From the NCBI RefSeq assembly GCF_000341265.1, contig NZ_ANAE01000143.1, positions 1 through 64,000 of the forward strand: a stretch of 64,000 bases of DNA. Direction: 5' to 3'. The position numbers were made by a program, and so were the translations under genes. The number at the start of each line of letters is the position of its first letter. The first letter of the stretch is position 1. The notes beneath the pieces were generated by a model. The model searched no databases, was not told the origin of the DNA, and worked only from the letters and a program-made list of their open reading frames with translations. Shown piece after piece: positions 1 to 64,000 of the stretch. The stretch is from Nocardiopsis prasina DSM 43845. GTDB lineage: Bacteria > Actinomycetota > Actinomycetes > Streptosporangiales > Streptosporangiaceae.

Positions 1-1180
1 GTGGCGGCTTCTCGGGCGTTGTTAAGCGCTTCCTCGTAATACCCTAGCTCCGCCATCTGGTTGCCGAGGTTGTTCAGCACTGTGGCTAGATTGGGCAGGT
101 AGGCGGCAGGGATCTGCTCGACCAAACTTCGGAATAGTTGAGCAGCTTCTTGGGTGCTTTCGAGTGCTTCTTCGTGCTGTCCTATCTTTGCCCTTACTGT
201 CGCGAGATCGTTGAGTGATCCGGCTAGGTTGGGGAGGTACGCTGCGGGGTTTTTGGTGGCTAGTGAGCGGCGGATGGCAACGGCTTCTTGTGCGGGTTCT
301 AGTGCTTCTTGGTGTCGTCCTATCTCTGCCAGTCTGTTGCCGAGGTTGTTTAGTGATCCGGCTAGGTTGGGGAGGTAGGCTGCGGGGTTTTGTTCGACCA
401 GGTATCGGTAAATTTGGGCGGCTTCTTGTGCGGGTTCTAGTGCTTCTTGGTGTCGTCCTGTCTCTGCCAGTCTGTTGCCGAAGTTGTCCAGCACAGTGGC
501 TAGGTTGGGGAGGTAGGCTGCGGGGTTTTGTTCGACCAGGTATCGGTAAATTTGGGCGGCTTCTTGTGCGGGTTCTAGTGCTTCTTGGTGTCGTCCTATC
601 TCTGCCAGTCTGTTGCCGAGGTTGGTCAACGCCATGGCTAGGTTGGGGAGGTACGCTGCGGGGTTTTTGGTGGCTAGTGAGCGGCGGATGGCAACGGCTT
701 CTTGTGCGGGTTCTAGTGCTTCTTGGTGTCGTCCTATCTCTGCCAGTCTGTTGCCGAAGTTGTTTAGTGATCCGGCTAGGTCGGGGAAGTAGGTTGCGGG
801 GTCTTGTTCGGCTAGGGTTCGGCTGATAGTTACGGCTTGTTGGGCGTTTATGAGTGCTTCCTCGTACCGTCCTAGTTCTGCTAGTTGGTTGCCGAGGTTG
901 TCCAGTGATCCGGCTAGGTCGGGGAAGTAGGTTGCGGGGTCTTGTTCGGCTAGGGTTCGGCTGATAGTTACGGCTTGTTGGGCGTTTATGAGTGCTTCCT
1001 CGTACCGTCCTAGTTCTGCTAGTTGGTTGCCGAGGTTGTCCAGTGATCCGGCTAGGTCGGGGAAGTAGGTTGCGGGGTCTTGTTCGGCTAGGGTTCGGCG
1101 GATGTTGACAGATTCCTGGGAAGGCGCAAGGGCTTCTTCTCGCTGCCCTTCCTCCGACAGGCGGATAGCAAGGTTGTGAA
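1..1180 (-). repeat. Tandem 138-nt repeats encoding TPR units
   Basis: Nine copies of a 138-nt unit, with equivalent points near 73, 211, 349, 487, 625, 763, 901, 1039 and 1177. The array continues past the left edge. Each unit encodes a 46-residue helical hairpin with the pattern NLxxxLxNLGNxLAExGRxxEAL, a TPR of the FxTPR/TPR_10 style. Adjacent copies are nearly identical as DNA: 766 to about 961 matches 904 to about 1099 base for base, and the unit from about 211 is repeated almost exactly three units later at about 625. Base composition is clearly poorer in G+C than in flanking genes. The identity suggests recent duplication or gene conversion, and copy-number changes would stay in frame. 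Confidence 0.95.
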
Positions 1181-3350
1181 GTGATCCGGCTAGGCCCGGC
1201 AAGAAAGTCTGTGGGTACCGTTCGGCGATCTCACGCAACGCGGATATACCCGCGTAGCCAGCTTCTTGTGCGTGTTCGACTAGATGCACCCACAGATACC
1301 GAGGGAGAACATTGGGAGAATCCTCTCCGACCGCATCCAGGATCTCCCGAGCAAGACCAGCCAACTTTACCGCGACGGCCTCTTCCGGCGAAGCATCGTC
1401 GGTGGTAGGAGCCAATCCACGTAGATACTGGATGAACTCCTGGTGGAAGAGCCGGTAGATCGGCCGTTCCCCATCGCCGTCCTCAACGATGTAGCGACGG
1501 AAGCGGGCCAGGCACCTTTCCACATCTGCGCGCTCATACGAGCGGTGGGGGTGCAGGGCCCCAGTGATCGCGCACCAGATGTCCACGGGCACGCCCCGCC
1601 CCCGTCCCCAGGCAAGGGCGCTCAGAAGCTCACGCGGTACCGGGCCACCAGACAGCACCGAGATGTCCGCCTCGAACGCCTCCGTGATCGTGGTCGGCAG
1701 GTCGGTCGCCCACTCGGCAGGTGAGCGGTGGGACAGCCAGTCGACCGTGATACGGGCGAACAGGAACCCGCCGTCGTTGTCGTCTGCGGGAACAACCAGG
1801 GCACTGGCTGTGGTGTGGGCCCGTTCCTCGGTTGCCGCGTCGACTCGGCTTAGCCGCCGGATGACGTACTTGCGGATGTCATCCCTGGTCGACCGCTGCT
1901 CGGCCAGGTCCACGTAAGTGAACGGGCGAGCCGACACCGCCTGTTGGGCAAGCAGGTCCCGCAGGGGCCGGTAGACGCGCTGCGGCTGACCGTCCTCGCC
2001 GGTGCTCTGCACGAGGATGCTCCTCGGACGTGAGGCGAGCAGCAGCCGTACTTCCTCGGACAGAGGCTGGATGAGCCTGCTCACCAGTTCCCATCCGAGG
2101 TCGTCGGAGACCGCCTCGTCCAGGCCGTCGAGGACGACGATGGGAGAAACCTCCTTCGGCGTCTTCTTGAGCTCGGCGAGGAGGTCGGTGGGGTTGCCGG
2201 GCTCTGGAAATCCGAATGCCTTGGCCAACTCCTTAGCGATTCCCGTGGCGTCCAGACCGCGCAGGTGCAGGGTGGTGTACACAATCCCTTCCCCAGGATC
2301 TGGGGACTCGTGATCCCATCCGGGGGTTTCCATGACCTGGGTGCGGGTCTGCGGGTTGGACAACGCCGCGATGTGTCCCACCACGGCGGATTTGCCGCTT
2401 CCGGCGGGGCCGGTGACCAGGCAGAGCCCCGGCCGGGGATCGGCCATCCACTCAGTGACCTGGGAGAGCACCGTGCGGCGGCCGGTGAAGAACCACTCGT
2501 CGGCGTCGATGCTCCCGCCTGAGCGGGCGGCCTCGGCCAGATGCGCGTCGATCAGGCGGGGACGCGCAGGCCCACTCCAGCGGGGGTTGAGGAACATGCG
2601 ATCTGCTGTCCCCGCCGTGACGGGTATGGGTTTGTTGTCGGAAGAGCCAAGCCAGGCCCGGCCGACCGCGTCCAGCAGGTCATTACCGGTGAGGAACTTG
2701 TTGTTCGGGGACCAGACCACGCTGTAGCGGCCCTCTGCCTCCGTTTCTGGGCCGTGTTGGAGCAGGTGGTTGATCGTGTTGATCAGTGCACCCGCACCCT
2801 CGGCTCGCTCCCGGGGCCAGCAGCTGGCGATGTAGCCCAGCCACACATGGGGGGCCTCGGGGCTCTGGGAGGTCTCCTTCAGACGCTCCATCTCCTGGTG
2901 TATCTGGGCGCTGATCCCGTCGCCGGAATAGCACGTGTCGACGATGACCAGTCTTTGGTAAGGGACGGGGACAATGGTTTCAGTCGCGTCGGTGCGCGCG
3001 GTGAGGTACTCGGTGAGCGCGGCCAAAGGGATGTTGCGCGGTGTTCCTGTGGGGCCTGTGCCGGTGAGCACGAGCTGTGGCCCCCTGGCCGCATGCCCCG
3101 ACCAGACAAGTACGGCAGGTCCGCGGTCGCGTTCACGGCGCCACCGGGCCGCCCACTGTTCACAGGCGTCCTGCACGGCGTCGGCGCTGGTGGGGTCGGC
3201 GACCACCACGTCCGTGTAGCCGGAGCCGGAGAACAGCTCGGCGAGTTTTTTCACTTGTGGGATCGCTGTGGGCAGGTCGTTGTACTCACCGGCCTCGTAC
3301 TTGCCCACCCCGAAGGCCAATAGGGAGCCGGACGGCGTCTTGTCAGACAT
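1..3350 (-). CDS. Caspase-like / NACHT-type STAND ATPase / TPR protein (partial, 3' end outside window)
   Basis: Open frame of at least 1116 codons starting at the ATG at 3350, with no stop before the left edge. Residues 1-240 form a caspase-like (peptidase C14) domain. The catalytic pair is visible: H86 in VWSGHAARG and C140 in VIVDTCYSGDG. Residues about 285-660 are a STAND NTPase with Walker A GPAGSGKSAV (about 314-323), Walker B IVVLDGLDEA (about 404-413), a sensor-like LLLASRPR, and a winged-helix-like segment ending RLFHQEFIQYLRG. From about residue 700 to the edge are 46-residue TPR units. Family logic suggests the repeats sense a ligand, the ATPase oligomerises and the caspase executes. 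The start overlaps the lipase stop by 8 nt, so the two are translationally coupled. The trigger and substrate are unknown. An antiphage or cell-death role is inferred from architecture only. Confidence 0.9.
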   Translation of the reverse strand, partial: MSDKTPSGSLLAFGVGKYEAGEYNDLPTAIPQVKKLAELFSGSGYTDVVVADPTSADAVQDACEQWAARWRRERDRGPAVLVWSGHAARGPQLVLTGTGPTGTPRNIPLAALTEYLTARTDATETIVPVPYQRLVIVDTCYSGDGISAQIHQEMERLKETSQSPEAPHVWLGYIASCWPRERAEGAGALINTINHLLQHGPETEAEGRYSVVWSPNNKFLTGNDLLDAVGRAWLGSSDNKPIPVTAGTADRMFLNPRWSGPARPRLIDAHLAEAARSGGSIDADEWFFTGRRTVLSQVTEWMADPRPGLCLVTGPAGSGKSAVVGHIAALSNPQTRTQVMETPGWDHESPDPGEGIVYTTLHLRGLDATGIAKELAKAFGFPEPGNPTDLLAELKKTPKEVSPIVVLDGLDEAVSDDLGWELVSRLIQPLSEEVRLLLASRPRSILVQSTGEDGQPQRVYRPLRDLLAQQAVSARPFTYVDLAEQRSTRDDIRKYVIRRLSRVDAATEERAHTTASALVVPADDNDGGFLFARITVDWLSHRSPAEWATDLPTTITEAFEADISVLSGGPVPRELLSALAWGRGRGVPVDIWCAITGALHPHRSYERADVERCLARFRRYIVEDGDGERPIYRLFHQEFIQYLRGLAPTTDDASPEEAVAVKLAGLAREILDAVGEDSPNVLPRYLWVHLVEHAQEAGYAGISALREIAERYPQTFLPGLAGSLHNLAIRLSEEGQREEALAPSQESVNIRRTLAEQDPATYFPDLAGSLDNLGNQLAELGRYEEALINAQQAVTISRTLAEQDPATYFPDLAGSLDNLGNQLAELGRYEEALINAQQAVTISRTLAEQDPATYFPDLAGSLNNFGNRLAEIGRHQEALEPAQEAVAIRRSLATKNPAAYLPNLAMALTNLGNRLAEIGRHQEALEPAQEAAQIYRYLVEQNPAAYLPNLATVLDNFGNRLAETGRHQEALEPAQEAAQIYRYLVEQNPAAYLPNLAGSLNNLGNRLAEIGRHQEALEPAQEAVAIRRSLATKNPAAYLPNLAGSLNDLATVRAKIGQHEEALESTQEAAQLFRSLVEQIPAAYLPNLATVLNNLGNQMAELGYYEEALNNAREAA

Positions 3351-4710
3351 CGGTGTCCTTCGTGTCGGTGACCAGCAGCAGGTGGGTGACGGCTGACCTG
3401 CGGTCGGATCGCAGGTGGGTCCGCACCCGGTAGGCGCCCGGGGCGAGGTTGTTGTAGGTGGCGCCGTAGCGGCCACCTCCCAGGTTGCGGAGTGGGCGCG
3501 GGGCGGCATCGTCCTCGTTGGCGTCCACCGGAGTGACGGTCGCGGCCACTCGTAGATCGTCGTCCTCGGCGCACGCTTCCAGGGTGAACGGTTCACTGGG
3601 CGCCAGGACGTCGGGGGCGTCCACACCTAGGTTGTTGCGGCCCACGCCCCGGTAGTCCTTGTCCTTCGCTGTCAGGCACGTCCAGATCTGGTCGCGCACC
3701 GACTGGCGGTTCTGCAGGGATCCGTGCTTGTCCACATGCCCGATTTCGGCTGCCTGAGACCCGGCGGGCCGGGCCGCGAACCTGGCCACGGTCCCATCGC
3801 CGTGGGGAACATCGCCGTCGATCTCGACGGAAGCGGTCAGCTTCTCCCCGTCCAGACCTCCGGTGACCATGGTGGGCTGGCGCTGGCCGACGACGGCATG
3901 GTGGGTGTAAAGGGTGTTATCAGTGCGCAGCTCCTCGTGCAGCCGGACGGCGTCCCGTAGCAGGTTCCGGTTCACCCCGGGTAGGTCGGTGGTGTGCGCG
4001 GCCACGCGTGCGCCGTCTTGCAGGATGCACCTGTAGTCCGGGGCGAGCTGGTGCAGCGAGGGCAGCGAGCGTGCCACACCGGACAGGTCGAAGCCAAGGA
4101 CTTTCTTGTCGTTGACCAGGTTGGTGAGTGCGTCGAAGGACCCCTGGAACGGGGTGCCCAGCGTGATGAGCGACCGGGTGGGGACCGGGTCGGGCAGGTT
4201 GTTGATGCTGTACCGGGCGATCAGCCCGCCCATCGAGTGGCACAGGAACACCACCCGCGCCTCCTGGTTGCGTGGATGGTGGGCGCGCCAGCGCTCCAGG
4301 GCCAGTTGGGCGGTGCGTTTGAGTTCTCGGGCATTGTAACGGACCGACAGCCGCCAGTCGTAGGGGAACGCGACCAGGTTTCCAGGCACCTCGCCCTTGG
4401 CGGGGGTGAGGGTGAACTCGCGCTGCAACCACGCGAACAGGTTCTGGTAGCCGTCCACCGCCGCTCCGATGCCGGGCAGGATGTGCAGGTCCTGTATCAG
4501 TCCGGTGGCGGTGACCCCGTCGCCGGGGTGGTCGTCGCCGATGTCGTCGGGCAGGGCCAGCTTTCGCACGGATCTGCCGAACGTCGTGATCCCCCGCAGG
4601 AGCGCCGTTCCGGACAGGCCCCAGACTTCCGTGTCGTCCTTGTCTGCCAGGAGGCTTCCGGTGATACCGGGGACCACGATCACCACGTCATCGACTTGTT
4701 CGCACTGCAC
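3343..4710 (-). CDS. LCAT/PGAP1-like alpha/beta-hydrolase (lipase or acyltransferase) with C-terminal beta-sandwich
   Basis: 455 aa from a GTG at 4710, which has AAGGGA 6 nt upstream. An upstream ATG at 4860 would add about 50 low-complexity residues and is less likely. The N-terminus reads VVIVVPGITGSLL, as in lecithin:cholesterol acyltransferase-type hydrolases. The nucleophile elbow is CHSMGG (Ser159), with FPYDWR upstream. Candidate acid and base residues lie in HGDGTVARF (about 303-311) and GHVDKHGSL (about 324-332). The last 90 residues resemble an Ig-like beta-sandwich. No signal peptide or membrane segment is visible, so it should be cytosolic. Its 3' end overlaps the caspase-STAND gene by 8 nt. 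Inference: it is a second effector or partner acting on membrane lipid within the same system. Confidence 0.82.
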   Translation of the reverse strand: MQCEQVDDVVIVVPGITGSLLADKDDTEVWGLSGTALLRGITTFGRSVRKLALPDDIGDDHPGDGVTATGLIQDLHILPGIGAAVDGYQNLFAWLQREFTLTPAKGEVPGNLVAFPYDWRLSVRYNARELKRTAQLALERWRAHHPRNQEARVVFLCHSMGGLIARYSINNLPDPVPTRSLITLGTPFQGSFDALTNLVNDKKVLGFDLSGVARSLPSLHQLAPDYRCILQDGARVAAHTTDLPGVNRNLLRDAVRLHEELRTDNTLYTHHAVVGQRQPTMVTGGLDGEKLTASVEIDGDVPHGDGTVARFAARPAGSQAAEIGHVDKHGSLQNRQSVRDQIWTCLTAKDKDYRGVGRNNLGVDAPDVLAPSEPFTLEACAEDDDLRVAATVTPVDANEDDAAPRPLRNLGGGRYGATYNNLAPGAYRVRTHLRSDRRSAVTHLLLVTDTKDTDV

Positions 4711-5316
4711 GCGCTGTCCCTTCTGGGGCGAGAGAACCGTGCATCCTAGTTGGCTGCTGCACGGTTTCGCGCTCTGGTTCCGTGTTGAGCTTGTTCTGGT
4801 CGTAGGTGAAGCCGGTCGGTGATGGTTGTTCCTGCAGGGTGCTGTTTGCCCGTGTGCCATGCTTCTGGGGTAGAGCCTGACGATAGGTAGGAGACTTTGT
4901 CGTAGCTACCCGCCACAGCGTGACGGTGATGGCTCCTGCTCAGGAGGTGGCTTTCCACTCGCTGCGGGTGGTGGGGCGCCGTCGAACAACAGCCCGGCTC
5001 CCAACGTGGCCAGAACGCGATGGTTTCCGGTGGTACGCAGGTCCAGTCACGCCATCTGATTGTGGCGCGTGAAGGCTGGCGGGGTAAGGGGTTTTGGTAG
5101 AAACGGCCGGATACGGCCTATAGGACGGCGCAGTACCCCTGGGCCTAGGGCCCGCGTGTGGGGGCGGCTGTGGGGCGCTGGCGGGCGGACACGGGCTGCC
5201 CTGTCCCGGGGCCCACAAGGTCAAGGCCTGGCAAAGTGCTCCGCGAGGTGGACCCCCACCTGCACTCACCTTGTACTGGGGAGCACACCAGGAGCACACT
5301 GGCCCCGGAAACGCCG
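4711..5316. other. Intergenic region between accessory module and tRNA-Arg
   Basis: About 600 nt without a gene I can support. Minus-strand frames here have biased composition, no good ribosome binding site and no recognisable domain. It must contain the promoter of the lipase/caspase pair, probably in the less GC-rich stretch 4711-4930. If the module entered by integration at the tRNA, an attachment site or integrase relic would be expected between 4990 and 5366. I do not see a convincing copy of the tRNA 3' end here. Confidence 0.5.
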
Positions 5317-5340
5317 CGAGGACCTCTTTCGAGGTCCTCG
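5317..5340 (-). terminator. Hairpin terminator of tRNA-Arg
   Basis: Perfect 10-bp inverted repeat (arms 5317-5326 and 5331-5340, CGAGGACCTC / GAGGTCCTCG) with a 4-nt loop. It lies 27 nt beyond the CCA end of the minus-strand tRNA-Arg gene, the usual position for its terminator. Confidence 0.75.
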
Positions 5341-5366
5341 TGTACCCCGTATGACCTGGGGTTTTG

Positions 5367-5442
5367 TGGTGCACCCAGCAGGATTCGAACCTGCGACCGT
5401 CGGATTAGAAGTCCGATGCTCTATCCACTGAGCTATGGGTGC
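5367..5442 (-). tRNA. tRNA-Arg (anticodon TCT)
   Basis: 76-nt cloverleaf read on the minus strand. The acceptor arms GCACCCA and TGGGTGC pair, the anticodon loop is CTTCTAA (anticodon TCT), and the T-loop is GGTTCGAATCC. The discriminator A and an encoded CCA tail are present at 5370-5367. The 3' end faces the accessory module at 1-4710, and 3' ends of tRNA-Arg genes are frequent integration sites in actinobacteria. Confidence 0.97.
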
Positions 5443-5947
5443 TCGGTTCAATTGTGGCGCCTGGTCGCGCTGTGTGGCCGACCTGTGACCTGGGGATGCG
5501 GCGTGTGCCGCTGGTCCCTCGGTGAGACATCCTAGGGCATTCGGCGGATGTCGCCCAAGGGAGGGCAAAGTCTGACCAACTACGGTGATTCGTAGTTGCG
5601 TCTCGTTACCACGTGTGTTCCACCAAATCGGTCGCTATGGGCTTCGCGCACCACGTTACCGGTGATTAACCCCTGGTGCGCTGCTGTGCGACGGGTGTTT
5701 CGTGAACTCCAGGGTGCTCGCCGGCGTCGGGGGTCACTCTGAGGCTCAGAAGATCCACCACTGGCCTATCAGTGACGCCACCGTGAACAGCATGCTCCTG
5801 CCTTCCAGGGTCGACTCTAGGCTGCTCTACGTGTATGGGCGAATACATTGCGTGGCAAACGCGGGTTTGCAGGGGTTTGGTGGTGCCCAGGGGCGCTGTT
5901 GACCGGCGGAGGGGAGGGGGCTGCTCGAACGCCGGTCAGCGTGGAAT
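5443..5947. other. Intergenic region upstream of tRNA-Arg
   Basis: About 500 nt with no supported gene. It holds the minus-strand promoter of tRNA-Arg and an inverted repeat at 5578-5597 (AACTACG, 6-nt loop, CGTAGTT). The part around 5560-5860 is less GC-rich than neighbouring sequence. No protein family is recognisable in any frame. Confidence 0.5.
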
Positions 5948-5979
5948 CCAGGATCGGCCGCCTTGGCGGCCGATCCTGG
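5948..5979 (-). terminator. Strong hairpin after the 5986-6495 gene
   Basis: Perfect 15-bp stem (arms 5948-5962 and 5965-5979, CCAGGATCGGCCGCC and its complement) with a two-base gap, so the real loop opens a few pairs. It begins 7 nt beyond the stop codon of the minus-strand membrane protein gene. Confidence 0.85.
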
Positions 5980-5985
5980 GAGGGT

Positions 5986-6495
5986 TCAGGACGCGAGACT
6001 GCGCGCGTAGTTGACCTGCTGGTTGACGTGCTGCACGTAGGACCGGTTGCTCACCATGATCTGCGTGGCGTGGTAGTGACCGCCGCCCTGCACGGTGACC
6101 TGGACGTGTCCGGTGGTCTTGTCCTCCTTGACGAGGAGGATGAGCAGGCCCAGGAGGCAGGTCCACCAGAAGATCAGGATGGCGACGATGATCGCCCACA
6201 CGGGGGTGGTCCGCTCCGTGCGGCTCATGTCGCTGATGGTCCAGACGGTCCCCTGGATGGGGAAGCGGCCGGACGGGGTGATCACGGTGTTCTGCGTGAT
6301 CGCGATGTCCCCGATGGTGTCGAGGGTGGGTTCGTGCGGCATGCCGCCGTCGTGGGGCTGGTACCCGCCGGTGGGGGCTCCGTAGGGCTCCAGTTGGCCG
6401 CCGGTGTGCTGTTCGGGGGGCTGGCCCCAGCCGGGGGTTCCACCGCTGGGCTGCTGCCAGGGCTCGCCCTGAGGGGGGTCGGGGTACTGGTTCAT
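5986..6495 (-). CDS. Membrane protein with Gln/Pro/Gly-rich N-terminus, unknown function
   Basis: 169 aa. Residues 1-60 are rich in Q, P and G (MNQYPDPPQGEPWQQPSGG). A short beta-like segment follows, then one long hydrophobic stretch (WAIIVAILIFWWTCLLGLLI, about residues 100-120) and a charged tail containing HVQVTVQGGGHYHATQI. This architecture is common in uncharacterised actinobacterial envelope proteins, and I do not recognise a named family. On the minus strand, CACAAT sits 6 nt before the ATG, so the mRNA may be leaderless. It stands alone with its own terminator. Confidence 0.8.
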   Translation of the reverse strand: MNQYPDPPQGEPWQQPSGGTPGWGQPPEQHTGGQLEPYGAPTGGYQPHDGGMPHEPTLDTIGDIAITQNTVITPSGRFPIQGTVWTISDMSRTERTTPVWAIIVAILIFWWTCLLGLLILLVKEDKTTGHVQVTVQGGGHYHATQIMVSNRSYVQHVNQQVNYARSLAS

Positions 6496-6690
6496 GGGCC
6501 GATTGTGTCAAAGGAGTTCTCCGTGACCGGTGCCCGGCGGCGCAACGAATGAGGTTGTGGCCGGTTGTGGCCAGTGCCCACGGTGAGTGTCGGCGGCGGT
6601 GCAGGGTGCTCATGCGTGTTTTCGCAGGTGTGTCCCGGGTCACCGCAAACCAGGCTTTTGGGGGACCGGGGTCCACTTTCCGTGGGCAAA

Positions 6691-6707
6691 TGTGAAAGAC
6701 TTTCGCA
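6691..6707 (+). promoter_or_regulatory. Palindrome upstream of the penicillin acylase gene
   Basis: TGTGAAAG-A-CTTTCGCA, a 17-bp near-perfect inverted repeat (one mismatch between arms) in a locally AT-rich stretch 65-80 nt upstream of the acylase ATG. Size and position suit a repressor operator. No regulator gene is adjacent, so the binding protein is unknown. Confidence 0.4.
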
Positions 6708-6771
6708 CTTTGTGTACCGGTGCGTAACATGCGGCTGATCCATCGCCCGAACCCCCTGGTGGTGACCGCAC

Positions 6772-9696
6772 ATGCCCCCGAACCTCCGACCCCCGAATCC
6801 GTCCCGACGGCTCCGTACGGGAGCCGCGGGAGCGGCCCTCGCGATCTCCGCCTCGTTGGTCGCCGCACTGCCCGCTACCCCCGCCCTGGCAGCGCCGGAG
6901 GACTACTGCGCTCCCGGGGCCTGCCTCGACATCCTGCCTCCGGGCCAGAACGGCAGCGCCACGCTGGTGGAGATCCTCGGCCACCAGGTCTTCGGCACCC
7001 GGCCCCAGCACTCGTCGAGCCAGCTCGACATGTACGACAACCTCGTCCACCACTACGACGGCCTCACGGACGAGGGTCTCGACGACTTCTTCGTCGACGC
7101 CAGCTTCGGCGTCGACGAGGGCGACGTCGACCGCCGGTACCAGCCGCGCGACGACGTCACCATCACCCGGGACCGCCAGCACGGCATCCCGCACGTCCAG
7201 GGCACCACCCGCGAGGGCACCATGTTCGGTGCCGGGTACGCCGCCGGTGAGGACCGCCTGTTCCTCATGGACGTCCTGCGCCGGGTCGGCCGGGGTGAAC
7301 TCACCTCCTTCGCCGGGGGCGCCGAGGGCAACCGGGGCCTGGAACAGGACCTGTGGGGCACCGCGCCCTACACCGAGGAGGACAAGCAGACCCAGGTCGA
7401 CCGGGTCGCCGACAGCGGCGAGCGGGGCGCCCGGGCGCTGGCCGACGTCGACGCCTATCTGGAGGGCGTCAACGCCTACATCGACGAGGCGGACAGCGGC
7501 CGCTACTTCCCTGGCGAGTACGTCCTCACGGGCCACAAGGACGCCATCACCAACAAGGGGGAGATCGAGCCCTTCACCCCCACCGACGTCGTGGGCATCG
7601 CCGCGATGGTCGGCGGGATCTTCGGCGGCGGCGGTGGAGGTGAGGTCCAGGCCGCGATCGTCCTGGCCAACTTCCAGGACCGCTACGGCGCCGAGGAGGG
7701 CCTGGAGCTCTGGCACGCCTGGCGCATGGAGAACGACCCCGAGGCCGTGGTCAGCGTCGACGGCGAGTTCCCCTACGCCCAGACTCCGGACGACCCGGTC
7801 GGCGAGGTCGTCCCGGACGCCGGTTCCGTCGAGCCCTACAGCATCGTGCACGACGAGTACGGGTCCGCCGCCGCCACGGCGCAGCGGGCGGGCTCGGAAA
7901 AGAGCGACGACGTGCCCGGTGCGGACGCCCCGACCGTCGAGGAGCTCCCCGAGGAGCAGCGGGCCGAGCTGGAGCAGATGGTCGAGGACGGCGACCTGTC
8001 CGCCGCCGAGGGCATCTTCGACGACGGTGTCCTGCCCGAGGGCTTCCTCGACCCGCGCGGCATGTCCAACGCCCTGCTCGTCTCCGGCCAGCACACCGAG
8101 AGCGGCAACCCCGTCGCGGTGATGGGCCCGCAGACGGGCTACTTCTCCCCGCAGCTGCTGATGCTCCAGGAACTCCAGGGGCCCGGCATCAGCGCCCGGG
8201 GCGCCTCCTTCGCGGGGGTCAGCTTCTACGTCCAGATGGGGCGCGGCGCCGACTACGCCTGGAGCGCCACCTCGGCGGGCCAGGACATCACCGACACCTT
8301 CGCGGTGGAGCTGTGCGAGACCGACGGGTCCGACCCGTCGACCTCCTCGCGGGCCTACGTGGACTCCTCCGGCGGCTGCACGGAGTTCGAGGAGCTCAGC
8401 GTCAGCAACGACTGGACGCCGACCGTCGCGGACGGCACTCCGGCCGGAGGCTACACCCTGACCTCACTGCGGTCCGAGTTCGGCCTCGTGCGGTCGTTCG
8501 CGACCGTGGACGGCTCACCGGTGGCCTTCACCGAACTGCGGTCCACCTACATGCGCGAGGTGGACTCCATCCTCGGCTTCCAGCGGTTCAACGACCCGGG
8601 GGAGGTCACCTCCGCGGAGACCTTCACCCAGGCGGCCGAGGACATCGGGTACGCGTTCAACTGGCACTACGTGGACGACACGGACATCGCCTTCATCAAC
8701 TCCGGGTCCAACCCCGTCCGGCTGGCGGGCACCAACCCGACCCTGCCGATCGACGCCTACTCCGGCTCCGGATGGTCGGGCTGGGACCCGGCCACCAACG
8801 AGGCCGACTACCACCCGCAGTCCGACCACCCGCAGGAGATCAACCCGGAGTACATCGTCAACTGGAACAACAAGCCCGCGCAGGGGTACACCTCGGGCTG
8901 GTCCACGGGCTCGGTGCACCGCAACGACCTGCTGGACGCCAGGGTGTCCGGGCTGATTGGCGACGGGCACCGGTTCTCGCCCGCCTCGCTCACCGCCACC
9001 ATGATGGAGGCCGGAGTCGCGGACCTGCGCGCCGAACAGGTCCTCCCGCTGCTCCTGGAGGTCATCGACACCCAGGCCGTGGACGACCCGGACCTGGCCG
9101 GAACGGTGGAGTCCCTGCGGGCCTGGACCGGGGCCGGTTCCCTGCGACGCGAACCCCAGCGCGACGCCGGGTACTACGACCACGCGGAGGCCATCCGCGT
9201 GCTGGACGCCTGGTGGCCGCTGCTGGTGCGGGCGCAGTTCGAGCCCGGTCTGGGCGAGGACCTGTACACGCAGCTGACCCGCGCCGCGCAGACCGACGAG
9301 TCCCCCTCGGGGGCGATCGGCGGAGGGGAGCCCGGCAGCGTCAACCAGAGCCAGGCGCACCGGGGTTCGGCCTTCCAGTACGGCTGGTGGTCCTACGTGG
9401 ACAAGGACCTGCGTTCGGTCCTGGGCCAGGAGGTGGACGGCAGACTCGGCGACCAGGTCTACTGCGGCGAGGGTGACCTGGACTCCTGCCGCACGGTACT
9501 GCTGGACAGCCTCGCCGAGGCCGCCGCGACCCCGGCGGGCGACGTCTACCCCGGGGACGACCACTGCTCGGCAGGGGACCAGCTCTGCGCGGACACTGTG
9601 ATCCACCAGTCGGTGGGCGGCATCAACATGTGGCCGATCGCCTGGCAGAACCGGCCCACCTACCAGCTGGTCTACCAGTTCTCCGGCGGGAGGTGA
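6772..9696 (+). CDS. Secreted penicillin acylase-family Ntn hydrolase
   Basis: 974 aa. A signal peptide with RRLRTG and a long hydrophobic core ends near PATPALA-APED, so the protein is exported. The alpha-chain part includes DRQHGIPHVQGTT and GYAAGEDRLFLMDVLRRVGRGEL, typical of the family. The beta chain should begin at Ser432 in RGMSNALLVSG, the Ntn nucleophile after autoproteolysis. Downstream are MGPQTGYFSP and NWNNKPAQG, as in acyl-homoserine-lactone, penicillin and aculeacin acylases. It would cleave an N-acyl amide, but the acyl donor cannot be read from sequence. The length is somewhat above the usual 750-900 because of an acidic insert around residues 330-430, before the cleavage site. 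It is a single-gene unit. Confidence 0.9.
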   Translation: MPPNLRPPNPSRRLRTGAAGAALAISASLVAALPATPALAAPEDYCAPGACLDILPPGQNGSATLVEILGHQVFGTRPQHSSSQLDMYDNLVHHYDGLTDEGLDDFFVDASFGVDEGDVDRRYQPRDDVTITRDRQHGIPHVQGTTREGTMFGAGYAAGEDRLFLMDVLRRVGRGELTSFAGGAEGNRGLEQDLWGTAPYTEEDKQTQVDRVADSGERGARALADVDAYLEGVNAYIDEADSGRYFPGEYVLTGHKDAITNKGEIEPFTPTDVVGIAAMVGGIFGGGGGGEVQAAIVLANFQDRYGAEEGLELWHAWRMENDPEAVVSVDGEFPYAQTPDDPVGEVVPDAGSVEPYSIVHDEYGSAAATAQRAGSEKSDDVPGADAPTVEELPEEQRAELEQMVEDGDLSAAEGIFDDGVLPEGFLDPRGMSNALLVSGQHTESGNPVAVMGPQTGYFSPQLLMLQELQGPGISARGASFAGVSFYVQMGRGADYAWSATSAGQDITDTFAVELCETDGSDPSTSSRAYVDSSGGCTEFEELSVSNDWTPTVADGTPAGGYTLTSLRSEFGLVRSFATVDGSPVAFTELRSTYMREVDSILGFQRFNDPGEVTSAETFTQAAEDIGYAFNWHYVDDTDIAFINSGSNPVRLAGTNPTLPIDAYSGSGWSGWDPATNEADYHPQSDHPQEINPEYIVNWNNKPAQGYTSGWSTGSVHRNDLLDARVSGLIGDGHRFSPASLTATMMEAGVADLRAEQVLPLLLEVIDTQAVDDPDLAGTVESLRAWTGAGSLRREPQRDAGYYDHAEAIRVLDAWWPLLVRAQFEPGLGEDLYTQLTRAAQTDESPSGAIGGGEPGSVNQSQAHRGSAFQYGWWSYVDKDLRSVLGQEVDGRLGDQVYCGEGDLDSCRTVLLDSLAEAAATPAGDVYPGDDHCSAGDQLCADTVIHQSVGGINMWPIAWQNRPTYQLVYQFSGGR

Positions 9697-9722
9697 CCGG
9701 CCCGGCCCCCGACGGTGACGGA

Positions 9723-9765
9723 CGCGGCCCGCGGCCCCTCGGCGACGGGGGTGTCGCGGGCCGCG
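9723..9765 (+). terminator. Terminator of the penicillin acylase gene
   Basis: 11-bp GC stem (arms CGCGGCCCGCG at 9723-9733 and CGCGGGCCGCG at 9755-9765) 26 nt after the stop codon. Confidence 0.75.
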
Positions 9766-9859
9766 ATTCGTGCATCTGTTGCCGGGATCTTGTGGTGCGC
9801 GGGGTATGTGTGGGTAGCTTAAGGACTACCCGAAACCACAGCGGGAGGGCCACAGGAAA

Positions 9860-10342
9860 ATGCCTGTCTGGCTGATCTGGATCATTCTCGCGGCCGCCCT
9901 CGGGGTCGCCGAGTTCCTCACCCTGACCTTCGTGCTGGGACTCCTGGCGGCGGCCGCGCTGGTCGCCGGGATCCTCGGCGCCATCGGACTCCCGGTGGTC
10001 GTGCAGATCATCGGTTTCGCGGCCGCGTCCGCCGCCGGGCTGATCCTCGTCAAACCGATCATGGACCGCCAGCTCAAGCGCGGACCGGACGTCCGTTCCG
10101 GCACGGCCGCGCTGGTGGGCCGCTCCGGCGTCGTGCTCCAGAAGGTGGACGCCGACAGCGGAAGGGTCAAGCTCCAAGGAGAGGAGTGGTCGGCGCGCTG
10201 CCTCGACGAGGACCTGGTGATCCCGGTGGGGGCGCACGTCGACGTCATGGAGATCGACGGCGCGACCGCCGTCGTCTACCCGCGTGAGGCGCTCCCGGAA
10301 CCACCCGAACTGCCCGAACGGAACCGTCCGGACCAGGACTGA
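9860..10342 (+). CDS. NfeD-like membrane protein
   Basis: 160 aa. Two to three hydrophobic helices fill residues 1-68 (LIWIILAAALGVAEFLTLTF and onward). A soluble OB-fold-like domain follows (about 80-150: GTAALVGRSGVVLQKV, GEEWSARC, GAHVDVMEIDG). This is the short NfeD1b type. NfeD proteins accompany SPFH/stomatin proteins at the membrane and are thought to support microdomain assembly or membrane stress responses. The SPFH gene follows 130 nt downstream, matching the known pair. A ribosome binding site (GGGAGGGCC) precedes the ATG. Confidence 0.9.
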   Translation: MPVWLIWIILAAALGVAEFLTLTFVLGLLAAAALVAGILGAIGLPVVVQIIGFAAASAAGLILVKPIMDRQLKRGPDVRSGTAALVGRSGVVLQKVDADSGRVKLQGEEWSARCLDEDLVIPVGAHVDVMEIDGATAVVYPREALPEPPELPERNRPDQD

Positions 10343-10471
10343 GCGGCGCCGGAGCGGCACGGAGCCCCTCCGACGAACCCGCCACCGCGGCGGGCGCGTC
10401 CGGCGTCAGCTCCCCAACCGAACAACGGAACAGACCCAACACAGCCACATCCACGGACCGAGGTGCGGAAC

Positions 10472-11551
10472 ATGGAATCTGCGATACCGCTCATCATCCT
10501 CGCCGTCCTGCTGGTAGCCGTCGCCCTGTCGGCGATCCGGATCGTCCCGCAGGCACGCGCCTACAACATCGAGCGCTTCGGGCGCTACATCCGCACCCTG
10601 GACCCGGGACTGAACTTCATCATCCCGGGAGTGGACCGGGTCAACACCAAGTTCGACCTGCGTGAACAGGTCTTCAGCTCGCGCCCGCAACCGGTCATCA
10701 CCGAGGACAACCTCGTCGTCAACATCGACACCGTCCTCTACTACCAGGTGACCCAGCCCCGGGCCGCCGCCTACGAGGTGGCCAACTACATCCAGGCCAT
10801 AGACCAGCTCACCGTCACCACACTGCGTAACGTCATCGGTTCCATGGACCTGGAGAAGACGCTCACCTCCCGCGAGGAGATCAACACCCGGCTGCGCGGG
10901 GTCCTGGACGAGACCACCGGCAAGTGGGGCATCCGCATCAACAGGGTCGAGATCAAGGCGATCGACCCGCCGCCCACCATCAAGGAGGCGATGGAGAAGC
11001 AGATGCGGGCCGATCGCGACAAGCGCGCGGCCATCCTGCACGCCGAGGGTGAGCGGCAGTCCCGCATCCTCAAGGCGGAGGGCGCCCGCCAGCAGGCCAT
11101 CCTGGAGGCCCAGGGTGACCAGCAGGCGGCCATCCTGCGGGCCGACGGTGAGGCCAAGGCGATCGAACGCGTCTTCCAGGCCGTGCACTCCAACAACGCC
11201 GACGCCAAGGTGCTCGCCTACAAGTACCTGGAGACGCTGCCGAGCCTGGCCGAGGGCGAGGGCAACACCTTCTGGGTGATCCCGGGCGAGCTGACCGAGG
11301 CGGTCAAGAACGTGAGCCACGCCTTCGCCGGGGACGCCGCCCGGAGCGTGCCCTCCACCACCAAGGACGGGGAGGGGGAATCGGGACCGGCGCAGATCAC
11401 CGGCCCGGACCCGGCCCAGTCGTCCGACGCCGCGCAGGCCGCGCAGGAGGCGGCCCAGGCCGCGGAGCAGGCCGTCGCCGACGCGCGGGACGACGTCCGA
11501 AGAGCCGGTGCGCGGATGGGCTCCCCACCGGAGTCCGACGACGAGGGCTGA
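10472..11551 (+). CDS. SPFH/Band 7 (stomatin-like) protein
   Basis: 359 aa from the ATG at 10472. I prefer it to the GTG at 10463 because GAGGTG at 10460-10465 is the ribosome binding site with a 6-nt spacer. An N-terminal anchor (about 1-25) is followed by the SPFH domain (RIVPQARAYNIERFGRYI, DPGLNFIIPGVDRV, VLYYQVTQPRAAAYEV). A long Ala/Glu-rich coiled coil follows (about 170-240, with repeated AEGxRQxxILxA). The Ala-rich tail contains AAQAAQEAAQAAEQAVADAR. SPFH proteins oligomerise at the inner membrane and form microdomains. It is paired with the NfeD gene upstream. Confidence 0.93.
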   Translation: MESAIPLIILAVLLVAVALSAIRIVPQARAYNIERFGRYIRTLDPGLNFIIPGVDRVNTKFDLREQVFSSRPQPVITEDNLVVNIDTVLYYQVTQPRAAAYEVANYIQAIDQLTVTTLRNVIGSMDLEKTLTSREEINTRLRGVLDETTGKWGIRINRVEIKAIDPPPTIKEAMEKQMRADRDKRAAILHAEGERQSRILKAEGARQQAILEAQGDQQAAILRADGEAKAIERVFQAVHSNNADAKVLAYKYLETLPSLAEGEGNTFWVIPGELTEAVKNVSHAFAGDAARSVPSTTKDGEGESGPAQITGPDPAQSSDAAQAAQEAAQAAEQAVADARDDVRRAGARMGSPPESDDEG

Positions 11552-11654
11552 GCCGGGCGGGGAGACCGGGCGGGTGGGGCGCCCAAGCGTGACGGTGTCA
11601 CGAGTCGGCGCCCAGCCGGTCCGGGAACCGCCGACCTGCGAGTGACCAGCCGGC

Positions 11655-11699
11655 CGGAGGCGGGCCCCGAACCGGGCCCCGAACCGGGACCCGCCTCCG
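11655..11699 (+). terminator. Terminator of the nfeD-SPFH operon
   Basis: 10-bp stem CGGAGGCGGG (11655-11664) and CCCGCCTCCG (11690-11699) enclosing two GAACCGGG-type copies, followed by TTTC. It lies between the SPFH gene and the convergent oxidoreductase. Confidence 0.65.
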
Positions 11700-11771
11700 T
11701 TTCACGGGTGGGGCCGGTGTCCGACCGCTCCTCGCGCGCTCCCCCCCCGGGAGCCCCGGGCGGGACGGTGC

Positions 11772-12737
11772 TCAGACCAGCAGCAGCTTGCCTGTGGTGC
11801 TCCGCGAGGCGAGGTCGGCCTGTGCCTCGCCCGCCTGGCCCAGCTCGTACCGGCCGCCGATACGCACGTCCAGAGCGCCCTTCCCCACCAGCCCGAACAG
11901 GTCGCCCGCCCGCCCCAGGAGCTCCTGCCGGTCGGCCACGAAGTAGGCGAGCGACGGCCGGGTCAGGTACACGGCACCCGCGCTGTTGAGCCGCTGCGGG
12001 TCCACCGGTTCCACCGCGCCGCTGGACTGCCCGAACAGGGCCAGGACACCGCGCGGACGCAGCGAGTCCAGACTGGCGTCGAAGGTGTCGCGGCCGACCC
12101 CGTCGTAGACCGCCGCCACGCCCTCACCGTCGGTGAGCTCGCGGACGGCCGGGGCCACCGGGGTCCGCGTGTACCGGATGACCTCGTCCGCGCCCGCCTC
12201 CCGGGCGATCCGCTCCTTCTCGTCGGTGGACACGGTGCCGATCACCCGCGCGCCGCGCGCCTTGGCCAACTGGGTGACGAGCAGCCCCGTACCGCCTGCG
12301 GCGGCGTGCACCAGCACGGTCTCGCCCTCGGCCACCGGGTGCACCGAGTGGGTGAGGTAGTGGGCGGTCATGCCCTGGAGCATGAGCGCGGCGGCCTGTT
12401 CCGTGCTGACGGCGTCGGGCACCGGGACGAGCAGGGAGGCACTGACGACGGCCTGGTCCGCGTACCCGCCCGGGGCCATCGCCCAGCCGACCCTCTGGCC
12501 GACCCGCAGGTCCGTGACGCCCTCGCCCAGGGCGGCGACCGTCCCGGCCGCCTCCATCCCCGGGACGTAGGGGAGCGGGACCTGGTAGGCCCCCGAGCGC
12601 TGGTAGACGTCGATGAAGTTGACGCCTCGGGCCTCGACGTCCACGAGCGCCTCACCCGGGCCCGGGGCCGGAGTCTCGGTCGCGGTCAACCGCAGGACCT
12701 CGGGCCCGCCGTGCTCCTTGATGACGATCGCGCGCAT
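11772..12737 (-). CDS. Zinc-independent quinone oxidoreductase (MDR superfamily)
   Basis: 321 aa. The N-terminal GroES-like domain reads MRAIVIKEHGGPEVLRL, GVNFIDVYQRSGAY, VPGMEAAGTV. The Rossmann domain contains VHAAAGGTGLLVTQLAKARG, the NADPH motif of QOR-type enzymes. No structural-zinc cysteine cluster is present, which separates it from alcohol dehydrogenases. It should reduce quinones or enones with NADPH in the cytosol. GAGGAG precedes the ATG by 4 nt. The gene follows the Ser/Thr kinase gene by 74 nt on the same strand and could be cotranscribed with it. Confidence 0.92.
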   Translation of the reverse strand: MRAIVIKEHGGPEVLRLTATETPAPGPGEALVDVEARGVNFIDVYQRSGAYQVPLPYVPGMEAAGTVAALGEGVTDLRVGQRVGWAMAPGGYADQAVVSASLLVPVPDAVSTEQAAALMLQGMTAHYLTHSVHPVAEGETVLVHAAAGGTGLLVTQLAKARGARVIGTVSTDEKERIAREAGADEVIRYTRTPVAPAVRELTDGEGVAAVYDGVGRDTFDASLDSLRPRGVLALFGQSSGAVEPVDPQRLNSAGAVYLTRPSLAYFVADRQELLGRAGDLFGLVGKGALDVRIGGRYELGQAGEAQADLASRSTTGKLLLV

Positions 12738-12811
12738 GGTTCTCCTCGGTGGGTGATGGGGGCCGCCACCGGGGCCGGGGCGCGGCCTAGCGCCTGCCTC
12801 GGAGTCCCGGT

Positions 12812-15262
<2,451 letters not shown>

Positions 15263-15690
15263 AGTTGGGGGTCCCTTGTATGGATCGTGTGATGCGCGCC
15301 CATCAGCGTACCGATCTCGACACGCCGGCGCGTTCTGGTGGTTCCGGCCGTTGAAGCGGGCCGGAACTGGGCTGATTCGAGCTGTGGTGGGTGGTCCACC
15401 GGGCCGGGGCCGGGGCCGGGGCGGGGGCTCCGGGCGGGAGGTGGCGGTCGGCCCCGCCGAATGCGTCCAGCCGAAGGCTCCCGAAGAGGCGGGCCGACTG
15501 TGGGTCGGATCGGCGGTGCGCGGACGGAGGGGACCGGCGGGGTTGTTGACGGACGTTCGATCAAGGACACGGATGAGCGCGCGTGCCGGGCGCCGATCGG
15601 GCGGCGGAGCTCGCGGGCACGTGGAGGTGCTACCCGAGGTGATGTCGAGAACGCGGAAACAGTTCCAAGGAAGCACCGCTTTCGATAGGA
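15263..15690. other. Intergenic region between kinase and DUF6504 gene
   Basis: Very GC-rich with runs of GGGGCC around 15400-15430. No frame shows a recognisable protein. It contains the divergent promoters, and the AT-richer segment from about 15650 leads into the LexA-like box. Confidence 0.5.
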
Positions 15691-15708
15691 TTCGAATACT
15701 TGTTCGAA
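15691..15708 (+). promoter_or_regulatory. LexA (SOS) box
   Basis: TTCGAATACTTGTTCGAA. The core TCGAAT-ACTT-GTTCGA differs by one base from the actinobacterial LexA consensus TCGAAC-N4-GTTCGA, and the palindrome extends to 18 bp. It lies 86 nt upstream of the DUF6504 gene and about 430 nt from the kinase start, so the former is the likely target. Confidence 0.75.
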
Positions 15709-15793
15709 TGCCTGGCCGTACTTCCCCACGGACGGGTCCTTCCGGTGGTGTGCGCTCGTACACGGCCGGACACCAGGCAAGAGGAGTCGGTCG

Positions 15794-16081
15794 ATGGTGG
15801 GGGGAACTGTCGTGGGGCGGTACTTCGGGGCGAAGGTCAGGGTCGTCGAGGACGAGGGCCGACCCACCCGCTTCACCTGGGAGGGGCGGGTGTACGGGAT
15901 ACGCAGGATCATCGACCACTGGGTCACGCTGCGCCGCGACTGGACCCCGGGTGCGGGTTCCCAGGTGCCCGAACGCAGACACTGGCGGGTGGAGGCGGGC
16001 TCGGCCTACGCGCAGGGCGTGTACGAACTCCGGCACGACGCCTCCACCGGCGAGTGGTCGCTCAGCCGGGTGTGGGGCTGA
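15794..16081 (+). CDS. DUF6504 family protein, probably SOS-inducible
   Basis: 95 aa, starting at an ATG with AAGAGGAGT upstream. The family look is clear: RFTWEGRVYGIRRIIDHWV, a tryptophan-rich core (RRDWTP, RHWRVEA) and a C-terminal GVYELRHD...GEWSLSRVW. The family function is not established. I recall, without being able to check, that related proteins occur near Y-family polymerase (ImuB-like) genes. The LexA-like box upstream fits a DNA-damage role. No polymerase or ImuA gene is adjacent here, so this copy would act as a single-gene SOS unit. Confidence 0.8.
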   Translation: MVGGTVVGRYFGAKVRVVEDEGRPTRFTWEGRVYGIRRIIDHWVTLRRDWTPGAGSQVPERRHWRVEAGSAYAQGVYELRHDASTGEWSLSRVWG

Positions 16082-16157
16082 TCAGAGACCGCGGGGCCCG
16101 GGGCGGTCGGGGCAGGGAACCGGGGCCGCCGGAGAGCGGGGGTCGGGTCGGCGGGCG

Positions 16158-16775
16158 TTACGGCCCGACCTGGTCGGGTACGGGAGGCAGCCCCGTACCA
16201 CGGACGACGTCGCCCGGGACGAGGCCGAACGAGGCCAGGTCCGACCTGCCCTCGTGCAGGGGCATCGCGTTCCGGTCGGTTCCCTCGCGGACGAACCCGG
16301 CGGCCTCGGCCACCCGGCACGAACCGGTGTTGCCCGTGGCGGCCTTGAGCTCCACTCGCTGGAAACCCTGCCCGAGGGCCCACCGGGACACGGCCACGAC
16401 AGCTTCGGTGGCCAACCCGCGGCCACGACCCCACGGCGAGATCCAGTAACCGATCTCGGTGACCATGGCGGCCCACTGCGTGCGCAGCAGCGCGACCGAC
16501 CCGGTGAACCGGCCCGTCGCCTTGTCCACCACGGCCCAGTGCTGGCCGTCGCCGCCGGTACGGATGGCCGGGGCGACGTTCAGACAGAAGTGCTCGGCTG
16601 ACTCCCGGGTGTAGGGCAGCCCCGGCGCGGGCAGCGGGATCCACCGCTGGAGCTCGGGGTCCACGCACGAGGTGTACACGTCGTCGATGTCGTGTTCGAG
16701 CAGGGATCGCAGGCGCAGGCGCTCGGTCTCCAGGATGACCGCGGGCATGATCGGAGCGCTCTGGACTGTGGCCAT
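16158..16775 (-). CDS. GNAT-family N-acetyltransferase (RimJ/RimL-like)
   Basis: 205 aa. It begins VILETERLRLRSLLEHDIDDVY, the usual start of RimJ/RimL-type GNATs. Central features are TGSVALL, EIGYWISPWGRGRGLATEAV (acetyl-CoA pyrophosphate loop, GRGRGLA) and RVELKAATGNTGSCRVAEAAGF (GN.S.RVAEK-like motif). It probably acetylates an amino group of a protein or small molecule, with specificity not readable. It is convergent with the DUF6504 gene. Confidence 0.9.
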   Translation of the reverse strand: MATVQSAPIMPAVILETERLRLRSLLEHDIDDVYTSCVDPELQRWIPLPAPGLPYTRESAEHFCLNVAPAIRTGGDGQHWAVVDKATGRFTGSVALLRTQWAAMVTEIGYWISPWGRGRGLATEAVVAVSRWALGQGFQRVELKAATGNTGSCRVAEAAGFVREGTDRNAMPLHEGRSDLASFGLVPGDVVRGTGLPPVPDQVGP

Positions 16776-16926
16776 GCGTGTGTTCCCCCTGTGCGTACGA
16801 CCGCCGGGTGGTTCCGGGCACCGATCAAGATACGACGTCCCACGGGCGTGTGGAACCGAGTTCCGTCGACCCGCCCACCCGCACTCTCCGGCGGTGGGGA
16901 GTCGGAACGCCCCACCGCCACGGGGT

Positions 16927-18057
16927 TCAGAGCAGACCGTCGACGACCCTCTGCCGGATGACCGTGTCGAACACCTCGGAGAAGGCGTTGCCCGGGCACT
17001 CGGTCTGGAGCCAGTCCCGGTGTCGGGCCACCGCCTCCTGCTCGGTCGCCACGCCGGTGTCCGGGTGCACGTACTCGATCCGCTCCGCCGCGTCCACGCC
17101 GGTGAGGGCGCTCAGGACCCGTAGGACGTCCACGAGCGAGTCCTGGGCGGCCCGCGTCGGCAGCTCGTCGGTGAAGTCGCCGAGCAGGCACACGCCGATG
17201 TTGCCGTGGTTGAACCCGAACGCGTGGCCGCCCGTCACCGACTCGGCCAGGCCCGGCAGCGGGACCCCTCGGAAGATCGGGAGGCCGCCACCCGAGTGGC
17301 GACCCTCGTAGATCCCGCCCTCCGGGTCGATCAGCAGGTGGTAGCCGACGTCGCCCCACTCCTGCTGCACCGCGTGCAGGTGGTAGACGGCGCGCACGTC
17401 CGCCGAGTGGTCGTCCGTGGTCGCCATCGCCGTGTGGTGCACGGTCAGCGCCTGAACCCGGTGGAATTGGGCGGCCCACAGGTCGTTGCCGTCCTCGTCG
17501 AAGCGCAGCGACTCGTCGGCGCCCCACCCCGCCCGGGTGCGCACCCGCAGGACGGAACCGCCGGTGAGGGTGGTGACCCCCTCGTCCTCGGCGGACAGCG
17601 CCACCCGCTCCTGGCCTCCGAGCCGCAGCTCCTCACCGTCGTGCAGGTTCAGGGCGGTCGTGTCGGCGCTGTCCGCGCCGCGCACCTCGTAGCCGGTCGC
17701 TCCCTCGGGGGCGCGCGCCATGGCGGAGGCGGAGGGCGACAGGTGCTCGGGTCCGGCCGTGTGGAAGTGCAGGTCCTGCCAGCCGCCCAGCCCCTCGGCG
17801 GTCTCGAAGCGCACTGCGGCGTTCTCGGAGACGGAGTCGGGCGCCTGGGTGACGGAGACGAGGTCGAAGCGGCGCTCGGGGCGGACGATGGCGCCGGTGA
17901 CGTCGGCTGGTTCGCTGAGGATCCTGGGCGCGGTCAGGGAGGCGGAGGAGTCTCCGGTGGTCCGCGCGGAGGCGGCGGAGGAGGCGAGCAGAGCCGGGGC
18001 GATCGCGGAGAGTCCGGTCACGGTGGTGGCACCGGCGAGGAAGTGACGCCGTCGCAT
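16927..18057 (-). CDS. Tat-exported N-acetylmuramoyl-L-alanine amidase (PGRP family)
   Basis: 376 aa. The start MRRRHFLAGATTVTG is a twin-arginine signal with a hydrophobic core ending SSAASART. A roughly 150-residue N-terminal beta-rich region (RFDLVSVTQAP, FETAEGLGGWQDLHFHT) precedes the PGRP/amidase_2 domain. Zinc ligands are visible: LTVHHTAM, His346 in RHRDW and Cys354 in TECPG, with GYHLLIDPEGGIYEGR between them. It should cleave the MurNAc-L-Ala bond outside the membrane in wall remodelling. It is transcribed alone. Confidence 0.93.
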   Translation of the reverse strand: MRRRHFLAGATTVTGLSAIAPALLASSAASARTTGDSSASLTAPRILSEPADVTGAIVRPERRFDLVSVTQAPDSVSENAAVRFETAEGLGGWQDLHFHTAGPEHLSPSASAMARAPEGATGYEVRGADSADTTALNLHDGEELRLGGQERVALSAEDEGVTTLTGGSVLRVRTRAGWGADESLRFDEDGNDLWAAQFHRVQALTVHHTAMATTDDHSADVRAVYHLHAVQQEWGDVGYHLLIDPEGGIYEGRHSGGGLPIFRGVPLPGLAESVTGGHAFGFNHGNIGVCLLGDFTDELPTRAAQDSLVDVLRVLSALTGVDAAERIEYVHPDTGVATEQEAVARHRDWLQTECPGNAFSEVFDTVIRQRVVDGLL

Positions 18058-18751
18058 GGCGAGGTCCGTTCCGATTGGGGGTGAGTACCGGGAGCAGGGG
18101 TGTTCGGGTACCGGCAAAGAGTGCCACAGGGCCGTGACGCACGGAATCCGACGCGCTTGCGCCGCGGTCCCCCAGTGGGCCCCGCGCCGGGCCGAAACCA
18201 CAGACCGTCCCGCCCCCAGCGGTCCCCAGGGCTCGAGGAGAGGGATGGGGAGTGGGTCGGGGTCCGGTCCTGGCCGCAACCCGCTCCCGGGCGAGCCGAA
18301 AGCCCTCCCCTGGGCCGATACGTGGATCGGAGAACCAGAAAATGTACGCAGGGTGTTCGAGTGGTCGCACAGTGAGATTGGGTGGTGCGCGTTCCCCTGC
18401 GCACGCACCGTTTCCCCTGCTCAGATGGGGTTCTTTGGGTGTTGTCGAGTAGGCCTTACGGGCCCCGTACCGTACTTCGGCGGGGTGACGTAGGGCCGCG
18501 AACCGGGCGCGAACCCCCTCCGGTTCCCGTCCGGGACTCCCGTACACAGCCCGGCCCCACGCCTTCTCTGGCACAGTTGATGGTGACTTGAGGACCCCGG
18601 CACTTCGGCCGGGGCGAGCCGTTCCGGGTCGGGGGGACCCGTGCGAGCGGCATGACCGCCGCGGACTACGCTGGTCCGAATCCCTAACGGACCAGGTGGA
18701 ACCGGGCAGCTCACAGACCTCTTCTTCTCTTCTCTTCTTCGGGGAGCGATC
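18058..18751. other. Intergenic region between amidase and bluB-cobT
   Basis: About 690 nt with no supported gene. It has an inverted repeat CTGGTCCG (18671-18678) / CGGACCAG (18688-18695), 57 nt before the bluB-cobT start. It could be an operator or a leader hairpin. I looked for a cobalamin riboswitch and did not find a convincing B12 box. Confidence 0.5.
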
Positions 18752-21256
18752 ATGACCAACGACGACCGCGAGGAATCCCGTCGCGGTGAGCAGGAGGGCG
18801 CGTGGCAACGGGGCAGCGGACCCGTGCCCGGCCTCGGCGGCCTCCTGGACGGACTGCCCGAGAGCGGCAAGGGTGCGCAGGCGCGCGACCCCAGACCCCC
18901 TGCGCCGCCGTACAACCCCTTCCGGAGTACGTCCCCCGGGGCGGAGCCGCCACCCCCGCCCGGACACCACCCCGCTGCCGAGCCCGCGCCCACGGCCTTC
19001 ACCACCCGGTCGCAGCAGACCAGGCAGCAGGCCCCTCCGGAACCCCGGGCCCGACACGCGCCCACGGAGATCCAGGAGCCCCCCGTCGCCCCTGAGCGCG
19101 ATCCCCGGTTCAACGTCATCCCCTTCCGCTCGGGCAGCCGCCACTCCGGTCCCGCGCAACCCGAACACCCTTCCCCCGCCCGAGCCGCCCAGCCCGAACC
19201 CGCGACCCCCGAGGCCCCGCGGACAGAGCCCGCGCGGCCCGAGCCCACCACGAACCCCGGCCAAGCGGACGAGAACCGTCCGGCCACCGACCCGAAGCAG
19301 AGCGACACCGTGCACGCACACGAAGCAGCGGCACCCCTGGAGGTACCGCAGCACACGGGTCCGCGCCAGCGGACCGAACCGGAGGAACCACAGGGGGCGC
19401 CGGCACCGGCTCTGGTCCCCGCCATCCAGGCGGCCCGCGAGGCGCTCAACGCCGAGGCCCAGAGCGCCGAGGCCCAGGGCGCCGCGGGGGCCCGGGAGGT
19501 CCCGGGCACACCCGGTGACGACGTCTGGAGCGACGCGGGCCACGCCTTCGACGAGGCCGAGCGCGCCGCCGTCTACCGCGCCATCCGTGACCGCCGGGAC
19601 GTCCGTGCCGGATTCCTGCCCGAGCCGGTCCCCACCGAAGTCCTCACCCGGGTTCTGGAGGCCGCCCACCAGGCGCCCAGCGTGGGGCACACGCAGCCGT
19701 GGGACTTCCTGGTCATCGACGACCCCGAGATCCGGGCCCGGGTGCGCGGCCTCGCCCAGACCCAGCGCGACGCGCAGGGCCACACCCGGCCCGGCACCCG
19801 CGCACAGGCGTTCTCCGGGCTGAAGGTCGAGGCGGTGTTGGAGAGCCCGATCAACATCGCGGTCACCGTCGACCCCAGCCGCGGACCGCACAGCCCCGGA
19901 CGGCACTCCAAACCCGCCTCCTACTCGGCGGCGCTCGCCGTGGAGAACCTGTGGCTGGCGGCCCGGGCGGAGGGGCTCGGCGTCGGCTGGGTCGCCTTCA
20001 CGGACGAGCGCGACGCGGCCAGCGTCCTCGAACTCCCCTCCCACCTCGAACTCGTCGCGTACCTGTGCGTCGGCTACGTCGAGGACTTCCCCACCGAACC
20101 CGAACTCAGCCTCGTCGGCTGGGCCAGGGGACGCCCCCTGTCCTGGGCCGTGCACCGCGACCGCTACGGGCGCCGAGGTCTGCCCGGCCAGGAGCCGACC
20201 ACCCTGCTGGAGGAGACCATCACCGCCATCGGAGCGCTCAACGCCCGAGCCGTGGAGGAGGCCAAGGACCGACAGGACCGTATGACCAAGCCGCGCGGTT
20301 CCCTCGGAGTCCTGGAGGACGTCTCGGTGCGGCTCGCCGGGCTGGCGGGGGAGTGCCCGCCGCCGGTGCCCGAGCCCGCCGCCGTGGCGGTCTTCGCCGG
20401 TGACCACGGGGTCTACGCCCAGGGTGTGACCGCGTGGCCGCAGGAGGTCACCGCGCAGATGGTGCGCAACTTCCTGGACGGCGGAGCCGTGGTCAACGCC
20501 TTCGCCGAGCAGGTGGGCGCCGAGGTGACCGTCGTGGACGTCGGTGTGGTCGGGGACCTGCCGAGCGGCACCGGCCTGCTGCCGCGCAAGGTCGCTCGGG
20601 GGACCGCCGACCTCACCCAGGGCCCGGCGATGACCCGGGACCAGGCGCTCCAGGCACTGGAGGCCGGCATCGAGATCGCCCGGGACCTGGTGTCGGCGGG
20701 CAACCGCTGCCTGGTCACCGGCGACATGGGGATCGGGAACACGACCCCGGCCGCCGCTCTGGTCTGCGCGTTCACCGGAGCGGACCCCGCCACGGCGACC
20801 GGTCGGGGGACCGGCGCGGACGACGCCACCTACGAGCGCAAGGTGGAGGCCGTGCGCCAGGCGCTGAAGGCCAACCCCGTGGACGAGGCGGACCCGATCG
20901 GGACCCTCGCCGCTCTCGGCGGTCTGGAGCACGCCGCACTGGCCGGCTTCATCCTGGGCGGGGCCGCGCTGCGGGTGCCGGTGCTCCTGGACGGCGTGAT
21001 CGCCGGTTCGGCCGCGCTCGCCGCCGCCGCGATCTCGCCGGACTCCCTGAGCGCCTGCTTCGCCGGGCACCGCTCCACCGAACCCGGCCACGCGATCGCC
21101 TTGGAGCACCTCGGCCTCACGCCGCTGGTCGACCTGGAGATGCGCCTGGGTGAGGGCTCCGGTGCGCTGCTCGCGCTGCCGCTGCTCCAGGGTTCGGTGC
21201 GCGCGCTGCGCAACGTCGCCACCTTCGACACCGCTGGTGTGACCACCGGCCAGTGA
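18752..21256 (+). CDS. cobT: BluB-CobT fusion: DMB synthase / nicotinate-nucleotide-DMB phosphoribosyltransferase
   Basis: 834 aa. Residues 1-255 are Pro/Glu/Ala-rich and probably disordered. Residues about 258-480 match BluB, the flavin-destroying 5,6-dimethylbenzimidazole synthase (VYRAIRDRRDVRAGFLPEP, EAAHQAPSVGHTQPWDF, GLGVGWVAFTDE). Residues about 482-834 match CobT: RMTKPRGSLGVLEDVSVRLA, AVFAGDHGVYAQGVTAWP, TGDMGIGNTTPAAAL, MRLGEGSGA. The fusion would make dimethylbenzimidazole and convert it to alpha-ribazole phosphate for the lower ligand of B12, coupling two steps of nucleotide-loop assembly. CobT alone is about 350 aa, hence the unusual length. GGGGAG precedes the ATG. Confidence 0.93.
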   Translation: MTNDDREESRRGEQEGAWQRGSGPVPGLGGLLDGLPESGKGAQARDPRPPAPPYNPFRSTSPGAEPPPPPGHHPAAEPAPTAFTTRSQQTRQQAPPEPRARHAPTEIQEPPVAPERDPRFNVIPFRSGSRHSGPAQPEHPSPARAAQPEPATPEAPRTEPARPEPTTNPGQADENRPATDPKQSDTVHAHEAAAPLEVPQHTGPRQRTEPEEPQGAPAPALVPAIQAAREALNAEAQSAEAQGAAGAREVPGTPGDDVWSDAGHAFDEAERAAVYRAIRDRRDVRAGFLPEPVPTEVLTRVLEAAHQAPSVGHTQPWDFLVIDDPEIRARVRGLAQTQRDAQGHTRPGTRAQAFSGLKVEAVLESPINIAVTVDPSRGPHSPGRHSKPASYSAALAVENLWLAARAEGLGVGWVAFTDERDAASVLELPSHLELVAYLCVGYVEDFPTEPELSLVGWARGRPLSWAVHRDRYGRRGLPGQEPTTLLEETITAIGALNARAVEEAKDRQDRMTKPRGSLGVLEDVSVRLAGLAGECPPPVPEPAAVAVFAGDHGVYAQGVTAWPQEVTAQMVRNFLDGGAVVNAFAEQVGAEVTVVDVGVVGDLPSGTGLLPRKVARGTADLTQGPAMTRDQALQALEAGIEIARDLVSAGNRCLVTGDMGIGNTTPAAALVCAFTGADPATATGRGTGADDATYERKVEAVRQALKANPVDEADPIGTLAALGGLEHAALAGFILGGAALRVPVLLDGVIAGSAALAAAAISPDSLSACFAGHRSTEPGHAIALEHLGLTPLVDLEMRLGEGSGALLALPLLQGSVRALRNVATFDTAGVTTGQ

Positions 21257-21315
21257 ACGCTGACCGGGCACGGGCGGGCAGTGGGAGCTGATCCGCACGG
21301 GTCCGGGGAGACGAC

Positions 21316-21349
21316 GGGACCCCGCCACCGAGGAGGTGGTCGGGGTCCC
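21316..21349 (+). terminator. Terminator of bluB-cobT
   Basis: Stem GGGACCCCGCCACC (21316-21329) pairing with GGTGG-T-CGGGGTCCC (21335-21349, one bulged T), loop of 5 nt, about 60 nt after the stop codon. Confidence 0.75.
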
Positions 21350-21435
21350 TTGCCGTCGGGGTCATCCGACCCGTTACGCCTGGCTGTGCCAGTGCCAGTG
21401 CCAGTGCCCTCGGCCGTGGGGCGGTCGGCGTGGAT

Positions 21436-21465
21436 GATGCCCTCGCAGGGCCATGCGAGGGCATC
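21436..21465. other. Second perfect hairpin between cobT and cysG
   Basis: GATGCCCTCGCA (21436-21447), loop GGGCCA, TGCGAGGGCATC (21454-21465): a perfect 12-bp stem about 90 nt beyond the cobT terminator and 320 nt before cysG. It could be a terminator for a plus-strand transcript or a leader structure. TGCCAG-type hexamers are tandemly repeated just upstream near 21385-21405. No gene is visible from 21257 to 21782. Confidence 0.5.
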
Positions 21466-21782
21466 ACGCGTGCCCGGGGCCCGTGCACCTCGCGGTCCCG
21501 CAGACCGCCGCGAAGGGGCCCTCACGAGGCCGGTCGATCCCCGGAATCCGGGCCCTCCCGAGAGACCGCGCCCGCCACACACCCCGGGCCGCGGGCTGGG
21601 GCGCCAGATGCGGCGCGCGTCACGCAGGTCCGCACCCGCCCCTTTACCTCCACGTGATGCCGCGTTGACAAGCTACTTTGGAGCCAACACCGAACATCGC
21701 TGGCGGCGCGCCGGGCCCGTCCGCGCGCGCACCCCGCCGACGGCGCCGGGGGCCGGTGCGGACGACCGAAGGGGTGCGATCC

Positions 21783-23063
21783 GTGACCTATCTCCTGGGC
21801 CTGCGCATGCGGGACCGCGACGTCCTCGTCGTCGGAGGCGGGAGGGTGGCCCAACGTCGGGTCCCCGTCCTGCTGGAGGCCGGTGCCCGTGTCACCCTCG
21901 TCGCCCCCGAGGTGTCCGCGGCGCTGGAGGACCTCGCCGACGCCGGGCGCCTCACCTGGATCCGCCGTCCCTGGGAGCCGGGGGACGTCAGCGGCCCCGA
22001 CGCCCCGGCGTTCTGGCTCGTGCACGCGGCCACGGACTCCCCGGACGCCAACGCGGCGATCGCCGAGGAGGCCGAGGCGTCCCGGATCTGGTGCGTGCGC
22101 GCGGACGACCGCCACTCCTCCTCGGCCTGGACCCCGGCCAGCGGCTCCGCCAACGGCGTGACCGTGGGGGTCGTCGCCTCGGGCGACCCCCGCCGCTCCG
22201 CCGGGCTGCGTGACGCCGTCGTCGACGGCCTCGCCGACGGCACCCTGGACGCCCGGCGCGGCCGCGAGCGTCTGCGTGGCGTCGCCCTCGTCGGCGGGGG
22301 CCCCGGCGACCCCGGGCTCATCACGGTGCGCGGCCAGCAGTTGCTCTCCCAGGCCGACGTCGTGGTGGTGGACCGCCTCGCCCCGACCCCCCTCCTGGAC
22401 CGCCTCCCCTCGGAGGTCGAGATCGTCGACGCCTCCAAGATCCCCTACGGGCGTTCGATGACACAGGACGACATCAATTCCGTTCTCGTCGAACGGGCCC
22501 GCGAAGGCAGGTTCGTGGTCCGGCTCAAGGGCGGCGACCCCTTCCTCTTCGGGCGGGGCGGTGAGGAGGCCGCCGCCTGCGCCGCCGCCGGTGTCCCCGT
22601 GATCGCCGTCCCCGGTGTGACCAGCGCCCTCGCCGGACCGGCGAGCGCCGGCATCCCCGCCACCCACCGGGGCGTGGCCCAGGACGTGCACATCGTCTCC
22701 GCGCACGTCGCCCCCGACGACGCCCGCTCCACGGTGGACTGGGCCGGGCTGGCCAGGGCGGACGGGACGCTGGTCGTCCTCATGGGCGTTCAGCGCATCG
22801 AGGCCATCGCCGACGCCCTCGTCGAGCACGGACGCTCCCCGGACACACCCGTCGCCGTGGTCCAGGAGGCCACGCTGCCGGGTCAGCGAACGGTGACGGG
22901 TACGCTGGCGGACATCGCCGCCTCGGTCCGATCGGCCCAAGTGCGGCCCCCCGCCGTGGTGATCATCGGAGAAGTGGTCAAAACTGCGCGGGATCTTGAC
23001 ATACTGCACACGGGAGTCCAGTTCGAGACCGATCGACTGGCAACCGGGCGCGATCTCCAGTGA
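21783..23063 (+). CDS. cysG: CysG-type precorrin-2 dehydrogenase / uroporphyrinogen-III C-methyltransferase
   Basis: 426 aa from the GTG at 21783, chosen because AAGGGG lies 8 nt upstream and homology begins at once (TYLLGLRMRDRDVLVVGGG). Residues 1-150 form the NAD-binding dehydrogenase/ferrochelatase domain (VLVVGGGRVAQRRVPVLLEA). Residues about 165-420 are the SAM-dependent methyltransferase (VALVGGGPGDPGLITVRG, VVVVDRLAP, LKGGDPFLFGRGGEEA, VPGVTSALAGPASAGIP, THRG). It makes precorrin-2 and sirohydrochlorin for siroheme and possibly B12. It lies downstream of bluB-cobT. Confidence 0.94.
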   Translation: MTYLLGLRMRDRDVLVVGGGRVAQRRVPVLLEAGARVTLVAPEVSAALEDLADAGRLTWIRRPWEPGDVSGPDAPAFWLVHAATDSPDANAAIAEEAEASRIWCVRADDRHSSSAWTPASGSANGVTVGVVASGDPRRSAGLRDAVVDGLADGTLDARRGRERLRGVALVGGGPGDPGLITVRGQQLLSQADVVVVDRLAPTPLLDRLPSEVEIVDASKIPYGRSMTQDDINSVLVERAREGRFVVRLKGGDPFLFGRGGEEAAACAAAGVPVIAVPGVTSALAGPASAGIPATHRGVAQDVHIVSAHVAPDDARSTVDWAGLARADGTLVVLMGVQRIEAIADALVEHGRSPDTPVAVVQEATLPGQRTVTGTLADIAASVRSAQVRPPAVVIIGEVVKTARDLDILHTGVQFETDRLATGRDLQ

Positions 23064-23135
23064 GACCCCCACGGCGGTGAGCGAGAGCCGCGTCGACGGG
23101 GGATTCCCAGTACCGATGAGGAGGGCATACCGATC

Positions 23136-25025
23136 ATGACCCGGCCGTCGGCCGCACCGAACGCCTCGGGCGAGGGTGCCTCGGACCGGTTCGGAACCGG
23201 ACCGGACGCCGCCTCCGCCCAGCCCGCCGCCCCGGGCCCCGCATCCGCCCCGCTGGCCGGAGTCCCCGACAGCGAACGCCGGGGGCCCACTGTCCCCGTG
23301 CCCGTGCGGCCCGCCAAGCACCGCGCCCCCACCAACGAGGACGACCGCTTCGAACAGGTCCTGGAGTCCCTGCGCAAGCAGATCCGGGACCTGGAGTTCG
23401 CCGAGGGACTGGCCGGAGCCGAAGACGGACGGGCCCTCCAGGCCGACGTCCTGGCCCAGCTCTCCGACTACGTGCTGCCCCGCGTGCGCCGCCCCGACAT
23501 CCCCCTGCTCATCGCTGTCGCCGGTTCCACCGGCGCGGGGAAGTCGACCCTGGTCAACAGCCTGGTCGGAGAGCAGGTCACCACCACTGGCGTACGCAGG
23601 CCCACGACCAACAGCCCGGTGCTGGCCTGCAACCCGGCCGACGTCGACTGGTTCAGCGAGGCGTCCTTCATCCCGTCCCTGCCCCGTGTGCGTCAGCAGG
23701 GTCTGGCCATGCCCGGCAAGGACGGCATGCTGGTACTCGCCGCCACCGAGGCCATGCCCCCGGGTGTGGCCCTGCTCGACACACCCGACGTCGACTCCGC
23801 CGTCGCCGCCCACCACGAGTTCGCCGCCAAGTTCCTGGACGCCGCCGACCTGTGGGTGTTCGTCACCACGTCCGGCCGGTACGCGGACGCGCGCGTGTGG
23901 GAGTTCCTCCAGGTGGCCCGGGACCGCGACACCTCGTTGGCCGTCGTGCTCTCCCGGGTGCCCCGCAAGGGACGCCGCCAGCTCCTGGACCACTTCGGCG
24001 CCATGCTGGAGGCCAACGGTCTGGGCGCCGCCGCCCGCTTCGCCATCCCCGAGACCGACCAGATCGAGGGTGAGCGCTTCACCTCCAACGTCGCCGACCA
24101 CATCCGCGAGTACCTGGCGGACGTGGCCGGTGAGGCGGACCAGCGCGACCGGGTGTCCCGGCGCACCTTCATCGGGGTCATCGACAGCTTCCGCTCCCGT
24201 GTCCCCGAGCTCGCCCGCCGCGTCGAAGCGCAGATCGAGACCGGGCGTTCGCTGGGCGCCTCCGTCGACGACACCTACGCCGGCGCGATCGACCGGATCG
24301 ACACCGCCCTGGGAGACGGCTCCCTGCTGCGCGGCTCCCTCCTCGCCCGGTGGCAGGAGGTCGCGGCCAGCGGAGAGCTCGCCAGGAGCCTGCGCCTGCG
24401 CGGTAAGAAGTCCCGCAAGGGCCGTGATCAGGCCGAGCGCGGTCAGCGCGTCGGCGCTCTGGAACGCGCCGTCCGCGACTCCTTGGAGGCCCTGGTGGTC
24501 TCCGCCAACGACCGCGCCTGGGACCGGATCGAGGAGCAGTGGCGGGACGTCCCCGGCGGCGGTGAGCTGGCTGATCACGCCCTCGACCAGCCCGGCCGGG
24601 GAATGCTCGCCAAACAGGTCCGCCAGGAGATCGCCGAGTGGCAGCGCGGGATCGCGGAGATGACCGCGGCCAACGGCGCCACCAAGCGGTCGGTGGCCCG
24701 CTTCGTCACCTTCGACCACGACGTCGTCGCTCTGGTCCTGATCATCGACCTGCTCGGCTACGAACGATCCCACTCCGGAGGTGGCGCCCACGTGGCCGAC
24801 ACCTCCGGCCCGTCCCCACAGCGCCTGCTCAAGGGGCTGTTCGGCGCCCAGTCGTTGCGCAGCATCGGCCGGTCCGCGCGGGAGGACCTGCGCCAGCGGG
24901 TCCTCGGGCTGCTCTCCCACGAGCGCGTGCCCTTCGACCACGCCCTGTCCAAGGCGGGTATCCCGTCCGACGACACCGCCGTCCAGCTCTATCAGGCCAC
25001 GTACAACCTTGAGATCGCACGATGA
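23136..25025 (+). CDS. Dynamin-like GTPase, first of a pair
   Basis: 629 aa. After a Pro-rich N-terminus the G domain starts near residue 125: G1 AVAGSTGAGKSTLVNSLVG, switch-region threonines in TTGVRRPTTNSP, G3 ALLDTPDVDS. The G4 position reads VLSRVPRKG rather than N/TKxD, so guanine recognition is atypical. The C-terminal half is helical with a basic stretch (LRGKKSRKGRDQ) and one hydrophobic segment (VVALVLIIDLLGY). It overlaps the next GTPase gene by ATGA, so the two are coupled. Paired bacterial dynamin-like proteins remodel membranes; in Streptomyces DynA and DynB support sporulation septa. Orthology to these is plausible but not proven. Confidence 0.85.
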   Translation: MTRPSAAPNASGEGASDRFGTGPDAASAQPAAPGPASAPLAGVPDSERRGPTVPVPVRPAKHRAPTNEDDRFEQVLESLRKQIRDLEFAEGLAGAEDGRALQADVLAQLSDYVLPRVRRPDIPLLIAVAGSTGAGKSTLVNSLVGEQVTTTGVRRPTTNSPVLACNPADVDWFSEASFIPSLPRVRQQGLAMPGKDGMLVLAATEAMPPGVALLDTPDVDSAVAAHHEFAAKFLDAADLWVFVTTSGRYADARVWEFLQVARDRDTSLAVVLSRVPRKGRRQLLDHFGAMLEANGLGAAARFAIPETDQIEGERFTSNVADHIREYLADVAGEADQRDRVSRRTFIGVIDSFRSRVPELARRVEAQIETGRSLGASVDDTYAGAIDRIDTALGDGSLLRGSLLARWQEVAASGELARSLRLRGKKSRKGRDQAERGQRVGALERAVRDSLEALVVSANDRAWDRIEEQWRDVPGGGELADHALDQPGRGMLAKQVRQEIAEWQRGIAEMTAANGATKRSVARFVTFDHDVVALVLIIDLLGYERSHSGGGAHVADTSGPSPQRLLKGLFGAQSLRSIGRSAREDLRQRVLGLLSHERVPFDHALSKAGIPSDDTAVQLYQATYNLEIAR

Positions 25026-28006
25026 CAACTCAGTGGAACCCCGCGCACGCGGGTGACACCGGTCCGGACCGGAACCGAGCCGAGGGCGGGGAGCGCGAGT
25101 CCGCGCCCGCCGGGCGGGGTTCGGACGAGCGCGGCGCCGCCGCACGGGGTTCCGCCGCGAGCCCCTGGAACGACGGCCCCGCGCCGGCGTCGCCGGACCC
25201 GGACCGGTCCGTGCGAGCCGAGGAGTCCGCTCCCTACCAGAGCGGCCCGTGGCGCGGCTACACGATGCCGGTGCCCGAGCACCCCGAGCACGCCGAGGAG
25301 CGTGAACGGGCGGCAGAGGAGAACTCCGTCTACGACCCGCCCGCCTACGACGGGATCACCGGCTATCCGGACCCGTCCGGAGCCGGGGCGGCTCAGGGCG
25401 CGTCCCAGAGGGCGGTGCCCGCCGAGGGCGGGGACGAGAGCGGGGCGGGGGCCGACGACGGCGCCGGGCACACCGACTCGCGCCCCGAGTCCGCCGAGTC
25501 GGCAGGGGCCCGCCAGCGCAGGTTCGGACGCCACGCCCGCTCCTCCGCCCAGGTGGCCGAGGAGACGGAGGCGAACGGGACCGCGCAGCGACGTCGTCAG
25601 GGCGACGCGGACCACGACGACGACCCGGACGGCCTCGCGGGCTGGGTCGGCAGCCTCACTGAGGCGGCCGACGACACCCGCATCGCCGGGCGCCACACGG
25701 GGAGCTTCCCGGTGGTCACTCCGGAGACCGAGCGCCCCGAGGACCAGGGGGAGCGGAGCCGCGGCGAGGGCGGGCGCGACGACAGCACGCGCGGCGGGCG
25801 CGATCGGGCCGAGGGTGGTCAGGGCGAGCGCGGGCGCAACAGACGCGACCGGGTCGACAGCGATCGCGACGGTCACGACCAGGACGAACGTGAGCGGGAC
25901 GAGCCGGACCAGCCTGACGCGCAGGAGGGGGCGCGAGAGCGCCACACCTCCCGTCCGGCACCCGGTGTGGCCCGGCCCGCCACCGCCACCTGGGTCCCCG
26001 GACCCGAGGAGGACGAGGGCGTCACCGACGGTGCCGAGGAGCGAGGGGAACCGGACGGGGCAGCCACGCCTGGCACAGCCGACGCGGGTTTCGACCTCCT
26101 GGATGACGAGGGCGCCGCCCGCGCGGCCGCCGCCTCGGAGGCCCCGGCGAAGCCCACCGGCGATGAGTCCGCCGACGTTCCGGAGGGGGAGGAGGCGGCC
26201 GACGACGGCCCCGAGCCCCTGCCCCGTCGGGTTCCCGGACCCTCAGCGGTCTCCGGTGCCTTCCGGGCGATCGGTGCAGACACCGTCGTGCCCGAACCCG
26301 TGTCCGGTTCCGCGTCCCGCACCGAGGGCACCGCCCCGGAGGAGGACGACGAGGAGTACCGTCCCACGAGCGGTGACCACTGGCAGCCCACCAGTACCAC
26401 CAGCCGCGCCGAGCTCATCGAGCGCCTGGACGCGTTGAGCACCCTGACCGAACTCGGCCAGGGCGACCTCCCCGAGAAGGTCCTCGGCCAGGCCGGTCAG
26501 CTACTGGACCACGCCGGGGCCCGCCTGCGCCTGTCCGGGGACCACACCGTCGTGGCCCTGGCCGGTGGCACCGGAAGCGGCAAGTCCTCGCTGTTCAACG
26601 CCCTGTGCGGACTCGAACTCTCCCAGACCGGCGTCACCCGCCCCACCACCTCCAAGGCGCACGCCTGCGTGTGGGGCCACGAGGGCGCGGACGCGCTCCT
26701 GAGCTGGCTGGGCGTGCCCACGCGCTACCGCCACTCGCGCACCGGGGTCCTGGACACCAACAACTCCGAGCTCACCGGCCTGGTCCTGCTCGACCTGCCC
26801 GACCACGACTCGGTCCGCAGCATGCACACCGCCGAGGCGGACCGGCTCATCGGCTCGGTGGACCTGCTCGTGTGGGTGCTCGACCCGCAGAAGTACGCCG
26901 ACGCCGCCGTCCACCACCGTTACCTGGCCAAGATGGCCGGGCACGGGGCGGTCACCGTCGCCGTCCTCAACCAGGTGGACCGGGTCGCCCCGGACGAGCT
27001 GGAGGAGCTCCTCACCGACCTGCGCCGTCTCCTGGAGACGGAGTCCGGGGTGCACCCGAGAGTGATCACCACCTCCACCGTCACCGGGCAGGGCATCCGC
27101 GAGGTACGGGAGTTCCTGGGCGAGACGGTCGTCGAGCGCCGGGCCCTGGTCGACCGCCTGGTCGCGGACCTGGACCAGGTGATCGTTCCCTTCGAGGAGT
27201 TCTACGGCGAGGGCGAGGTCCCCGCGACGGTCTCCGCCGAGGTGCGGTCCCAGGTGCACGAAGGGCTGGCCAAGGCGGCCGGGGTCACGGCTGTCGCGGA
27301 CGTCGTGGAGACCAATGACGTGCGTCGGGGCAAGCGCAGGGTCGGCTGGCCGGTGGCCCGCCGCGCCGCCAAGCTCCGCAAGGACCCGCTCGCCGCGGTC
27401 CAGCTGGACTTCCTTCGCCGGGACGAGCCGGGCGTGGGCGGGTCGGTGGACGCGCACGAGGCCGAACTCGAGACGGCGCTGGGCGAGGCTGCCGACCAGG
27501 TGTCCAAGGGGATGCCCGGGCCCTGGCGCCGCCGGATGCGCGCGGCAGCCCGCAGCGGGGTGTCCGAGCTGCCGACCGAACTCGGTGAGGCGGTCGCCGG
27601 TGCGGTCGGTGACCCCGATCGCAGTCCGTCATGGTGGCGGATGGCCCGGACATTGCAGTACGTGCTGCTCGCGGTGGCCGGGGCGGGGTTCGCCTGGGCC
27701 GTGGTGTCCCTGCTGAGCTGGCTCGGCGGCGGCATCACCGGGCTGCGGATGTTCGACGCACCCGTCTTCGTCGCCTACGCGGGCGCCGTGCTCGTGGCCG
27801 GTCTGTTGGTGGGCTGGCTGACCGGGGTGGGTTGCGGGAACCTCGTGGAGGTGGCCGCCGTCCAGCGCCGCGAGGAGGTGGAGCGCACGGCCCAGACACG
27901 GGTCCGGGAGATCGCCGGACGTCGGGTCGTGGCGCCGATGGAGGAGGAGCTCGCCCGCTACCGGGCCTTCCGGGCCGCCTACGAGGTGGCGCGGATCCAG
28001 GACTGA
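25022..28006 (+). CDS. Dynamin-like/YfjP-type membrane GTPase, second of a pair
   Basis: 994 aa, start overlapping the upstream stop (ATGA). Residues 1-450 are strongly acidic and arginine-rich, with repeated D/R/G/E blocks, and are probably disordered. The G domain spans about 500-700: G1 GGTGSGKSSLFNALCG, TGVTRPTTSKAH, G3 LLDLPDHDSV, G4 LNQVDRV. Two transmembrane helices lie near the C-terminus (about 878-900 and 915-937) with a short loop, the membrane anchor typical of this class. The canonical G4 contrasts with the altered G4 of its partner, hinting at a heteromeric GTPase. Confidence 0.85.
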   Translation: MTTQWNPAHAGDTGPDRNRAEGGERESAPAGRGSDERGAAARGSAASPWNDGPAPASPDPDRSVRAEESAPYQSGPWRGYTMPVPEHPEHAEERERAAEENSVYDPPAYDGITGYPDPSGAGAAQGASQRAVPAEGGDESGAGADDGAGHTDSRPESAESAGARQRRFGRHARSSAQVAEETEANGTAQRRRQGDADHDDDPDGLAGWVGSLTEAADDTRIAGRHTGSFPVVTPETERPEDQGERSRGEGGRDDSTRGGRDRAEGGQGERGRNRRDRVDSDRDGHDQDERERDEPDQPDAQEGARERHTSRPAPGVARPATATWVPGPEEDEGVTDGAEERGEPDGAATPGTADAGFDLLDDEGAARAAAASEAPAKPTGDESADVPEGEEAADDGPEPLPRRVPGPSAVSGAFRAIGADTVVPEPVSGSASRTEGTAPEEDDEEYRPTSGDHWQPTSTTSRAELIERLDALSTLTELGQGDLPEKVLGQAGQLLDHAGARLRLSGDHTVVALAGGTGSGKSSLFNALCGLELSQTGVTRPTTSKAHACVWGHEGADALLSWLGVPTRYRHSRTGVLDTNNSELTGLVLLDLPDHDSVRSMHTAEADRLIGSVDLLVWVLDPQKYADAAVHHRYLAKMAGHGAVTVAVLNQVDRVAPDELEELLTDLRRLLETESGVHPRVITTSTVTGQGIREVREFLGETVVERRALVDRLVADLDQVIVPFEEFYGEGEVPATVSAEVRSQVHEGLAKAAGVTAVADVVETNDVRRGKRRVGWPVARRAAKLRKDPLAAVQLDFLRRDEPGVGGSVDAHEAELETALGEAADQVSKGMPGPWRRRMRAAARSGVSELPTELGEAVAGAVGDPDRSPSWWRMARTLQYVLLAVAGAGFAWAVVSLLSWLGGGITGLRMFDAPVFVAYAGAVLVAGLLVGWLTGVGCGNLVEVAAVQRREEVERTAQTRVREIAGRRVVAPMEEELARYRAFRAAYEVARIQD

Positions 28007-28108
28007 GCACCGGCCCCGTGGGACCGACCGGCCCCTGAGGGGCACGGATCGCGGCGGCTGGAGAAGAGGAGGGCCGGTCGGGGGCGAACCCCGAGCGGCC
28101 CACTGAGA

Positions 28109-28142
28109 ACGGGGACGGGCGGTATGGACCGCTCGTCCCCGT
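28109..28142. terminator. Bidirectional terminator
   Basis: 15-bp stem with one G-U pair (arms ACGGGGACGGGCGGT at 28109-28123 and ACCGCTCGTCCCCGT at 28128-28142) and a 4-nt loop. It lies 103 nt after the plus-strand GTPase operon and 21 nt after the stop of the minus-strand micro-ORF, so it can end both transcripts. Confidence 0.85.
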
Positions 28143-28162
28143 CGTGTGTCATGGAGGGGGAC

Positions 28163-28192
28163 TTACAGCCAGTGAACGACCTTCTTGGCCAT
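28163..28192 (-). CDS. Nine-codon micro-ORF MAKKVVHWL
   Basis: ATG at 28192, TAA at 28165-28163. The ribosome binding site AAGGAG (28204-28199) has an ideal 6-nt spacer, one of the best in the window. A strong terminator begins 21 nt past the stop, so a short dedicated transcript of about 250 nt is likely. Its source would be the AT-rich promoter region at 28350-28440. The peptide is cationic and amphipathic with a terminal HWL. It could be a signalling or modified peptide, or a translated marker in a small RNA. No modifying enzyme (P450, radical SAM, lanthionine synthetase) is adjacent. I do not recognise it. Confidence 0.55.
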   Translation of the reverse strand: MAKKVVHWL

Positions 28193-28362
28193 GTGATGCT
28201 CCTTCGATTCGAGTGAGTTGCTGGATCATCGGGCGGTCGGCACGGCGGACAGACAGCGACAGAGACGGACCGGCCAGCTTCTGGCCGAAACCGGCGATGC
28301 CCTCTGGCAGGATGCCCTAAATCGTGACGCTAACCAACCCCCCTGGAACACAGGGTGACCAC

Positions 28363-28423
28363 TAAGGTAGCCTCAACCTGCGGGTCACATACAATCGGCG
28401 ATTAAGTTATTACCCAAAGTAAT
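28363..28423. promoter_or_regulatory. AT-rich divergent promoter region with iron-box-like and palindromic sites
   Basis: At 28363-28381, TAAGGTAGCCTCAACCTGC has the half-site layout AGGT-N7-ACCT of IdeR/DmdR iron boxes, but the core is a poor match. At 28409-28423, ATTAC-CCAAA-GTAAT is an inverted repeat. The segment is conspicuously AT-rich for this genome and lies between the micro-ORF (minus) and the diguanylate cyclase gene (plus), so it can serve either. Confidence 0.4.
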
Positions 28424-28619
28424 GTAAAGTGGTAGGGGTGTACTCCCCAGTCACCTACCAGGGAGGACGTGGGACCCACCTGGTCACCGAGTGGCACCGT
28501 GAGGGAACGCGGGGCGAGTCCGGTTCGTCGAAGGGAGAACCGTGAGAGGCGGTGGGCGCATCAGAGTCGGGTGCGGGGGGCCGGAGACAGAAGGTGACAC
28601 GGGGAGGGAGGAGGGAGCG

Positions 28620-29975
28620 GTGAGCATCTCGGAGAAACCGATGGCAACCGAGGGCGCCCCCCTTGAGGAGCGCCGGTCCTGGCCGATCTTCCAGCAGCCC
28701 CTGGGGCTGGTCGTCTACCTGATCCTGCTGGTCTTCGTCGCGTTGTTCCTGTTCGGGGTGGCGGCCGCGCAGACGGTTCCCACCGTTTCCGACCTCTCGC
28801 TGCTGCTCGCCCTGGTGATCTCCGCGGTGGTGTGCGTCGAGGCGATCCGCCGCATCGACCTGCCCGCCGGAATCACCCGCGACCTCCTGGGGGCCTGGTG
28901 GTTCCCCGCGATGCTCCTCCTGCCCCCGGTGTACTCGCTCCTCATCCCCGTCCCCGTCTACCTGCTGCTCCAGCGCCGCAGCAGGCGCACCCTGCCGCAC
29001 CGGCGCGTTTTCAACGCCGCCGCCATCGGCGTCTCCGGCTTCCTCGCCTCGGTGGTCTGGCACGGCGCCCAGGGCGGCCTGCTCGCCGGGATCAGCGGCT
29101 CCTCGAACGCGCACGAGTCCCTGCTCTCCCTCAGCGGCGTGATCCTGGCCCTGGCCTGCTGCGCCGGGTTCACCGTCATGAACACGTTCCTGGTCTTCCT
29201 GGGCACCAGGCTCAGCGGTGGATCGGGCAGCGTGCGGACCATGTGGGACCGGGAGGCCCTCCTGGTGGACTCCGCCGAGTTATGTGTCGGCGTGACCGTC
29301 GCGATCCTCGCCCAGTTGTCGATGTTCCTCCTCGTCATCGCGGTTCCGCCGGTCCTCCTGCTCCAGCGCAGCCTCGTCTACCAGCAGCTCCAGACCGCGG
29401 CGCGGACCGACCCCAAGACCGGTCTGCTCAACGCCCCCACCTGGGAGCAGGAGGCGGCCACCGAGATCAACCGGGCCCGCACCACGCGCGGCCGGGCGGC
29501 CGTGCTCATCGTGGACATCGACCACTTCAAGCGGGTGAACGACAGTTACGGTCACCTTTTCGGCGACCAGGTCCTGCTGGGCGTCGCGACGACCATCGCC
29601 CAACAGCTGCGCCAGTCGGACCTGCTGGGCCGGTTCGGCGGCGAGGAGTTCGTCGTGCTGCTGCCCGGGGCCGACGCCACCGAGGCCTGGCAGGCGGCCG
29701 AGCGGCTGCGCTCCCAGGTGGGGCGCATGGAGATCGCGGTGGAGGACGTCCAGGTCTCCATCACCATCTCCATCGGGGTGGCCGTCGCCGGTGACCACGG
29801 CAACGACCTCGTCGAACTGCTCACCGCGGCCGACCTCGCGCTCTACCGGGCGAAGGAGACCGGCCGCGACCGCGTGTGCCTGCCCGCCGGGCGCCCCGAG
29901 GTGACGGGGCAGATCCCCGGCCCCCGGGAGGGGCAGATCACCGATCCGGCCAACAGCCAGGGCGAGCCTTCCTGA
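28620..29975 (+). CDS. Membrane diguanylate cyclase (GGDEF)
   Basis: 451 aa from the GTG at 28620 with AGGAGG 5 nt upstream. A GTG at 28542 with GGGAG is an alternative adding 26 residues. Residues about 20-260 contain several hydrophobic helices, a polytopic sensor region resembling MASE-type domains without a clear family. The GGDEF domain spans about 265-435: DPKTGLLNAPTWEQE, VDIDHFKRVNDSYGHLFGD, active-site GGEEF at 340-344, and an RxxD product-inhibition site RQSD exactly five residues upstream. No EAL or HD-GYP domain. It makes cyclic di-GMP, which in filamentous actinobacteria controls development through BldD. Confidence 0.93.
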   Translation: MSISEKPMATEGAPLEERRSWPIFQQPLGLVVYLILLVFVALFLFGVAAAQTVPTVSDLSLLLALVISAVVCVEAIRRIDLPAGITRDLLGAWWFPAMLLLPPVYSLLIPVPVYLLLQRRSRRTLPHRRVFNAAAIGVSGFLASVVWHGAQGGLLAGISGSSNAHESLLSLSGVILALACCAGFTVMNTFLVFLGTRLSGGSGSVRTMWDREALLVDSAELCVGVTVAILAQLSMFLLVIAVPPVLLLQRSLVYQQLQTAARTDPKTGLLNAPTWEQEAATEINRARTTRGRAAVLIVDIDHFKRVNDSYGHLFGDQVLLGVATTIAQQLRQSDLLGRFGGEEFVVLLPGADATEAWQAAERLRSQVGRMEIAVEDVQVSITISIGVAVAGDHGNDLVELLTAADLALYRAKETGRDRVCLPAGRPEVTGQIPGPREGQITDPANSQGEPS

Positions 29976-30070
29976 CCCGCTGACCAGCGGCAGGGAAGGC
30001 ACCCGGGGAGTTGTCCACAGATCAGAGCCGACCGGTTGCGCCGTCACCCCCGGTGACCGAACGTTGAACC

Positions 30071-31429
30071 ATGCCCGGTGAACAGCACGACCCCTCCTCC
30101 GGATCCGACGACCCCGCCCCCACCTCATCTCCCACCCCCGATCCCACTCCCGCACCCCTGCGCCTGCGTACCCCGACGGACCTGCTCGCCGCCCTGCCCT
30201 ACCTGGTGGACCGACCGCTGGACGACGCGGTGGTCGCGCTGGTTCTCAGGCAGGACAGCGTCCTCGGGGTCCTGTACGGCGGACTCGACCACCTGGACCA
30301 CGTCCTCACCCCGGACCGCAGCGGTCGGGCGGCGGTGGACGCCGCCCTCGCAGAGGACGGCAGCGCCCTGCTGGTGGCCGGTTTCGGTCACTCGGCGCGG
30401 GTCACGCCCCACGTGCGCGCGCTCCTGAGTGAGGCCCGAGCCCGGGGACTCCCCGTCCTGGAGGCCCTCCGGGTGACCGGCGACCGCTTCTGGTCCTACC
30501 TGTGCCACGACCCCGGCTGCTGCCCCGCCGAGGGGAGGCGCTTCGACGCGGACGCGTCCCCGGTCCCGGCCGGGGCGGTGGTGCGGGGGCTGGTGCCGCT
30601 CGGCCGGACCCCCTCCACGCGGACCGGGTTCCTGCTGGAGCCCGCGCACGGTCCGGCGAGGGCAGAGGCGGCAGAGGCGGCCGCCGCAGAGGAGGCCGCG
30701 CCCCACGAGGAGGCCGGTCACGTGGAACGCCGCACCGCCGAGGTGCTGGAGGCCCTGGCGGAGGAGGCGCTGCGGCGGGTCACCGACCCTGCGGTCCTCG
30801 CCCGGCTGGGCGTCCACCTGACCCGCGTCCGGGTGCGGGACGCGGTGTGGACCCGCATCACACCGGAGTCCGCGCGCGTCCACGTCCGGCTCTGGTCCCG
30901 CCTGGTCCGCCACCTGCCGGACCACCTCCTCCCGGCACCGGCCGCCCTGCTGGCCGTGGCCGCCTGGCAGCACGACGACCTCGACCTGGCTCGCGCCGCG
31001 GTCGACGTGGCCCTGGAAACGGAGCCGGGGTACGCGATGGCGGTGCTCATGGCCCGCGCCCTGAAGGTGGGCCTGCCCGCGGATCGCTGGCGCGGTTTCC
31101 TGGCCGCCCGCGTCACGGACGGGGACGGCGGGGAACCGGACCCCGAGAGAGCGCATGTGCGGCTACGGAGGCGACCGGGGTGGCTCCGTTCGGCTCAGCC
31201 ACCCACTCCTGCACCATGCGTGATCACGTTTCACCGGGGTGGTCGCCGGGACGCCGCCGCGCGACCCCTGGGCCGGAATGTGCCTCTTCCGTGGTGTTGC
31301 GCGCCGAGGTCGGCTCCGCCTCCGGACCGAGGGTGTCGGGGTGGACGACACGACCAGCGATGCCATGCCCTACGGATCAGTAACCGGCCCCGGTGCCAGA
31401 CTGCGGCGACCGGATTCGCCACCGGCTGA
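30071..31429 (+). CDS. DUF4192 family protein
   Basis: 452 aa. After a Pro/Ser-rich start, the conserved opening is LRTPTDLLAALPYLVDRPLDDAVVALVL, then LLVAGFGHSARVTPHVRALL and a cysteine-bearing RFWSYLCHDPGCCPAEGRRFD, the hallmark of DUF4192. An acidic Ala/Glu linker separates it from a helical C-terminal half (WTRITPESARVHVRLWSRLV, LAVAAWQHDDLDLARAAVDVAL). The family is restricted to actinobacteria and its function is unknown. The last roughly 75 residues, from nt 31200, look random and Arg/Pro-rich, so the original stop may have been lost. Confidence 0.85.
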   Translation: MPGEQHDPSSGSDDPAPTSSPTPDPTPAPLRLRTPTDLLAALPYLVDRPLDDAVVALVLRQDSVLGVLYGGLDHLDHVLTPDRSGRAAVDAALAEDGSALLVAGFGHSARVTPHVRALLSEARARGLPVLEALRVTGDRFWSYLCHDPGCCPAEGRRFDADASPVPAGAVVRGLVPLGRTPSTRTGFLLEPAHGPARAEAAEAAAAEEAAPHEEAGHVERRTAEVLEALAEEALRRVTDPAVLARLGVHLTRVRVRDAVWTRITPESARVHVRLWSRLVRHLPDHLLPAPAALLAVAAWQHDDLDLARAAVDVALETEPGYAMAVLMARALKVGLPADRWRGFLAARVTDGDGGEPDPERAHVRLRRRPGWLRSAQPPTPAPCVITFHRGGRRDAAARPLGRNVPLPWCCAPRSAPPPDRGCRGGRHDQRCHALRISNRPRCQTAATGFATG

Positions 31430-31796
31430 CTCTGCCTCGGCGTCCCGGGCCTCCTGCTCGTGCTCGCCGGAGCGCTGAACATCCGCATGACCTTCCGGCG
31501 CGGGGTGGGACCGCGGCAATGACGGCTTCCGGCGAAGCGCGCCCGATGACGAGCGCCCCGGCATCCGAGAGCCTTCCGGCCGGTCCGACTCCGCCCTCCG
31601 CACCCTGCGCACCGTCCGGTCCGGTGATCCTGTGCGGAGTGATCGCCCTGAGCGGCGCGGCTCCGGGGGCGAAGGAACGAGGGGTGGCCCCAGCTGCCGC
31701 GCCGACCCGGGGAACGGCCCTGCCGGCGGCCTCCGCGCGGTACGTTCCTTCGCTCCCTGATCCCCCGCGATGGCGGGGGCACCGGCCGGGACGCCC
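31430..31796. other. Intergenic region before ettA
   Basis: About 370 nt without a supported gene. It ends in the ettA promoter. Frames crossing it have no domain and no ribosome binding site. Confidence 0.5.
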
Positions 31797-31809
31797 TAGG
31801 CTTGGAGGC

Positions 31810-33474
31810 ATGCCGGAGTACATCTACACCATGCAAAACGTGCGCAAGGCGCACGGCGACAAGGTCGTCCTTGACAACGTTTCGGGGTCGTTCCTGCCCG
31901 GAGCCAAGATCGGTGTCGTTGGCCCGAACGGTTCGGGTAAGTCAACGCTGTTGAAGATCATGGCCGGCATCGAGCAGCCGTCCAACGGTGAGGCGCGGCT
32001 CATGCCCGGGTTCACCGTGGGTCTGCTCGCCCAGGAACCGCGCCTCGACGAGAGCAAGACGGTCCTGGAGAACGTCGAGGACGGCGTCGCCGAGACCAAG
32101 GCGATGCTGAACCGCTTCAACGAGATCGCCGAGCAGATGGCGACGGACTACTCCGACGACCTGCTCGAGGAGATGGGCAAGCTCCAGGAGCAGCTCGACC
32201 ACCGCAACGCCTGGGACCTGGACAGCCAGCTCGCGCAGGCCATGGACGCCTTGCGCTGCCCGCCCGGTGACGCCTCCGTCACCCAACTGTCCGGTGGCGA
32301 GAAGCGCCGCGTGGCGCTCTGCAAGCTGCTGCTCGAGGCCCCCGACCTCCTGCTGCTGGACGAGCCCACCAACCACCTGGACGCCGAGAGCGTGAACTGG
32401 TTGGAGCAGCACCTGTCCAAGTACGCGGGCACCGTCATCGCGATCACACACGACAGGTACTTCCTCGACCACGTCGCCACGTGGATCCTGGAGCTGGACC
32501 GCGGGAAGTTGTTCCCCTACGAGGGCAACTACAGCACCTACCTCGAGACCAAGCAGGCCCGTCTCAAGGTCGAGGGGCAAAAGGACGTCAAGAAGGCCAA
32601 GCGCCTCAAGGACGAGCTGGAGTGGGTCCGCTCCAACGCCAAGGCCCGCCAGACCAAGAGCAAGTCCCGTCTGGCACGCTACGAGGAGATGGCCGCCGAG
32701 GCCGACAAGACCCGCAAGCTGGACTTCGAGGAGATCCAGATCCCGCCGGGTCCGCGTCTGGGCAACACCGTGGTCGAGGTCAAGAACCTCACCAAGGGCT
32801 TCGAGGACCGGGTGCTCATCGAGGACCTCAGCTTCTCGCTCCCGCCCAACGGCATCGTGGGCATCATCGGTCCGAACGGTGTCGGCAAGACGACGCTGTT
32901 CAAGATGATCGTCGGCGAGGAGGCCCCCGACGAGGGCAAGATCACCGTCGGTGACACGGTCGAGACCTCCTACGTCGACCAGTACCGGGGTCGGATCGAC
33001 GACTCCAAGAACGTCTGGGAGACCATCTCCGACGGCGAGTCCTTCATCACCGTGGGCAAGGTCGAGATCCCCAGCCGCGCCTACGTCGCCGCCTTCGGTT
33101 TCAAGGGCTCGGACCAGCAGAAGTCCTCCGGTGTGCTCTCCGGTGGTGAGCGCAACCGGGTCAACCTGGCGCTCACTCTCAAGCAGGGCGGCAACCTGCT
33201 GCTCCTGGACGAGCCCACCAACGACCTGGACGTCGAGACCCTCGGTTCGCTGGAGAACGCCATCCTGGACTTCCCGGGCTGCGCCGTGATCACCTCCCAC
33301 GACAGGTGGTTCCTGGACCGCGTCGCCACGCACATCCTGGCCTGGGAGGGCGGCTCCTCCTGGTACTGGTTCGAGGGCAACTTCGAGTCCTACGAGAAGA
33401 ACAAGGTCGAGCGCCTCGGCCCGGAGGCCGCGCGCCCCCACGCGGTCACCCACCGCAAGCTCACCCGCGACTAG
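31810..33474 (+). CDS. ettA: Energy-dependent translational throttle protein EttA (ABC-F)
   Basis: 554 aa, beginning MPEYIYTMQNVRKAHGDK as in EttA homologues, which fixes the start. Two ABC domains are present, Walker A GPNGSGKST (about 38) and GPNGVGKTT (about 355). Signatures are LSGGEKRR and LSGGERNR, and Walker B is LLLDEPTNHLD and LLLDEPTNDLD. The EttA arm lies in the first domain and a charged linker (KARQTKSKSRLARYEEM) joins the two. There are no transmembrane segments. It binds the ribosomal E site and gates elongation by ATP/ADP ratio. TAGGCT at 31797-31802 lies 7 nt before the ATG, so the mRNA is probably leaderless. Confidence 0.97.
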   Translation: MPEYIYTMQNVRKAHGDKVVLDNVSGSFLPGAKIGVVGPNGSGKSTLLKIMAGIEQPSNGEARLMPGFTVGLLAQEPRLDESKTVLENVEDGVAETKAMLNRFNEIAEQMATDYSDDLLEEMGKLQEQLDHRNAWDLDSQLAQAMDALRCPPGDASVTQLSGGEKRRVALCKLLLEAPDLLLLDEPTNHLDAESVNWLEQHLSKYAGTVIAITHDRYFLDHVATWILELDRGKLFPYEGNYSTYLETKQARLKVEGQKDVKKAKRLKDELEWVRSNAKARQTKSKSRLARYEEMAAEADKTRKLDFEEIQIPPGPRLGNTVVEVKNLTKGFEDRVLIEDLSFSLPPNGIVGIIGPNGVGKTTLFKMIVGEEAPDEGKITVGDTVETSYVDQYRGRIDDSKNVWETISDGESFITVGKVEIPSRAYVAAFGFKGSDQQKSSGVLSGGERNRVNLALTLKQGGNLLLLDEPTNDLDVETLGSLENAILDFPGCAVITSHDRWFLDRVATHILAWEGGSSWYWFEGNFESYEKNKVERLGPEAARPHAVTHRKLTRD

Positions 33475-33491
33475 TCACGGGTTCGCCGTCA

Positions 33492-33526
33492 GGCCCCGCC
33501 GTCCGGAGACCTCCGGGGGCGGGGCC
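33492..33526 (+). terminator. Terminator of ettA
   Basis: GGCCCCGCC (33492-33500) pairs with GGCGGGGCC (33518-33526), enclosing a CCGGAG/CTCCGG inner stem, 18 nt after the stop. Confidence 0.75.
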
Positions 33527-33610
33527 TTCCGCGTGCCCCGGAGGGGCCGGGTTGTTCCCCTTGTGGACGGTCTCGGGGAGGGAGCGTGAACGTGGCATAC
33601 CCTGGGGGCG

Positions 33611-34162
33611 ATGACTTCCGCGCGTGATGACCACCAGAGCGCGGGCGAAGAGCCCGCGCGAATGACGTTCTACGAGGCCGTGGGCGGTGAGGAGACCTTC
33701 ACCCGCCTGGTCCGCCGTTTCTACGAGGGCGTCGCCGACGACCCCGTGCTGCGGCCCATGTACCCCGAGGAGGATCTGGGCCCCGCCGAGGAGCGGCTGC
33801 GTCTGTTCCTCATCCAGTACTGGGGCGGCCCCCGCACCTACAACGAGCAGCGGGGCCACCCGCGCCTGCGCATGCGCCACGTGCCGTTCCGGATCGGCGC
33901 CGCCGAGCGGGACCTGTGGCTCAAGCACATGCGTGACGCCGTGGACTCCCTGGACCTGCACGAGGTCCTCGAGCGCCAGCTCTGGGAGTACATGGTGATG
34001 GCCGCGCACAGCATGGTGAACGTCGCCGAGGACGCCACCCCGCCGGCGGTGGTCGAGCCGACCTCACTGCGCGTGGGCGGCGACGGCAAGGTGCGGCGTG
34101 ACACCGGGGGCGCAGGTGAGGATGACGACGGCGAGGCCGTCACCATCTCCCTGAAGCGGTGA
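33611..34162 (+). CDS. glbO: Truncated haemoglobin group II (TrHbO)
   Basis: 183 aa. The globin spans about 18-145: [74 protein letters not shown] (proximal histidine in RMRH) and [14 protein letters not shown] with the group II tryptophan. It binds oxygen and peroxide or helps respiration near the membrane. The acidic C-terminal extension of about 40 residues is not part of the fold. TACCCT lies 7 nt before the ATG, suggesting a leaderless transcript. Convergent with the thioesterase gene. Confidence 0.95.
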
Positions 34163-34171
34163 CCCGCCCCC

Positions 34172-34609
34172 TCAGGAGAACCTGTGCAGGAGCGAGCGCT
34201 CGGCGTCGTTGAGGCGCCGGGCGCTCTGCGTTGCCACGTCGAAGCCGACCAGGACGGTCCTGGCGCGGAGGTACACGCGGTCCTCGTCGAGGATCTCGTA
34301 GTCCATGGTGAAGCTGGCGTTGCGCACCCCGGACACCCACAGCTCCACGCGCACCGGCTCGATCCTGGGCAGTAGCGGGGCGACGTAGTCGGCCTCCTGG
34401 CGGGCCACCACCGTCGCGCCGAACGCCTCGGGGGCGTCCCCGCCCGCCCCGAAGTGGAGGAAACCGACGCGGGCGTCCTCAAGGTAGGTCAGCATCCGGA
34501 CGTTGTTCACGTGCTGCTGCGGGTCAAGGTCGGCGTAGCGCACCTGGGCCAGGTGAACGTACCGCTGGGGTCCGGTGGTCGCGGCGTTCTCGGCCTCGGT
34601 CTGTGTCAC
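34172..34609 (-). CDS. Acyl-CoA thioesterase (hotdog fold, 4HBT family)
   Basis: About 145 aa from the GTG at 34609. GAGAGG lies 9 nt before this GTG but directly abuts the ATG at 34618, so the GTG is preferred, though the ATG remains possible. The motif VRYADLDPQQHVNNVRMLTYLEDAR contains the catalytic Asp of 4-hydroxybenzoyl-CoA-type thioesterases. Further strands follow (VVARQEADYVAPL, VELWVSGVRNASFTMDYEI, ARTVLVGFD). It should hydrolyse an acyl-CoA in the cytosol, with chain length unknown. Confidence 0.9.
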   Translation of the reverse strand: MTQTEAENAATTGPQRYVHLAQVRYADLDPQQHVNNVRMLTYLEDARVGFLHFGAGGDAPEAFGATVVARQEADYVAPLLPRIEPVRVELWVSGVRNASFTMDYEILDEDRVYLRARTVLVGFDVATQSARRLNDAERSLLHRFS

Positions 34610-34632
34610 GTCCTGCATCCTCTCCGCGGGGT

Positions 34633-34668
34633 GGGCGCGCCCCGCACCATGTGGTGCGGGACGCGCCC
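34633..34668 (-). terminator. Hairpin between prolyl oligopeptidase and thioesterase genes
   Basis: Arms GGGCGCG-C-CCCGCACC (34633-34648) and GGTGCGGG-A-CGCGCCC (34653-34668), one mismatch, 4-nt loop, 100 nt after the oligopeptidase stop on the minus strand. Confidence 0.65.
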
Positions 34669-34768
34669 CGACTCCGACGATTCTCCCAAAGACCACCTGG
34701 GTGAACCCCGGCGCGGGAGGCCCTCCCTCTGTGTCCTTGCTCTCCTCACCCGCAGGAGGGCGCCGAGG

Positions 34769-36862
34769 TCAGGGCGTCGAGAGCCCCAAGTGGTGGGCGA
34801 GGAAGGCGAGCTGGTCGGCGGTCAGGGCCGTGCTCCGGCTCACCGACCGGGAGCTGTGCCCGACCTCGGCCTCACGGCGGACGAGGATCGGCTTCTCCTC
34901 GACCGGCGCCGAGGTGGCCGACTGCATCTCCGCGCACAGTTTGCGCGCGTGCAGCGGGTCCACCCGGGTGTCGTTGTCGAACACCGTGAACAGGGTGGCC
35001 GGGTACCGGGTGCCCTCACGCACGTTGTGGTACGGCGAGTAGCCCAGCAGCCAGCCCAGCTGCTCGGGGTCCTCCGCGCTGCCGTACTCCACGTTCCACA
35101 GCTGGCCCAGGCCGAACCTCTCGTAGCGCACCATGTCCAGCAGCGGCGCCGAGCACACGGCGGCCGAGAACAGGTCCGGGCGCTGGGTGACCATCGATCC
35201 CACCAGCAGCCCGCCGTTGCTGCCGCCCATGACGGCGAGCCGCTCCGGCGTGGTGATCCCGCTGCTGATCAGGTGTTCGGCGGCCGCCGCGCAGTCGTCG
35301 AACACGTTCTGCTTGTTGGCGAGCATGCCACCCCGGTGCCACTCCTCACCCTCCTCCAGACCGCCGCGCAGGTTGGCGACGGCGTACACGCCCCCGGCGC
35401 GCACCCACGCCAGGATCGCGGCGGAGTAGCCCGGGGTGAGGGAGATCTGGAAGCCGCCGTACCCGTAGAGGATGGTCGGCCTCGGACCGTCGGCGGGCTC
35501 CGCGGGGGAGACCACCAGCATGCGGACGGTGGTGCCGTCCTTGGAGGTGAACGCGACCTGTTCGGTCCGGACCTCGGGCAGGTCGATCTCGCCCGGGAAA
35601 CCGGCCCACGGGGTCACCTCCCCGCTCCGCGCGTCGTAGTGGTACACCGACGAGGGGTGGGTGTTGTCGGTGTACCCGAACCACGCCTCGTGCCCGCCCT
35701 CGGGCCTGGTGCTCAGCCCGGCGAGGCTGCCCAGACCGGGCATGGGGAGCGCGCCGAGGCGCTCCCCGGTCTCCGGGTCGTGCCGGGTGATCTCGCTGAC
35801 GGCGTGCCGGCTCCACACGGCCAGGAGCTCGGGGGTGCCGTTGCCGTCCCAACCCAGGAGGGAGTGGCCCTCCAGGACCGCCTCCCGGTCCTCGGGGATC
35901 AGCGTGGTCCAGTTCTCGTACCCGGGCGCGGCCGGGTCGGCGACGCACAGGCGCCCGCGCGGGGCCTCACGGTCCGTGAACAGGTACAGGCGGCCGTCCC
36001 GGCCCATCGTGGGGTGCAGGTCGGAGTCGACGCCCTCCTGGACCGTGGCCAGGCGGGGGCTCTCCAGGGGGCCCTCCTCCAGGTCCGCGACCCAGGCGTT
36101 GGTCGCGGACGAGGTGCCCCGGACGGAGGTCAGGACCAGCCAGCGACCGTCCTGGCTCACCTCGACCCCGAAGTACTCGGTCTTCTCCCGGCCCTGGCCG
36201 AAGACCAGGGCGTCCTGGTCGTCGGGGGTGCCCAGCCGGTGCAGGTAGACGCGGCGGTGGTAGGAGGTCTCCTCCTCGGGCACGTCCTCCGGGGGAAGGC
36301 GGCGCACGTAGTAGAAGGCCGACGCGTCCGGCAGCCAGGCCACCGGGCTGTAGCGGGTGCGGTCGATGGGGCCGTCGACGAGCTCGCCGGAGTCGACGTC
36401 GATGACGCGCAGCGACGACTCCTCGTTGCCGCCCTCGGAGAGCTGGTAGGCGAGGAGTCGGCCGTCGGGAGAGGGGCGCCACGCGTCGAGGGTGGTCAGG
36501 CCGGAGGGGTCGAGGGCGCCGGGGTCGATCAGGACGCGTTCGGGATCGTCACCGTCCCGCACGTGCAGCACCGCGTGCTCCTGGCCGGGGGCACGCCGGG
36601 TGACGAAGCGCCGGTCGCCGCGCCAGAGCGGTGTGCCCTCGTGCCCCGCGCCCATGAGTGAGCGCACCTGATCCGCGAACCAGTCGCGGGTCACGTAGTC
36701 GCTCGACAGCTTCTGGTACAGGTCGTCCTGGGCGTCGGACCACGCCTTGGTGTCCGTGGAGTCGGCGTCCTCCAGCCACCTGTAGGGGTCGCGGACAGTG
36801 TGTCCGTGGAGGGTCTCGTTGATGTCCAGCCGAGTGGCCGGGGGATAGCGGAGTTCGCGCAT
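34769..36862 (-). CDS. Prolyl oligopeptidase (S9A)
   Basis: 697 aa. N-terminal start YPPATRLDINETLHGHTVRDPYRWLEDAD is typical of S9A. A seven-bladed propeller spans about 75-430. The catalytic alpha/beta-hydrolase domain has LYGYGGFQISLTPGYSA, nucleophile Ser548 in GGSNGG, DNDTRVDPLHARK (acid) and a C-terminal EVGHSSRS (His). It cleaves short peptides after proline. No signal peptide is seen, so it is cytosolic. The ATG at 36862 is preceded by TAGGGT and 7 nt, consistent with a leaderless mRNA. Confidence 0.95.
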   Translation of the reverse strand: MRELRYPPATRLDINETLHGHTVRDPYRWLEDADSTDTKAWSDAQDDLYQKLSSDYVTRDWFADQVRSLMGAGHEGTPLWRGDRRFVTRRAPGQEHAVLHVRDGDDPERVLIDPGALDPSGLTTLDAWRPSPDGRLLAYQLSEGGNEESSLRVIDVDSGELVDGPIDRTRYSPVAWLPDASAFYYVRRLPPEDVPEEETSYHRRVYLHRLGTPDDQDALVFGQGREKTEYFGVEVSQDGRWLVLTSVRGTSSATNAWVADLEEGPLESPRLATVQEGVDSDLHPTMGRDGRLYLFTDREAPRGRLCVADPAAPGYENWTTLIPEDREAVLEGHSLLGWDGNGTPELLAVWSRHAVSEITRHDPETGERLGALPMPGLGSLAGLSTRPEGGHEAWFGYTDNTHPSSVYHYDARSGEVTPWAGFPGEIDLPEVRTEQVAFTSKDGTTVRMLVVSPAEPADGPRPTILYGYGGFQISLTPGYSAAILAWVRAGGVYAVANLRGGLEEGEEWHRGGMLANKQNVFDDCAAAAEHLISSGITTPERLAVMGGSNGGLLVGSMVTQRPDLFSAAVCSAPLLDMVRYERFGLGQLWNVEYGSAEDPEQLGWLLGYSPYHNVREGTRYPATLFTVFDNDTRVDPLHARKLCAEMQSATSAPVEEKPILVRREAEVGHSSRSVSRSTALTADQLAFLAHHLGLSTP

Positions 36863-37070
36863 ACTTCGCACCCTATCCACCGTTATCTCACTGTGTGTGT
36901 TCGGCGCGGCGGGAGGATGAATCCGGGGCGCCGGGACGCAGAATGGGTTCCAGAAAGCGACAACGGGTGTTTTCTGGGCGGCCCGACGTAAATTGGGGTG
37001 GCGCCGGAGCGGTCCGAACAAGCAAACTGAATGCGGGACGCAACTCGGCGGGAACCACCGGGAGGTCCGT

Positions 37071-37193
37071 GTGGCAAGGCGTACGGAGACACCGATCCTC
37101 GGGTCGGTGCACAGGGAGGTCACCTGGCTGGCTGATCGGCTGGCCGGGGAAGAGACACGGCGGTCGCACGCGGCCGTCGGGGCGACGCGATGA
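37071..37193 (+). CDS. 40-aa peptide translationally coupled to the HNH gene
   Basis: GTG at 37071 with GGGAGG 5-6 nt upstream, reading MARRTETPILGSVHREVTWL then ADRLAGEETRRSHAAVGATR. Its TGA overlaps the ATG of the HNH gene (ATGA at 37190-37193). The good ribosome binding site and overlap argue that it is real. A basic/amphipathic helix is likely. It may be a partner of the HNH protein or only a translation leader. I know no family for it. Confidence 0.65.
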   Translation: MARRTETPILGSVHREVTWLADRLAGEETRRSHAAVGATR

Positions 37194-37741
37194 GCGCCCG
37201 ACGCAGCCGGGAGGGTGGTCCAGGTACCGCCCGCCGCCACGTGCTGCTGCTCAACGCCAGCTTTGAACCACTGACGACGCTGCCCCTGCGCAGAGCGATC
37301 CTGCTCGTGCTGCGCGAGAAGGCGGAGGTCGTTCACGATGACGGCGCGGGGGCGGTGCTGCACTCGGCGACGCGCTCCTACGACGTACCGTCGGTGATCA
37401 GGCTTCGGCGCTACATCAGCGTCCCCTACAGCCGGAGAGTGCCCCTCACCCGGGTGGCGCTCATGCGGCGGGACCGGCACATCTGCGGTTACTGCGGGAA
37501 GAAGGCGGAGACGATCGACCACGTCATCCCCCGGAGCCGCGGTGGCGCGCACGTGTGGGAGAACGTGGTGGCGGCATGCAAGCCGTGCAACCACCGGAAG
37601 GCGGACAAGTTCCTGGACGAGATCGGCTGGGAACTGCACATCACCCCCAAGGTGCCCAAGGGCCCCCACTGGCGGTTGATCAACGGTGACCTGCACGGTG
37701 ACCCCCAGTGGGAACCGTACATGGCGCATCTGGCCGCCTAG
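37190..37741 (+). CDS. HNH endonuclease family protein
   Basis: 183 aa. N-terminal region HVLLLNASFEPLTTLPLRRAI is the conserved opening of a widespread actinobacterial HNH family. The nuclease motif follows: CGYCGKKAETIDHVIPRSRGG, then ENVVAACKPCNHRKADK. The two CxxC pairs bind structural zinc and DHV...H supply catalytic residues. It cuts or nicks DNA; whether in repair or defence is unknown. The start is set by the ATGA overlap with the 40-aa gene, since no independent ribosome binding site is visible. Confidence 0.92.
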   Translation: MSARRSREGGPGTARRHVLLLNASFEPLTTLPLRRAILLVLREKAEVVHDDGAGAVLHSATRSYDVPSVIRLRRYISVPYSRRVPLTRVALMRRDRHICGYCGKKAETIDHVIPRSRGGAHVWENVVAACKPCNHRKADKFLDEIGWELHITPKVPKGPHWRLINGDLHGDPQWEPYMAHLAA

Positions 37742-37784
37742 GCGGCAGCAAGGGTCGGAACCGGGCGTCCCACCCGGCCCGGAC

Positions 37785-37827
37785 GGCGCCCCCGGTGAGT
37801 CGACCCCGTCGACTCGCCGGGGGCGCC
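37785..37827 (+). terminator. Terminator of the HNH operon
   Basis: Very long stem: GGCGCCCCCGG-T-GAGTCGAC (37785-37804) and GTCGACTC-G-CCGGGGGCGCC (37808-37827), 19 bp plus a G-U, 3-nt loop. Confidence 0.88.
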
Positions 37828-37887
37828 CCCGTGCACCGGGTCGGGGAGGGGCTGGAGACCGACCCCGTCCCGGCCTATCCTTGGGTC

Positions 37888-38094
37888 ATGCCCCGATACG
37901 ACTTCCGCTGCCGCGAGTGCGGCGACACCTTCGAGCTCTCCCGTCCCATGGCCGAGTCCGACGCCCCCGCCGACTGTCCCCGGGGCCACGACGACACCGT
38001 TCGCCTGCTGTCCACCGTGGCGGTGGGCGGACGCGCCGCCGCCCCCGCGTCCTCCGGTGGGGGAGGCTGCTGCGGGGGCGGCTGCTGCGGCTGA
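37888..38094 (+). CDS. FmdB-type zinc-ribbon protein
   Basis: 68 aa. MPRYDFRCRECGDTFELSRP is the FmdB/CxxC_CxxC_SSSS regulator domain, with a second ligand motif reduced to CPRGH. The tail ends in a Gly/Cys cluster (GGGGCCGGGCCG), common in actinobacterial members. It probably binds zinc; any role in formamidase regulation is not transferable. TATCCT at 37876-37881 stands 6 nt before the ATG, so it is a leaderless candidate. Its stop is 7 nt from that of the convergent ilvD. Confidence 0.9.
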   Translation: MPRYDFRCRECGDTFELSRPMAESDAPADCPRGHDDTVRLLSTVAVGGRAAAPASSGGGGCCGGGCCG

Positions 38095-38101
38095 GGCCGC
38101 C

Positions 38102-39964
38102 CTACCTCTCGATCTGGGTGACGTCGCGCGCCGCGCCGGTGGAGGCCGAGGTGGCCATCGCCGCGTAGGCGCGCAGCGCGGCGGTCACCGGGCGCTGGCG
38201 GTCGCGCGGCTGGAACCGGCCCAGCTCCTTGAGCAGGCGCTCCCTGCGTGTGTTCAGCTCCTCCTCGCCGACCTCCAGCACGATGCCCCGGTTCGGGATG
38301 TCGATGCTGATGGTGTCGCCGTCCTCGACCAGGGCGATGTCGCCGCCCGCGGCCGCCTCGGGGGAGGCGTGGCCGATGGACAGCCCCGAGGTGCCGCCGG
38401 AGAAGCGGCCGTCGGTGATGAGCGCGCAGGCCTTGCCCAGGCCGCGGCCCTTGAGGAAGCTCGTCGGGTACAGCATCTCCTGCATCCCGGGGCCGCCCTT
38501 GGGGCCCTCGTAGCGGATGACCACCACGTCACCGGGTTCGATCTGCTTGTTGAGGATGCCGTCCACGGCGTCCTCCTGCGACTCGAACACCTTCGCGGGC
38601 CCGGAGAAGGTCCACAGCTCCTCCTCCACACCGGCGGTCTTGACGATCGCGCCGTCCGGGGCGAGGTTGCCGAACAGCACGGCCAGGCCGCCGTCCTTGG
38701 TGTAGGCGTGCTCCACGGAGCGGATGCAGCCCTTCTCGCGGTCGGCGTCCAGCGTGTCCCAGCGGACGCTCTGGGAGTAGGCCTTGGTGGTGCGCACACC
38801 GCCGGGGGCGGCGTGGAACAGCTCCACGGCCTCGGGCAGCACCGCATCCGAGGCGATGTCCCACTCGGCGAGGAACTCGCCCACGGTCTTTCCGTGCACG
38901 GTGGGCAGCGAGGTGTCGAGCAGGCCGCCCCGGGCCAGCTCGCCCAGGATGGCGGGGATGCCGCCCGCCCGGTGGACGTCCTCGATGTGGTACTTCTCGG
39001 TGTTCGGCGCGACCTTGCACAGGCAGGGGACGCGGCGGGAGACGGCGTCGATCTCGGGCAGCCCGAAGTCCACTCCGGCCTCGGTGGCGGTGGCCAGCAG
39101 GTGCAGGATCGTGTTGGTGGAGCCGCCCATGGCCACGTCCAGCGCCATGGCGTTGCCGAAGGCCGCGGGGGTGGCGATGGACAGCGGCAGCACGGAGGCG
39201 TCGTCGTCGCGGTAGTAGCGCTGGGCGGCCTCCACCACCAGGCGCCCGGCGTCCTCGTAGAGGGCCTTGCGCGCGGTGTGGGTGGCCAGGACCGTGCCGT
39301 TGCCGGGCAGGGCCAGCCCCATGGCTTCGGTGAGGCAGTTCATCGAGTTGGCGGTGAACATGCCCGAGCAGGAGCCGCAGGTGGGGCAGGCGTTCTCCTC
39401 CATCTCGTCCAGCTCGGCCTGGGAGACGCTCTCGTCCGCCGCCGCGATCATGGGGTTGATCAGGTCGAGCTTGCGGACCGTGGTGGCGGTGCCGTCGACC
39501 ACCGTGACCTTCCCGGCCTCCATGGGGCCGCCGGAAACGAACACGGTGGGGATGTTCAGGCGCATCGCGGCGAGCAGCATGCCCGGGGTGATCTTGTCGC
39601 AGTTGGACACGCACACCAGGGCGTCGGCGCAGTGCGCGTTGACCATGTACTCGAGCGAGTCGGCGATCAGCTCGCGGCTGGGCAGCGAGTAGAGCATGCC
39701 GCCGTGGCCCATCGCGATACCGTCGTCGACGGCGATGGAGTTGAACTCGCGGGGCACGCCGCCCGCCTGGCGGATGGCGTTCGCGACGACCTCGGCGACC
39801 TCGCGCAGGTGCACGTGTCCGGGCACGAACTCCGTGAAGCTGTTGGCCACGGCCACGATGGGCTTGCCGAAGTCCTCGCGCTCCACGCCGGTGGCGCGCA
39901 TGAGGGCGCGGGCACCTGCCATGTTCCTGCCGTGGGTGACCGTGCGTGAGCGTAGGGCTGGCAT
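38102..39964 (-). CDS. ilvD: Dihydroxy-acid dehydratase
   Basis: 620 aa, starting [21 protein letters not shown], the family's usual N-terminus (an in-frame ATG five codons upstream is less likely). Cluster ligands are visible in [11 protein letters not shown] and [18 protein letters not shown]. Other signatures are [10 protein letters not shown] and [16 protein letters not shown]. It dehydrates 2,3-dihydroxy-isovalerate and -methylvalerate in valine, leucine and isoleucine synthesis. It stands alone, not with ilvBNC. Confidence 0.97.
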
Positions 39965-40196
39965 GGGGTGGACTCCCATCGATACGGGTGTTTCCCCACG
40001 ATGGTAGTCCCCTTCAGGGGCAGGTTCGGTCTCGCCGGAGGAGACGCCCGTTCCGGATGTTGAGATAGGTCGAGGTGGAGGCCCCCGTTCGCCGTGTCTT
40101 CGGGGGGTGTTCGGGCCGGTCCCGGAAACGCGGGAGGCCCGGAGGCCACGACGGTGTGGCTGGTTCCGGGCCTTGGTGCGATGGAGGGGGACGGGG

Positions 40197-41024
40197 TCAG
40201 TAGCGCGGCGGCAGGGCCTTGCTGGCGGCCTGGTAGATCTCCTCGATCTCGGTCTCACTCAGGCGGTCGCGTCCGCTGCGCAGCCACTTGCGGACCTTGG
40301 TGCCGGTGATGATGTCCACGCCCCGCAGCCGGTGACTGTCCCAGGGCATGCCCGGGCCGTAGATGGCCAGGGAGGCGCGCACCGAGATGTCGCGGCCGAG
40401 CTCCTTGCTGATGAGCTCCTCCGCGCGCTTGGCCTCCTCCAGGGCCTCGTCGATGCGCTCGTTCTTGCTGAACCGGCCGTGGTAGAGCTTCTCCAGCTTG
40501 TTGCGCAGCGGGAGACGCTTGTCCCAGGACTCCGAGTCGATGGCGAACGCGCCGCGCCGACCCACGATGAAGTGGTCGATCTGCCCGTTGCCGCCGGGGA
40601 CGGCGCGCGCGTGGAGGACGCGGTAGCCGAGCTGCTTCATGAGTTTGAGCTGGACCTCGGTACGGCGTTGGGCCGCCGAGGGCTTGCGCCAGCGGGGGAT
40701 CTCCGACTCCCGGCGGGCGCTCCAGACCATCACCCCGACCAGGACGATGAGACCGAGGGTGACGCCGATCCTCCAGTCTCCGGTGAGCATGCCGAAGGCA
40801 CCCGCCACCGCCCCGGCCGGAACGCTCCGGAAGATCCAGCGGCGGACGGCGTCGTTCGACTTCAGAGCCCCGTACAGGGCCCTGGTGTTCGCCGCCCCGC
40901 CTTCCTTGCGTTGGTTGGGGAAGAAGAGGGCCTCGGGTCGTTCGTGCTCCGACCCGTCGGAGGATGAGCTACGACCGTTCACTCTGGTTGCCGATTCCAC
41001 GACGGACAGGTTAGTTCCATCCAT
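40197..41024 (-). CDS. NERD-domain membrane protein
   Basis: 275 aa. A Ser/Glu-rich N-terminus is followed by two hydrophobic helices (about 70-105, [20 protein letters not shown] and [11 protein letters not shown]). The nuclease-related NERD domain follows: [47 protein letters not shown]. The D-x-S/E-x-W core of restriction-like folds is kept, so it may bind or cut nucleic acid near the membrane. The C-terminal helix-rich part contains ALPPRY. Function unknown. Confidence 0.88.
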
Positions 41025-41192
41025 ATCCGAGTCCTAGTGCATTACTTCTCACACTTTTCTTCCCTGATGTCCTGGCGCCCAAGCGTGTCCGGGGCGTCGG
41101 AACGGGGAAGGATTGCTCTTTCGTCACCTCTCTGGAGAAGTACCGTTCTTCGGCGTGGTGCCCGTTGCCCTACCCGGTTAACCTCGGGTGGC

Positions 41193-42632
41193 ATGACCAG
41201 AATTCATGAACTTCCCGCGCACCGACTCGCCGCGTTGGTCCGCAGTCGTGAACTGTCGCCTGTTGAGATCGCTGAGCACTATCTCGAGCGAATTCGGAGG
41301 TTGGACGACCGGTACGGCGCCTACGTTACGGTCGCTGAAGAATTGGCTCTGGAACAGGCCCGAAATGCACAGAAACGCGTTCTGAGCGACACGCCGGACG
41401 ATCTGCCCCCGCTCCTCGGTGTCCCGTTGCCCATCAAGGACCTGGACACCCTCGCCGGAGTCCGCGTCACCTTCGGCTCACGCCTGTACGCCGACCTCGT
41501 GGCACCCACCGACTCGGCGGCGGTCGCCCAGCTGCGCGAGGCGGGCGCGGTCTTCCTCGGCAAGACCAACACCCCCGAGTTCGGCGCCACCTGCCACACC
41601 GAGAACGCCGTCGCCCCACCCAGCCGCAACCCCTGGGACACCACCCGATCGCCGGGCGGTTCCAGCGGGGGCGCCGCCGCGGCCGTGGCCGCCGGGCTCG
41701 CACCCGTGGCCCAGGGCAGCGACGGCGGCGGGTCCATCCGCATTCCGGCGAGTGTCTGCGGCCTCTTCGGGCTCAAGCCCACCCGGGGGCGGGTCTCCCT
41801 TGGACCCGACCGCGCCGACCTCAACGGACTGTCCACGGCGGGACCGATCACCCGCACGGTCCTGGACGCCGCCCTGATGCTGGACGCCATGGCGGTCAAC
41901 CTCCCCGGCGACCTGTTCACCGCTCCGCCCCTGCCCCCCGGCGAGACCTTCGCCGACCACGCCCGGCGCGAACCCGGACGGCTGCGCCTCGCCCGCTACT
42001 CCGACACCGGGTCCACGGGCATCTCCGTCCACCCCGACGTGCTCGCCGCCCACGAGGAGACCACCCGGCTGCTCCTGGAGCTGGGCCACGAGGTCGAGGA
42101 GATCGACAACCCCTTCGAGTCCGCCTTCGGAGGGACCTTCGCCGACGACTTCCCGTACCTGTGGGCGGCCATCGCCTCGGCCACGCCCGTCGACCCGGCC
42201 CGCGAGGGCGAGCTCACACCGATCTACCAGTGGCTCCGCGAACGCGCCCGCCGGACCACCGTCCCCGAACACGTGCAGGCCACCGCCCGCCTCCAGCGCG
42301 GCACCCGCGCGATGCTCACGGCCACGGAACGCTTCGACGCCGTCCTGAGCCCCACCCTGGCCCGGCCGCCGGTGCCGATCGGGCACTTCACCTCGGGCGG
42401 ACCGGAGGAGGAGTTCCGGCTCATGACCGAGTTCACCCCGTTCACCTCGATCTACAACGTGACCGGGCAGCCCTCGGTGAGCGTCCCGCTGCACTGGTCG
42501 CCGAGCGGTCTGCCGATCGGCTCCATGCTCACGGGGCGGATGGGCGGTGAGGGGACCCTTCTGTCCTTGTCGGCGCAGCTGGAGCGGGCCCGTCCATGGG
42601 CACACCGGGTTCCCGGGGGCTGGACGGACTGA
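41193..42632 (+). CDS. Amidase-signature hydrolase
   Basis: 479 aa from the ATG at 41193 (TAACCT 8 nt upstream may be a leaderless -10). It has the Ser-cisSer-Lys triad: Lys in LPIKDLDTLAGV, serines in SPGGSSGGAAAAVAAGLAP and QGSDGGGSIRIPAS. GKTNTPEFG is also typical. It hydrolyses an aliphatic or aryl amide. There is no GatB or GatC nearby, so this is not the Glu-tRNA amidotransferase subunit. The last 104 nt overlap the 3' end of the convergent MFS gene. Confidence 0.93.
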   Translation: MTRIHELPAHRLAALVRSRELSPVEIAEHYLERIRRLDDRYGAYVTVAEELALEQARNAQKRVLSDTPDDLPPLLGVPLPIKDLDTLAGVRVTFGSRLYADLVAPTDSAAVAQLREAGAVFLGKTNTPEFGATCHTENAVAPPSRNPWDTTRSPGGSSGGAAAAVAAGLAPVAQGSDGGGSIRIPASVCGLFGLKPTRGRVSLGPDRADLNGLSTAGPITRTVLDAALMLDAMAVNLPGDLFTAPPLPPGETFADHARREPGRLRLARYSDTGSTGISVHPDVLAAHEETTRLLLELGHEVEEIDNPFESAFGGTFADDFPYLWAAIASATPVDPAREGELTPIYQWLRERARRTTVPEHVQATARLQRGTRAMLTATERFDAVLSPTLARPPVPIGHFTSGGPEEEFRLMTEFTPFTSIYNVTGQPSVSVPLHWSPSGLPIGSMLTGRMGGEGTLLSLSAQLERARPWAHRVPGGWTD

Positions 42633-44016
42633 CCCCCTCGAAGCCGACGGCGTCTCCCTCGGCCGTGGTGGAGGCGGCCGAGACCAGCGACGCGCCGGAC
42701 CCTGGTGCTGCCGGGCTCGCGTCGAGGACGGCGGACACCTCCGCCGGGTCGGTGGCTTCCGCCGCGGCGTCCTCGCGGTCCGTGGACCCCGAAGCGCGGC
42801 CCAGGAACAGGCTGAGGACGGCGGACACCAGTACCAGTGCGGCCGCGCCCAGCGCGCCGCCCGCGATCCCGTTGGTGTCCACCAGTGCACCGGTCAGCGG
42901 CCCCGCCACCGCCGCGCCGATGCTCATGGCCGTGGCCATCCAGCCGAACGCCTCCGCCCTGCGATGGGCGGGGGCGGTGTCGCCCAGGCGCCCCATCGCG
43001 GCGGCCAGGGTGGGCGCCAGCGCCAGACCCGAGACGAAGAGCAGCGGGGTGATCAGCAGCGGGGTCGGCAGGTGGCTGACCGGCGGCAGGAACGGGACCA
43101 ACACCGCGATGCCCAGTGCCGCCCCGAAGGCCCGCAGCGGCAGCCGCGGGGCGCCCCGGAGCGCCCCGGCCACCGCGCCGCCCACCAGGGAGCCCAGCGC
43201 CCAGACCGAGGCCAGCACCATCACGTAGTGCGGCGCGCCCAGCTCGTTGGCCCAGGCCACGATCACCAGGTCCATGCCGACCACACCGGAGACGATCATC
43301 CCGCACATCGCGAAGAGCAGGCAGAGCGCCGGGTGGAAGAGCAGACTGCGGTTCACCCGGGTGGAGGCGCGGTCCTGCCTGCCAGCGGGGTCCTGCGGGA
43401 CCGTGACGGCGCGGTCCGGTTCGGCGGGGCCGGTCACGTCCGCGCGGCGCAGGGCCAGAGCGAACCCCACCGCGCCCATCAGTCCCAGAATCCCTAGGAG
43501 CAACAGCGCCCAGCGTGGACCGGCGAACGCCACCACACCGGCGGTGAGGATCGGGGAGAAGACGAAGATCAGTTCCTGGGTGGTGGCCTCGGCCGCGTAG
43601 ATCGCCTGCCGCTCCGAACCCGTGGTCAGCCGGGGCCAGAGCGCGCGCACGATCTGGTTGGCCGGGGTGCCGAAGAGGCCGGTGCCCAGGGCCAGGGGGA
43701 TGGAGACCCACCACAGCGACGCGGGCAGCAGCGCCAGGGTCGCCAGACCGACCGTGAACACCACGCCGCACACCAGCACCAGACGGTCGCTGTTGCCCCG
43801 GTCGGCCATGCGCCCGCGCAACGGTCCGACCAGCGCCATGCCCAGGGTGAACGCGCCCGCCACCAGGCCCGCGAGGGTGTAGGACCCCGTCCAGCCCTGC
43901 ACGAGGAAGGTGACCGCGATCATCAACCCCGGTGTGTAGAACCGGGCCGCGAGGGACCAGATCAACAGGGACAGGACGTGGGGCACGGCGAAGAGCCGTC
44001 GGTAGTTGGCGAGCAC
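42529..44016 (-). CDS. Major facilitator superfamily transporter
   Basis: 495 aa from the GTG at 44016, preceded by CATAAT and 7 nt (leaderless candidate). Twelve hydrophobic helices with the motif-A-like LRGRMADRGNSDRLVLVCG between helices 2 and 3 and a charged central loop (about 190-235). A roughly 95-residue Ala/Ser/Pro/Glu-rich tail follows helix 12 and is encoded antisense to the end of the amidase gene. Probably a drug or metabolite exporter; substrate not inferable. Confidence 0.9.
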   Translation of the reverse strand: MLANYRRLFAVPHVLSLLIWSLAARFYTPGLMIAVTFLVQGWTGSYTLAGLVAGAFTLGMALVGPLRGRMADRGNSDRLVLVCGVVFTVGLATLALLPASLWWVSIPLALGTGLFGTPANQIVRALWPRLTTGSERQAIYAAEATTQELIFVFSPILTAGVVAFAGPRWALLLLGILGLMGAVGFALALRRADVTGPAEPDRAVTVPQDPAGRQDRASTRVNRSLLFHPALCLLFAMCGMIVSGVVGMDLVIVAWANELGAPHYVMVLASVWALGSLVGGAVAGALRGAPRLPLRAFGAALGIAVLVPFLPPVSHLPTPLLITPLLFVSGLALAPTLAAAMGRLGDTAPAHRRAEAFGWMATAMSIGAAVAGPLTGALVDTNGIAGGALGAAALVLVSAVLSLFLGRASGSTDREDAAAEATDPAEVSAVLDASPAAPGSGASLVSAASTTAEGDAVGFEGVSPSSPREPGVPMDGPAPAAPTRTEGSPHRPSAP

Positions 44017-44209
44017 GTGTTCGATTATGCCGCTCCCACCGGGCGCTTCGCCAAGGGATTCTCCCCACCGTCCCCGGTGCGAGCGGGGCCAGGGAAAGCC
44101 AGGGGAAAGGGGAGGTCGAGCCGGGGCCCAGGAACGTCGAGGGGAAGCATCTTCTGTCCCCACGCCGGGTCGTCCTGCGGTGTACGCGCGCCACCGTGGG
44201 GCATGATCG

Positions 44210-46249
44210 GTGTCTGTGAGGGACGTTCAGCTGACCCGGGTCGCCGAGCGCTACGGGGTCGCGACCGCATACGAGGACTGGCGGGGCCGGCAGGTGCCCG
44301 TCAGTCCGGACACGATCCGCCATGTCCTGTCCGCCCTGGGGGTGGACCCGACCGATCCCGACGCGGGACCGGGGCACGGCCTGCTGCCACCCGCCGTGGT
44401 GGTTCGGGAGGGCAAGGCACCGGACCTGGCGCTGCCCGAAGGCGCCCGAGCCTCCGTGGAGACCGCGGACGGCGGCCTGCTTCCGTTCGACCCGGGGCTG
44501 CCCTTGGGCGTGCACACCCTGCGGGTCACCGACAGGGGGACCGAACACGACGCCCCGATCCTGGTCGTCCCCGACCGGATCGAATCCACCGCGCTGCGTG
44601 ACAACCCCCGTCTCTGGGGACTGATGGCGCAGGTCTACAGCGTGCGCTCCCGGGCCTCCTGGGGCACGGGGGACCTGCGTGACCTCTCCGAACTCGCGGA
44701 GTGGAGCGCCCGGGACCTCGGCGCCGACTTCACCCTGATCAACCCGGTACACGCCACCGAACCCGTCACACCTCTGGAACCCTCCCCGTACCTGCCGGTC
44801 AGCCGCCGCTACGCCAGCCCGCTGTACGTCCGTGTGGAGGACGTCCCCGAGTACGCGCGGCTGGACCCCGCCCAGCGCGAGGGCATCCAGCGCCTGGCGC
44901 GGCCGCTGCGCGAACGCGGCCGTACCGCCGACCTCCTCGACCGCGACGCCGTCTGGGAGGCCAAGCTCACCGCCCTGGAGATCCTCTTCCAGGTTCCGCG
45001 GGCACCGGGCCGTGAGGAGGCGCTGCGCCACTACCTGGAGCGCGAGGGCCAGCCCCTGGTGGAGTTCGCGACGTGGTCGGCGCTCGCGGAGGAGCACGGC
45101 TCCGACTTCCGTACCTGGCCCTCGGAGCTGCGCGACGTCGGCTCGCTCACCGTGGGCAGACGGGCCCTGGACCTGTGGCCGCGCGTGGAGTTCCACCGCT
45201 GGCTCCAGTGGATCCTGGACGAACAGCTGGCCCAGGCGCAGGGAAGCGCCCTCGACAGCGGCATGGACGTGGGCATCGTCCACGACCTCGCCATCGGCGT
45301 GCAGGCGGGCGGGGCGGACGCGTGGATGTACGGCGACGCCCTCGTCCACGGACTGCACGTGGGCGCCCCGCCGGACGAGTTCAACCGGCGCGGGCAGGAC
45401 TGGGGGCAGCCGCCCTGGAACCCCACCCGCCTCGCTCAGCTGGGCTACGGGCCGTTCCGCCAGATCCTCTCCCAGGGCCTGCGGCACGCGGGCGGCCTGC
45501 GGATGGACCACGTCATGGGCCTGTTCCGGCTGTGGTGCGTGCCCGAGGGCGCCTCGGCCGACCAGGGCACCTACCTGCGCTTCGACCACGAGGGCACGGT
45601 CGGCGCGCTGGTGCTGGAGGCCCGGCGCGCGGACGCGGTGATCGTCGGCGAGGACCTGGGCACCGTCGAGCCCTGGGTCCGCGACCACCTCTCCGATCGC
45701 GGGGTCCTCGGCACCTCCGTGCTGTGGTTCGAGAACGACGCGGACGGCGAACCGCTCGCGCCCGACAGGTGGCGCCGGGACTGTCTGGCCACCGTGGCAA
45801 CCCACGACCTCCCACCCGTCTCCTCGTACCTGTCGGCCGAGCACGTGGAGTTGCGCGACCGCCTCGGCCTGCTCGACCGGCCCGTGGCAGAGGAACGGGC
45901 CGACTCCGAGGCCCGGGTGGCCCAGTGGTGCGCCCTGCTGGTGTACCTGGGGCTCCTGGAGGAGGACGCCGACCCGGTGGGGGACCCGGCCTCCGTGGTC
46001 GCCGCGATGCACGCCTACCTGGCCGCGACCCCGGCACGGATGCTCGGGGTCGCGCTCACCGACGTGGTGGGGGAGCGGCGCATGCAGAACCAACCGGGGA
46101 CCAGCACCGAATACCCGAACTGGCGGATACCGCTCACCAGCGGCGAGGGCGAACCGGTCCTGGTCGACGAGCTGCTGGCCGACCCCAGGATGGTCGCCCG
46201 GGTGCGCCGCACCCTGGGTCCCCTCGGCCACCAGGGCCGCGGCCTCTAG
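44210..46249 (+). CDS. malQ: 4-alpha-glucanotransferase (amylomaltase)
   Basis: 679 aa from the GTG at 44210 (a GTG at 44216 is also possible). An N-terminal domain of about 130 residues precedes the GH77 barrel, as in the long actinobacterial type. Signatures: WGLMAQVYSVRSRASWGTGD, DFTLINPVHA, GIVHDLAIGVQAGGADAW, LRMDHVMGLFRLWCVPEG (nucleophile Asp), VIVGEDLGTV (acid/base Glu), THDLPPVSSYLS, NQPGTSTEYPNWRIPL. It transfers alpha-1,4-glucan segments in maltodextrin and glycogen metabolism. Confidence 0.96.
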   Translation: MSVRDVQLTRVAERYGVATAYEDWRGRQVPVSPDTIRHVLSALGVDPTDPDAGPGHGLLPPAVVVREGKAPDLALPEGARASVETADGGLLPFDPGLPLGVHTLRVTDRGTEHDAPILVVPDRIESTALRDNPRLWGLMAQVYSVRSRASWGTGDLRDLSELAEWSARDLGADFTLINPVHATEPVTPLEPSPYLPVSRRYASPLYVRVEDVPEYARLDPAQREGIQRLARPLRERGRTADLLDRDAVWEAKLTALEILFQVPRAPGREEALRHYLEREGQPLVEFATWSALAEEHGSDFRTWPSELRDVGSLTVGRRALDLWPRVEFHRWLQWILDEQLAQAQGSALDSGMDVGIVHDLAIGVQAGGADAWMYGDALVHGLHVGAPPDEFNRRGQDWGQPPWNPTRLAQLGYGPFRQILSQGLRHAGGLRMDHVMGLFRLWCVPEGASADQGTYLRFDHEGTVGALVLEARRADAVIVGEDLGTVEPWVRDHLSDRGVLGTSVLWFENDADGEPLAPDRWRRDCLATVATHDLPPVSSYLSAEHVELRDRLGLLDRPVAEERADSEARVAQWCALLVYLGLLEEDADPVGDPASVVAAMHAYLAATPARMLGVALTDVVGERRMQNQPGTSTEYPNWRIPLTSGEGEPVLVDELLADPRMVARVRRTLGPLGHQGRGL

Positions 46250-46286
46250 GGCGGGCCGACCACCGGGCACACGATCCACCGAAGAC

Positions 46287-46324
46287 GGGACGGCCCCGGG
46301 GAACACTGTCCCCGGGGCCGTCCC
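46287..46324. terminator. Bidirectional terminator between malQ and pepN
   Basis: Perfect 16-bp stem (GGGACGGCCCCGGGGA at 46287-46302; complement at 46309-46324) with a 6-nt loop, between two convergent genes. Confidence 0.92.
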
Positions 46325-46346
46325 CTGTGCGCTCAGACCCTGGACG

Positions 46347-48890
46347 TCAGCCGTTCTGACCGGCGGCGATGTCCTTGGCGCGGGCACGCAGGGCACGCTC
46401 CACCCCGGCCCGCCCCTCGATCAGCAGGCGGTACAGCGCCGGAGCCGGGGAGTGCTCGGCGACATAGGCGTCGGTGCGCTCCAAGGTCGCCTCCTCCACC
46501 AGCTGACTCGGGTACACGATCTCGGCGAAGGACTGCGCGAACTCACCGGTCCACTTCTCCCACGCCGGGGCGAGCTGGGCGAAGTACCGCTCCACGTAGG
46601 GGCGGAACAGCTCCGCCTGGCGCGGCTCGGTGAAGCCCAGCAGGGTGGCGCGGAACTCGGCGTTGGCCAGGTCCCCGCCCACGATCCGCTCCCAGGCGGT
46701 CTCCTTGGCCTCGGCGGTGGGGATCGCGGCCCGGGCGCCGGCGGCGTTGCGCTGACCGGCGGCGGTCGGGTCGGCCACCAGCTCGGCGGCGATCTCCGCC
46801 TCACCCGCCGCACCTGCGGCGACCAGGCGGCGCAGCAGGGTCCAGCGCAGGTCGGTGTCGACCTCCAGGCCCTCCACCGTGATCGCGCCGTCCAGCAGCC
46901 CCCGCAGAAGGGACAGGTGGGCGTCGGTCACGGCCGCGTCCGCCAGGGCGTTGACGTAGGCCAGCTGGAGGTCGCCGCCGGGCTCGGCGGACGACAGCAG
47001 CTCGCTGAGACGGTCGGCCAGCAGCGCGAACCCGAACGGGCGCCACGCCGGGTCCGCGTAGTTGATGAGCGCTCCCGAGGCCTGTCGGAGCAGGGTCTGG
47101 GCCACTGTGACGTCGTTGACGCCGCTGATGCCGGAGGTCACCAGCGCCACGTAGTCCCGGGCGGCCATCTCACCGTCGCGGGTCATGTCCCATGCGGCGC
47201 CGAAGGCCAGCGCGCGCGGCAGCGACTCGCGGATCTCGCCCGCGCCCTCCACCACGGTGCGCAGGGAGCGCTCGTCCAGACGGATCTTGGTGAAGGTGAG
47301 GTCGTCGTCGTTGATGAGCACCAGGTCCGGCTGGGCCCTGCCGACCAGATCGGCGACCTCGGTACGGGCCCCGCTGACGTCCAGCTCCACGCGCTCACGG
47401 CGCACGATGCCGTCGGCGGTGCGGTCGTACAGGCCCACGGCCAGCCGGTGCGAGCGCAGCGTGGGGTGCTCGGAGGCGGCCTCCTGGAGGATCGTGAACG
47501 ACGTGAAGTCGCCGTTCGCGTCGACCTCGAACTCCGGGCGCATGGTGTTGACGCCCGTGGTCTCCAGCCACTCCTTCGACCAGCTGGACAGGTCACGGCC
47601 GGACGCGGCCTCCAGGTGCTTGAGGAGGTCGTGCAGCTCGGTGTTGCCGAACGCGTTCTCCTTGAAGTAGGCGCGCACGCCCGCGAAGAACGCGTCCACG
47701 CCCACGTAGGCGGCCAGCTGCTTGAGGACGGAGGCACCCTTGGCGTAGGTGATGCCGTCGAAGTTGACCTCGACCGCCTGGATGTCGACCATGTCGGCGG
47801 CGATCGGGTGCGTGGAGGGCAGCTGGTCCTGGCGCAGCGCCCACGCCTTCTCCACGTTGGCGAAGGTCGTCCAGGCGTCCGACCACTGGGTGGCGTTGAC
47901 CTGGCAGTACACGCTCGCGTAGGTCGCGAACGACTCGTTCAGCCACAGGTCGTCCCACCAGCGCATGGTGACGAGGTCACCGAACCACATGTGCGCCATC
48001 TCGTGCAGGATCGTCTCGGCGCGGCGCTCGTAGCGGGCGTCGGTGACGCGGGAGCGGAAGACGTAGTCCTCCAGGAACGTCACCGCGCCCGCGTTCTCCA
48101 TCGCGCCCGCGTTGAACTCGGGCACGAACAGCTGGTCGTACTTGCCGAACGGGTAGCGCAGGTCGAACAGGCCGTGGAAGAAGTCGAAGCCCTGCTTGGT
48201 GACCTCGAACAACGCCTCGGAGTCCAGGTGCTCGGCGAGCGAGGCGCGGCAGTACAGGCCCAGCGGGATGCCGTCGTGCTCGTCGCGGACCACGTGGTAC
48301 GGACCGGCGATCAGCGCGGTGATGTAGGTGGACATCACCTGGGTGGCGGGGAAGTGCCAGCGCACCCGCTCCTCACCCGCGGCCTCGCGTTCCACGTCGG
48401 GGGCGCTGTTGGAGACGACCTCCCACGACGGCGGCGCGTACACGGTCAGCTCGAACGTGGACTTGAGGTCGGGCTGGTCGAAGCACGTGAACATGCGGTG
48501 CGCGTCGGCCGTCTCGAACTGGCTGTACAGGTACACCGAGTCGTCGACGGGGTCCACGAACCGGTGCAGGCCCTCGCCGGTGCGCATGTACGCGGCGTCG
48601 GCGACGACGGTCAGCTCGTTCTCGGCGGCCAGGTCCGGGAGGGTGAGCCGCTCGCCGTCGAACAGTTCGGCCACGTCCAGCTCGCGCCCGTTGAGCACGG
48701 CGCTGCTGACTCTCGGCGCGGCCAGGTCGACGAAGGTCCGCGCGCCCGGCTCCGAGCTGGAGAAGCGCACGACGGTGGTGGACCGGAAGGTCTCGTCACC
48801 CGTGGTCAGGTCCAGCTCCACGGCGTAGGAGTCCACGCCGAGAATGCGGGCCCGCTCCTTGGCCTCGTCCCGTGTCAGGTTCCCTGCCAC
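46347..48890 (-). CDS. pepN: Aminopeptidase N (M1 metallopeptidase)
   Basis: 847 aa. Substrate-binding PEFNAGAMENAGAVTF and zinc site ETILHEMAHMWFGDLV with WLNESFATYAS downstream give the HExxH-x18-E motif of gluzincins. An N-terminal beta-domain begins MAGNLTRDEAKERARILGVD, and the C-terminal helical ERAP1-like domain completes the actinobacterial PepN layout. It removes N-terminal residues from peptides in the cytosol, plausibly finishing degradation begun by Clp. Divergent from the DsbA-like gene. Confidence 0.96.
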   Translation of the reverse strand: MAGNLTRDEAKERARILGVDSYAVELDLTTGDETFRSTTVVRFSSSEPGARTFVDLAAPRVSSAVLNGRELDVAELFDGERLTLPDLAAENELTVVADAAYMRTGEGLHRFVDPVDDSVYLYSQFETADAHRMFTCFDQPDLKSTFELTVYAPPSWEVVSNSAPDVEREAAGEERVRWHFPATQVMSTYITALIAGPYHVVRDEHDGIPLGLYCRASLAEHLDSEALFEVTKQGFDFFHGLFDLRYPFGKYDQLFVPEFNAGAMENAGAVTFLEDYVFRSRVTDARYERRAETILHEMAHMWFGDLVTMRWWDDLWLNESFATYASVYCQVNATQWSDAWTTFANVEKAWALRQDQLPSTHPIAADMVDIQAVEVNFDGITYAKGASVLKQLAAYVGVDAFFAGVRAYFKENAFGNTELHDLLKHLEAASGRDLSSWSKEWLETTGVNTMRPEFEVDANGDFTSFTILQEAASEHPTLRSHRLAVGLYDRTADGIVRRERVELDVSGARTEVADLVGRAQPDLVLINDDDLTFTKIRLDERSLRTVVEGAGEIRESLPRALAFGAAWDMTRDGEMAARDYVALVTSGISGVNDVTVAQTLLRQASGALINYADPAWRPFGFALLADRLSELLSSAEPGGDLQLAYVNALADAAVTDAHLSLLRGLLDGAITVEGLEVDTDLRWTLLRRLVAAGAAGEAEIAAELVADPTAAGQRNAAGARAAIPTAEAKETAWERIVGGDLANAEFRATLLGFTEPRQAELFRPYVERYFAQLAPAWEKWTGEFAQSFAEIVYPSQLVEEATLERTDAYVAEHSPAPALYRLLIEGRAGVERALRARAKDIAAGQNG

Positions 48891-49149
48891 GCCACGCTCC
48901 CTTCACGGCCGTCTTCGTCGTCGGCCGGAAATCGGTTGTCGACCGCGTCGGGCCCGCCGACTGGGGGTGGGCGCCGTCGGGCCTGAGGTCGTTGTCGTCG
49001 GTTCGATCCTGTCACGCGGCGGGGCGGAATGCGCAACCGATCACCGTGGTTGACGATCCATGGCGGCGGTGCGTCCTCGGCGGACCGCGGCCATCGGAAC
49101 CCGAACTTCCCCCAGGCCCGAGACCTCAGGCCCCGGACGAGGAGCAGCG

Positions 49150-49785
49150 ATGACCCAGACCCCCGCACAGCCAGGCGAGCCGGAGACCGTGTTCGCGGAC
49201 ATGTGGTTCGACCCGGCCTGCCCGTGGGCCTGGATCACCTCCCGCTGGCTGCTGGAGGTGGAGAAGGTCCGCCCCGTGACCGTGCGCTGGCACGTGATGA
49301 GCCTGAGCGTGCTCAACGAGGGACGCGACCTGCCCGCGGACTACCGGCACTTCCTGGACCGCGCCTGGGGTGCGGTGCGCGTGTGCGTCGCCGCCGAGGA
49401 GCGCTTCGGCCCCGAGGTGCTCGGCGCCCTCTACACGGCCCTGGGCACCCGCTACCACGACCGTGGCGAGGCGAAGGAAACGGACACCGTCCGGGCGGCC
49501 CTGGCCGACGCCGGGCTGCCCGAGGACCTGGCGGAGGCCGCCGACTCCACCGCGTACGATGAGGCCCTGCGCGCCTCGCACGGCGAGGCGATGAGGCTGG
49601 TGGGGGAGGACGTCGGTACGCCCGTCATCCAGGTGGAGGACGTGGCCTTCTTCGGGCCGGTCGTCTCCCCGATCCCGCGCGGCGAGGCCGCCGGGAAGCT
49701 GTGGGACGGTGTGCGCCTGGTCGCCGGGACCGACGGGTTCTTCGAGCTCAAGCGCACCCGCACGCGCTCGCCCATCTTCGACTGA
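49150..49785 (+). CDS. DsbA-fold protein, mycothiol-dependent nitroreductase (Rv2466c) family
   Basis: 211 aa; GAGGAG lies 5 nt before the ATG. It follows Rv2466c throughout: FADMWFDPACPWAWITSRWL, VMSLSVLNEGRDLPADYRHF, RAWGAVRVCVAAEERFG, VGEDVGTPVIQVEDVAFFGP, PRGEAAGKLWDGV, FFELKRTRT. Rv2466c has CPWC, whereas this protein has CPWA, keeping only the nucleophilic cysteine. It would use mycothiol to reduce nitro compounds or resolve oxidised thiols during stress. A DsbA-fold isomerase is the alternative but the family match is close. Confidence 0.9.
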   Translation: MTQTPAQPGEPETVFADMWFDPACPWAWITSRWLLEVEKVRPVTVRWHVMSLSVLNEGRDLPADYRHFLDRAWGAVRVCVAAEERFGPEVLGALYTALGTRYHDRGEAKETDTVRAALADAGLPEDLAEAADSTAYDEALRASHGEAMRLVGEDVGTPVIQVEDVAFFGPVVSPIPRGEAAGKLWDGVRLVAGTDGFFELKRTRTRSPIFD

Positions 49786-49805
49786 CCACCTCACCGGGAG
49801 CACCC

Positions 49806-49961
49806 ATGCCAGGGCCTGACGACGACCGCCGCGCCACCTTCCTCGACGACCTCGACCTGCTGCCCGACACCACGAGCGACGAGCGCTCGGAGGGGTGGGG
49901 CGACAGCGACGAGGACTCCACCGCGCGGCTGATCGCCGACCGTCCCCCGCACTGGGGCTGA
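49806..49961 (+). CDS. Small acidic conserved-type protein
   Basis: 51 aa, ATG at 49806 with GGGAG 6 nt upstream, 20 nt after the DsbA-like gene, so probably cotranscribed. Acidic (FLDDLDLLPDTTSDER) and ending RLIADRPPHWG, a motif I recall from small unannotated actinobacterial proteins of this size. No domain, signal or membrane segment. Function unknown. Confidence 0.75.
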   Translation: MPGPDDDRRATFLDDLDLLPDTTSDERSEGWGDSDEDSTARLIADRPPHWG

Positions 49962-50101
49962 CCTCCGGCGCCGAACCGGGCCCGGCCCCTCGGCGCCCGG
50001 CCGGGGCGGGTATCCGTGGAACCACGGGTGCCCGCCCCGCCGTCGCTTCCGCGGCCCCCTCGCTCTGGCCAACCCGAATCGCGTTCTGCGAAAGTGGGGC
50101 C

Positions 50102-51523
50102 ATGCGATCCCTCTACATCGACGGCGCCTGGCGTGACTCCGCCTCAGACGAGGCCCTTGACGTGGTCAACCCGGCGACCGAGAAGGTCATCGACACCGTT
50201 CCGGCGGGTGCCGCCGCCGACGTCGACGCCGCGGTCGAGGCCGCCGCGTCCGCTCTCCCCGCCTGGTCCGCGCTCACCCCGGGCCAGCGCGTCACCCACC
50301 TGTCCCGCGCGCGGGAGCTGTTCGACACCCGCCTCGACGACGTCGCCCGGCTGCTGACCACCGACATGGGCGCGCCCGCCACCTTCGCCACCAAGGTGCA
50401 GGCCGGTCTGCCCTCGCGCATGTTCGGCACCTACATCGACCTGGTCGAGGAGCACGGAGAGCGCTACTTCGGCGGCGAGGAGGTCGGCAACTCCCTGGTG
50501 GTGCACGAGCCGGTCGGCGTGGTCGGCGCCATCACCCCGTGGAACTACCCGCTGCACCAGATCGTCCTGAAGGTGGTCCCCGCGCTCCTCGCGGGCAACA
50601 CCGTGGTCCTCAAGCCGAGCGAGGTCGCCCCGCTGAGCGCCTACTGGCTGACGGAGATCCTCCACGAGGCCGGTCTGCCCGCGGGCGTGTTCAACCTCGT
50701 CTCCGGTACCGGGCCGGTGGTGGGCGAGGCGATCGCCGCCCATCCGAGGGTGGACATGGTCTCCTTCACCGGCTCCACCCGCGCCGGGACCCGGGTGTCC
50801 CAGGTCGCCGCCGAGACGATCAAGCGAGTCGCCCTGGAACTGGGCGGCAAGTCGCCCAACGTCATCCTGCCCGGAGCCGACCTCACCAAGGCGGTCAAGC
50901 GCGGCGTCGCCGACGTCATGCGCAACACCGGCCAGAGCTGCAATGCCCTCACCCGCATGCTCGTGCACCGCGACTCCTATGAGGAGGCAGTGGAGCTGGC
51001 CGCCGCGTCCGCGGCCAAGTACGTGCCGGGCGACCCCGAGGACGAGGCCACCCGGCTGGGTCCGCTGGTCTCGGCCGCGCAGCGGGACAAGGTCCGCGCC
51101 TACGTCGACCTCGGAGTGGAGGAGGGCGCGCGCCTGGTCACCGGGGGGTCCGAACCCGTCGAGGAGCGGGCCGTCGGCTACTACGTCCGCCCGACCGTCT
51201 TCGCGGACGTGCGCAACGACATGCGCGTCGCCCAGGAGGAGATCTTCGGCCCGGTACTCGTCCTCATCCCCTACGACACGGTGGAGGAGGCGGTGGGGAT
51301 CGCCAACGACACCGTCTACGGGCTCAACGCCGCCGTGTGGGCCGGGGACCCCGACGAGGGCCTGGCCGTCGCCCGTCGCCTCCGGGCGGGGCAGGTGGAG
51401 CTCAACGGCGGGGCCCTGAACCCGCGTGCCCCCTTCGGCGGGTACAAGCGCTCCGGCAACGGACGCGAGTGGGGCCTTCCCGGACTGGTGGAGTTCTGCG
51501 AGGTCAAGGCCGTGCAGAGGTGA
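50102..51523 (+). CDS. NAD(P)-dependent aldehyde dehydrogenase
   Basis: 473 aa. Cofactor and catalytic motifs: ITPWNYPLHQIVLKVVPALL, LKPSEVAPLS, SFTGSTRAGTRVS, ALELGGKSPN (general-base Glu), NTGQSCNALTR (catalytic Cys), EEIFGPVLVLIPYDT, PFGGYKRSGNGREWG. It oxidises an aldehyde to the acid; substrate unknown. The ATG at 50102 begins the normal ALDH N-terminus (RSLYIDGAWRDSASDEALDV). Confidence 0.95.
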   Translation: MRSLYIDGAWRDSASDEALDVVNPATEKVIDTVPAGAAADVDAAVEAAASALPAWSALTPGQRVTHLSRARELFDTRLDDVARLLTTDMGAPATFATKVQAGLPSRMFGTYIDLVEEHGERYFGGEEVGNSLVVHEPVGVVGAITPWNYPLHQIVLKVVPALLAGNTVVLKPSEVAPLSAYWLTEILHEAGLPAGVFNLVSGTGPVVGEAIAAHPRVDMVSFTGSTRAGTRVSQVAAETIKRVALELGGKSPNVILPGADLTKAVKRGVADVMRNTGQSCNALTRMLVHRDSYEEAVELAAASAAKYVPGDPEDEATRLGPLVSAAQRDKVRAYVDLGVEEGARLVTGGSEPVEERAVGYYVRPTVFADVRNDMRVAQEEIFGPVLVLIPYDTVEEAVGIANDTVYGLNAAVWAGDPDEGLAVARRLRAGQVELNGGALNPRAPFGGYKRSGNGREWGLPGLVEFCEVKAVQR

Positions 51524-51649
51524 CCCCTGTGTCCGGTCTCACCACCCCCCACCAGGTACTCCCGGAATCGGACCCGGTGACGCGCGCGTTGTGCGGTGTG
51601 GAAAGATTCCGACTGGTCATCCCCTGGTCGAACCCAATCGAGGTGTGAG

Positions 51650-51796
51650 TTGAGCAGCAAGCCCGCGGTCTCCAAGGCAGGTCCTCTCGGTAAGGACCTC
51701 AAGTCGATCCTCGTCTACAACCTGATCGCCATCCTGTCGATGGCCGGCTTCGCCGTCCTCGGTCTGAGCGTGGCGGCGGCCGCCGCCGGGGCCTGA
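51650..51796 (+). CDS. 48-aa single-span membrane protein, TTG start
   Basis: Begins at a TTG (51650) with GAGGTG (51640-51645) just upstream; no ATG or GTG is usable. Residues 1-17 are basic (SSKPAVSKAGPLGKDLKS). One transmembrane helix follows (ILVYNLIAILSMAGFAVLGL) with an all-Ala end. It has its own downstream terminator. Function unknown, likely a small envelope protein. Confidence 0.65.
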   Translation: MSSKPAVSKAGPLGKDLKSILVYNLIAILSMAGFAVLGLSVAAAAAGA

Positions 51797-51813
51797 TCCC
51801 CCGCGCGACCCAC

Positions 51814-51869
51814 ACGACGCGCGCCGCGCCCCTCGCCGGTCACACCGACCGGGTGGGGTGCGGCGTCGT
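51814..51869 (+). terminator. Terminator of the small membrane protein gene
   Basis: GCCGCGCCCC (51823-51832) pairs with GGGGTGCGGC (51855-51864), extended by ACGAC/GTCGT outside and followed by TTTGTT. Confidence 0.65.
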
Positions 51870-51898
51870 TTGTTCCCGGGAGCTGTCACACTGGTGAC

Positions 51899-52366
51899 GT
51901 GCGTGTTTACCTTGGATCAGATCATGCGGGCTTCGAGCTCAAAGAACACCTCGTCTCCTGGTTGAAGGAGAACGGCCACGAGGTCGTGGACGCCGGACCG
52001 GCCGTCTACGACGCGGTCGACGACTACCCTCCCTTCGTCCTGCGCGCCGCCGAGGGCGTCGCCAAGGACCCGGGTTCCCTGGGCGTCGTGATCGGCGGCT
52101 CCGGCAACGGTGAGCAGATCGCGGCCAACAAGGTCACCGGCGTCCGCGCCGCCCTGGCCTGGAGCGAGGACACCGCCAAGCTGGCGCGCGAGCACAACGA
52201 CGCCAACGTGCTCGGCATCGGCGGCCGGATGCACTCCCTGGAGGAGGCCACCCGGTTCGTGGAGCTCTTCCTCGCCACGCCGTACAGCGACGAGGAGCGA
52301 CACACCCGCCGTATCGCCATGCTGAGCGACTACGAGCGCACCGGCGAGCTGCCCCCGCTTCCGTAA
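51899..52366 (+). CDS. rpiB: Ribose-5-phosphate isomerase B
   Basis: 155 aa from the GTG at 51899. MRVYLGSDHAGFELKEHLV carries the conserved Asp-His. The phosphate-binding GGSGNGEQIAANKV has Ser in place of the catalytic Cys of E. coli RpiB, as in actinobacterial enzymes. REHNDANVLGIGGRMH completes the fold. It interconverts ribose-5-P and ribulose-5-P in the pentose phosphate pathway. CACACT lies 6 nt before the start, so it may be leaderless. Confidence 0.95.
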   Translation: MRVYLGSDHAGFELKEHLVSWLKENGHEVVDAGPAVYDAVDDYPPFVLRAAEGVAKDPGSLGVVIGGSGNGEQIAANKVTGVRAALAWSEDTAKLAREHNDANVLGIGGRMHSLEEATRFVELFLATPYSDEERHTRRIAMLSDYERTGELPPLP

Positions 52367-52403
52367 CCCGTCTCTCCGGCCCCGCTCCGAGCGGGACCGA
52401 CCG

Positions 52404-52436
52404 TTCGTCCCCGCGTGCCCGGCACGCGGGGACGAA
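52404..52436 (+). terminator. Terminator of rpiB
   Basis: TTCGTCCCCGCGTGCC (52404-52419) and its exact complement (52421-52436), about 40 nt past the stop. Confidence 0.9.
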
Positions 52437-52987
52437 CGCGTTCCGGGCGCCGTGGGTCCGTGTCCGGTTCGGGACCGGGGGTCCTGTCGCCCTCGGGGGT
52501 CGTTGTGGGATCCTTGCCCGGGAGTGGCCCGCGCCGTCCGGTGTGGGTTCTTCGCGAAACGCGCGAGCGCGCCCGGGACACACCCGGCCGGCCTGCCGTG
52601 TCCGGGAGAGGGGAGGGGTCCCGAAATCACCGGGAAGTTCCCCTACGGGTACGTGAGTCCGACCCCGCGAACACGGGTTTAGGCGGAACCCAAACCCGGG
52701 GTTATGGGGCGGATCGCCGCTGGTAGTACGTGCCAGGCCAGCACCCCAAGCGCTACAGTTCGTGCACAGCGGCGGGCCATCGTAGTCCGAGACACCGTGT
52801 TGTCCGCGTCCATCGGTGCCCGCCCCTCGGCGGAACCAGCCTCCGCGATCCGGGCCGTGCCCCCACACGACTCCCCCTCCGCCGACCCAGACACAGGCCC
52901 CGACGCGACCATGAGCGCACCGGTGTGCCGTACCCCGACCAGGAGTGACCCCCGCGGGTGAGCGGGCGTGCCGAGCCTAGAGGATCA
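52437..52987. other. Intergenic region before the SpoIIE-type phosphatase gene
   Basis: About 550 nt. A minus-strand frame (52679-52912) encodes a short hydrophobic stretch but lacks a ribosome binding site or family support. Otherwise I see only promoter sequence for the phosphatase. Confidence 0.5.
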
Positions 52988-54091
52988 ATGAACCCCACAC
53001 CGACCGCCAGGACCACCCGACTGCTGCGATCCACCGTGCAGCGCATCGTCGCGGTGCTCCGGCGCAAGGTGCTCTTCCGCTATCGTCTCGTACTCATCAC
53101 CCTGGTCGCCATCGCCGTGGGCATCGGGGTCGGCGCCGTGTGGGGTCCCACCGGCTGGTTCCCGCCCAGCTCCACCATCCTCACCGTCCTCGCGGGCGGG
53201 CTGTTGCTCAAGCGCAAGAGCCTCGCCTTCCTGCTCGGTGTGGTCGTCGCCGTGCTGCTGTTCGTGGCCTTCATGCTCGACTTCGGCCAGGTCGGCCCCG
53301 GCCTGGTGGTCACCATCGGAGTCACCGGGGTCCTGTCCTACCTGCTGTCCGGTGTACGCGAACGCCTCGGCGTCCAGGGCCTGAGCGGCGAGATGATGCT
53401 GCTGGACCTGCGCGACCGGCTGCGCGACCAGGGCAAGCTCCCCCCGGTCCCCGCGGGCTGGGGGCGCACCGCCGTCCTGCGCCAGGCGGGCGGCTCCTCG
53501 TTCGGCGGCGACTTCGTCGTCTCCATCCGCCGCGAACACCGGCTCGACATCGCGGTCGTCGACGTCTCCGGCAAGGGCGTGGACGCCGGGACCCGGGCCC
53601 TGATGCTCTCGGGCGCCTTCAGCGGCCTCATAGGAGCCGTCCCCGCCAGCGACTTCCTCGCCCACTGCAACGACTACCTCATGCGCAACAGCGGCGGCGA
53701 GGGCTTCGTGACCGCCGTCCACCTGAGCGTGGACACCGAGACCGGCGAGTACCAGGTCGCCTCGGCCGGGCACCCGCCCGCCCTGCACTTCGACGGCGGC
53801 GGCGGGGTGTGGAGCACCACCGAGGCCAAGGGCGTGGTGCTGGGCGTCATCCCCGAGATGACCTACACCTCAGTCCAGGGCAAGCTGCGGCCCGGCGACG
53901 CCATCATGCTGTGCACCGACGGCCTCATCGAGACGCCCGGCGAGGACCTCGACGCCGGTATCGACCGTCTCCTCGGAGCCGCCGAATCGCTGGTCACCCA
54001 GGGGTTCGCCACCGGCGCCAGCGAGGTCGTGGACACCCTCAGCAAGGACAAGAACGACGACTGCGCGCTCGTGGTCCTCTGGAGAACCTGA
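52988..54091 (+). CDS. Membrane PP2C-type phosphatase (SpoIIE/RsbU family)
   Basis: 367 aa from the ATG at 52988 (GAGG 4 nt upstream). An N-terminal Arg-rich tail, then four hydrophobic helices (about 35-120), then the SpoIIE domain. Metal-binding aspartates are in GGDFVVS, VVDVSGKGVDAG, CTDGLIET and KNDDCALVV, and the fold marker is SAGHPPALHF. It dephosphorylates an anti-sigma antagonist or similar partner at the membrane. No sigma or anti-sigma gene is adjacent. Confidence 0.93.
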   Translation: MNPTPTARTTRLLRSTVQRIVAVLRRKVLFRYRLVLITLVAIAVGIGVGAVWGPTGWFPPSSTILTVLAGGLLLKRKSLAFLLGVVVAVLLFVAFMLDFGQVGPGLVVTIGVTGVLSYLLSGVRERLGVQGLSGEMMLLDLRDRLRDQGKLPPVPAGWGRTAVLRQAGGSSFGGDFVVSIRREHRLDIAVVDVSGKGVDAGTRALMLSGAFSGLIGAVPASDFLAHCNDYLMRNSGGEGFVTAVHLSVDTETGEYQVASAGHPPALHFDGGGGVWSTTEAKGVVLGVIPEMTYTSVQGKLRPGDAIMLCTDGLIETPGEDLDAGIDRLLGAAESLVTQGFATGASEVVDTLSKDKNDDCALVVLWRT

Positions 54092-54156
54092 CCCCCGGCC
54101 GCCTCGGCACCGGCAGGGGGTGAGTCGCCCCAGCCGTTCCTGGCGGTAGGGTCGAC

Positions 54157-54264
54157 ATGTTCCCCGACCCCGGTACGAGGTCTTCGTACCCGTTCACGGA
54201 CCACCGTGCCCGCCCCTCTCCGCCCCCTGGGCGCCGACGCCCGCACGGACCAGCACACCAGTGA
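54157..54264 (+). CDS. Proline-rich upstream ORF in the mgtE leader (candidate leader peptide)
   Basis: 35 codons starting MFPDPGTRSSYPF and containing RARPSPPPGRRRP, with 9 prolines. TAGGGT (54147-54152) lies 4 nt before the ATG, slightly short for a leaderless start. A hairpin GGTACGA/TCGTACC (54172-54190) lies inside and another, CCGGGTCC/GGACCCGG (54277-54295), lies between this stop and mgtE. Known Mg-dependent leader peptides such as Salmonella mgtL are proline-rich and alter downstream transcription when ribosomes falter. A similar role here is inference. Confidence 0.4.
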   Translation: MFPDPGTRSSYPFTDHRARPSPPPGRRRPHGPAHQ

Positions 54265-54363
54265 CCAGGGGCCGGACCGGGTCCCCAGGACCCGGACCTA
54301 CCGGATTTTCGCGGCCCCGCGGGCGTGCCCGCCGGGCGATGGAGACGCAAGGGGGTGCTTCGC

Positions 54364-55704
54364 ATGGACGGCGAGCGCGCTGAAGAACTCACGGACCTGG
54401 TCGAGATCAACGACCTGACCGGGATCAGGCTCTGGTTGGCCGAACACAGGCCCCACGAGATCGCGGACGAACTGGCCCGCATGTCCAGCGGCGAGGCGAT
54501 CATCCCCTTCCGCCTCCTGGACAAGGACCGTGAGCTGGAGGTCTTCGAGGAGCTGGATCCCGGCCAGCAGCAGGCCATCCTCCTCGGCCTGCGCGGCACC
54601 GACTTCCACGACATCCTGGAGGAGATGGACCCGGACGACCGGGCCCGCCTCATCGGGGAGGCCCCGGCCAAGATCGCCACCCGGGCGCTGGCCGGGCTGA
54701 GCCCCGCCGAACGCAAGATGACCGCCGCGCTCCTGGGCTACCCCGAGGACTCGGTCGGCCGGTACATGACGCCGGAGACCGTCATCCTGCACCGGGACCT
54801 CACCGTGGGCCGCGCTCTGGAGGTGGTGCGCGCCAAAGGAGCCGACGCCGAGACCATCTACACCCTCCCGGTGGTCAGCGACGGCCGTCGGCTGCTCGGC
54901 ACCATCACCCTGAGCGACCTCGTGGTCAGCGACGACGACCGCGTCCTCAAGGACCTGGTCGACGTCCTCGCGCCCCGGGTGGGCGTGAGCGAACCGGTCG
55001 AGGACGCCGCCCGACTCATCCAGGAGGCCAACCTGGTCTCCCTCCCGGTGGTGGACTCCGAGGACCGCTTCGTCGGTCTGTTCACCTTCGACGACGCCCT
55101 CGAGGTCATCGAGGCGGCCGACTCCGAGGACATGGCCCGTCAGTCCGGTGCCAGCCCGATCGACGACCACTACGTGTCCGTCGGGGTGCTGCGCCTGGTC
55201 GGCGCGCGTTCGGTGTGGCTGATGCTGCTCATCGTCGCGGCGACCCTGACCGTCAACGTCATGCAGGTCTACGAGGCCACCCTGGAGGAGGTCACGGCGC
55301 TGGCGATGTTCGTCCCGATGCTCATCGGCACCGGCGGGAACGTGGGCGCGCAGTCGGCCACGGCGATTGTGCGCGCCCTCGCGGTCGGTGAGGTTCGGGT
55401 ACGCGACCTCCCCTCGGTGATCTGGAAGGAGAGCCGGGTCGGTCTGCTCCTGGGCGTCATGCTCGCGGGGATCGCCCTGGTCATCGGGTCGGTGCTGGTC
55501 GGCTTCGACATCGCCGTGGTGGTCGCCCTCTCGGTGATCGCCATCTGCACCTGGGCGGCGATCATCGGCTCCGCGATGCCCCTGCTCGCCCGCAAGGTGG
55601 GGGTGGACCCCGCCGTGGTCTCCTCACCCATGGTCGCGACGCTCGTGGACGCCACCGGTCTGCTCATCTACTTCTCGGTGGCGCGCATGGTGCTGGGGTT
55701 GTGA
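54364..55704 (+). CDS. mgtE: Magnesium transporter MgtE
   Basis: 446 aa. The N-terminal superhelical domain (about 1-125, LDPGQQQAILLGL, EEMDPDDRARL), two CBS domains (about 130-250, MTPETVILHRDLTVGRALEV; LPVVDSEDRFVGLF) and five transmembrane helices (about 285-446). The pore helix contains FVPMLIGTGGNVGAQSATA. The CBS and N domains close the channel at high internal Mg. The start at 54364 has AAGGGGG upstream. The 5' leader contains a proline-rich ORF and two hairpins. Confidence 0.96.
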   Translation: MDGERAEELTDLVEINDLTGIRLWLAEHRPHEIADELARMSSGEAIIPFRLLDKDRELEVFEELDPGQQQAILLGLRGTDFHDILEEMDPDDRARLIGEAPAKIATRALAGLSPAERKMTAALLGYPEDSVGRYMTPETVILHRDLTVGRALEVVRAKGADAETIYTLPVVSDGRRLLGTITLSDLVVSDDDRVLKDLVDVLAPRVGVSEPVEDAARLIQEANLVSLPVVDSEDRFVGLFTFDDALEVIEAADSEDMARQSGASPIDDHYVSVGVLRLVGARSVWLMLLIVAATLTVNVMQVYEATLEEVTALAMFVPMLIGTGGNVGAQSATAIVRALAVGEVRVRDLPSVIWKESRVGLLLGVMLAGIALVIGSVLVGFDIAVVVALSVIAICTWAAIIGSAMPLLARKVGVDPAVVSSPMVATLVDATGLLIYFSVARMVLGL

Positions 55705-55782
55705 CCCGAGGCTGACGTTTCGCTTGAAGTGGGTGGAAACGGGTATCGCACCAACAGGCAGGACGCGTCTGAGGGGGATTCG

Positions 55783-55995
55783 ATGTCCGATACCGGAGAT
55801 ACGTTCAACCGGCTCAAGAAGGCCGTCAACGACCACGCCGACAAGGCCGAGGGGGTCGTCGGCAAGGTGGCCGACGCCGCCAAGAAGGCGACCGGCGGGT
55901 CTCACGACGACAAGATCGACAAGGGGGCCGGGGCCGCCACCGACTATCTGCGCAAGCGCGCGCAGGAGAACAAGAAGGACAAGGGGCAGGAGTAG
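55783..55995 (+). CDS. Small MT0933-like antitoxin-family protein
   Basis: 70 aa from the ATG at 55783 (GAGGGGG 6 nt upstream). Lys/Ala/Asp-rich helix FNRLKKAVNDHADKAEGVVG, then AAKKATGGSHDDKIDKGAGA and ATDYLRKR, matching the Rv0909/MT0933 antitoxin-like family. No toxin gene is adjacent. Many such proteins are orphan and may be stress-related instead. Confidence 0.75.
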   Translation: MSDTGDTFNRLKKAVNDHADKAEGVVGKVADAAKKATGGSHDDKIDKGAGAATDYLRKRAQENKKDKGQE

Positions 55996-56050
55996 ACGCG
56001 GGGGTTCGGGCCCGTGGAACGGAACGGATGGGGCTGGCCCACAATGGGGC

Positions 56051-56917
56051 ATGGCCTCATCCGTTCCTCGTCCCGTGCCCGTCCTCCTCGCCCGGCTGCG
56101 CATGCCCCTCATGTGGGTGGCGATGGCCGCGCTCCTGGCCGGCTACCTCGGTCTGTCCTGGTGGGTCGGCGGGACGCTGCTGGGGGTGGCGCTCGCGGTG
56201 CACCTGCGACTGGGCACTCCGAGGTGCGCGCCGCGCGTACTGGCCCCGCCGGTGCGGGGCCGCTGGATGCCGCTGACGAGCCCCGAGGACCACGTCCCCA
56301 GCCAGGGCACGCACGCCTACGGGCAGACGTACGCGCTGGGTCTGGTCGCCGAGGACGGTACCCGCCCGGACATCGGCTGGCGGCCGCTCAGCCGCCCGCC
56401 GGAGGACTTCCCGGCCTACGGAGCCCCCGTGTACGCACCCGCTGCGGGAACCGTGGTCCGGGTGAACGACCGCCAGCGCGACCACCGCAGCCGCAACTCC
56501 TGGCCGTGGCTGTTCGGCACCGTCGTGGAGAACACCCTCCGCGAACTGCGCGGACCCTCGGGGCTGATCGGCAACCACGTGGTCATCGACGTCGGCGGCG
56601 CCCACGTGCTCCTCGGACACCTGCGCAGGGGTTCCGTCACGGTGGCCCCGGGAGACACCGTGGTGCTCGGCCAACGCGTCGCCGCGTGCGGGAGTTCCGG
56701 CGCCTGCACCGAACCCCAGGTCCGGGTGCAGCTCATGGACCTGGCCCACCCGCTGTTCGCCGCGGGCCTGCCCATGGTCTGGGGGAGGGGCTGGAAGGCC
56801 GGTGACCCGGAGAACGAGGGGCTTCCCGAAACCTGGCGGCCGGTGGAGGTGGTCGGAACCGACCACGTCAGTGCTGGTCAGGGCGGTGTCCCGGAGGAAT
56901 ATCCTGAACTGAGGTAA
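56051..56917 (+). CDS. M23-like membrane protein with degenerate active site
   Basis: 288 aa. Two hydrophobic segments near the N-terminus (about 15-50, WVAMAALLAGYLGLSWWVGG) followed by an extracytoplasmic LytM/M23 fold: GTHAYGQTYALGLV, YGAPVYAPAAGTVVRVND, GNHVVIDVGGAHVLLGHLRRG, VAPGDTVVLGQRVAACG. Active M23 enzymes have an HxH near SGNSTxPHLHF; here it reads SSGACTEPQVRVQL, and the expected Asp after the first His region is Gly. It therefore seems a catalytically dead LytM protein that may bind wall or regulate another hydrolase. CACAAT lies 5 nt before the ATG. Confidence 0.8.
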   Translation: MASSVPRPVPVLLARLRMPLMWVAMAALLAGYLGLSWWVGGTLLGVALAVHLRLGTPRCAPRVLAPPVRGRWMPLTSPEDHVPSQGTHAYGQTYALGLVAEDGTRPDIGWRPLSRPPEDFPAYGAPVYAPAAGTVVRVNDRQRDHRSRNSWPWLFGTVVENTLRELRGPSGLIGNHVVIDVGGAHVLLGHLRRGSVTVAPGDTVVLGQRVAACGSSGACTEPQVRVQLMDLAHPLFAAGLPMVWGRGWKAGDPENEGLPETWRPVEVVGTDHVSAGQGGVPEEYPELR

Positions 56918-56928
56918 GGCAAGCCTCA
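56910..56928 (+). promoter_or_regulatory. IdeR/DmdR iron box
   Basis: TGAGGTAAGGCAAGCCTCA, a 19-bp palindrome matching the IdeR/DtxR consensus TTAGGTTAGGCTAACCTAA at nearly every position when A/T swaps are allowed. It overlaps the end of the upstream gene and lies 12 nt before the start of the [2Fe-2S] protein, so repressor binding with iron would block expression. Confidence 0.82.
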
Positions 56929-56940
56929 TGAGGGGGTGTG

Positions 56941-57456
56941 GTGAGCGCGATCGACGGTACGCCCTGCAAGCTCACGGTCTGTCGGGGCTGCTGCTGCGGC
57001 ACACGCAAGAAGGTGCCCGGGGTCGACCACAAGGCGCAGCTCGCCCGTCTCAGCGCCATCGACGACCACGCCGCCCGCCGCGTCCCGGTCCGCACCAGCA
57101 AGTGCCTGGGCATCTGCTTCCAGGCCAACGTCGTCGTGGTCCAGCCCTCCCGTCAGGGCCGTGCTGCCGGAGGGAACCCCGTCTGGCTGGGCCGGATGAC
57201 CGAGGACCGTCTCCTGGAAGCGCTCGACGACTGGATCTTCGACGGCGGTCCGGGTATCGCCCCGCTCCCCGTCCTGTTGGAGGAGCACGTGACCTCCAAG
57301 GACGCCAAGAAGCCGAAGAAGCCCAAGAAGTCGAAGAAGAAGTCGGAGCAGCTCGGGGGCACCGAGCCCGGCAAGAAGGACAAGAAGAGCAAGAAGGACA
57401 AGAAGCGGGCCAAGAAGGCCGAAAAGAAAAAGAAGGAGAAGGCTGGGAGGGCGTGA
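56941..57456 (+). CDS. Thioredoxin-like [2Fe-2S] ferredoxin-domain protein, iron regulated
   Basis: 171 aa from the GTG at 56941 (AGGGGG 4 nt upstream; a GTG at 56938 is too close). Residues 1-115 contain cysteines in PCKLTVCRGCCCGT and SKCLGICFQANVVVV, the spacing of thioredoxin-like [2Fe-2S] ferredoxins. The remaining 55 residues are almost pure Lys with Pro, Ser, Glu and Asp (KKPKKPKKSKKK), a polycationic tail absent from the usual family. Repression by an iron box suggests expression under iron starvation, perhaps for iron release or Fe-S repair. Confidence 0.85.
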   Translation: MSAIDGTPCKLTVCRGCCCGTRKKVPGVDHKAQLARLSAIDDHAARRVPVRTSKCLGICFQANVVVVQPSRQGRAAGGNPVWLGRMTEDRLLEALDDWIFDGGPGIAPLPVLLEEHVTSKDAKKPKKPKKSKKKSEQLGGTEPGKKDKKSKKDKKRAKKAEKKKKEKAGRA

Positions 57457-57502
57457 GGGGGCGACCCCGCCGAGCACTCCGACGGAGCCGCCCCCGAACC
57501 CG

Positions 57503-59365
57503 CTACCCCGACTGGGACGCGAACTGGGTGCGGTACAGGGCCGTGTACAGCCCGCCCGCCTCCAACAGCTCCTCGTGCGTGCCGCGTTCCAGGACGCGCC
57601 CGTCCTCCAGCACCAGGATCTGGTCCGCCTCGCGGACCGTGGCCAGCCGGTGCGCGATCACGAGTGAGGTCCGGCCCTCCAGCGCCACCGACAGCGCCTC
57701 CTGCACCGCCGCCTCGGACTCGGAGTCCAGGTGCGCGGTGGCCTCGTCCAGGACCACCACGGACGGCGCCTTCAACAGCAGCCGCGCGATCGCCAGGCGC
57801 TGCTTCTCCCCGCCCGAGAGGCGGTAGCCGCGGTCACCGACCATCGTGTCCAGGCCGTTGGGCAGCTGGTCCAGGAGAGCCCCGAGCCGCGCCATCCGCA
57901 GCGCCTCCTCCAGCTCCGCGTCGGTCGCCTCCGGCCGCGCGTAACGCAGGTTGGCGCCCACGGTGTCGTGGAAGAGCTGCGCGTCCTGCGTCACCACGCC
58001 CACCGCCTCCCGGAGGGAGTCACTGGTGGTCCCACGGAGGTCCAGGCCCCCGATCCGCACCGCTCCCTCCCTCGGGTCGTACAGCCGTGAGACCAGGTGG
58101 GTGAGGGTGGACTTGCCCGCCCCGGACGGCCCCACCAGGGCCACCATCTGACCCGGCTCGGCGCGGAAGGACACCTCGCTCAGCACCTGGGTGTCGTCGG
58201 CGGCCTCGGCCTGCGGGGTCAGCTCCAGGGACGCCACCGACGTCTCGGAGGCGCCCGGGTAGCGGAAGGACACCCGGTCGAACTCCACGCTCAACGGCCC
58301 GGCGGGCAGCGGCCTCGCGTCCGGGCTCTCCTTGATCTGCGGCTCCAGGTCCAGCACCTCGAAGACGCGGTCGAAGGAGACCAGGGCCGTCATGATCTCC
58401 ACGTGCACGTTGGACAGCGTGGTGATCGGCCCGTAGAGCCTGGCCAGCAGGGTGGTCAGCGCCACCAGGGTGCCCACCTCGAAGGCACCGTCCACCGCGA
58501 GCACACCGCCCACGCCGTAGACCATCGCCATGGCCAGCGCCGTGATGGTGGCCAGCATGGTGAACAGCAGACCGCCGATCACCGACTGGCGCACCCCGAG
58601 GTCACGCACGCGGGCGGCTCGGTCGGAGAAGGTGCGGGACTCCTCGTCGGGCCTGCCGTAGAGCTTGACCAGCATGGCCCCGCCCACATTGAACCGCTCG
58701 GTCATCAGCGAGCTCATCGCGGCGTTGTTGTCCATCGCGTCGCGGGAGATGTTCGCGAGCCTGCGCCCCAGCAGCTTCGCCGGGACGATGAATAGCGGTA
58801 CCAGGACCAGCGCCAGCAGCGTCACCTGCCACGAAAGGGCCAGCATGGTGATGAGTACCGCCACCACGCTGATCAGGTTGGAGACCACCGACTGGAGGAC
58901 CGAGGTGATGGCGCGCTGCGCGCCGACCACGTCCGTGTTCAGCCGACTGATCAGCGACCCGGTCTGAGTGCGGGTGAAGAAGGCGATCGGCATCCGCTGC
59001 ACGTGGGAGAACACCTGGGTGCGCAGCAGGTAGATGACGCCCTCACCGATCCTGGAGGACAACCACCGTCCGGTCAGGGTGATGACGCCCTCCACGAGCG
59101 CCAGAACGGCCGCCGCGACGGCCAGCCAGACCACCACCGAGGTGTTCCCCGGGATGATGCCCTGGTCGATGATGGCTCGTAGGAGCAGCGGGTTGGCCAC
59201 GACCACGGCCGCGCCCACCGCGGTCACCGCGAGGAAGAACAGGATCTGCCGCCAGTGCGGTGTCGCGTAGGACAGCACACGTCTGGTGAGCCCCGGGGGC
59301 AGTTCCTGCCCCCGCGCGCTTCCGTCGTTGACCAGTGCCCTGTAGGAGGGCCTCCCTGACATCAT
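57503..59365 (-). CDS. ABC-type multidrug/lipid exporter (fused TMD-NBD)
   Basis: 620 aa. Six transmembrane helices in residues 35-320 (ABC_membrane type 1), then an ATPase with Walker A LVGPSGAGKSTLTHLVSRLY, Q-loop GVVTQDAQLFHDT, signature YRLSGGEKQRLAIARLLL, Walker B SVVVLDEATAHLDSES and switch His in VIAHRLATV. Works as a homodimer, or as half of a heterodimer, to export lipid-like or drug substrates. The start ATGATG at 59365 is preceded by GAGG. Confidence 0.94.
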   Translation of the reverse strand: MMSGRPSYRALVNDGSARGQELPPGLTRRVLSYATPHWRQILFFLAVTAVGAAVVVANPLLLRAIIDQGIIPGNTSVVVWLAVAAAVLALVEGVITLTGRWLSSRIGEGVIYLLRTQVFSHVQRMPIAFFTRTQTGSLISRLNTDVVGAQRAITSVLQSVVSNLISVVAVLITMLALSWQVTLLALVLVPLFIVPAKLLGRRLANISRDAMDNNAAMSSLMTERFNVGGAMLVKLYGRPDEESRTFSDRAARVRDLGVRQSVIGGLLFTMLATITALAMAMVYGVGGVLAVDGAFEVGTLVALTTLLARLYGPITTLSNVHVEIMTALVSFDRVFEVLDLEPQIKESPDARPLPAGPLSVEFDRVSFRYPGASETSVASLELTPQAEAADDTQVLSEVSFRAEPGQMVALVGPSGAGKSTLTHLVSRLYDPREGAVRIGGLDLRGTTSDSLREAVGVVTQDAQLFHDTVGANLRYARPEATDAELEEALRMARLGALLDQLPNGLDTMVGDRGYRLSGGEKQRLAIARLLLKAPSVVVLDEATAHLDSESEAAVQEALSVALEGRTSLVIAHRLATVREADQILVLEDGRVLERGTHEELLEAGGLYTALYRTQFASQSG

Positions 59366-59479
59366 CCGCAGCCTCGATTCCGTTCACCACGTCGCCATCC
59401 AAGCCTCAACACCGGAGGGAGGGCGCTGCTTCCCTGGTCCGGTGTGGGATCGCCGGGGACGTCGGTGGGAACAGGGGCC

Positions 59480-59983
59480 TCAGAGGGACGAGGCGAGTCG
59501 GCCGAGTGCCGCGGTGGTGGAGCGGCCGGGCGTGAACGGCAGTTCCCAGGTCTGGGCGCCCAGGGCGTCGGCGCCCCGGATCTTGGCCTGCGTGTAGCGG
59601 TCCCCGGCGGTGAAGGCCAGCGCGGCGGGGGAGAGGGGCCGGAGCAGTTCCGCGTAGGCCGCCCAGTCGGCGACCGAGGGCGGGCCCTCGATCACGAAGG
59701 ACCCGGCCACACAGCCCAGGGCGGCGATGGTCTCGGACCGTTCCGCGTCGGGGTTGACCGGGCGTCCAGGACCCTTCCAGGCCCGGACGCGCTCGTCGGA
59801 CTCGATCCCCACGACGAGGGGGAGGCCGCGGGCGGCGATGGACTGGAGGAAGCGCACGTGCCCGACGTGCAGGACGTCGAAGACCCCGGTCACCACGACC
59901 GGTCGCTCCAGCGGTTCCGGTCGCTGGAACCACAGCAGGCGCAGCGGCGTCGCCTGCTCGCCTGTGCCGTCCGTGTCCGTCAT
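59480..59983 (-). CDS. Cytidylyltransferase-family nucleotidyltransferase (RfaE2/glycerol-3-P type)
   Basis: 167 aa from the ATG at 59983 with GGGGG upstream. VVTGVFDVLHVGHVRFLQSI contains the HxGH nucleotide-binding motif, and GRSTTAALGRL stands where ISTT is found in the family. LVVGIESDERVRAWKGPGRP is also typical. It transfers CMP or AMP to a phosphorylated sugar or alcohol. There is no heptose or teichoic-acid cluster nearby to fix the substrate. It follows the ABC exporter's upstream side on the same strand and could be cotranscribed with it. Confidence 0.9.
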   Translation of the reverse strand: MTDTDGTGEQATPLRLLWFQRPEPLERPVVVTGVFDVLHVGHVRFLQSIAARGLPLVVGIESDERVRAWKGPGRPVNPDAERSETIAALGCVAGSFVIEGPPSVADWAAYAELLRPLSPAALAFTAGDRYTQAKIRGADALGAQTWELPFTPGRSTTAALGRLASSL

Positions 59984-60198
59984 CTGGCCCCCGTTCCACC
60001 GAACCCGAGTGGCGCCCGTTCCAGGTCGTGCCGACGGGTCCGCCCGAAAGGTCAACGTACCCGCTTGAGGCCGGTATTCCGCTTCGTGGCGAGGTGAAAC
60101 CGAACAGTGTTCTGTGGGTGTGGGCCACGTCACCGGGAACCGTGGCCGTCGGGGGTGAGTCCCATCACGGGAATCGAGGACGAGAGGAAGAGGTGTCC

Positions 60199-60492
60199 AT
60201 GTCGTGGACGGTGCTGATCGAGGAGATTCGGGGGAGCGGTGAACGCCAACGCTGGGGGCTGGTTCCGTCGGTGCTCGGTGGCCAGCGCAACGCCAGCTTC
60301 GACGACCGGGAGGAAGCCAGGGCGGAGGCCCTTCGCCTGACAGCGGCGCATGTTCCTGGCCACCCGTGGTCGGAGCGGGACCGTCAAGCCTACCGGGTCT
60401 CTCCCGACGAGTACGTCGTGAACGTGGACGGTGCCACGACCGAGTTCCACTTCCGCGTCACCGTGGCCGAGCGGATCGTTCCCGGAGGCTAG
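60199..60492 (+). CDS. Small protein of unknown function
   Basis: 97 aa from the ATG at 60199 with GAGAGGAAGAGG upstream. It begins MSWTVLIEEIRGSGERQRWG and has a beta-rich pattern with FDDREEARAEALRLTAAHVP and a C-terminal EFHFRVTVAERI. I recognise the general form of small actinobacterial hypothetical proteins but no family or function. Confidence 0.8.
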   Translation: MSWTVLIEEIRGSGERQRWGLVPSVLGGQRNASFDDREEARAEALRLTAAHVPGHPWSERDRQAYRVSPDEYVVNVDGATTEFHFRVTVAERIVPGG

Positions 60493-60538
60493 GGGAGCGG
60501 TCCGGAACCCCTGGGCCGCCGACTCTTCCGGGTTCGGT

Positions 60539-60700
60539 GGTGCGGGGGTCTCGGGGGGCGTCCCCCGGGTGGAACGGCGAAACGAGCTGGTGCGGATGGG
60601 CACACGGCTCGCTTCGAGTGGTGCGGGGGTTTCGGGGGGCGTCCCCCGGGTGGAACGGCGAAACGAGCTGGTGCCGACAGGCACACAGCTCGCTTCGAGT
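60539..60700. repeat. Two 81-bp tandem repeats beside tRNA-Gly
   Basis: Units 60539-60619 and 60620-60700 differ at only a few positions. Each contains a CGGGGG/CCCCCG hairpin and ends GCTCGCTTCGAGT. A third partial start at 60701 (GGAGCGGGCG, compared with GGTGCGGGGG in the units) is the 3' end of the tRNA-Gly gene itself. On the minus strand each unit lies downstream of the tRNA, so the hairpins may act as a duplicated terminator. Confidence 0.85.
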
Positions 60701-60773
60701 GGAGCGGGCGACGAGAATCGAACTCGCATGACCAGCTTGGAAGGCTGGGGTTCTACCATTGAACTACGCCCGC
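60700..60773 (-). tRNA. tRNA-Gly (anticodon TCC)
   Basis: 74 nt with an encoded CCA. Acceptor GCGGGCG/CGCCCGC, discriminator T as usual for bacterial tRNA-Gly, anticodon loop CTTCCAA, T-arm GAGTTCGATTCTC. Confidence 0.97.
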
Positions 60774-60889
60774 GTGGCATCGGAGCCCCTGAGTTTCCTC
60801 TAGACTCGTGGAGCCGATGGAGACAAGAGTACAGTCTCTGGGGCGTTGGTCGCACACCCGTTTTCGGGTCGTGTGTCCGCGCCGGGTGA

Positions 60890-60964
60890 CGGGGTGTAGC
60901 GCAGCTTGGTTAGCGCGCATGCTTTGGGAGCATGAGGCCGCGGGTTCGAATCCCGCCACCCCGA
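60890..60964 (+). tRNA. tRNA-Pro (anticodon TGG)
   Basis: 75 nt, acceptor CGGGGTG/CACCCCG, discriminator A, anticodon loop TTTGGGA, T-arm GGGTTCGAATCCC. No CCA is encoded (CGA follows). Confidence 0.97.
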
Positions 60965-61192
60965 CGAAACCGTCCGCGGCGGTTCGGCCTTCGGGCCGTG
61001 CGCCGTGGCCCCCTGTCTGTCTGCCCTAGACTTGGTGCGATCAGCAGGAAACTGTAAGTCCCAGCCCGTCGCAGGGCACCCCGAAGGAACGTGGTCATCA
61101 CCGACCGGGGGTGCGCGCGTGCATACGCCGTTCGTGTGGTGCGCCTGCGGGCCGACGCGGACACCAGCCGGCAAACCTAGGAGTACCGCCCC

Positions 61193-62644
61193 GTGAAGAC
61201 CGATGTCGAGGAGCTCAGCCCGACCCGGGTCAAGCTGACCATCGAGGTGCCCTTCGAGGAGCTCGAGCACGCTTTCGACGTGACCTACAAGTCGCTCGCC
61301 AAGCAGGTTCGGATCAAGGGCTTCCGCCCGGGCAAGGCACCGGCGCGGCTGATCGACCGCTACGTCGGCCGTGGCGCGGTGATCAGCGAAGCGGTCAACC
61401 ACGCCGTTCCGGAGCTCTACAACGAAGCCATCCAGAAGGAGGAGATCTTCGCGCTCGGCCAGCCCGACGTGGAGGTCACCAAGCTGGAGGACAACGACGA
61501 GCTCGCCTTCACCGCCGAGGTCGACATCCGACCCAAGTTCGAGGTGAAGGACTACAAGGGCATCGAGGTGACCGTCGACAGCGCGACCGTCACCGACGAG
61601 CAGGTCGACGAGCAGATCGGCACCCTGCGCGAGCGCTTCTCCACCCTGGTTGGCGCCGACCGTCCCGTCGAGGACGGTGACCACCTCTCCATCGACCTGG
61701 TCGCCGCCATCGACGGTGAGAAGCTCGAGGACGTCGCCGTGAGCGGCTACTCCTACGAGGTCGGCACCAACACCATGCTGGAGGGCCTCGACGAGACCCT
61801 GCGCGGCATGGAGTCCGGTGGCGAGGCCACCTTCAAGACCACCCTCGTCGGTGGTGAGCACGAGGGCAAGGAGGCGGACGTCACCGTCACCGTGCACTCG
61901 GTGAAGGTGAAGGAGCTGCCGGAACTGGACGACGAGTTCGCCCAGCTGGCCTCCGAGTTCGACACCATCGACGAGCTGCGTGACGACGTGCGCAAGCGCA
62001 TGGCCGACGTCCGTCGCATGCAGCAGCTCTCCGCCGCCCGTGACAAGGCGCTCGAGAAGCTGATCGAGTCCGTCGAGATCCCGCTGCCCGACGCGGTGGT
62101 CGACGAGGAGATCAACCGTCGTCGCCAGAGCCTTGAGCAGCAGCTCGCCCAGAGCGGTCTGACCAAGGAGGCCTACCTCGAGTCGCAGGAGAAGACCGAG
62201 GAGGAGTTCGAGGAGGAGCTGAAGACCGGCGCCAACTCGGCGGTCAAGGCCGGCTTCATCCTCGACCAGCTGGCCCTCCAGGAGGACCTCAGCGCCGACC
62301 AGGGTGAGCTCAGCCAGTACGTGTTCGAGCAGGCCCAGCGCATGGGCGTGAGCCCGGACCAGCTGGCCCAGCACCTGGTCGAGTCGAACCAGATCCGCGT
62401 CGCCTTCACCGAGGTCGTCCGCGGCAAGGCCATGGACGTCGTCCTGGCCGGTGCCAAGGTGACCGACGAGGACGGCAACGTCGTCGAGCAGGAGATCGTC
62501 GAGGCCACCGACGACCAGGCTCTGGCCGAGGCCGTCAAGGCCGCCGCCGCTGCCTCCGCCGAGGTCACCGAGGCTGACAAGGCCGAGGAGACCGCTGAGG
62601 CCGCCGAAGCCGACGAGGACGCCGACAAGGCCGACTCCAAGTAG
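61193..62644 (+). CDS. tig: Trigger factor (ribosome-associated chaperone)
   Basis: 483 aa from the GTG at 61193 (TAGGAG upstream). The ribosome-binding tail has the signature GFRPGKAPARLI. The FKBP-type PPIase domain is about 150-240 (RPVEDGDHLSIDLVAAIDGE, GTNTMLEGLDETLRGME) and the C-terminal chaperone arms run to about 430. The last 40 residues are Ala/Glu/Asp-rich and disordered. It lies upstream of clpP1-clpP2, the order conserved in actinobacteria. Confidence 0.98.
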   Translation: MKTDVEELSPTRVKLTIEVPFEELEHAFDVTYKSLAKQVRIKGFRPGKAPARLIDRYVGRGAVISEAVNHAVPELYNEAIQKEEIFALGQPDVEVTKLEDNDELAFTAEVDIRPKFEVKDYKGIEVTVDSATVTDEQVDEQIGTLRERFSTLVGADRPVEDGDHLSIDLVAAIDGEKLEDVAVSGYSYEVGTNTMLEGLDETLRGMESGGEATFKTTLVGGEHEGKEADVTVTVHSVKVKELPELDDEFAQLASEFDTIDELRDDVRKRMADVRRMQQLSAARDKALEKLIESVEIPLPDAVVDEEINRRRQSLEQQLAQSGLTKEAYLESQEKTEEEFEEELKTGANSAVKAGFILDQLALQEDLSADQGELSQYVFEQAQRMGVSPDQLAQHLVESNQIRVAFTEVVRGKAMDVVLAGAKVTDEDGNVVEQEIVEATDDQALAEAVKAAAAASAEVTEADKAEETAEAAEADEDADKADSK

Positions 62645-62684
62645 TCCGAGGCTTCACGGCGCCGCGAGGCACCATGGCTCTCAG

Positions 62685-62721
62685 GGGCCCTGGCCGACCC
62701 GTAACGGGACGGCTGGGGCCC
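62685..62721 (+). terminator. Terminator of tig
   Basis: GGGCCC (62685-62690) and GGGCCC (62716-62721) enclose an imperfect inner stem (CCG-A-CCCG / CGGG-A-CGG), followed by TTTCCCTTCC. Confidence 0.7.
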
Positions 62722-62791
62722 TTTCCCTTCCGTTCCTGGCGCGTTGTTCGCTGTCAGGAGAAAGGGTGTGTTCCCGACCGGCCGCACCCTG

Positions 62792-62805
62792 CGCTCAAAG
62801 CGAAC
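62792..62805 (+). promoter_or_regulatory. ClgR-like operator upstream of clpP1
   Basis: CGCTCAAAGCGAAC fits the core CGCYNANRGCGWWS described for ClgR, the activator of clp genes in corynebacteria, mycobacteria and Streptomyces. It lies 77-91 nt before clpP1. Additional GTTCGCT upstream (about 62746) may be a second half-site. Confidence 0.65.
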
Positions 62806-62882
62806 AGGGACGGTATCCGGACGAGCCTGGCGTCTGTCGGCGTTAGTGTCGCTGTATCGCAACCGTTTCGATTCCGGAGCAG

Positions 62883-63509
62883 GTGACGAGAGTGCCGCCG
62901 ACCTTTGATGAGTCCCAGCGATTCGACGCTCGTACGTCGGATCAGCAGCTTTCCCCTTTTATTGAGCAGACGCCTCAGCGCCTGTTGCGCCAGCGAATCG
63001 TGTTCCTCGGCCAGCAGGTCGACGATGACATCGCCAACCGCCTCGTCGGTGAGCTCCTGCTGCTGTCCGCAGAGGACCGCCAGCGGGACATCACGATGTA
63101 CATCAACTCGCCGGGTGGATCCGTGACGGCGGGTATGGCGATCTACGACGTCATGCAGTACATCCCCAACGACGTGCGCACCGTGGGTATCGGTATGGCC
63201 GCGTCGATGGGCCAGATGCTCCTGTGCGCCGGTGCGCCCGGCAAGCGTTACGCGCTGCCGCACACCCGCGTCATGATGCACCAGCCGTCCGGTGGCATCG
63301 GGGGCACCGCCTCCGACATCCGGATCCTGGCTGACCAGCTGCTCTACGTGAAGAAGATGTTCATCCAGAAGATCTCCGAGCACACCGGGCAGTCGGTCGA
63401 ACAGATCGAGAAGGACGCCGACCGGGACCGCTGGTTCACGGCTCAGGAGGCCAAGGAGTACGGCTTCATCGACGAGGTGCTCGAGGGCACGCTCGACGTG
63501 ACCAGCTGA
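62883..63509 (+). CDS. clpP1: ATP-dependent Clp protease proteolytic subunit 1
   Basis: 208 aa from the GTG at 62883 (GGAG just upstream; a GTG at 62892 is also possible). Triad: Ser in GIGMAASMGQML, His in RVMMHQPSGG, Asp in EKDADRDRWF. Hydrophobic start of the mature chain is in RIVFLGQQVDDDIANRL. Forms a mixed tetradecamer with ClpP2. ClgR-like site upstream. Confidence 0.97.
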   Translation: MTRVPPTFDESQRFDARTSDQQLSPFIEQTPQRLLRQRIVFLGQQVDDDIANRLVGELLLLSAEDRQRDITMYINSPGGSVTAGMAIYDVMQYIPNDVRTVGIGMAASMGQMLLCAGAPGKRYALPHTRVMMHQPSGGIGGTASDIRILADQLLYVKKMFIQKISEHTGQSVEQIEKDADRDRWFTAQEAKEYGFIDEVLEGTLDVTS

Positions 63510-63567
63510 CAGTCCTGAGCTGACCTGGCCCAGTCCATGAATCGGCGCAGTGCGTGGAAGGCGTGAA

Positions 63568-64000
63568 ATGACCGAGTTCAACCCCAGTCTCATCGGCGGC
63601 GCGGCCTCGATGGCTCCTCAGAGCCGCTACGTCCTGCCGTCCTACGTGGAGCGTACGTCGTACGGCGTCAAGGAGATGAATCCGTACAACAAGCTCTTCG
63701 AAGAGCGGATCATCTTCGTCGGCGTCCAGATCGACGACACTTCGGCCAACGATCTGATGGCCCAGCTCATCACCCTTGAGCAGCTCGACTCCGAGCGGGA
63801 CATCCAGATGTACATCAACTCGCCGGGCGGTTCCTTCACCTCCCTCATGGCGATCTACGACACCATGCAGTTCGTGCGCCCCGACATCCAGACGGTGTGC
63901 ATCGGACAGGCCGCGTCGGCCGCCGCGATCCTGCTGGCGGGCGGCACCAAGGGCAAGCGTGGTGCCCTGCCCAACGCCCGGATGATGATCCACCAGCCTG
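63568..64000 (+). CDS. clpP2: ATP-dependent Clp protease proteolytic subunit 2 (partial)
   Basis: 144 codons before the right edge, from the ATG at 63568 (GGAAGG upstream). Extended N-terminus [20 protein letters not shown] with propeptide-like character, then [18 protein letters not shown], catalytic Ser in [15 protein letters not shown], and His in RMMIHQP at the edge. Begins 58 nt after clpP1, so cotranscribed. Partner of ClpP1; clpX would be expected next. Confidence 0.96.

Follow-up and report, generated by a model that had tools for sequence, protein, structure and literature searches.

The tiny open reading frame and its neighbourhood

The window, i.e. the whole stretch of 64,000 nt of Nocardiopsis prasina DSM 43845 DNA that was analysed, harbors two adjacent genes of dynamin-type GTPases, as expected for a DynA/DynB-like pair, followed by a gene of a membrane GGDEF protein. 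An open reading frame of nine codons is located between the second GTPase gene and the GGDEF gene on the minus strand. The features of this region are as follows:

23136..25025, plus strand: first dynamin-like GTPase (Pfam Dynamin_N, E=2e-10)
25022..28006, plus strand: second dynamin-like GTPase (DLP2), 994 aa, convergent with the tiny gene; weaker GTPase matches, with Dynamin_N below the cut-off
28108..28143, unstranded: G+C-rich hairpin of 15 bp separating the tiny gene from the convergent GTPase gene, with no U-tract; probably a bidirectional terminator
28163..28192, minus strand: tiny gene MAKKVVHWL, 9 codons with TAA stop, homologues at 46 loci
28199..28204, minus strand: Shine-Dalgarno sequence AAGGAG, 6 nt 5' of ATG; an SD-like core lies upstream in 45 of 46 homologues
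28193..28302, minus strand: 5' leader of ~110 nt, with a putative start site
28309..28337, minus strand: promoter-like footprint TTGGTT (28337-28332), 17-nt spacer, CATCCT (28314-28309); an island conserved in 34 loci, read by eye
28402..28430, plus strand: conserved island with promoter-like TTAAGT-17-TAAAGT, putatively serving the GGDEF gene, which overlaps with the predicted BldD box in sequence
28410..28422, unstranded: predicted BldD box TTACCCAAAGTAA, matching the consensus TNACN5GTNA (PMC4151990)
28620..29975, plus strand: membrane GGDEF protein, divergent from the tiny gene (PF00990, E=8e-45)

The codons of the tiny gene read on the minus strand are ATG GCC AAG AAG GTC GTT CAC TGG CTG, the start codon occupying positions 28192-28190 and the stop codon TAA positions 28165-28163. 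Reading of the sequence confirmed the nine-codon gene MAKKVVHWL with AAGGAG 6 nt from ATG, as described in the original prediction. The calculated [M+H]+ of the unmodified peptide is about 980.60 without Met, 1111.64 with Met and 1139.64 in the formylated form. The tiny peptide contains no export signal. No second copy of the ORF was found in the genus with a pattern combining AAGGAG and an in-frame Trp codon, the other matches of this pattern not being ORFs of such form.

The hairpin (28143-28108) has one internal mismatch, and most of the 46 loci with the ORF have a GC-rich hairpin 3' of it. The tiny gene had been proposed to have its own 15-bp terminator 21 nt past the stop; the 15-bp hairpin is indeed present, but it begins at 19 nt, has no U-tract and lies between convergent genes. 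Scanning of the 27900-28700 region with consensus sequences gave no canonical terminator, promoter or sigma-70 match. Since the hairpin lacks a U-tract, the scan found no canonical terminator and such a hairpin would be common to both convergent genes, it can be regarded only as a putative terminator of the tiny gene.

There is no gene on the same strand 3' of the tiny ORF: both in the window and in every GTPase-anchored locus with the ORF the next gene is the convergent GTPase. The neighbouring genes are housekeeping ones and occur also where the ORF is absent, and the remaining genes of the window that were tested are ordinary. No P450, ThiF/MccB, YcaO or radical-SAM enzyme was recognised by Pfam among the window genes tested, nor was any modification or export enzyme recognised beside the tiny ORF. 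The GGDEF gene has a probable GTG start at 28620, a longer ORF beginning at 28542.

Conservation of the ORF in related genomes

The relatives were collected by a DNA search of 80 genomes followed by anchoring on the neighbouring GTPase, and the homologous intergenic region was obtained from 79 genomes (79 loci). A homologue of the ORF is present at 46 of these loci, belonging to 34 of the 40 species of the genus and to 12 species in other genera. Its position is constant, convergent with the dynamin-like GTPase gene and divergent from the GGDEF gene. The homologues consist of either 8 codons (34 loci) or 9 codons (12 loci) and have no other length, start with ATG (44) or GTG (2) and end with TGA (21), TAG (19) or TAA (6). 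Tryptophan is the penultimate residue in all 46, although they comprise 38 distinct peptides with the C-terminal consensus G-[VI]-[QH]-W-[IV]. Examples of the peptides are:

MAKKVVNWT, N. eucommiae
MSKQVTWI, N. quinghaiensis
MVTSGATWI, N. algeriensis
MSKGLTWV, N. salina
MVGNGVTWT, N. flavescens
MSSGIQWV, Streptomonospora mangrovi
MGRNLHWI, Marinitenerispora sediminis

A GGDEF gene is found at the equivalent position in named relatives. The GTPase of the window and its N. eucommiae counterpart share 95% identity, and close relatives such as this one mark the DNA as that of a Nocardiopsis. The pattern M-x-x-G-[VI]-[QH]-W-[VI]-stop was matched 15 times in 260 family genomes, and 14 of these matches are the tiny-gene locus; the fifteenth (in G119) was discarded because its final codon is TGG and no stop is present. 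Among 395 genomes of the class the pattern matched 5 times, always at the tiny-gene locus and always inside the family, with no match outside it. A literature search for the peptide strings returned no match, and no paper combining Nocardiopsis, small ORFs and c-di-GMP was found.

Substitutions were counted in 16 independent pairs of near relatives. The start and Trp codons have accumulated 1 substitution versus 12.1 expected (P=1.6e-5), as compared with 49 in the other codons, and this sole change is ATG to GTG. Three substitutions fell in stop codons, each producing another stop, and length varies by one whole codon. Within 420 nt beyond the GTPase stop, 47 minus-strand ORFs of such shape were found in the 46 positive loci (one of them being a nested alternative start) versus none in the same stretch of the 33 other loci; adjoining DNA contained 5 in 66.7 kb. 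The codon changes in near pairs are mostly nonsynonymous (30 versus 8 synonymous), which means that the constraint acts on length, on Trp and on the nearby aliphatic positions and is weak elsewhere. The residues at positions -4 and -1 are kept aliphatic or beta-branched, suggesting that the peptide itself matters.

As far as sequence comparison can tell, conservation shows the ORF with its start, stop, length and tryptophan. The claim of a real ultra-short gene overlooked by gene finders is strongly supported, because start, ribosome binding site, length, tryptophan and stop are conserved over about a dozen genera. A check in related genomes had been set beforehand as a way to refute the prediction, and it did not refute it: a start codon, the length class and Trp are conserved at the 46 loci, and an SD-like core at 45 of them. 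The tiny ORF is almost certainly a translated gene, and this gene of 8 or 9 codons very probably yields a real tiny peptide.

The opposite reading is that a chance ORF happens to lie within conserved intergenic DNA. The intergenic region does contain other conserved islands. This reading is nevertheless extremely improbable in view of the 47 ORFs in positive loci versus none in the 33 others, of the length changes by whole codons, of the start and stop swaps, of the invariant Trp, and of the true matches of the peptide pattern, all of which fall at the tiny-gene locus in the 260 family genomes.

On the GTPase tree of 75 genomes, obtained by a quick search and with any diverged copy devoid of the penultimate Trp counted as absent, presence of the ORF requires 7 changes versus 23.4 with shuffled labels. 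This fits a single old origin below a clade that spans many genera, followed by about six losses; the tiny gene is dispensable and was lost several times. The six genomes of the genus that have no ORF (L025, L007-L011) form one clade, where an apparent deletion removed the promoter, the leader and the start; the AT-rich element described below is retained in this region. A remnant TGG-CCG-TGA is readable beside a deletion in G034.

Promoter-like elements and the leader RNA

Alignment of 34 Nocardiopsis loci reveals three conserved islands, namely an AT-rich element, the TTGGTT-17-CATCCT footprint, and the Shine-Dalgarno sequence with the ORF. The footprint lies ~110 nt 5' of the ORF and keeps its place beside it where the AT-rich element is farther off; we take it as the putative promoter of the tiny gene. 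The leader of 150-200 nt transcribed from an AT-rich promoter, which had been suggested initially, is therefore probably wrong, the nearer footprint giving ~110 nt. The AT-rich element is more likely the promoter region on the GGDEF side with a putative BldD box, since it is kept in species without the ORF and overlaps a promoter-like sequence pointing at the GGDEF gene. This argues against its former assignment to the tiny gene. A strict BldD box is present within 1.3 kb at 44 of the 46 positive loci; the box of G141 is ~1.2 kb off, outside the usual place. The dyad of the box is conserved across Nocardiopsis and related genera, its two halves changing symmetrically (TTAC/GTAA, TCAC/GTGA), and it persists at loci that have lost the ORF. 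Three loci without the ORF (L045, L049 and L051) have a promoter-like sequence TTGTGN-18/19-TACATT on the minus strand beside the BldD box. A pair of half-sites resembling an iron box near 28364-28378 was too weak and was dropped.

Conservation of the leader falls far short of that of the ORF. In a clade of ten Nocardiopsis species (L081, L082, L015, L012, L014, L079, L083, L087, L080 and L031) it can be folded into a covarying three-way junction, in which 90.3% of the cells are paired and 13 cells show double changes versus 4.6 after shuffling. The covariance model built from these ten species recognises one further species outright (G001, 53 bits, outside the training set) and a few weakly. 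Across 120 genomes it yields no additional strong genomic site, and it matches neither the window nor the window's own genome. The leader of the window species has a folding energy no better than that of shuffled sequences (z=0.17). Rfam gave no match at the gathering score in the window and matches of chance level only in three related loci. The leader structure was rejected as the main feature, since the window's own genome has no match to the model and the folding energy there is not special; it is a secondary feature. In L006, L005 and L003 tandem heptamers CAGCACT/CAGCACA are located just 5' of the Shine-Dalgarno sequence, and their copy number varies among close species.

Possible mode of action

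The mechanism that we propose is as follows. RNA polymerase would initiate at the putative promoter ~110 nt upstream of the ORF, ribosomes would be loaded through the strong Shine-Dalgarno site, and the product would be a peptide of 8 or 9 residues with a C-terminal end of roughly G-[VI]-x-W-[VI]. The hairpin would end transcription. The peptide would then act in trans, either as an intracellular regulator or as a signal diversified between species. Taken as a whole, i.e. as a translated monocistronic micropeptide gene whose unmodified peptide acts in trans, this statement is somewhat more probable than its negation.

Since the ORF is single-copy and has no same-strand gene 3' of it, cis action is unlikely. 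As no gene lies behind it on its strand and a RiPP enzyme was not recognised in the window, the ORF appears to be neither a cis leader nor a clustered RiPP precursor. This leaves a trans-acting product, which may be the peptide (the option that we favour), a modified form of it or the RNA. It is possible that the product is a signalling peptide or a RiPP precursor.

The tiny ORF resembles leader peptides and regulatory uORFs in having few codons, a strong Shine-Dalgarno site and a hairpin on the 3' side, and the Trp codon near the stop with the hairpin next to it is attenuator-like. That it serves some downstream gene in cis, as a leader peptide or attenuator, is still very unlikely and is largely refuted by synteny: leader peptides and uORFs regulate in cis the gene that follows them, whereas the gene next to the tiny ORF is convergent at every GTPase-anchored positive locus. 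Moreover, TAA, TAG and TGA are all in use, and the hairpin of the window lies 19 nt past the stop.

The shortest known free-standing bacterial genes are RiPP precursors (biarylitides, PMC13417212; microcin C, PMC6495379), and the tiny peptide might be a minimal precursor of this type that is exported after modification, perhaps at its invariant tryptophan, by an enzyme whose gene lies elsewhere. The microcin C precursor gene mccA has 7 codons, and short ORFs favour reiterative translation (PMC6495379). The tiny gene is likewise a free-standing ORF with conserved length and variable sequence (8 or 9 codons, 38 sequences), although its length is not the 7 codons of the microcin C class, and the Trp beside the C-terminus is a plausible site of modification. 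In contrast to it, mccA belongs to an operon with mccB and export genes, while Pfam recognised no ThiF-like enzyme among the window genes tested; what the tiny gene conserves is its penultimate Trp. The biarylitide precursor gene bytA has 5 codons; the precursors of this family have 5-8 residues with aromatics at positions 3 and 5 and a P450 encoded adjacently (PMC13417212). Like the tiny gene, bytA is actinobacterial, too short for annotation and codes for a very short peptide with an aromatic residue. It is tied to a P450 gene, however, whereas Pfam recognised none among the window genes tested, and the biarylitide spacing of aromatics is absent: Trp occupies position 7 or 8, and none of the 38 peptides has aromatics at both positions 3 and 5. 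As the neighbours are housekeeping genes found without the ORF too, a modified product of this kind seems unlikely.

It could also be that the RNA is the active molecule, the short ORF controlling how stable a trans-acting RNA is or how it folds, or serving as a ribosome-based sensor of charged Trp-tRNA. The covarying three-way junction of the ten-species clade, recognised by its model in G001 too, and the free variation of most amino acids speak for this option. It is nonetheless quite improbable, given the leader conservation far below that of the ORF, the unremarkable fold of the window leader, the absence of an Rfam match and the aliphatic or beta-branched residues at -4 and -1, which point to the peptide.

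To return to the unmodified peptide acting in trans, its gene may be an old free-standing one of 8 or 9 codons that encodes an unprocessed, diversifying, leaderless peptide with a signalling or regulatory part in the development of Nocardiopsis and relatives, controlled alongside c-di-GMP/BldD, and it may be among the shortest autonomous genes outside biosynthetic clusters; we put this forward as a tentative and rather doubtful extension. To our knowledge, the shortest bacterial genes are precursors within biosynthetic clusters. The notion of a gene would be broadened by one of 8 or 9 codons that is conserved and autonomous, comes with a promoter-like element and a hairpin of its own and has no recognised partner enzyme; it was synteny, not gene finding, that led to it.

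A developmental role is suggested only by the position beside the GGDEF gene with its predicted BldD box and the dynamin-like genes, whose counterparts in Streptomyces serve development and sporulation septation. The location between a diguanylate cyclase gene with a predicted BldD box and the dynamin-like pair makes the peptide a testable candidate in actinomycete development. The GGDEF gene resembles Streptomyces cdgA and cdgB, the diguanylate cyclase genes controlled by BldD (PMC4151990), in having a predicted BldD box in its promoter region; unlike here, an adjacent micropeptide gene is not described there. The dynamin-like pair of the window can be likened to Streptomyces DynAB by adjacency and domains, and the Streptomyces pair acts in sporulation septation (PMC8748795). 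In the second dynamin-like GTPase the N-terminus is extended by a charged, low-complexity stretch of ~470 residues (25022-26430), whose length is highly variable among relatives.
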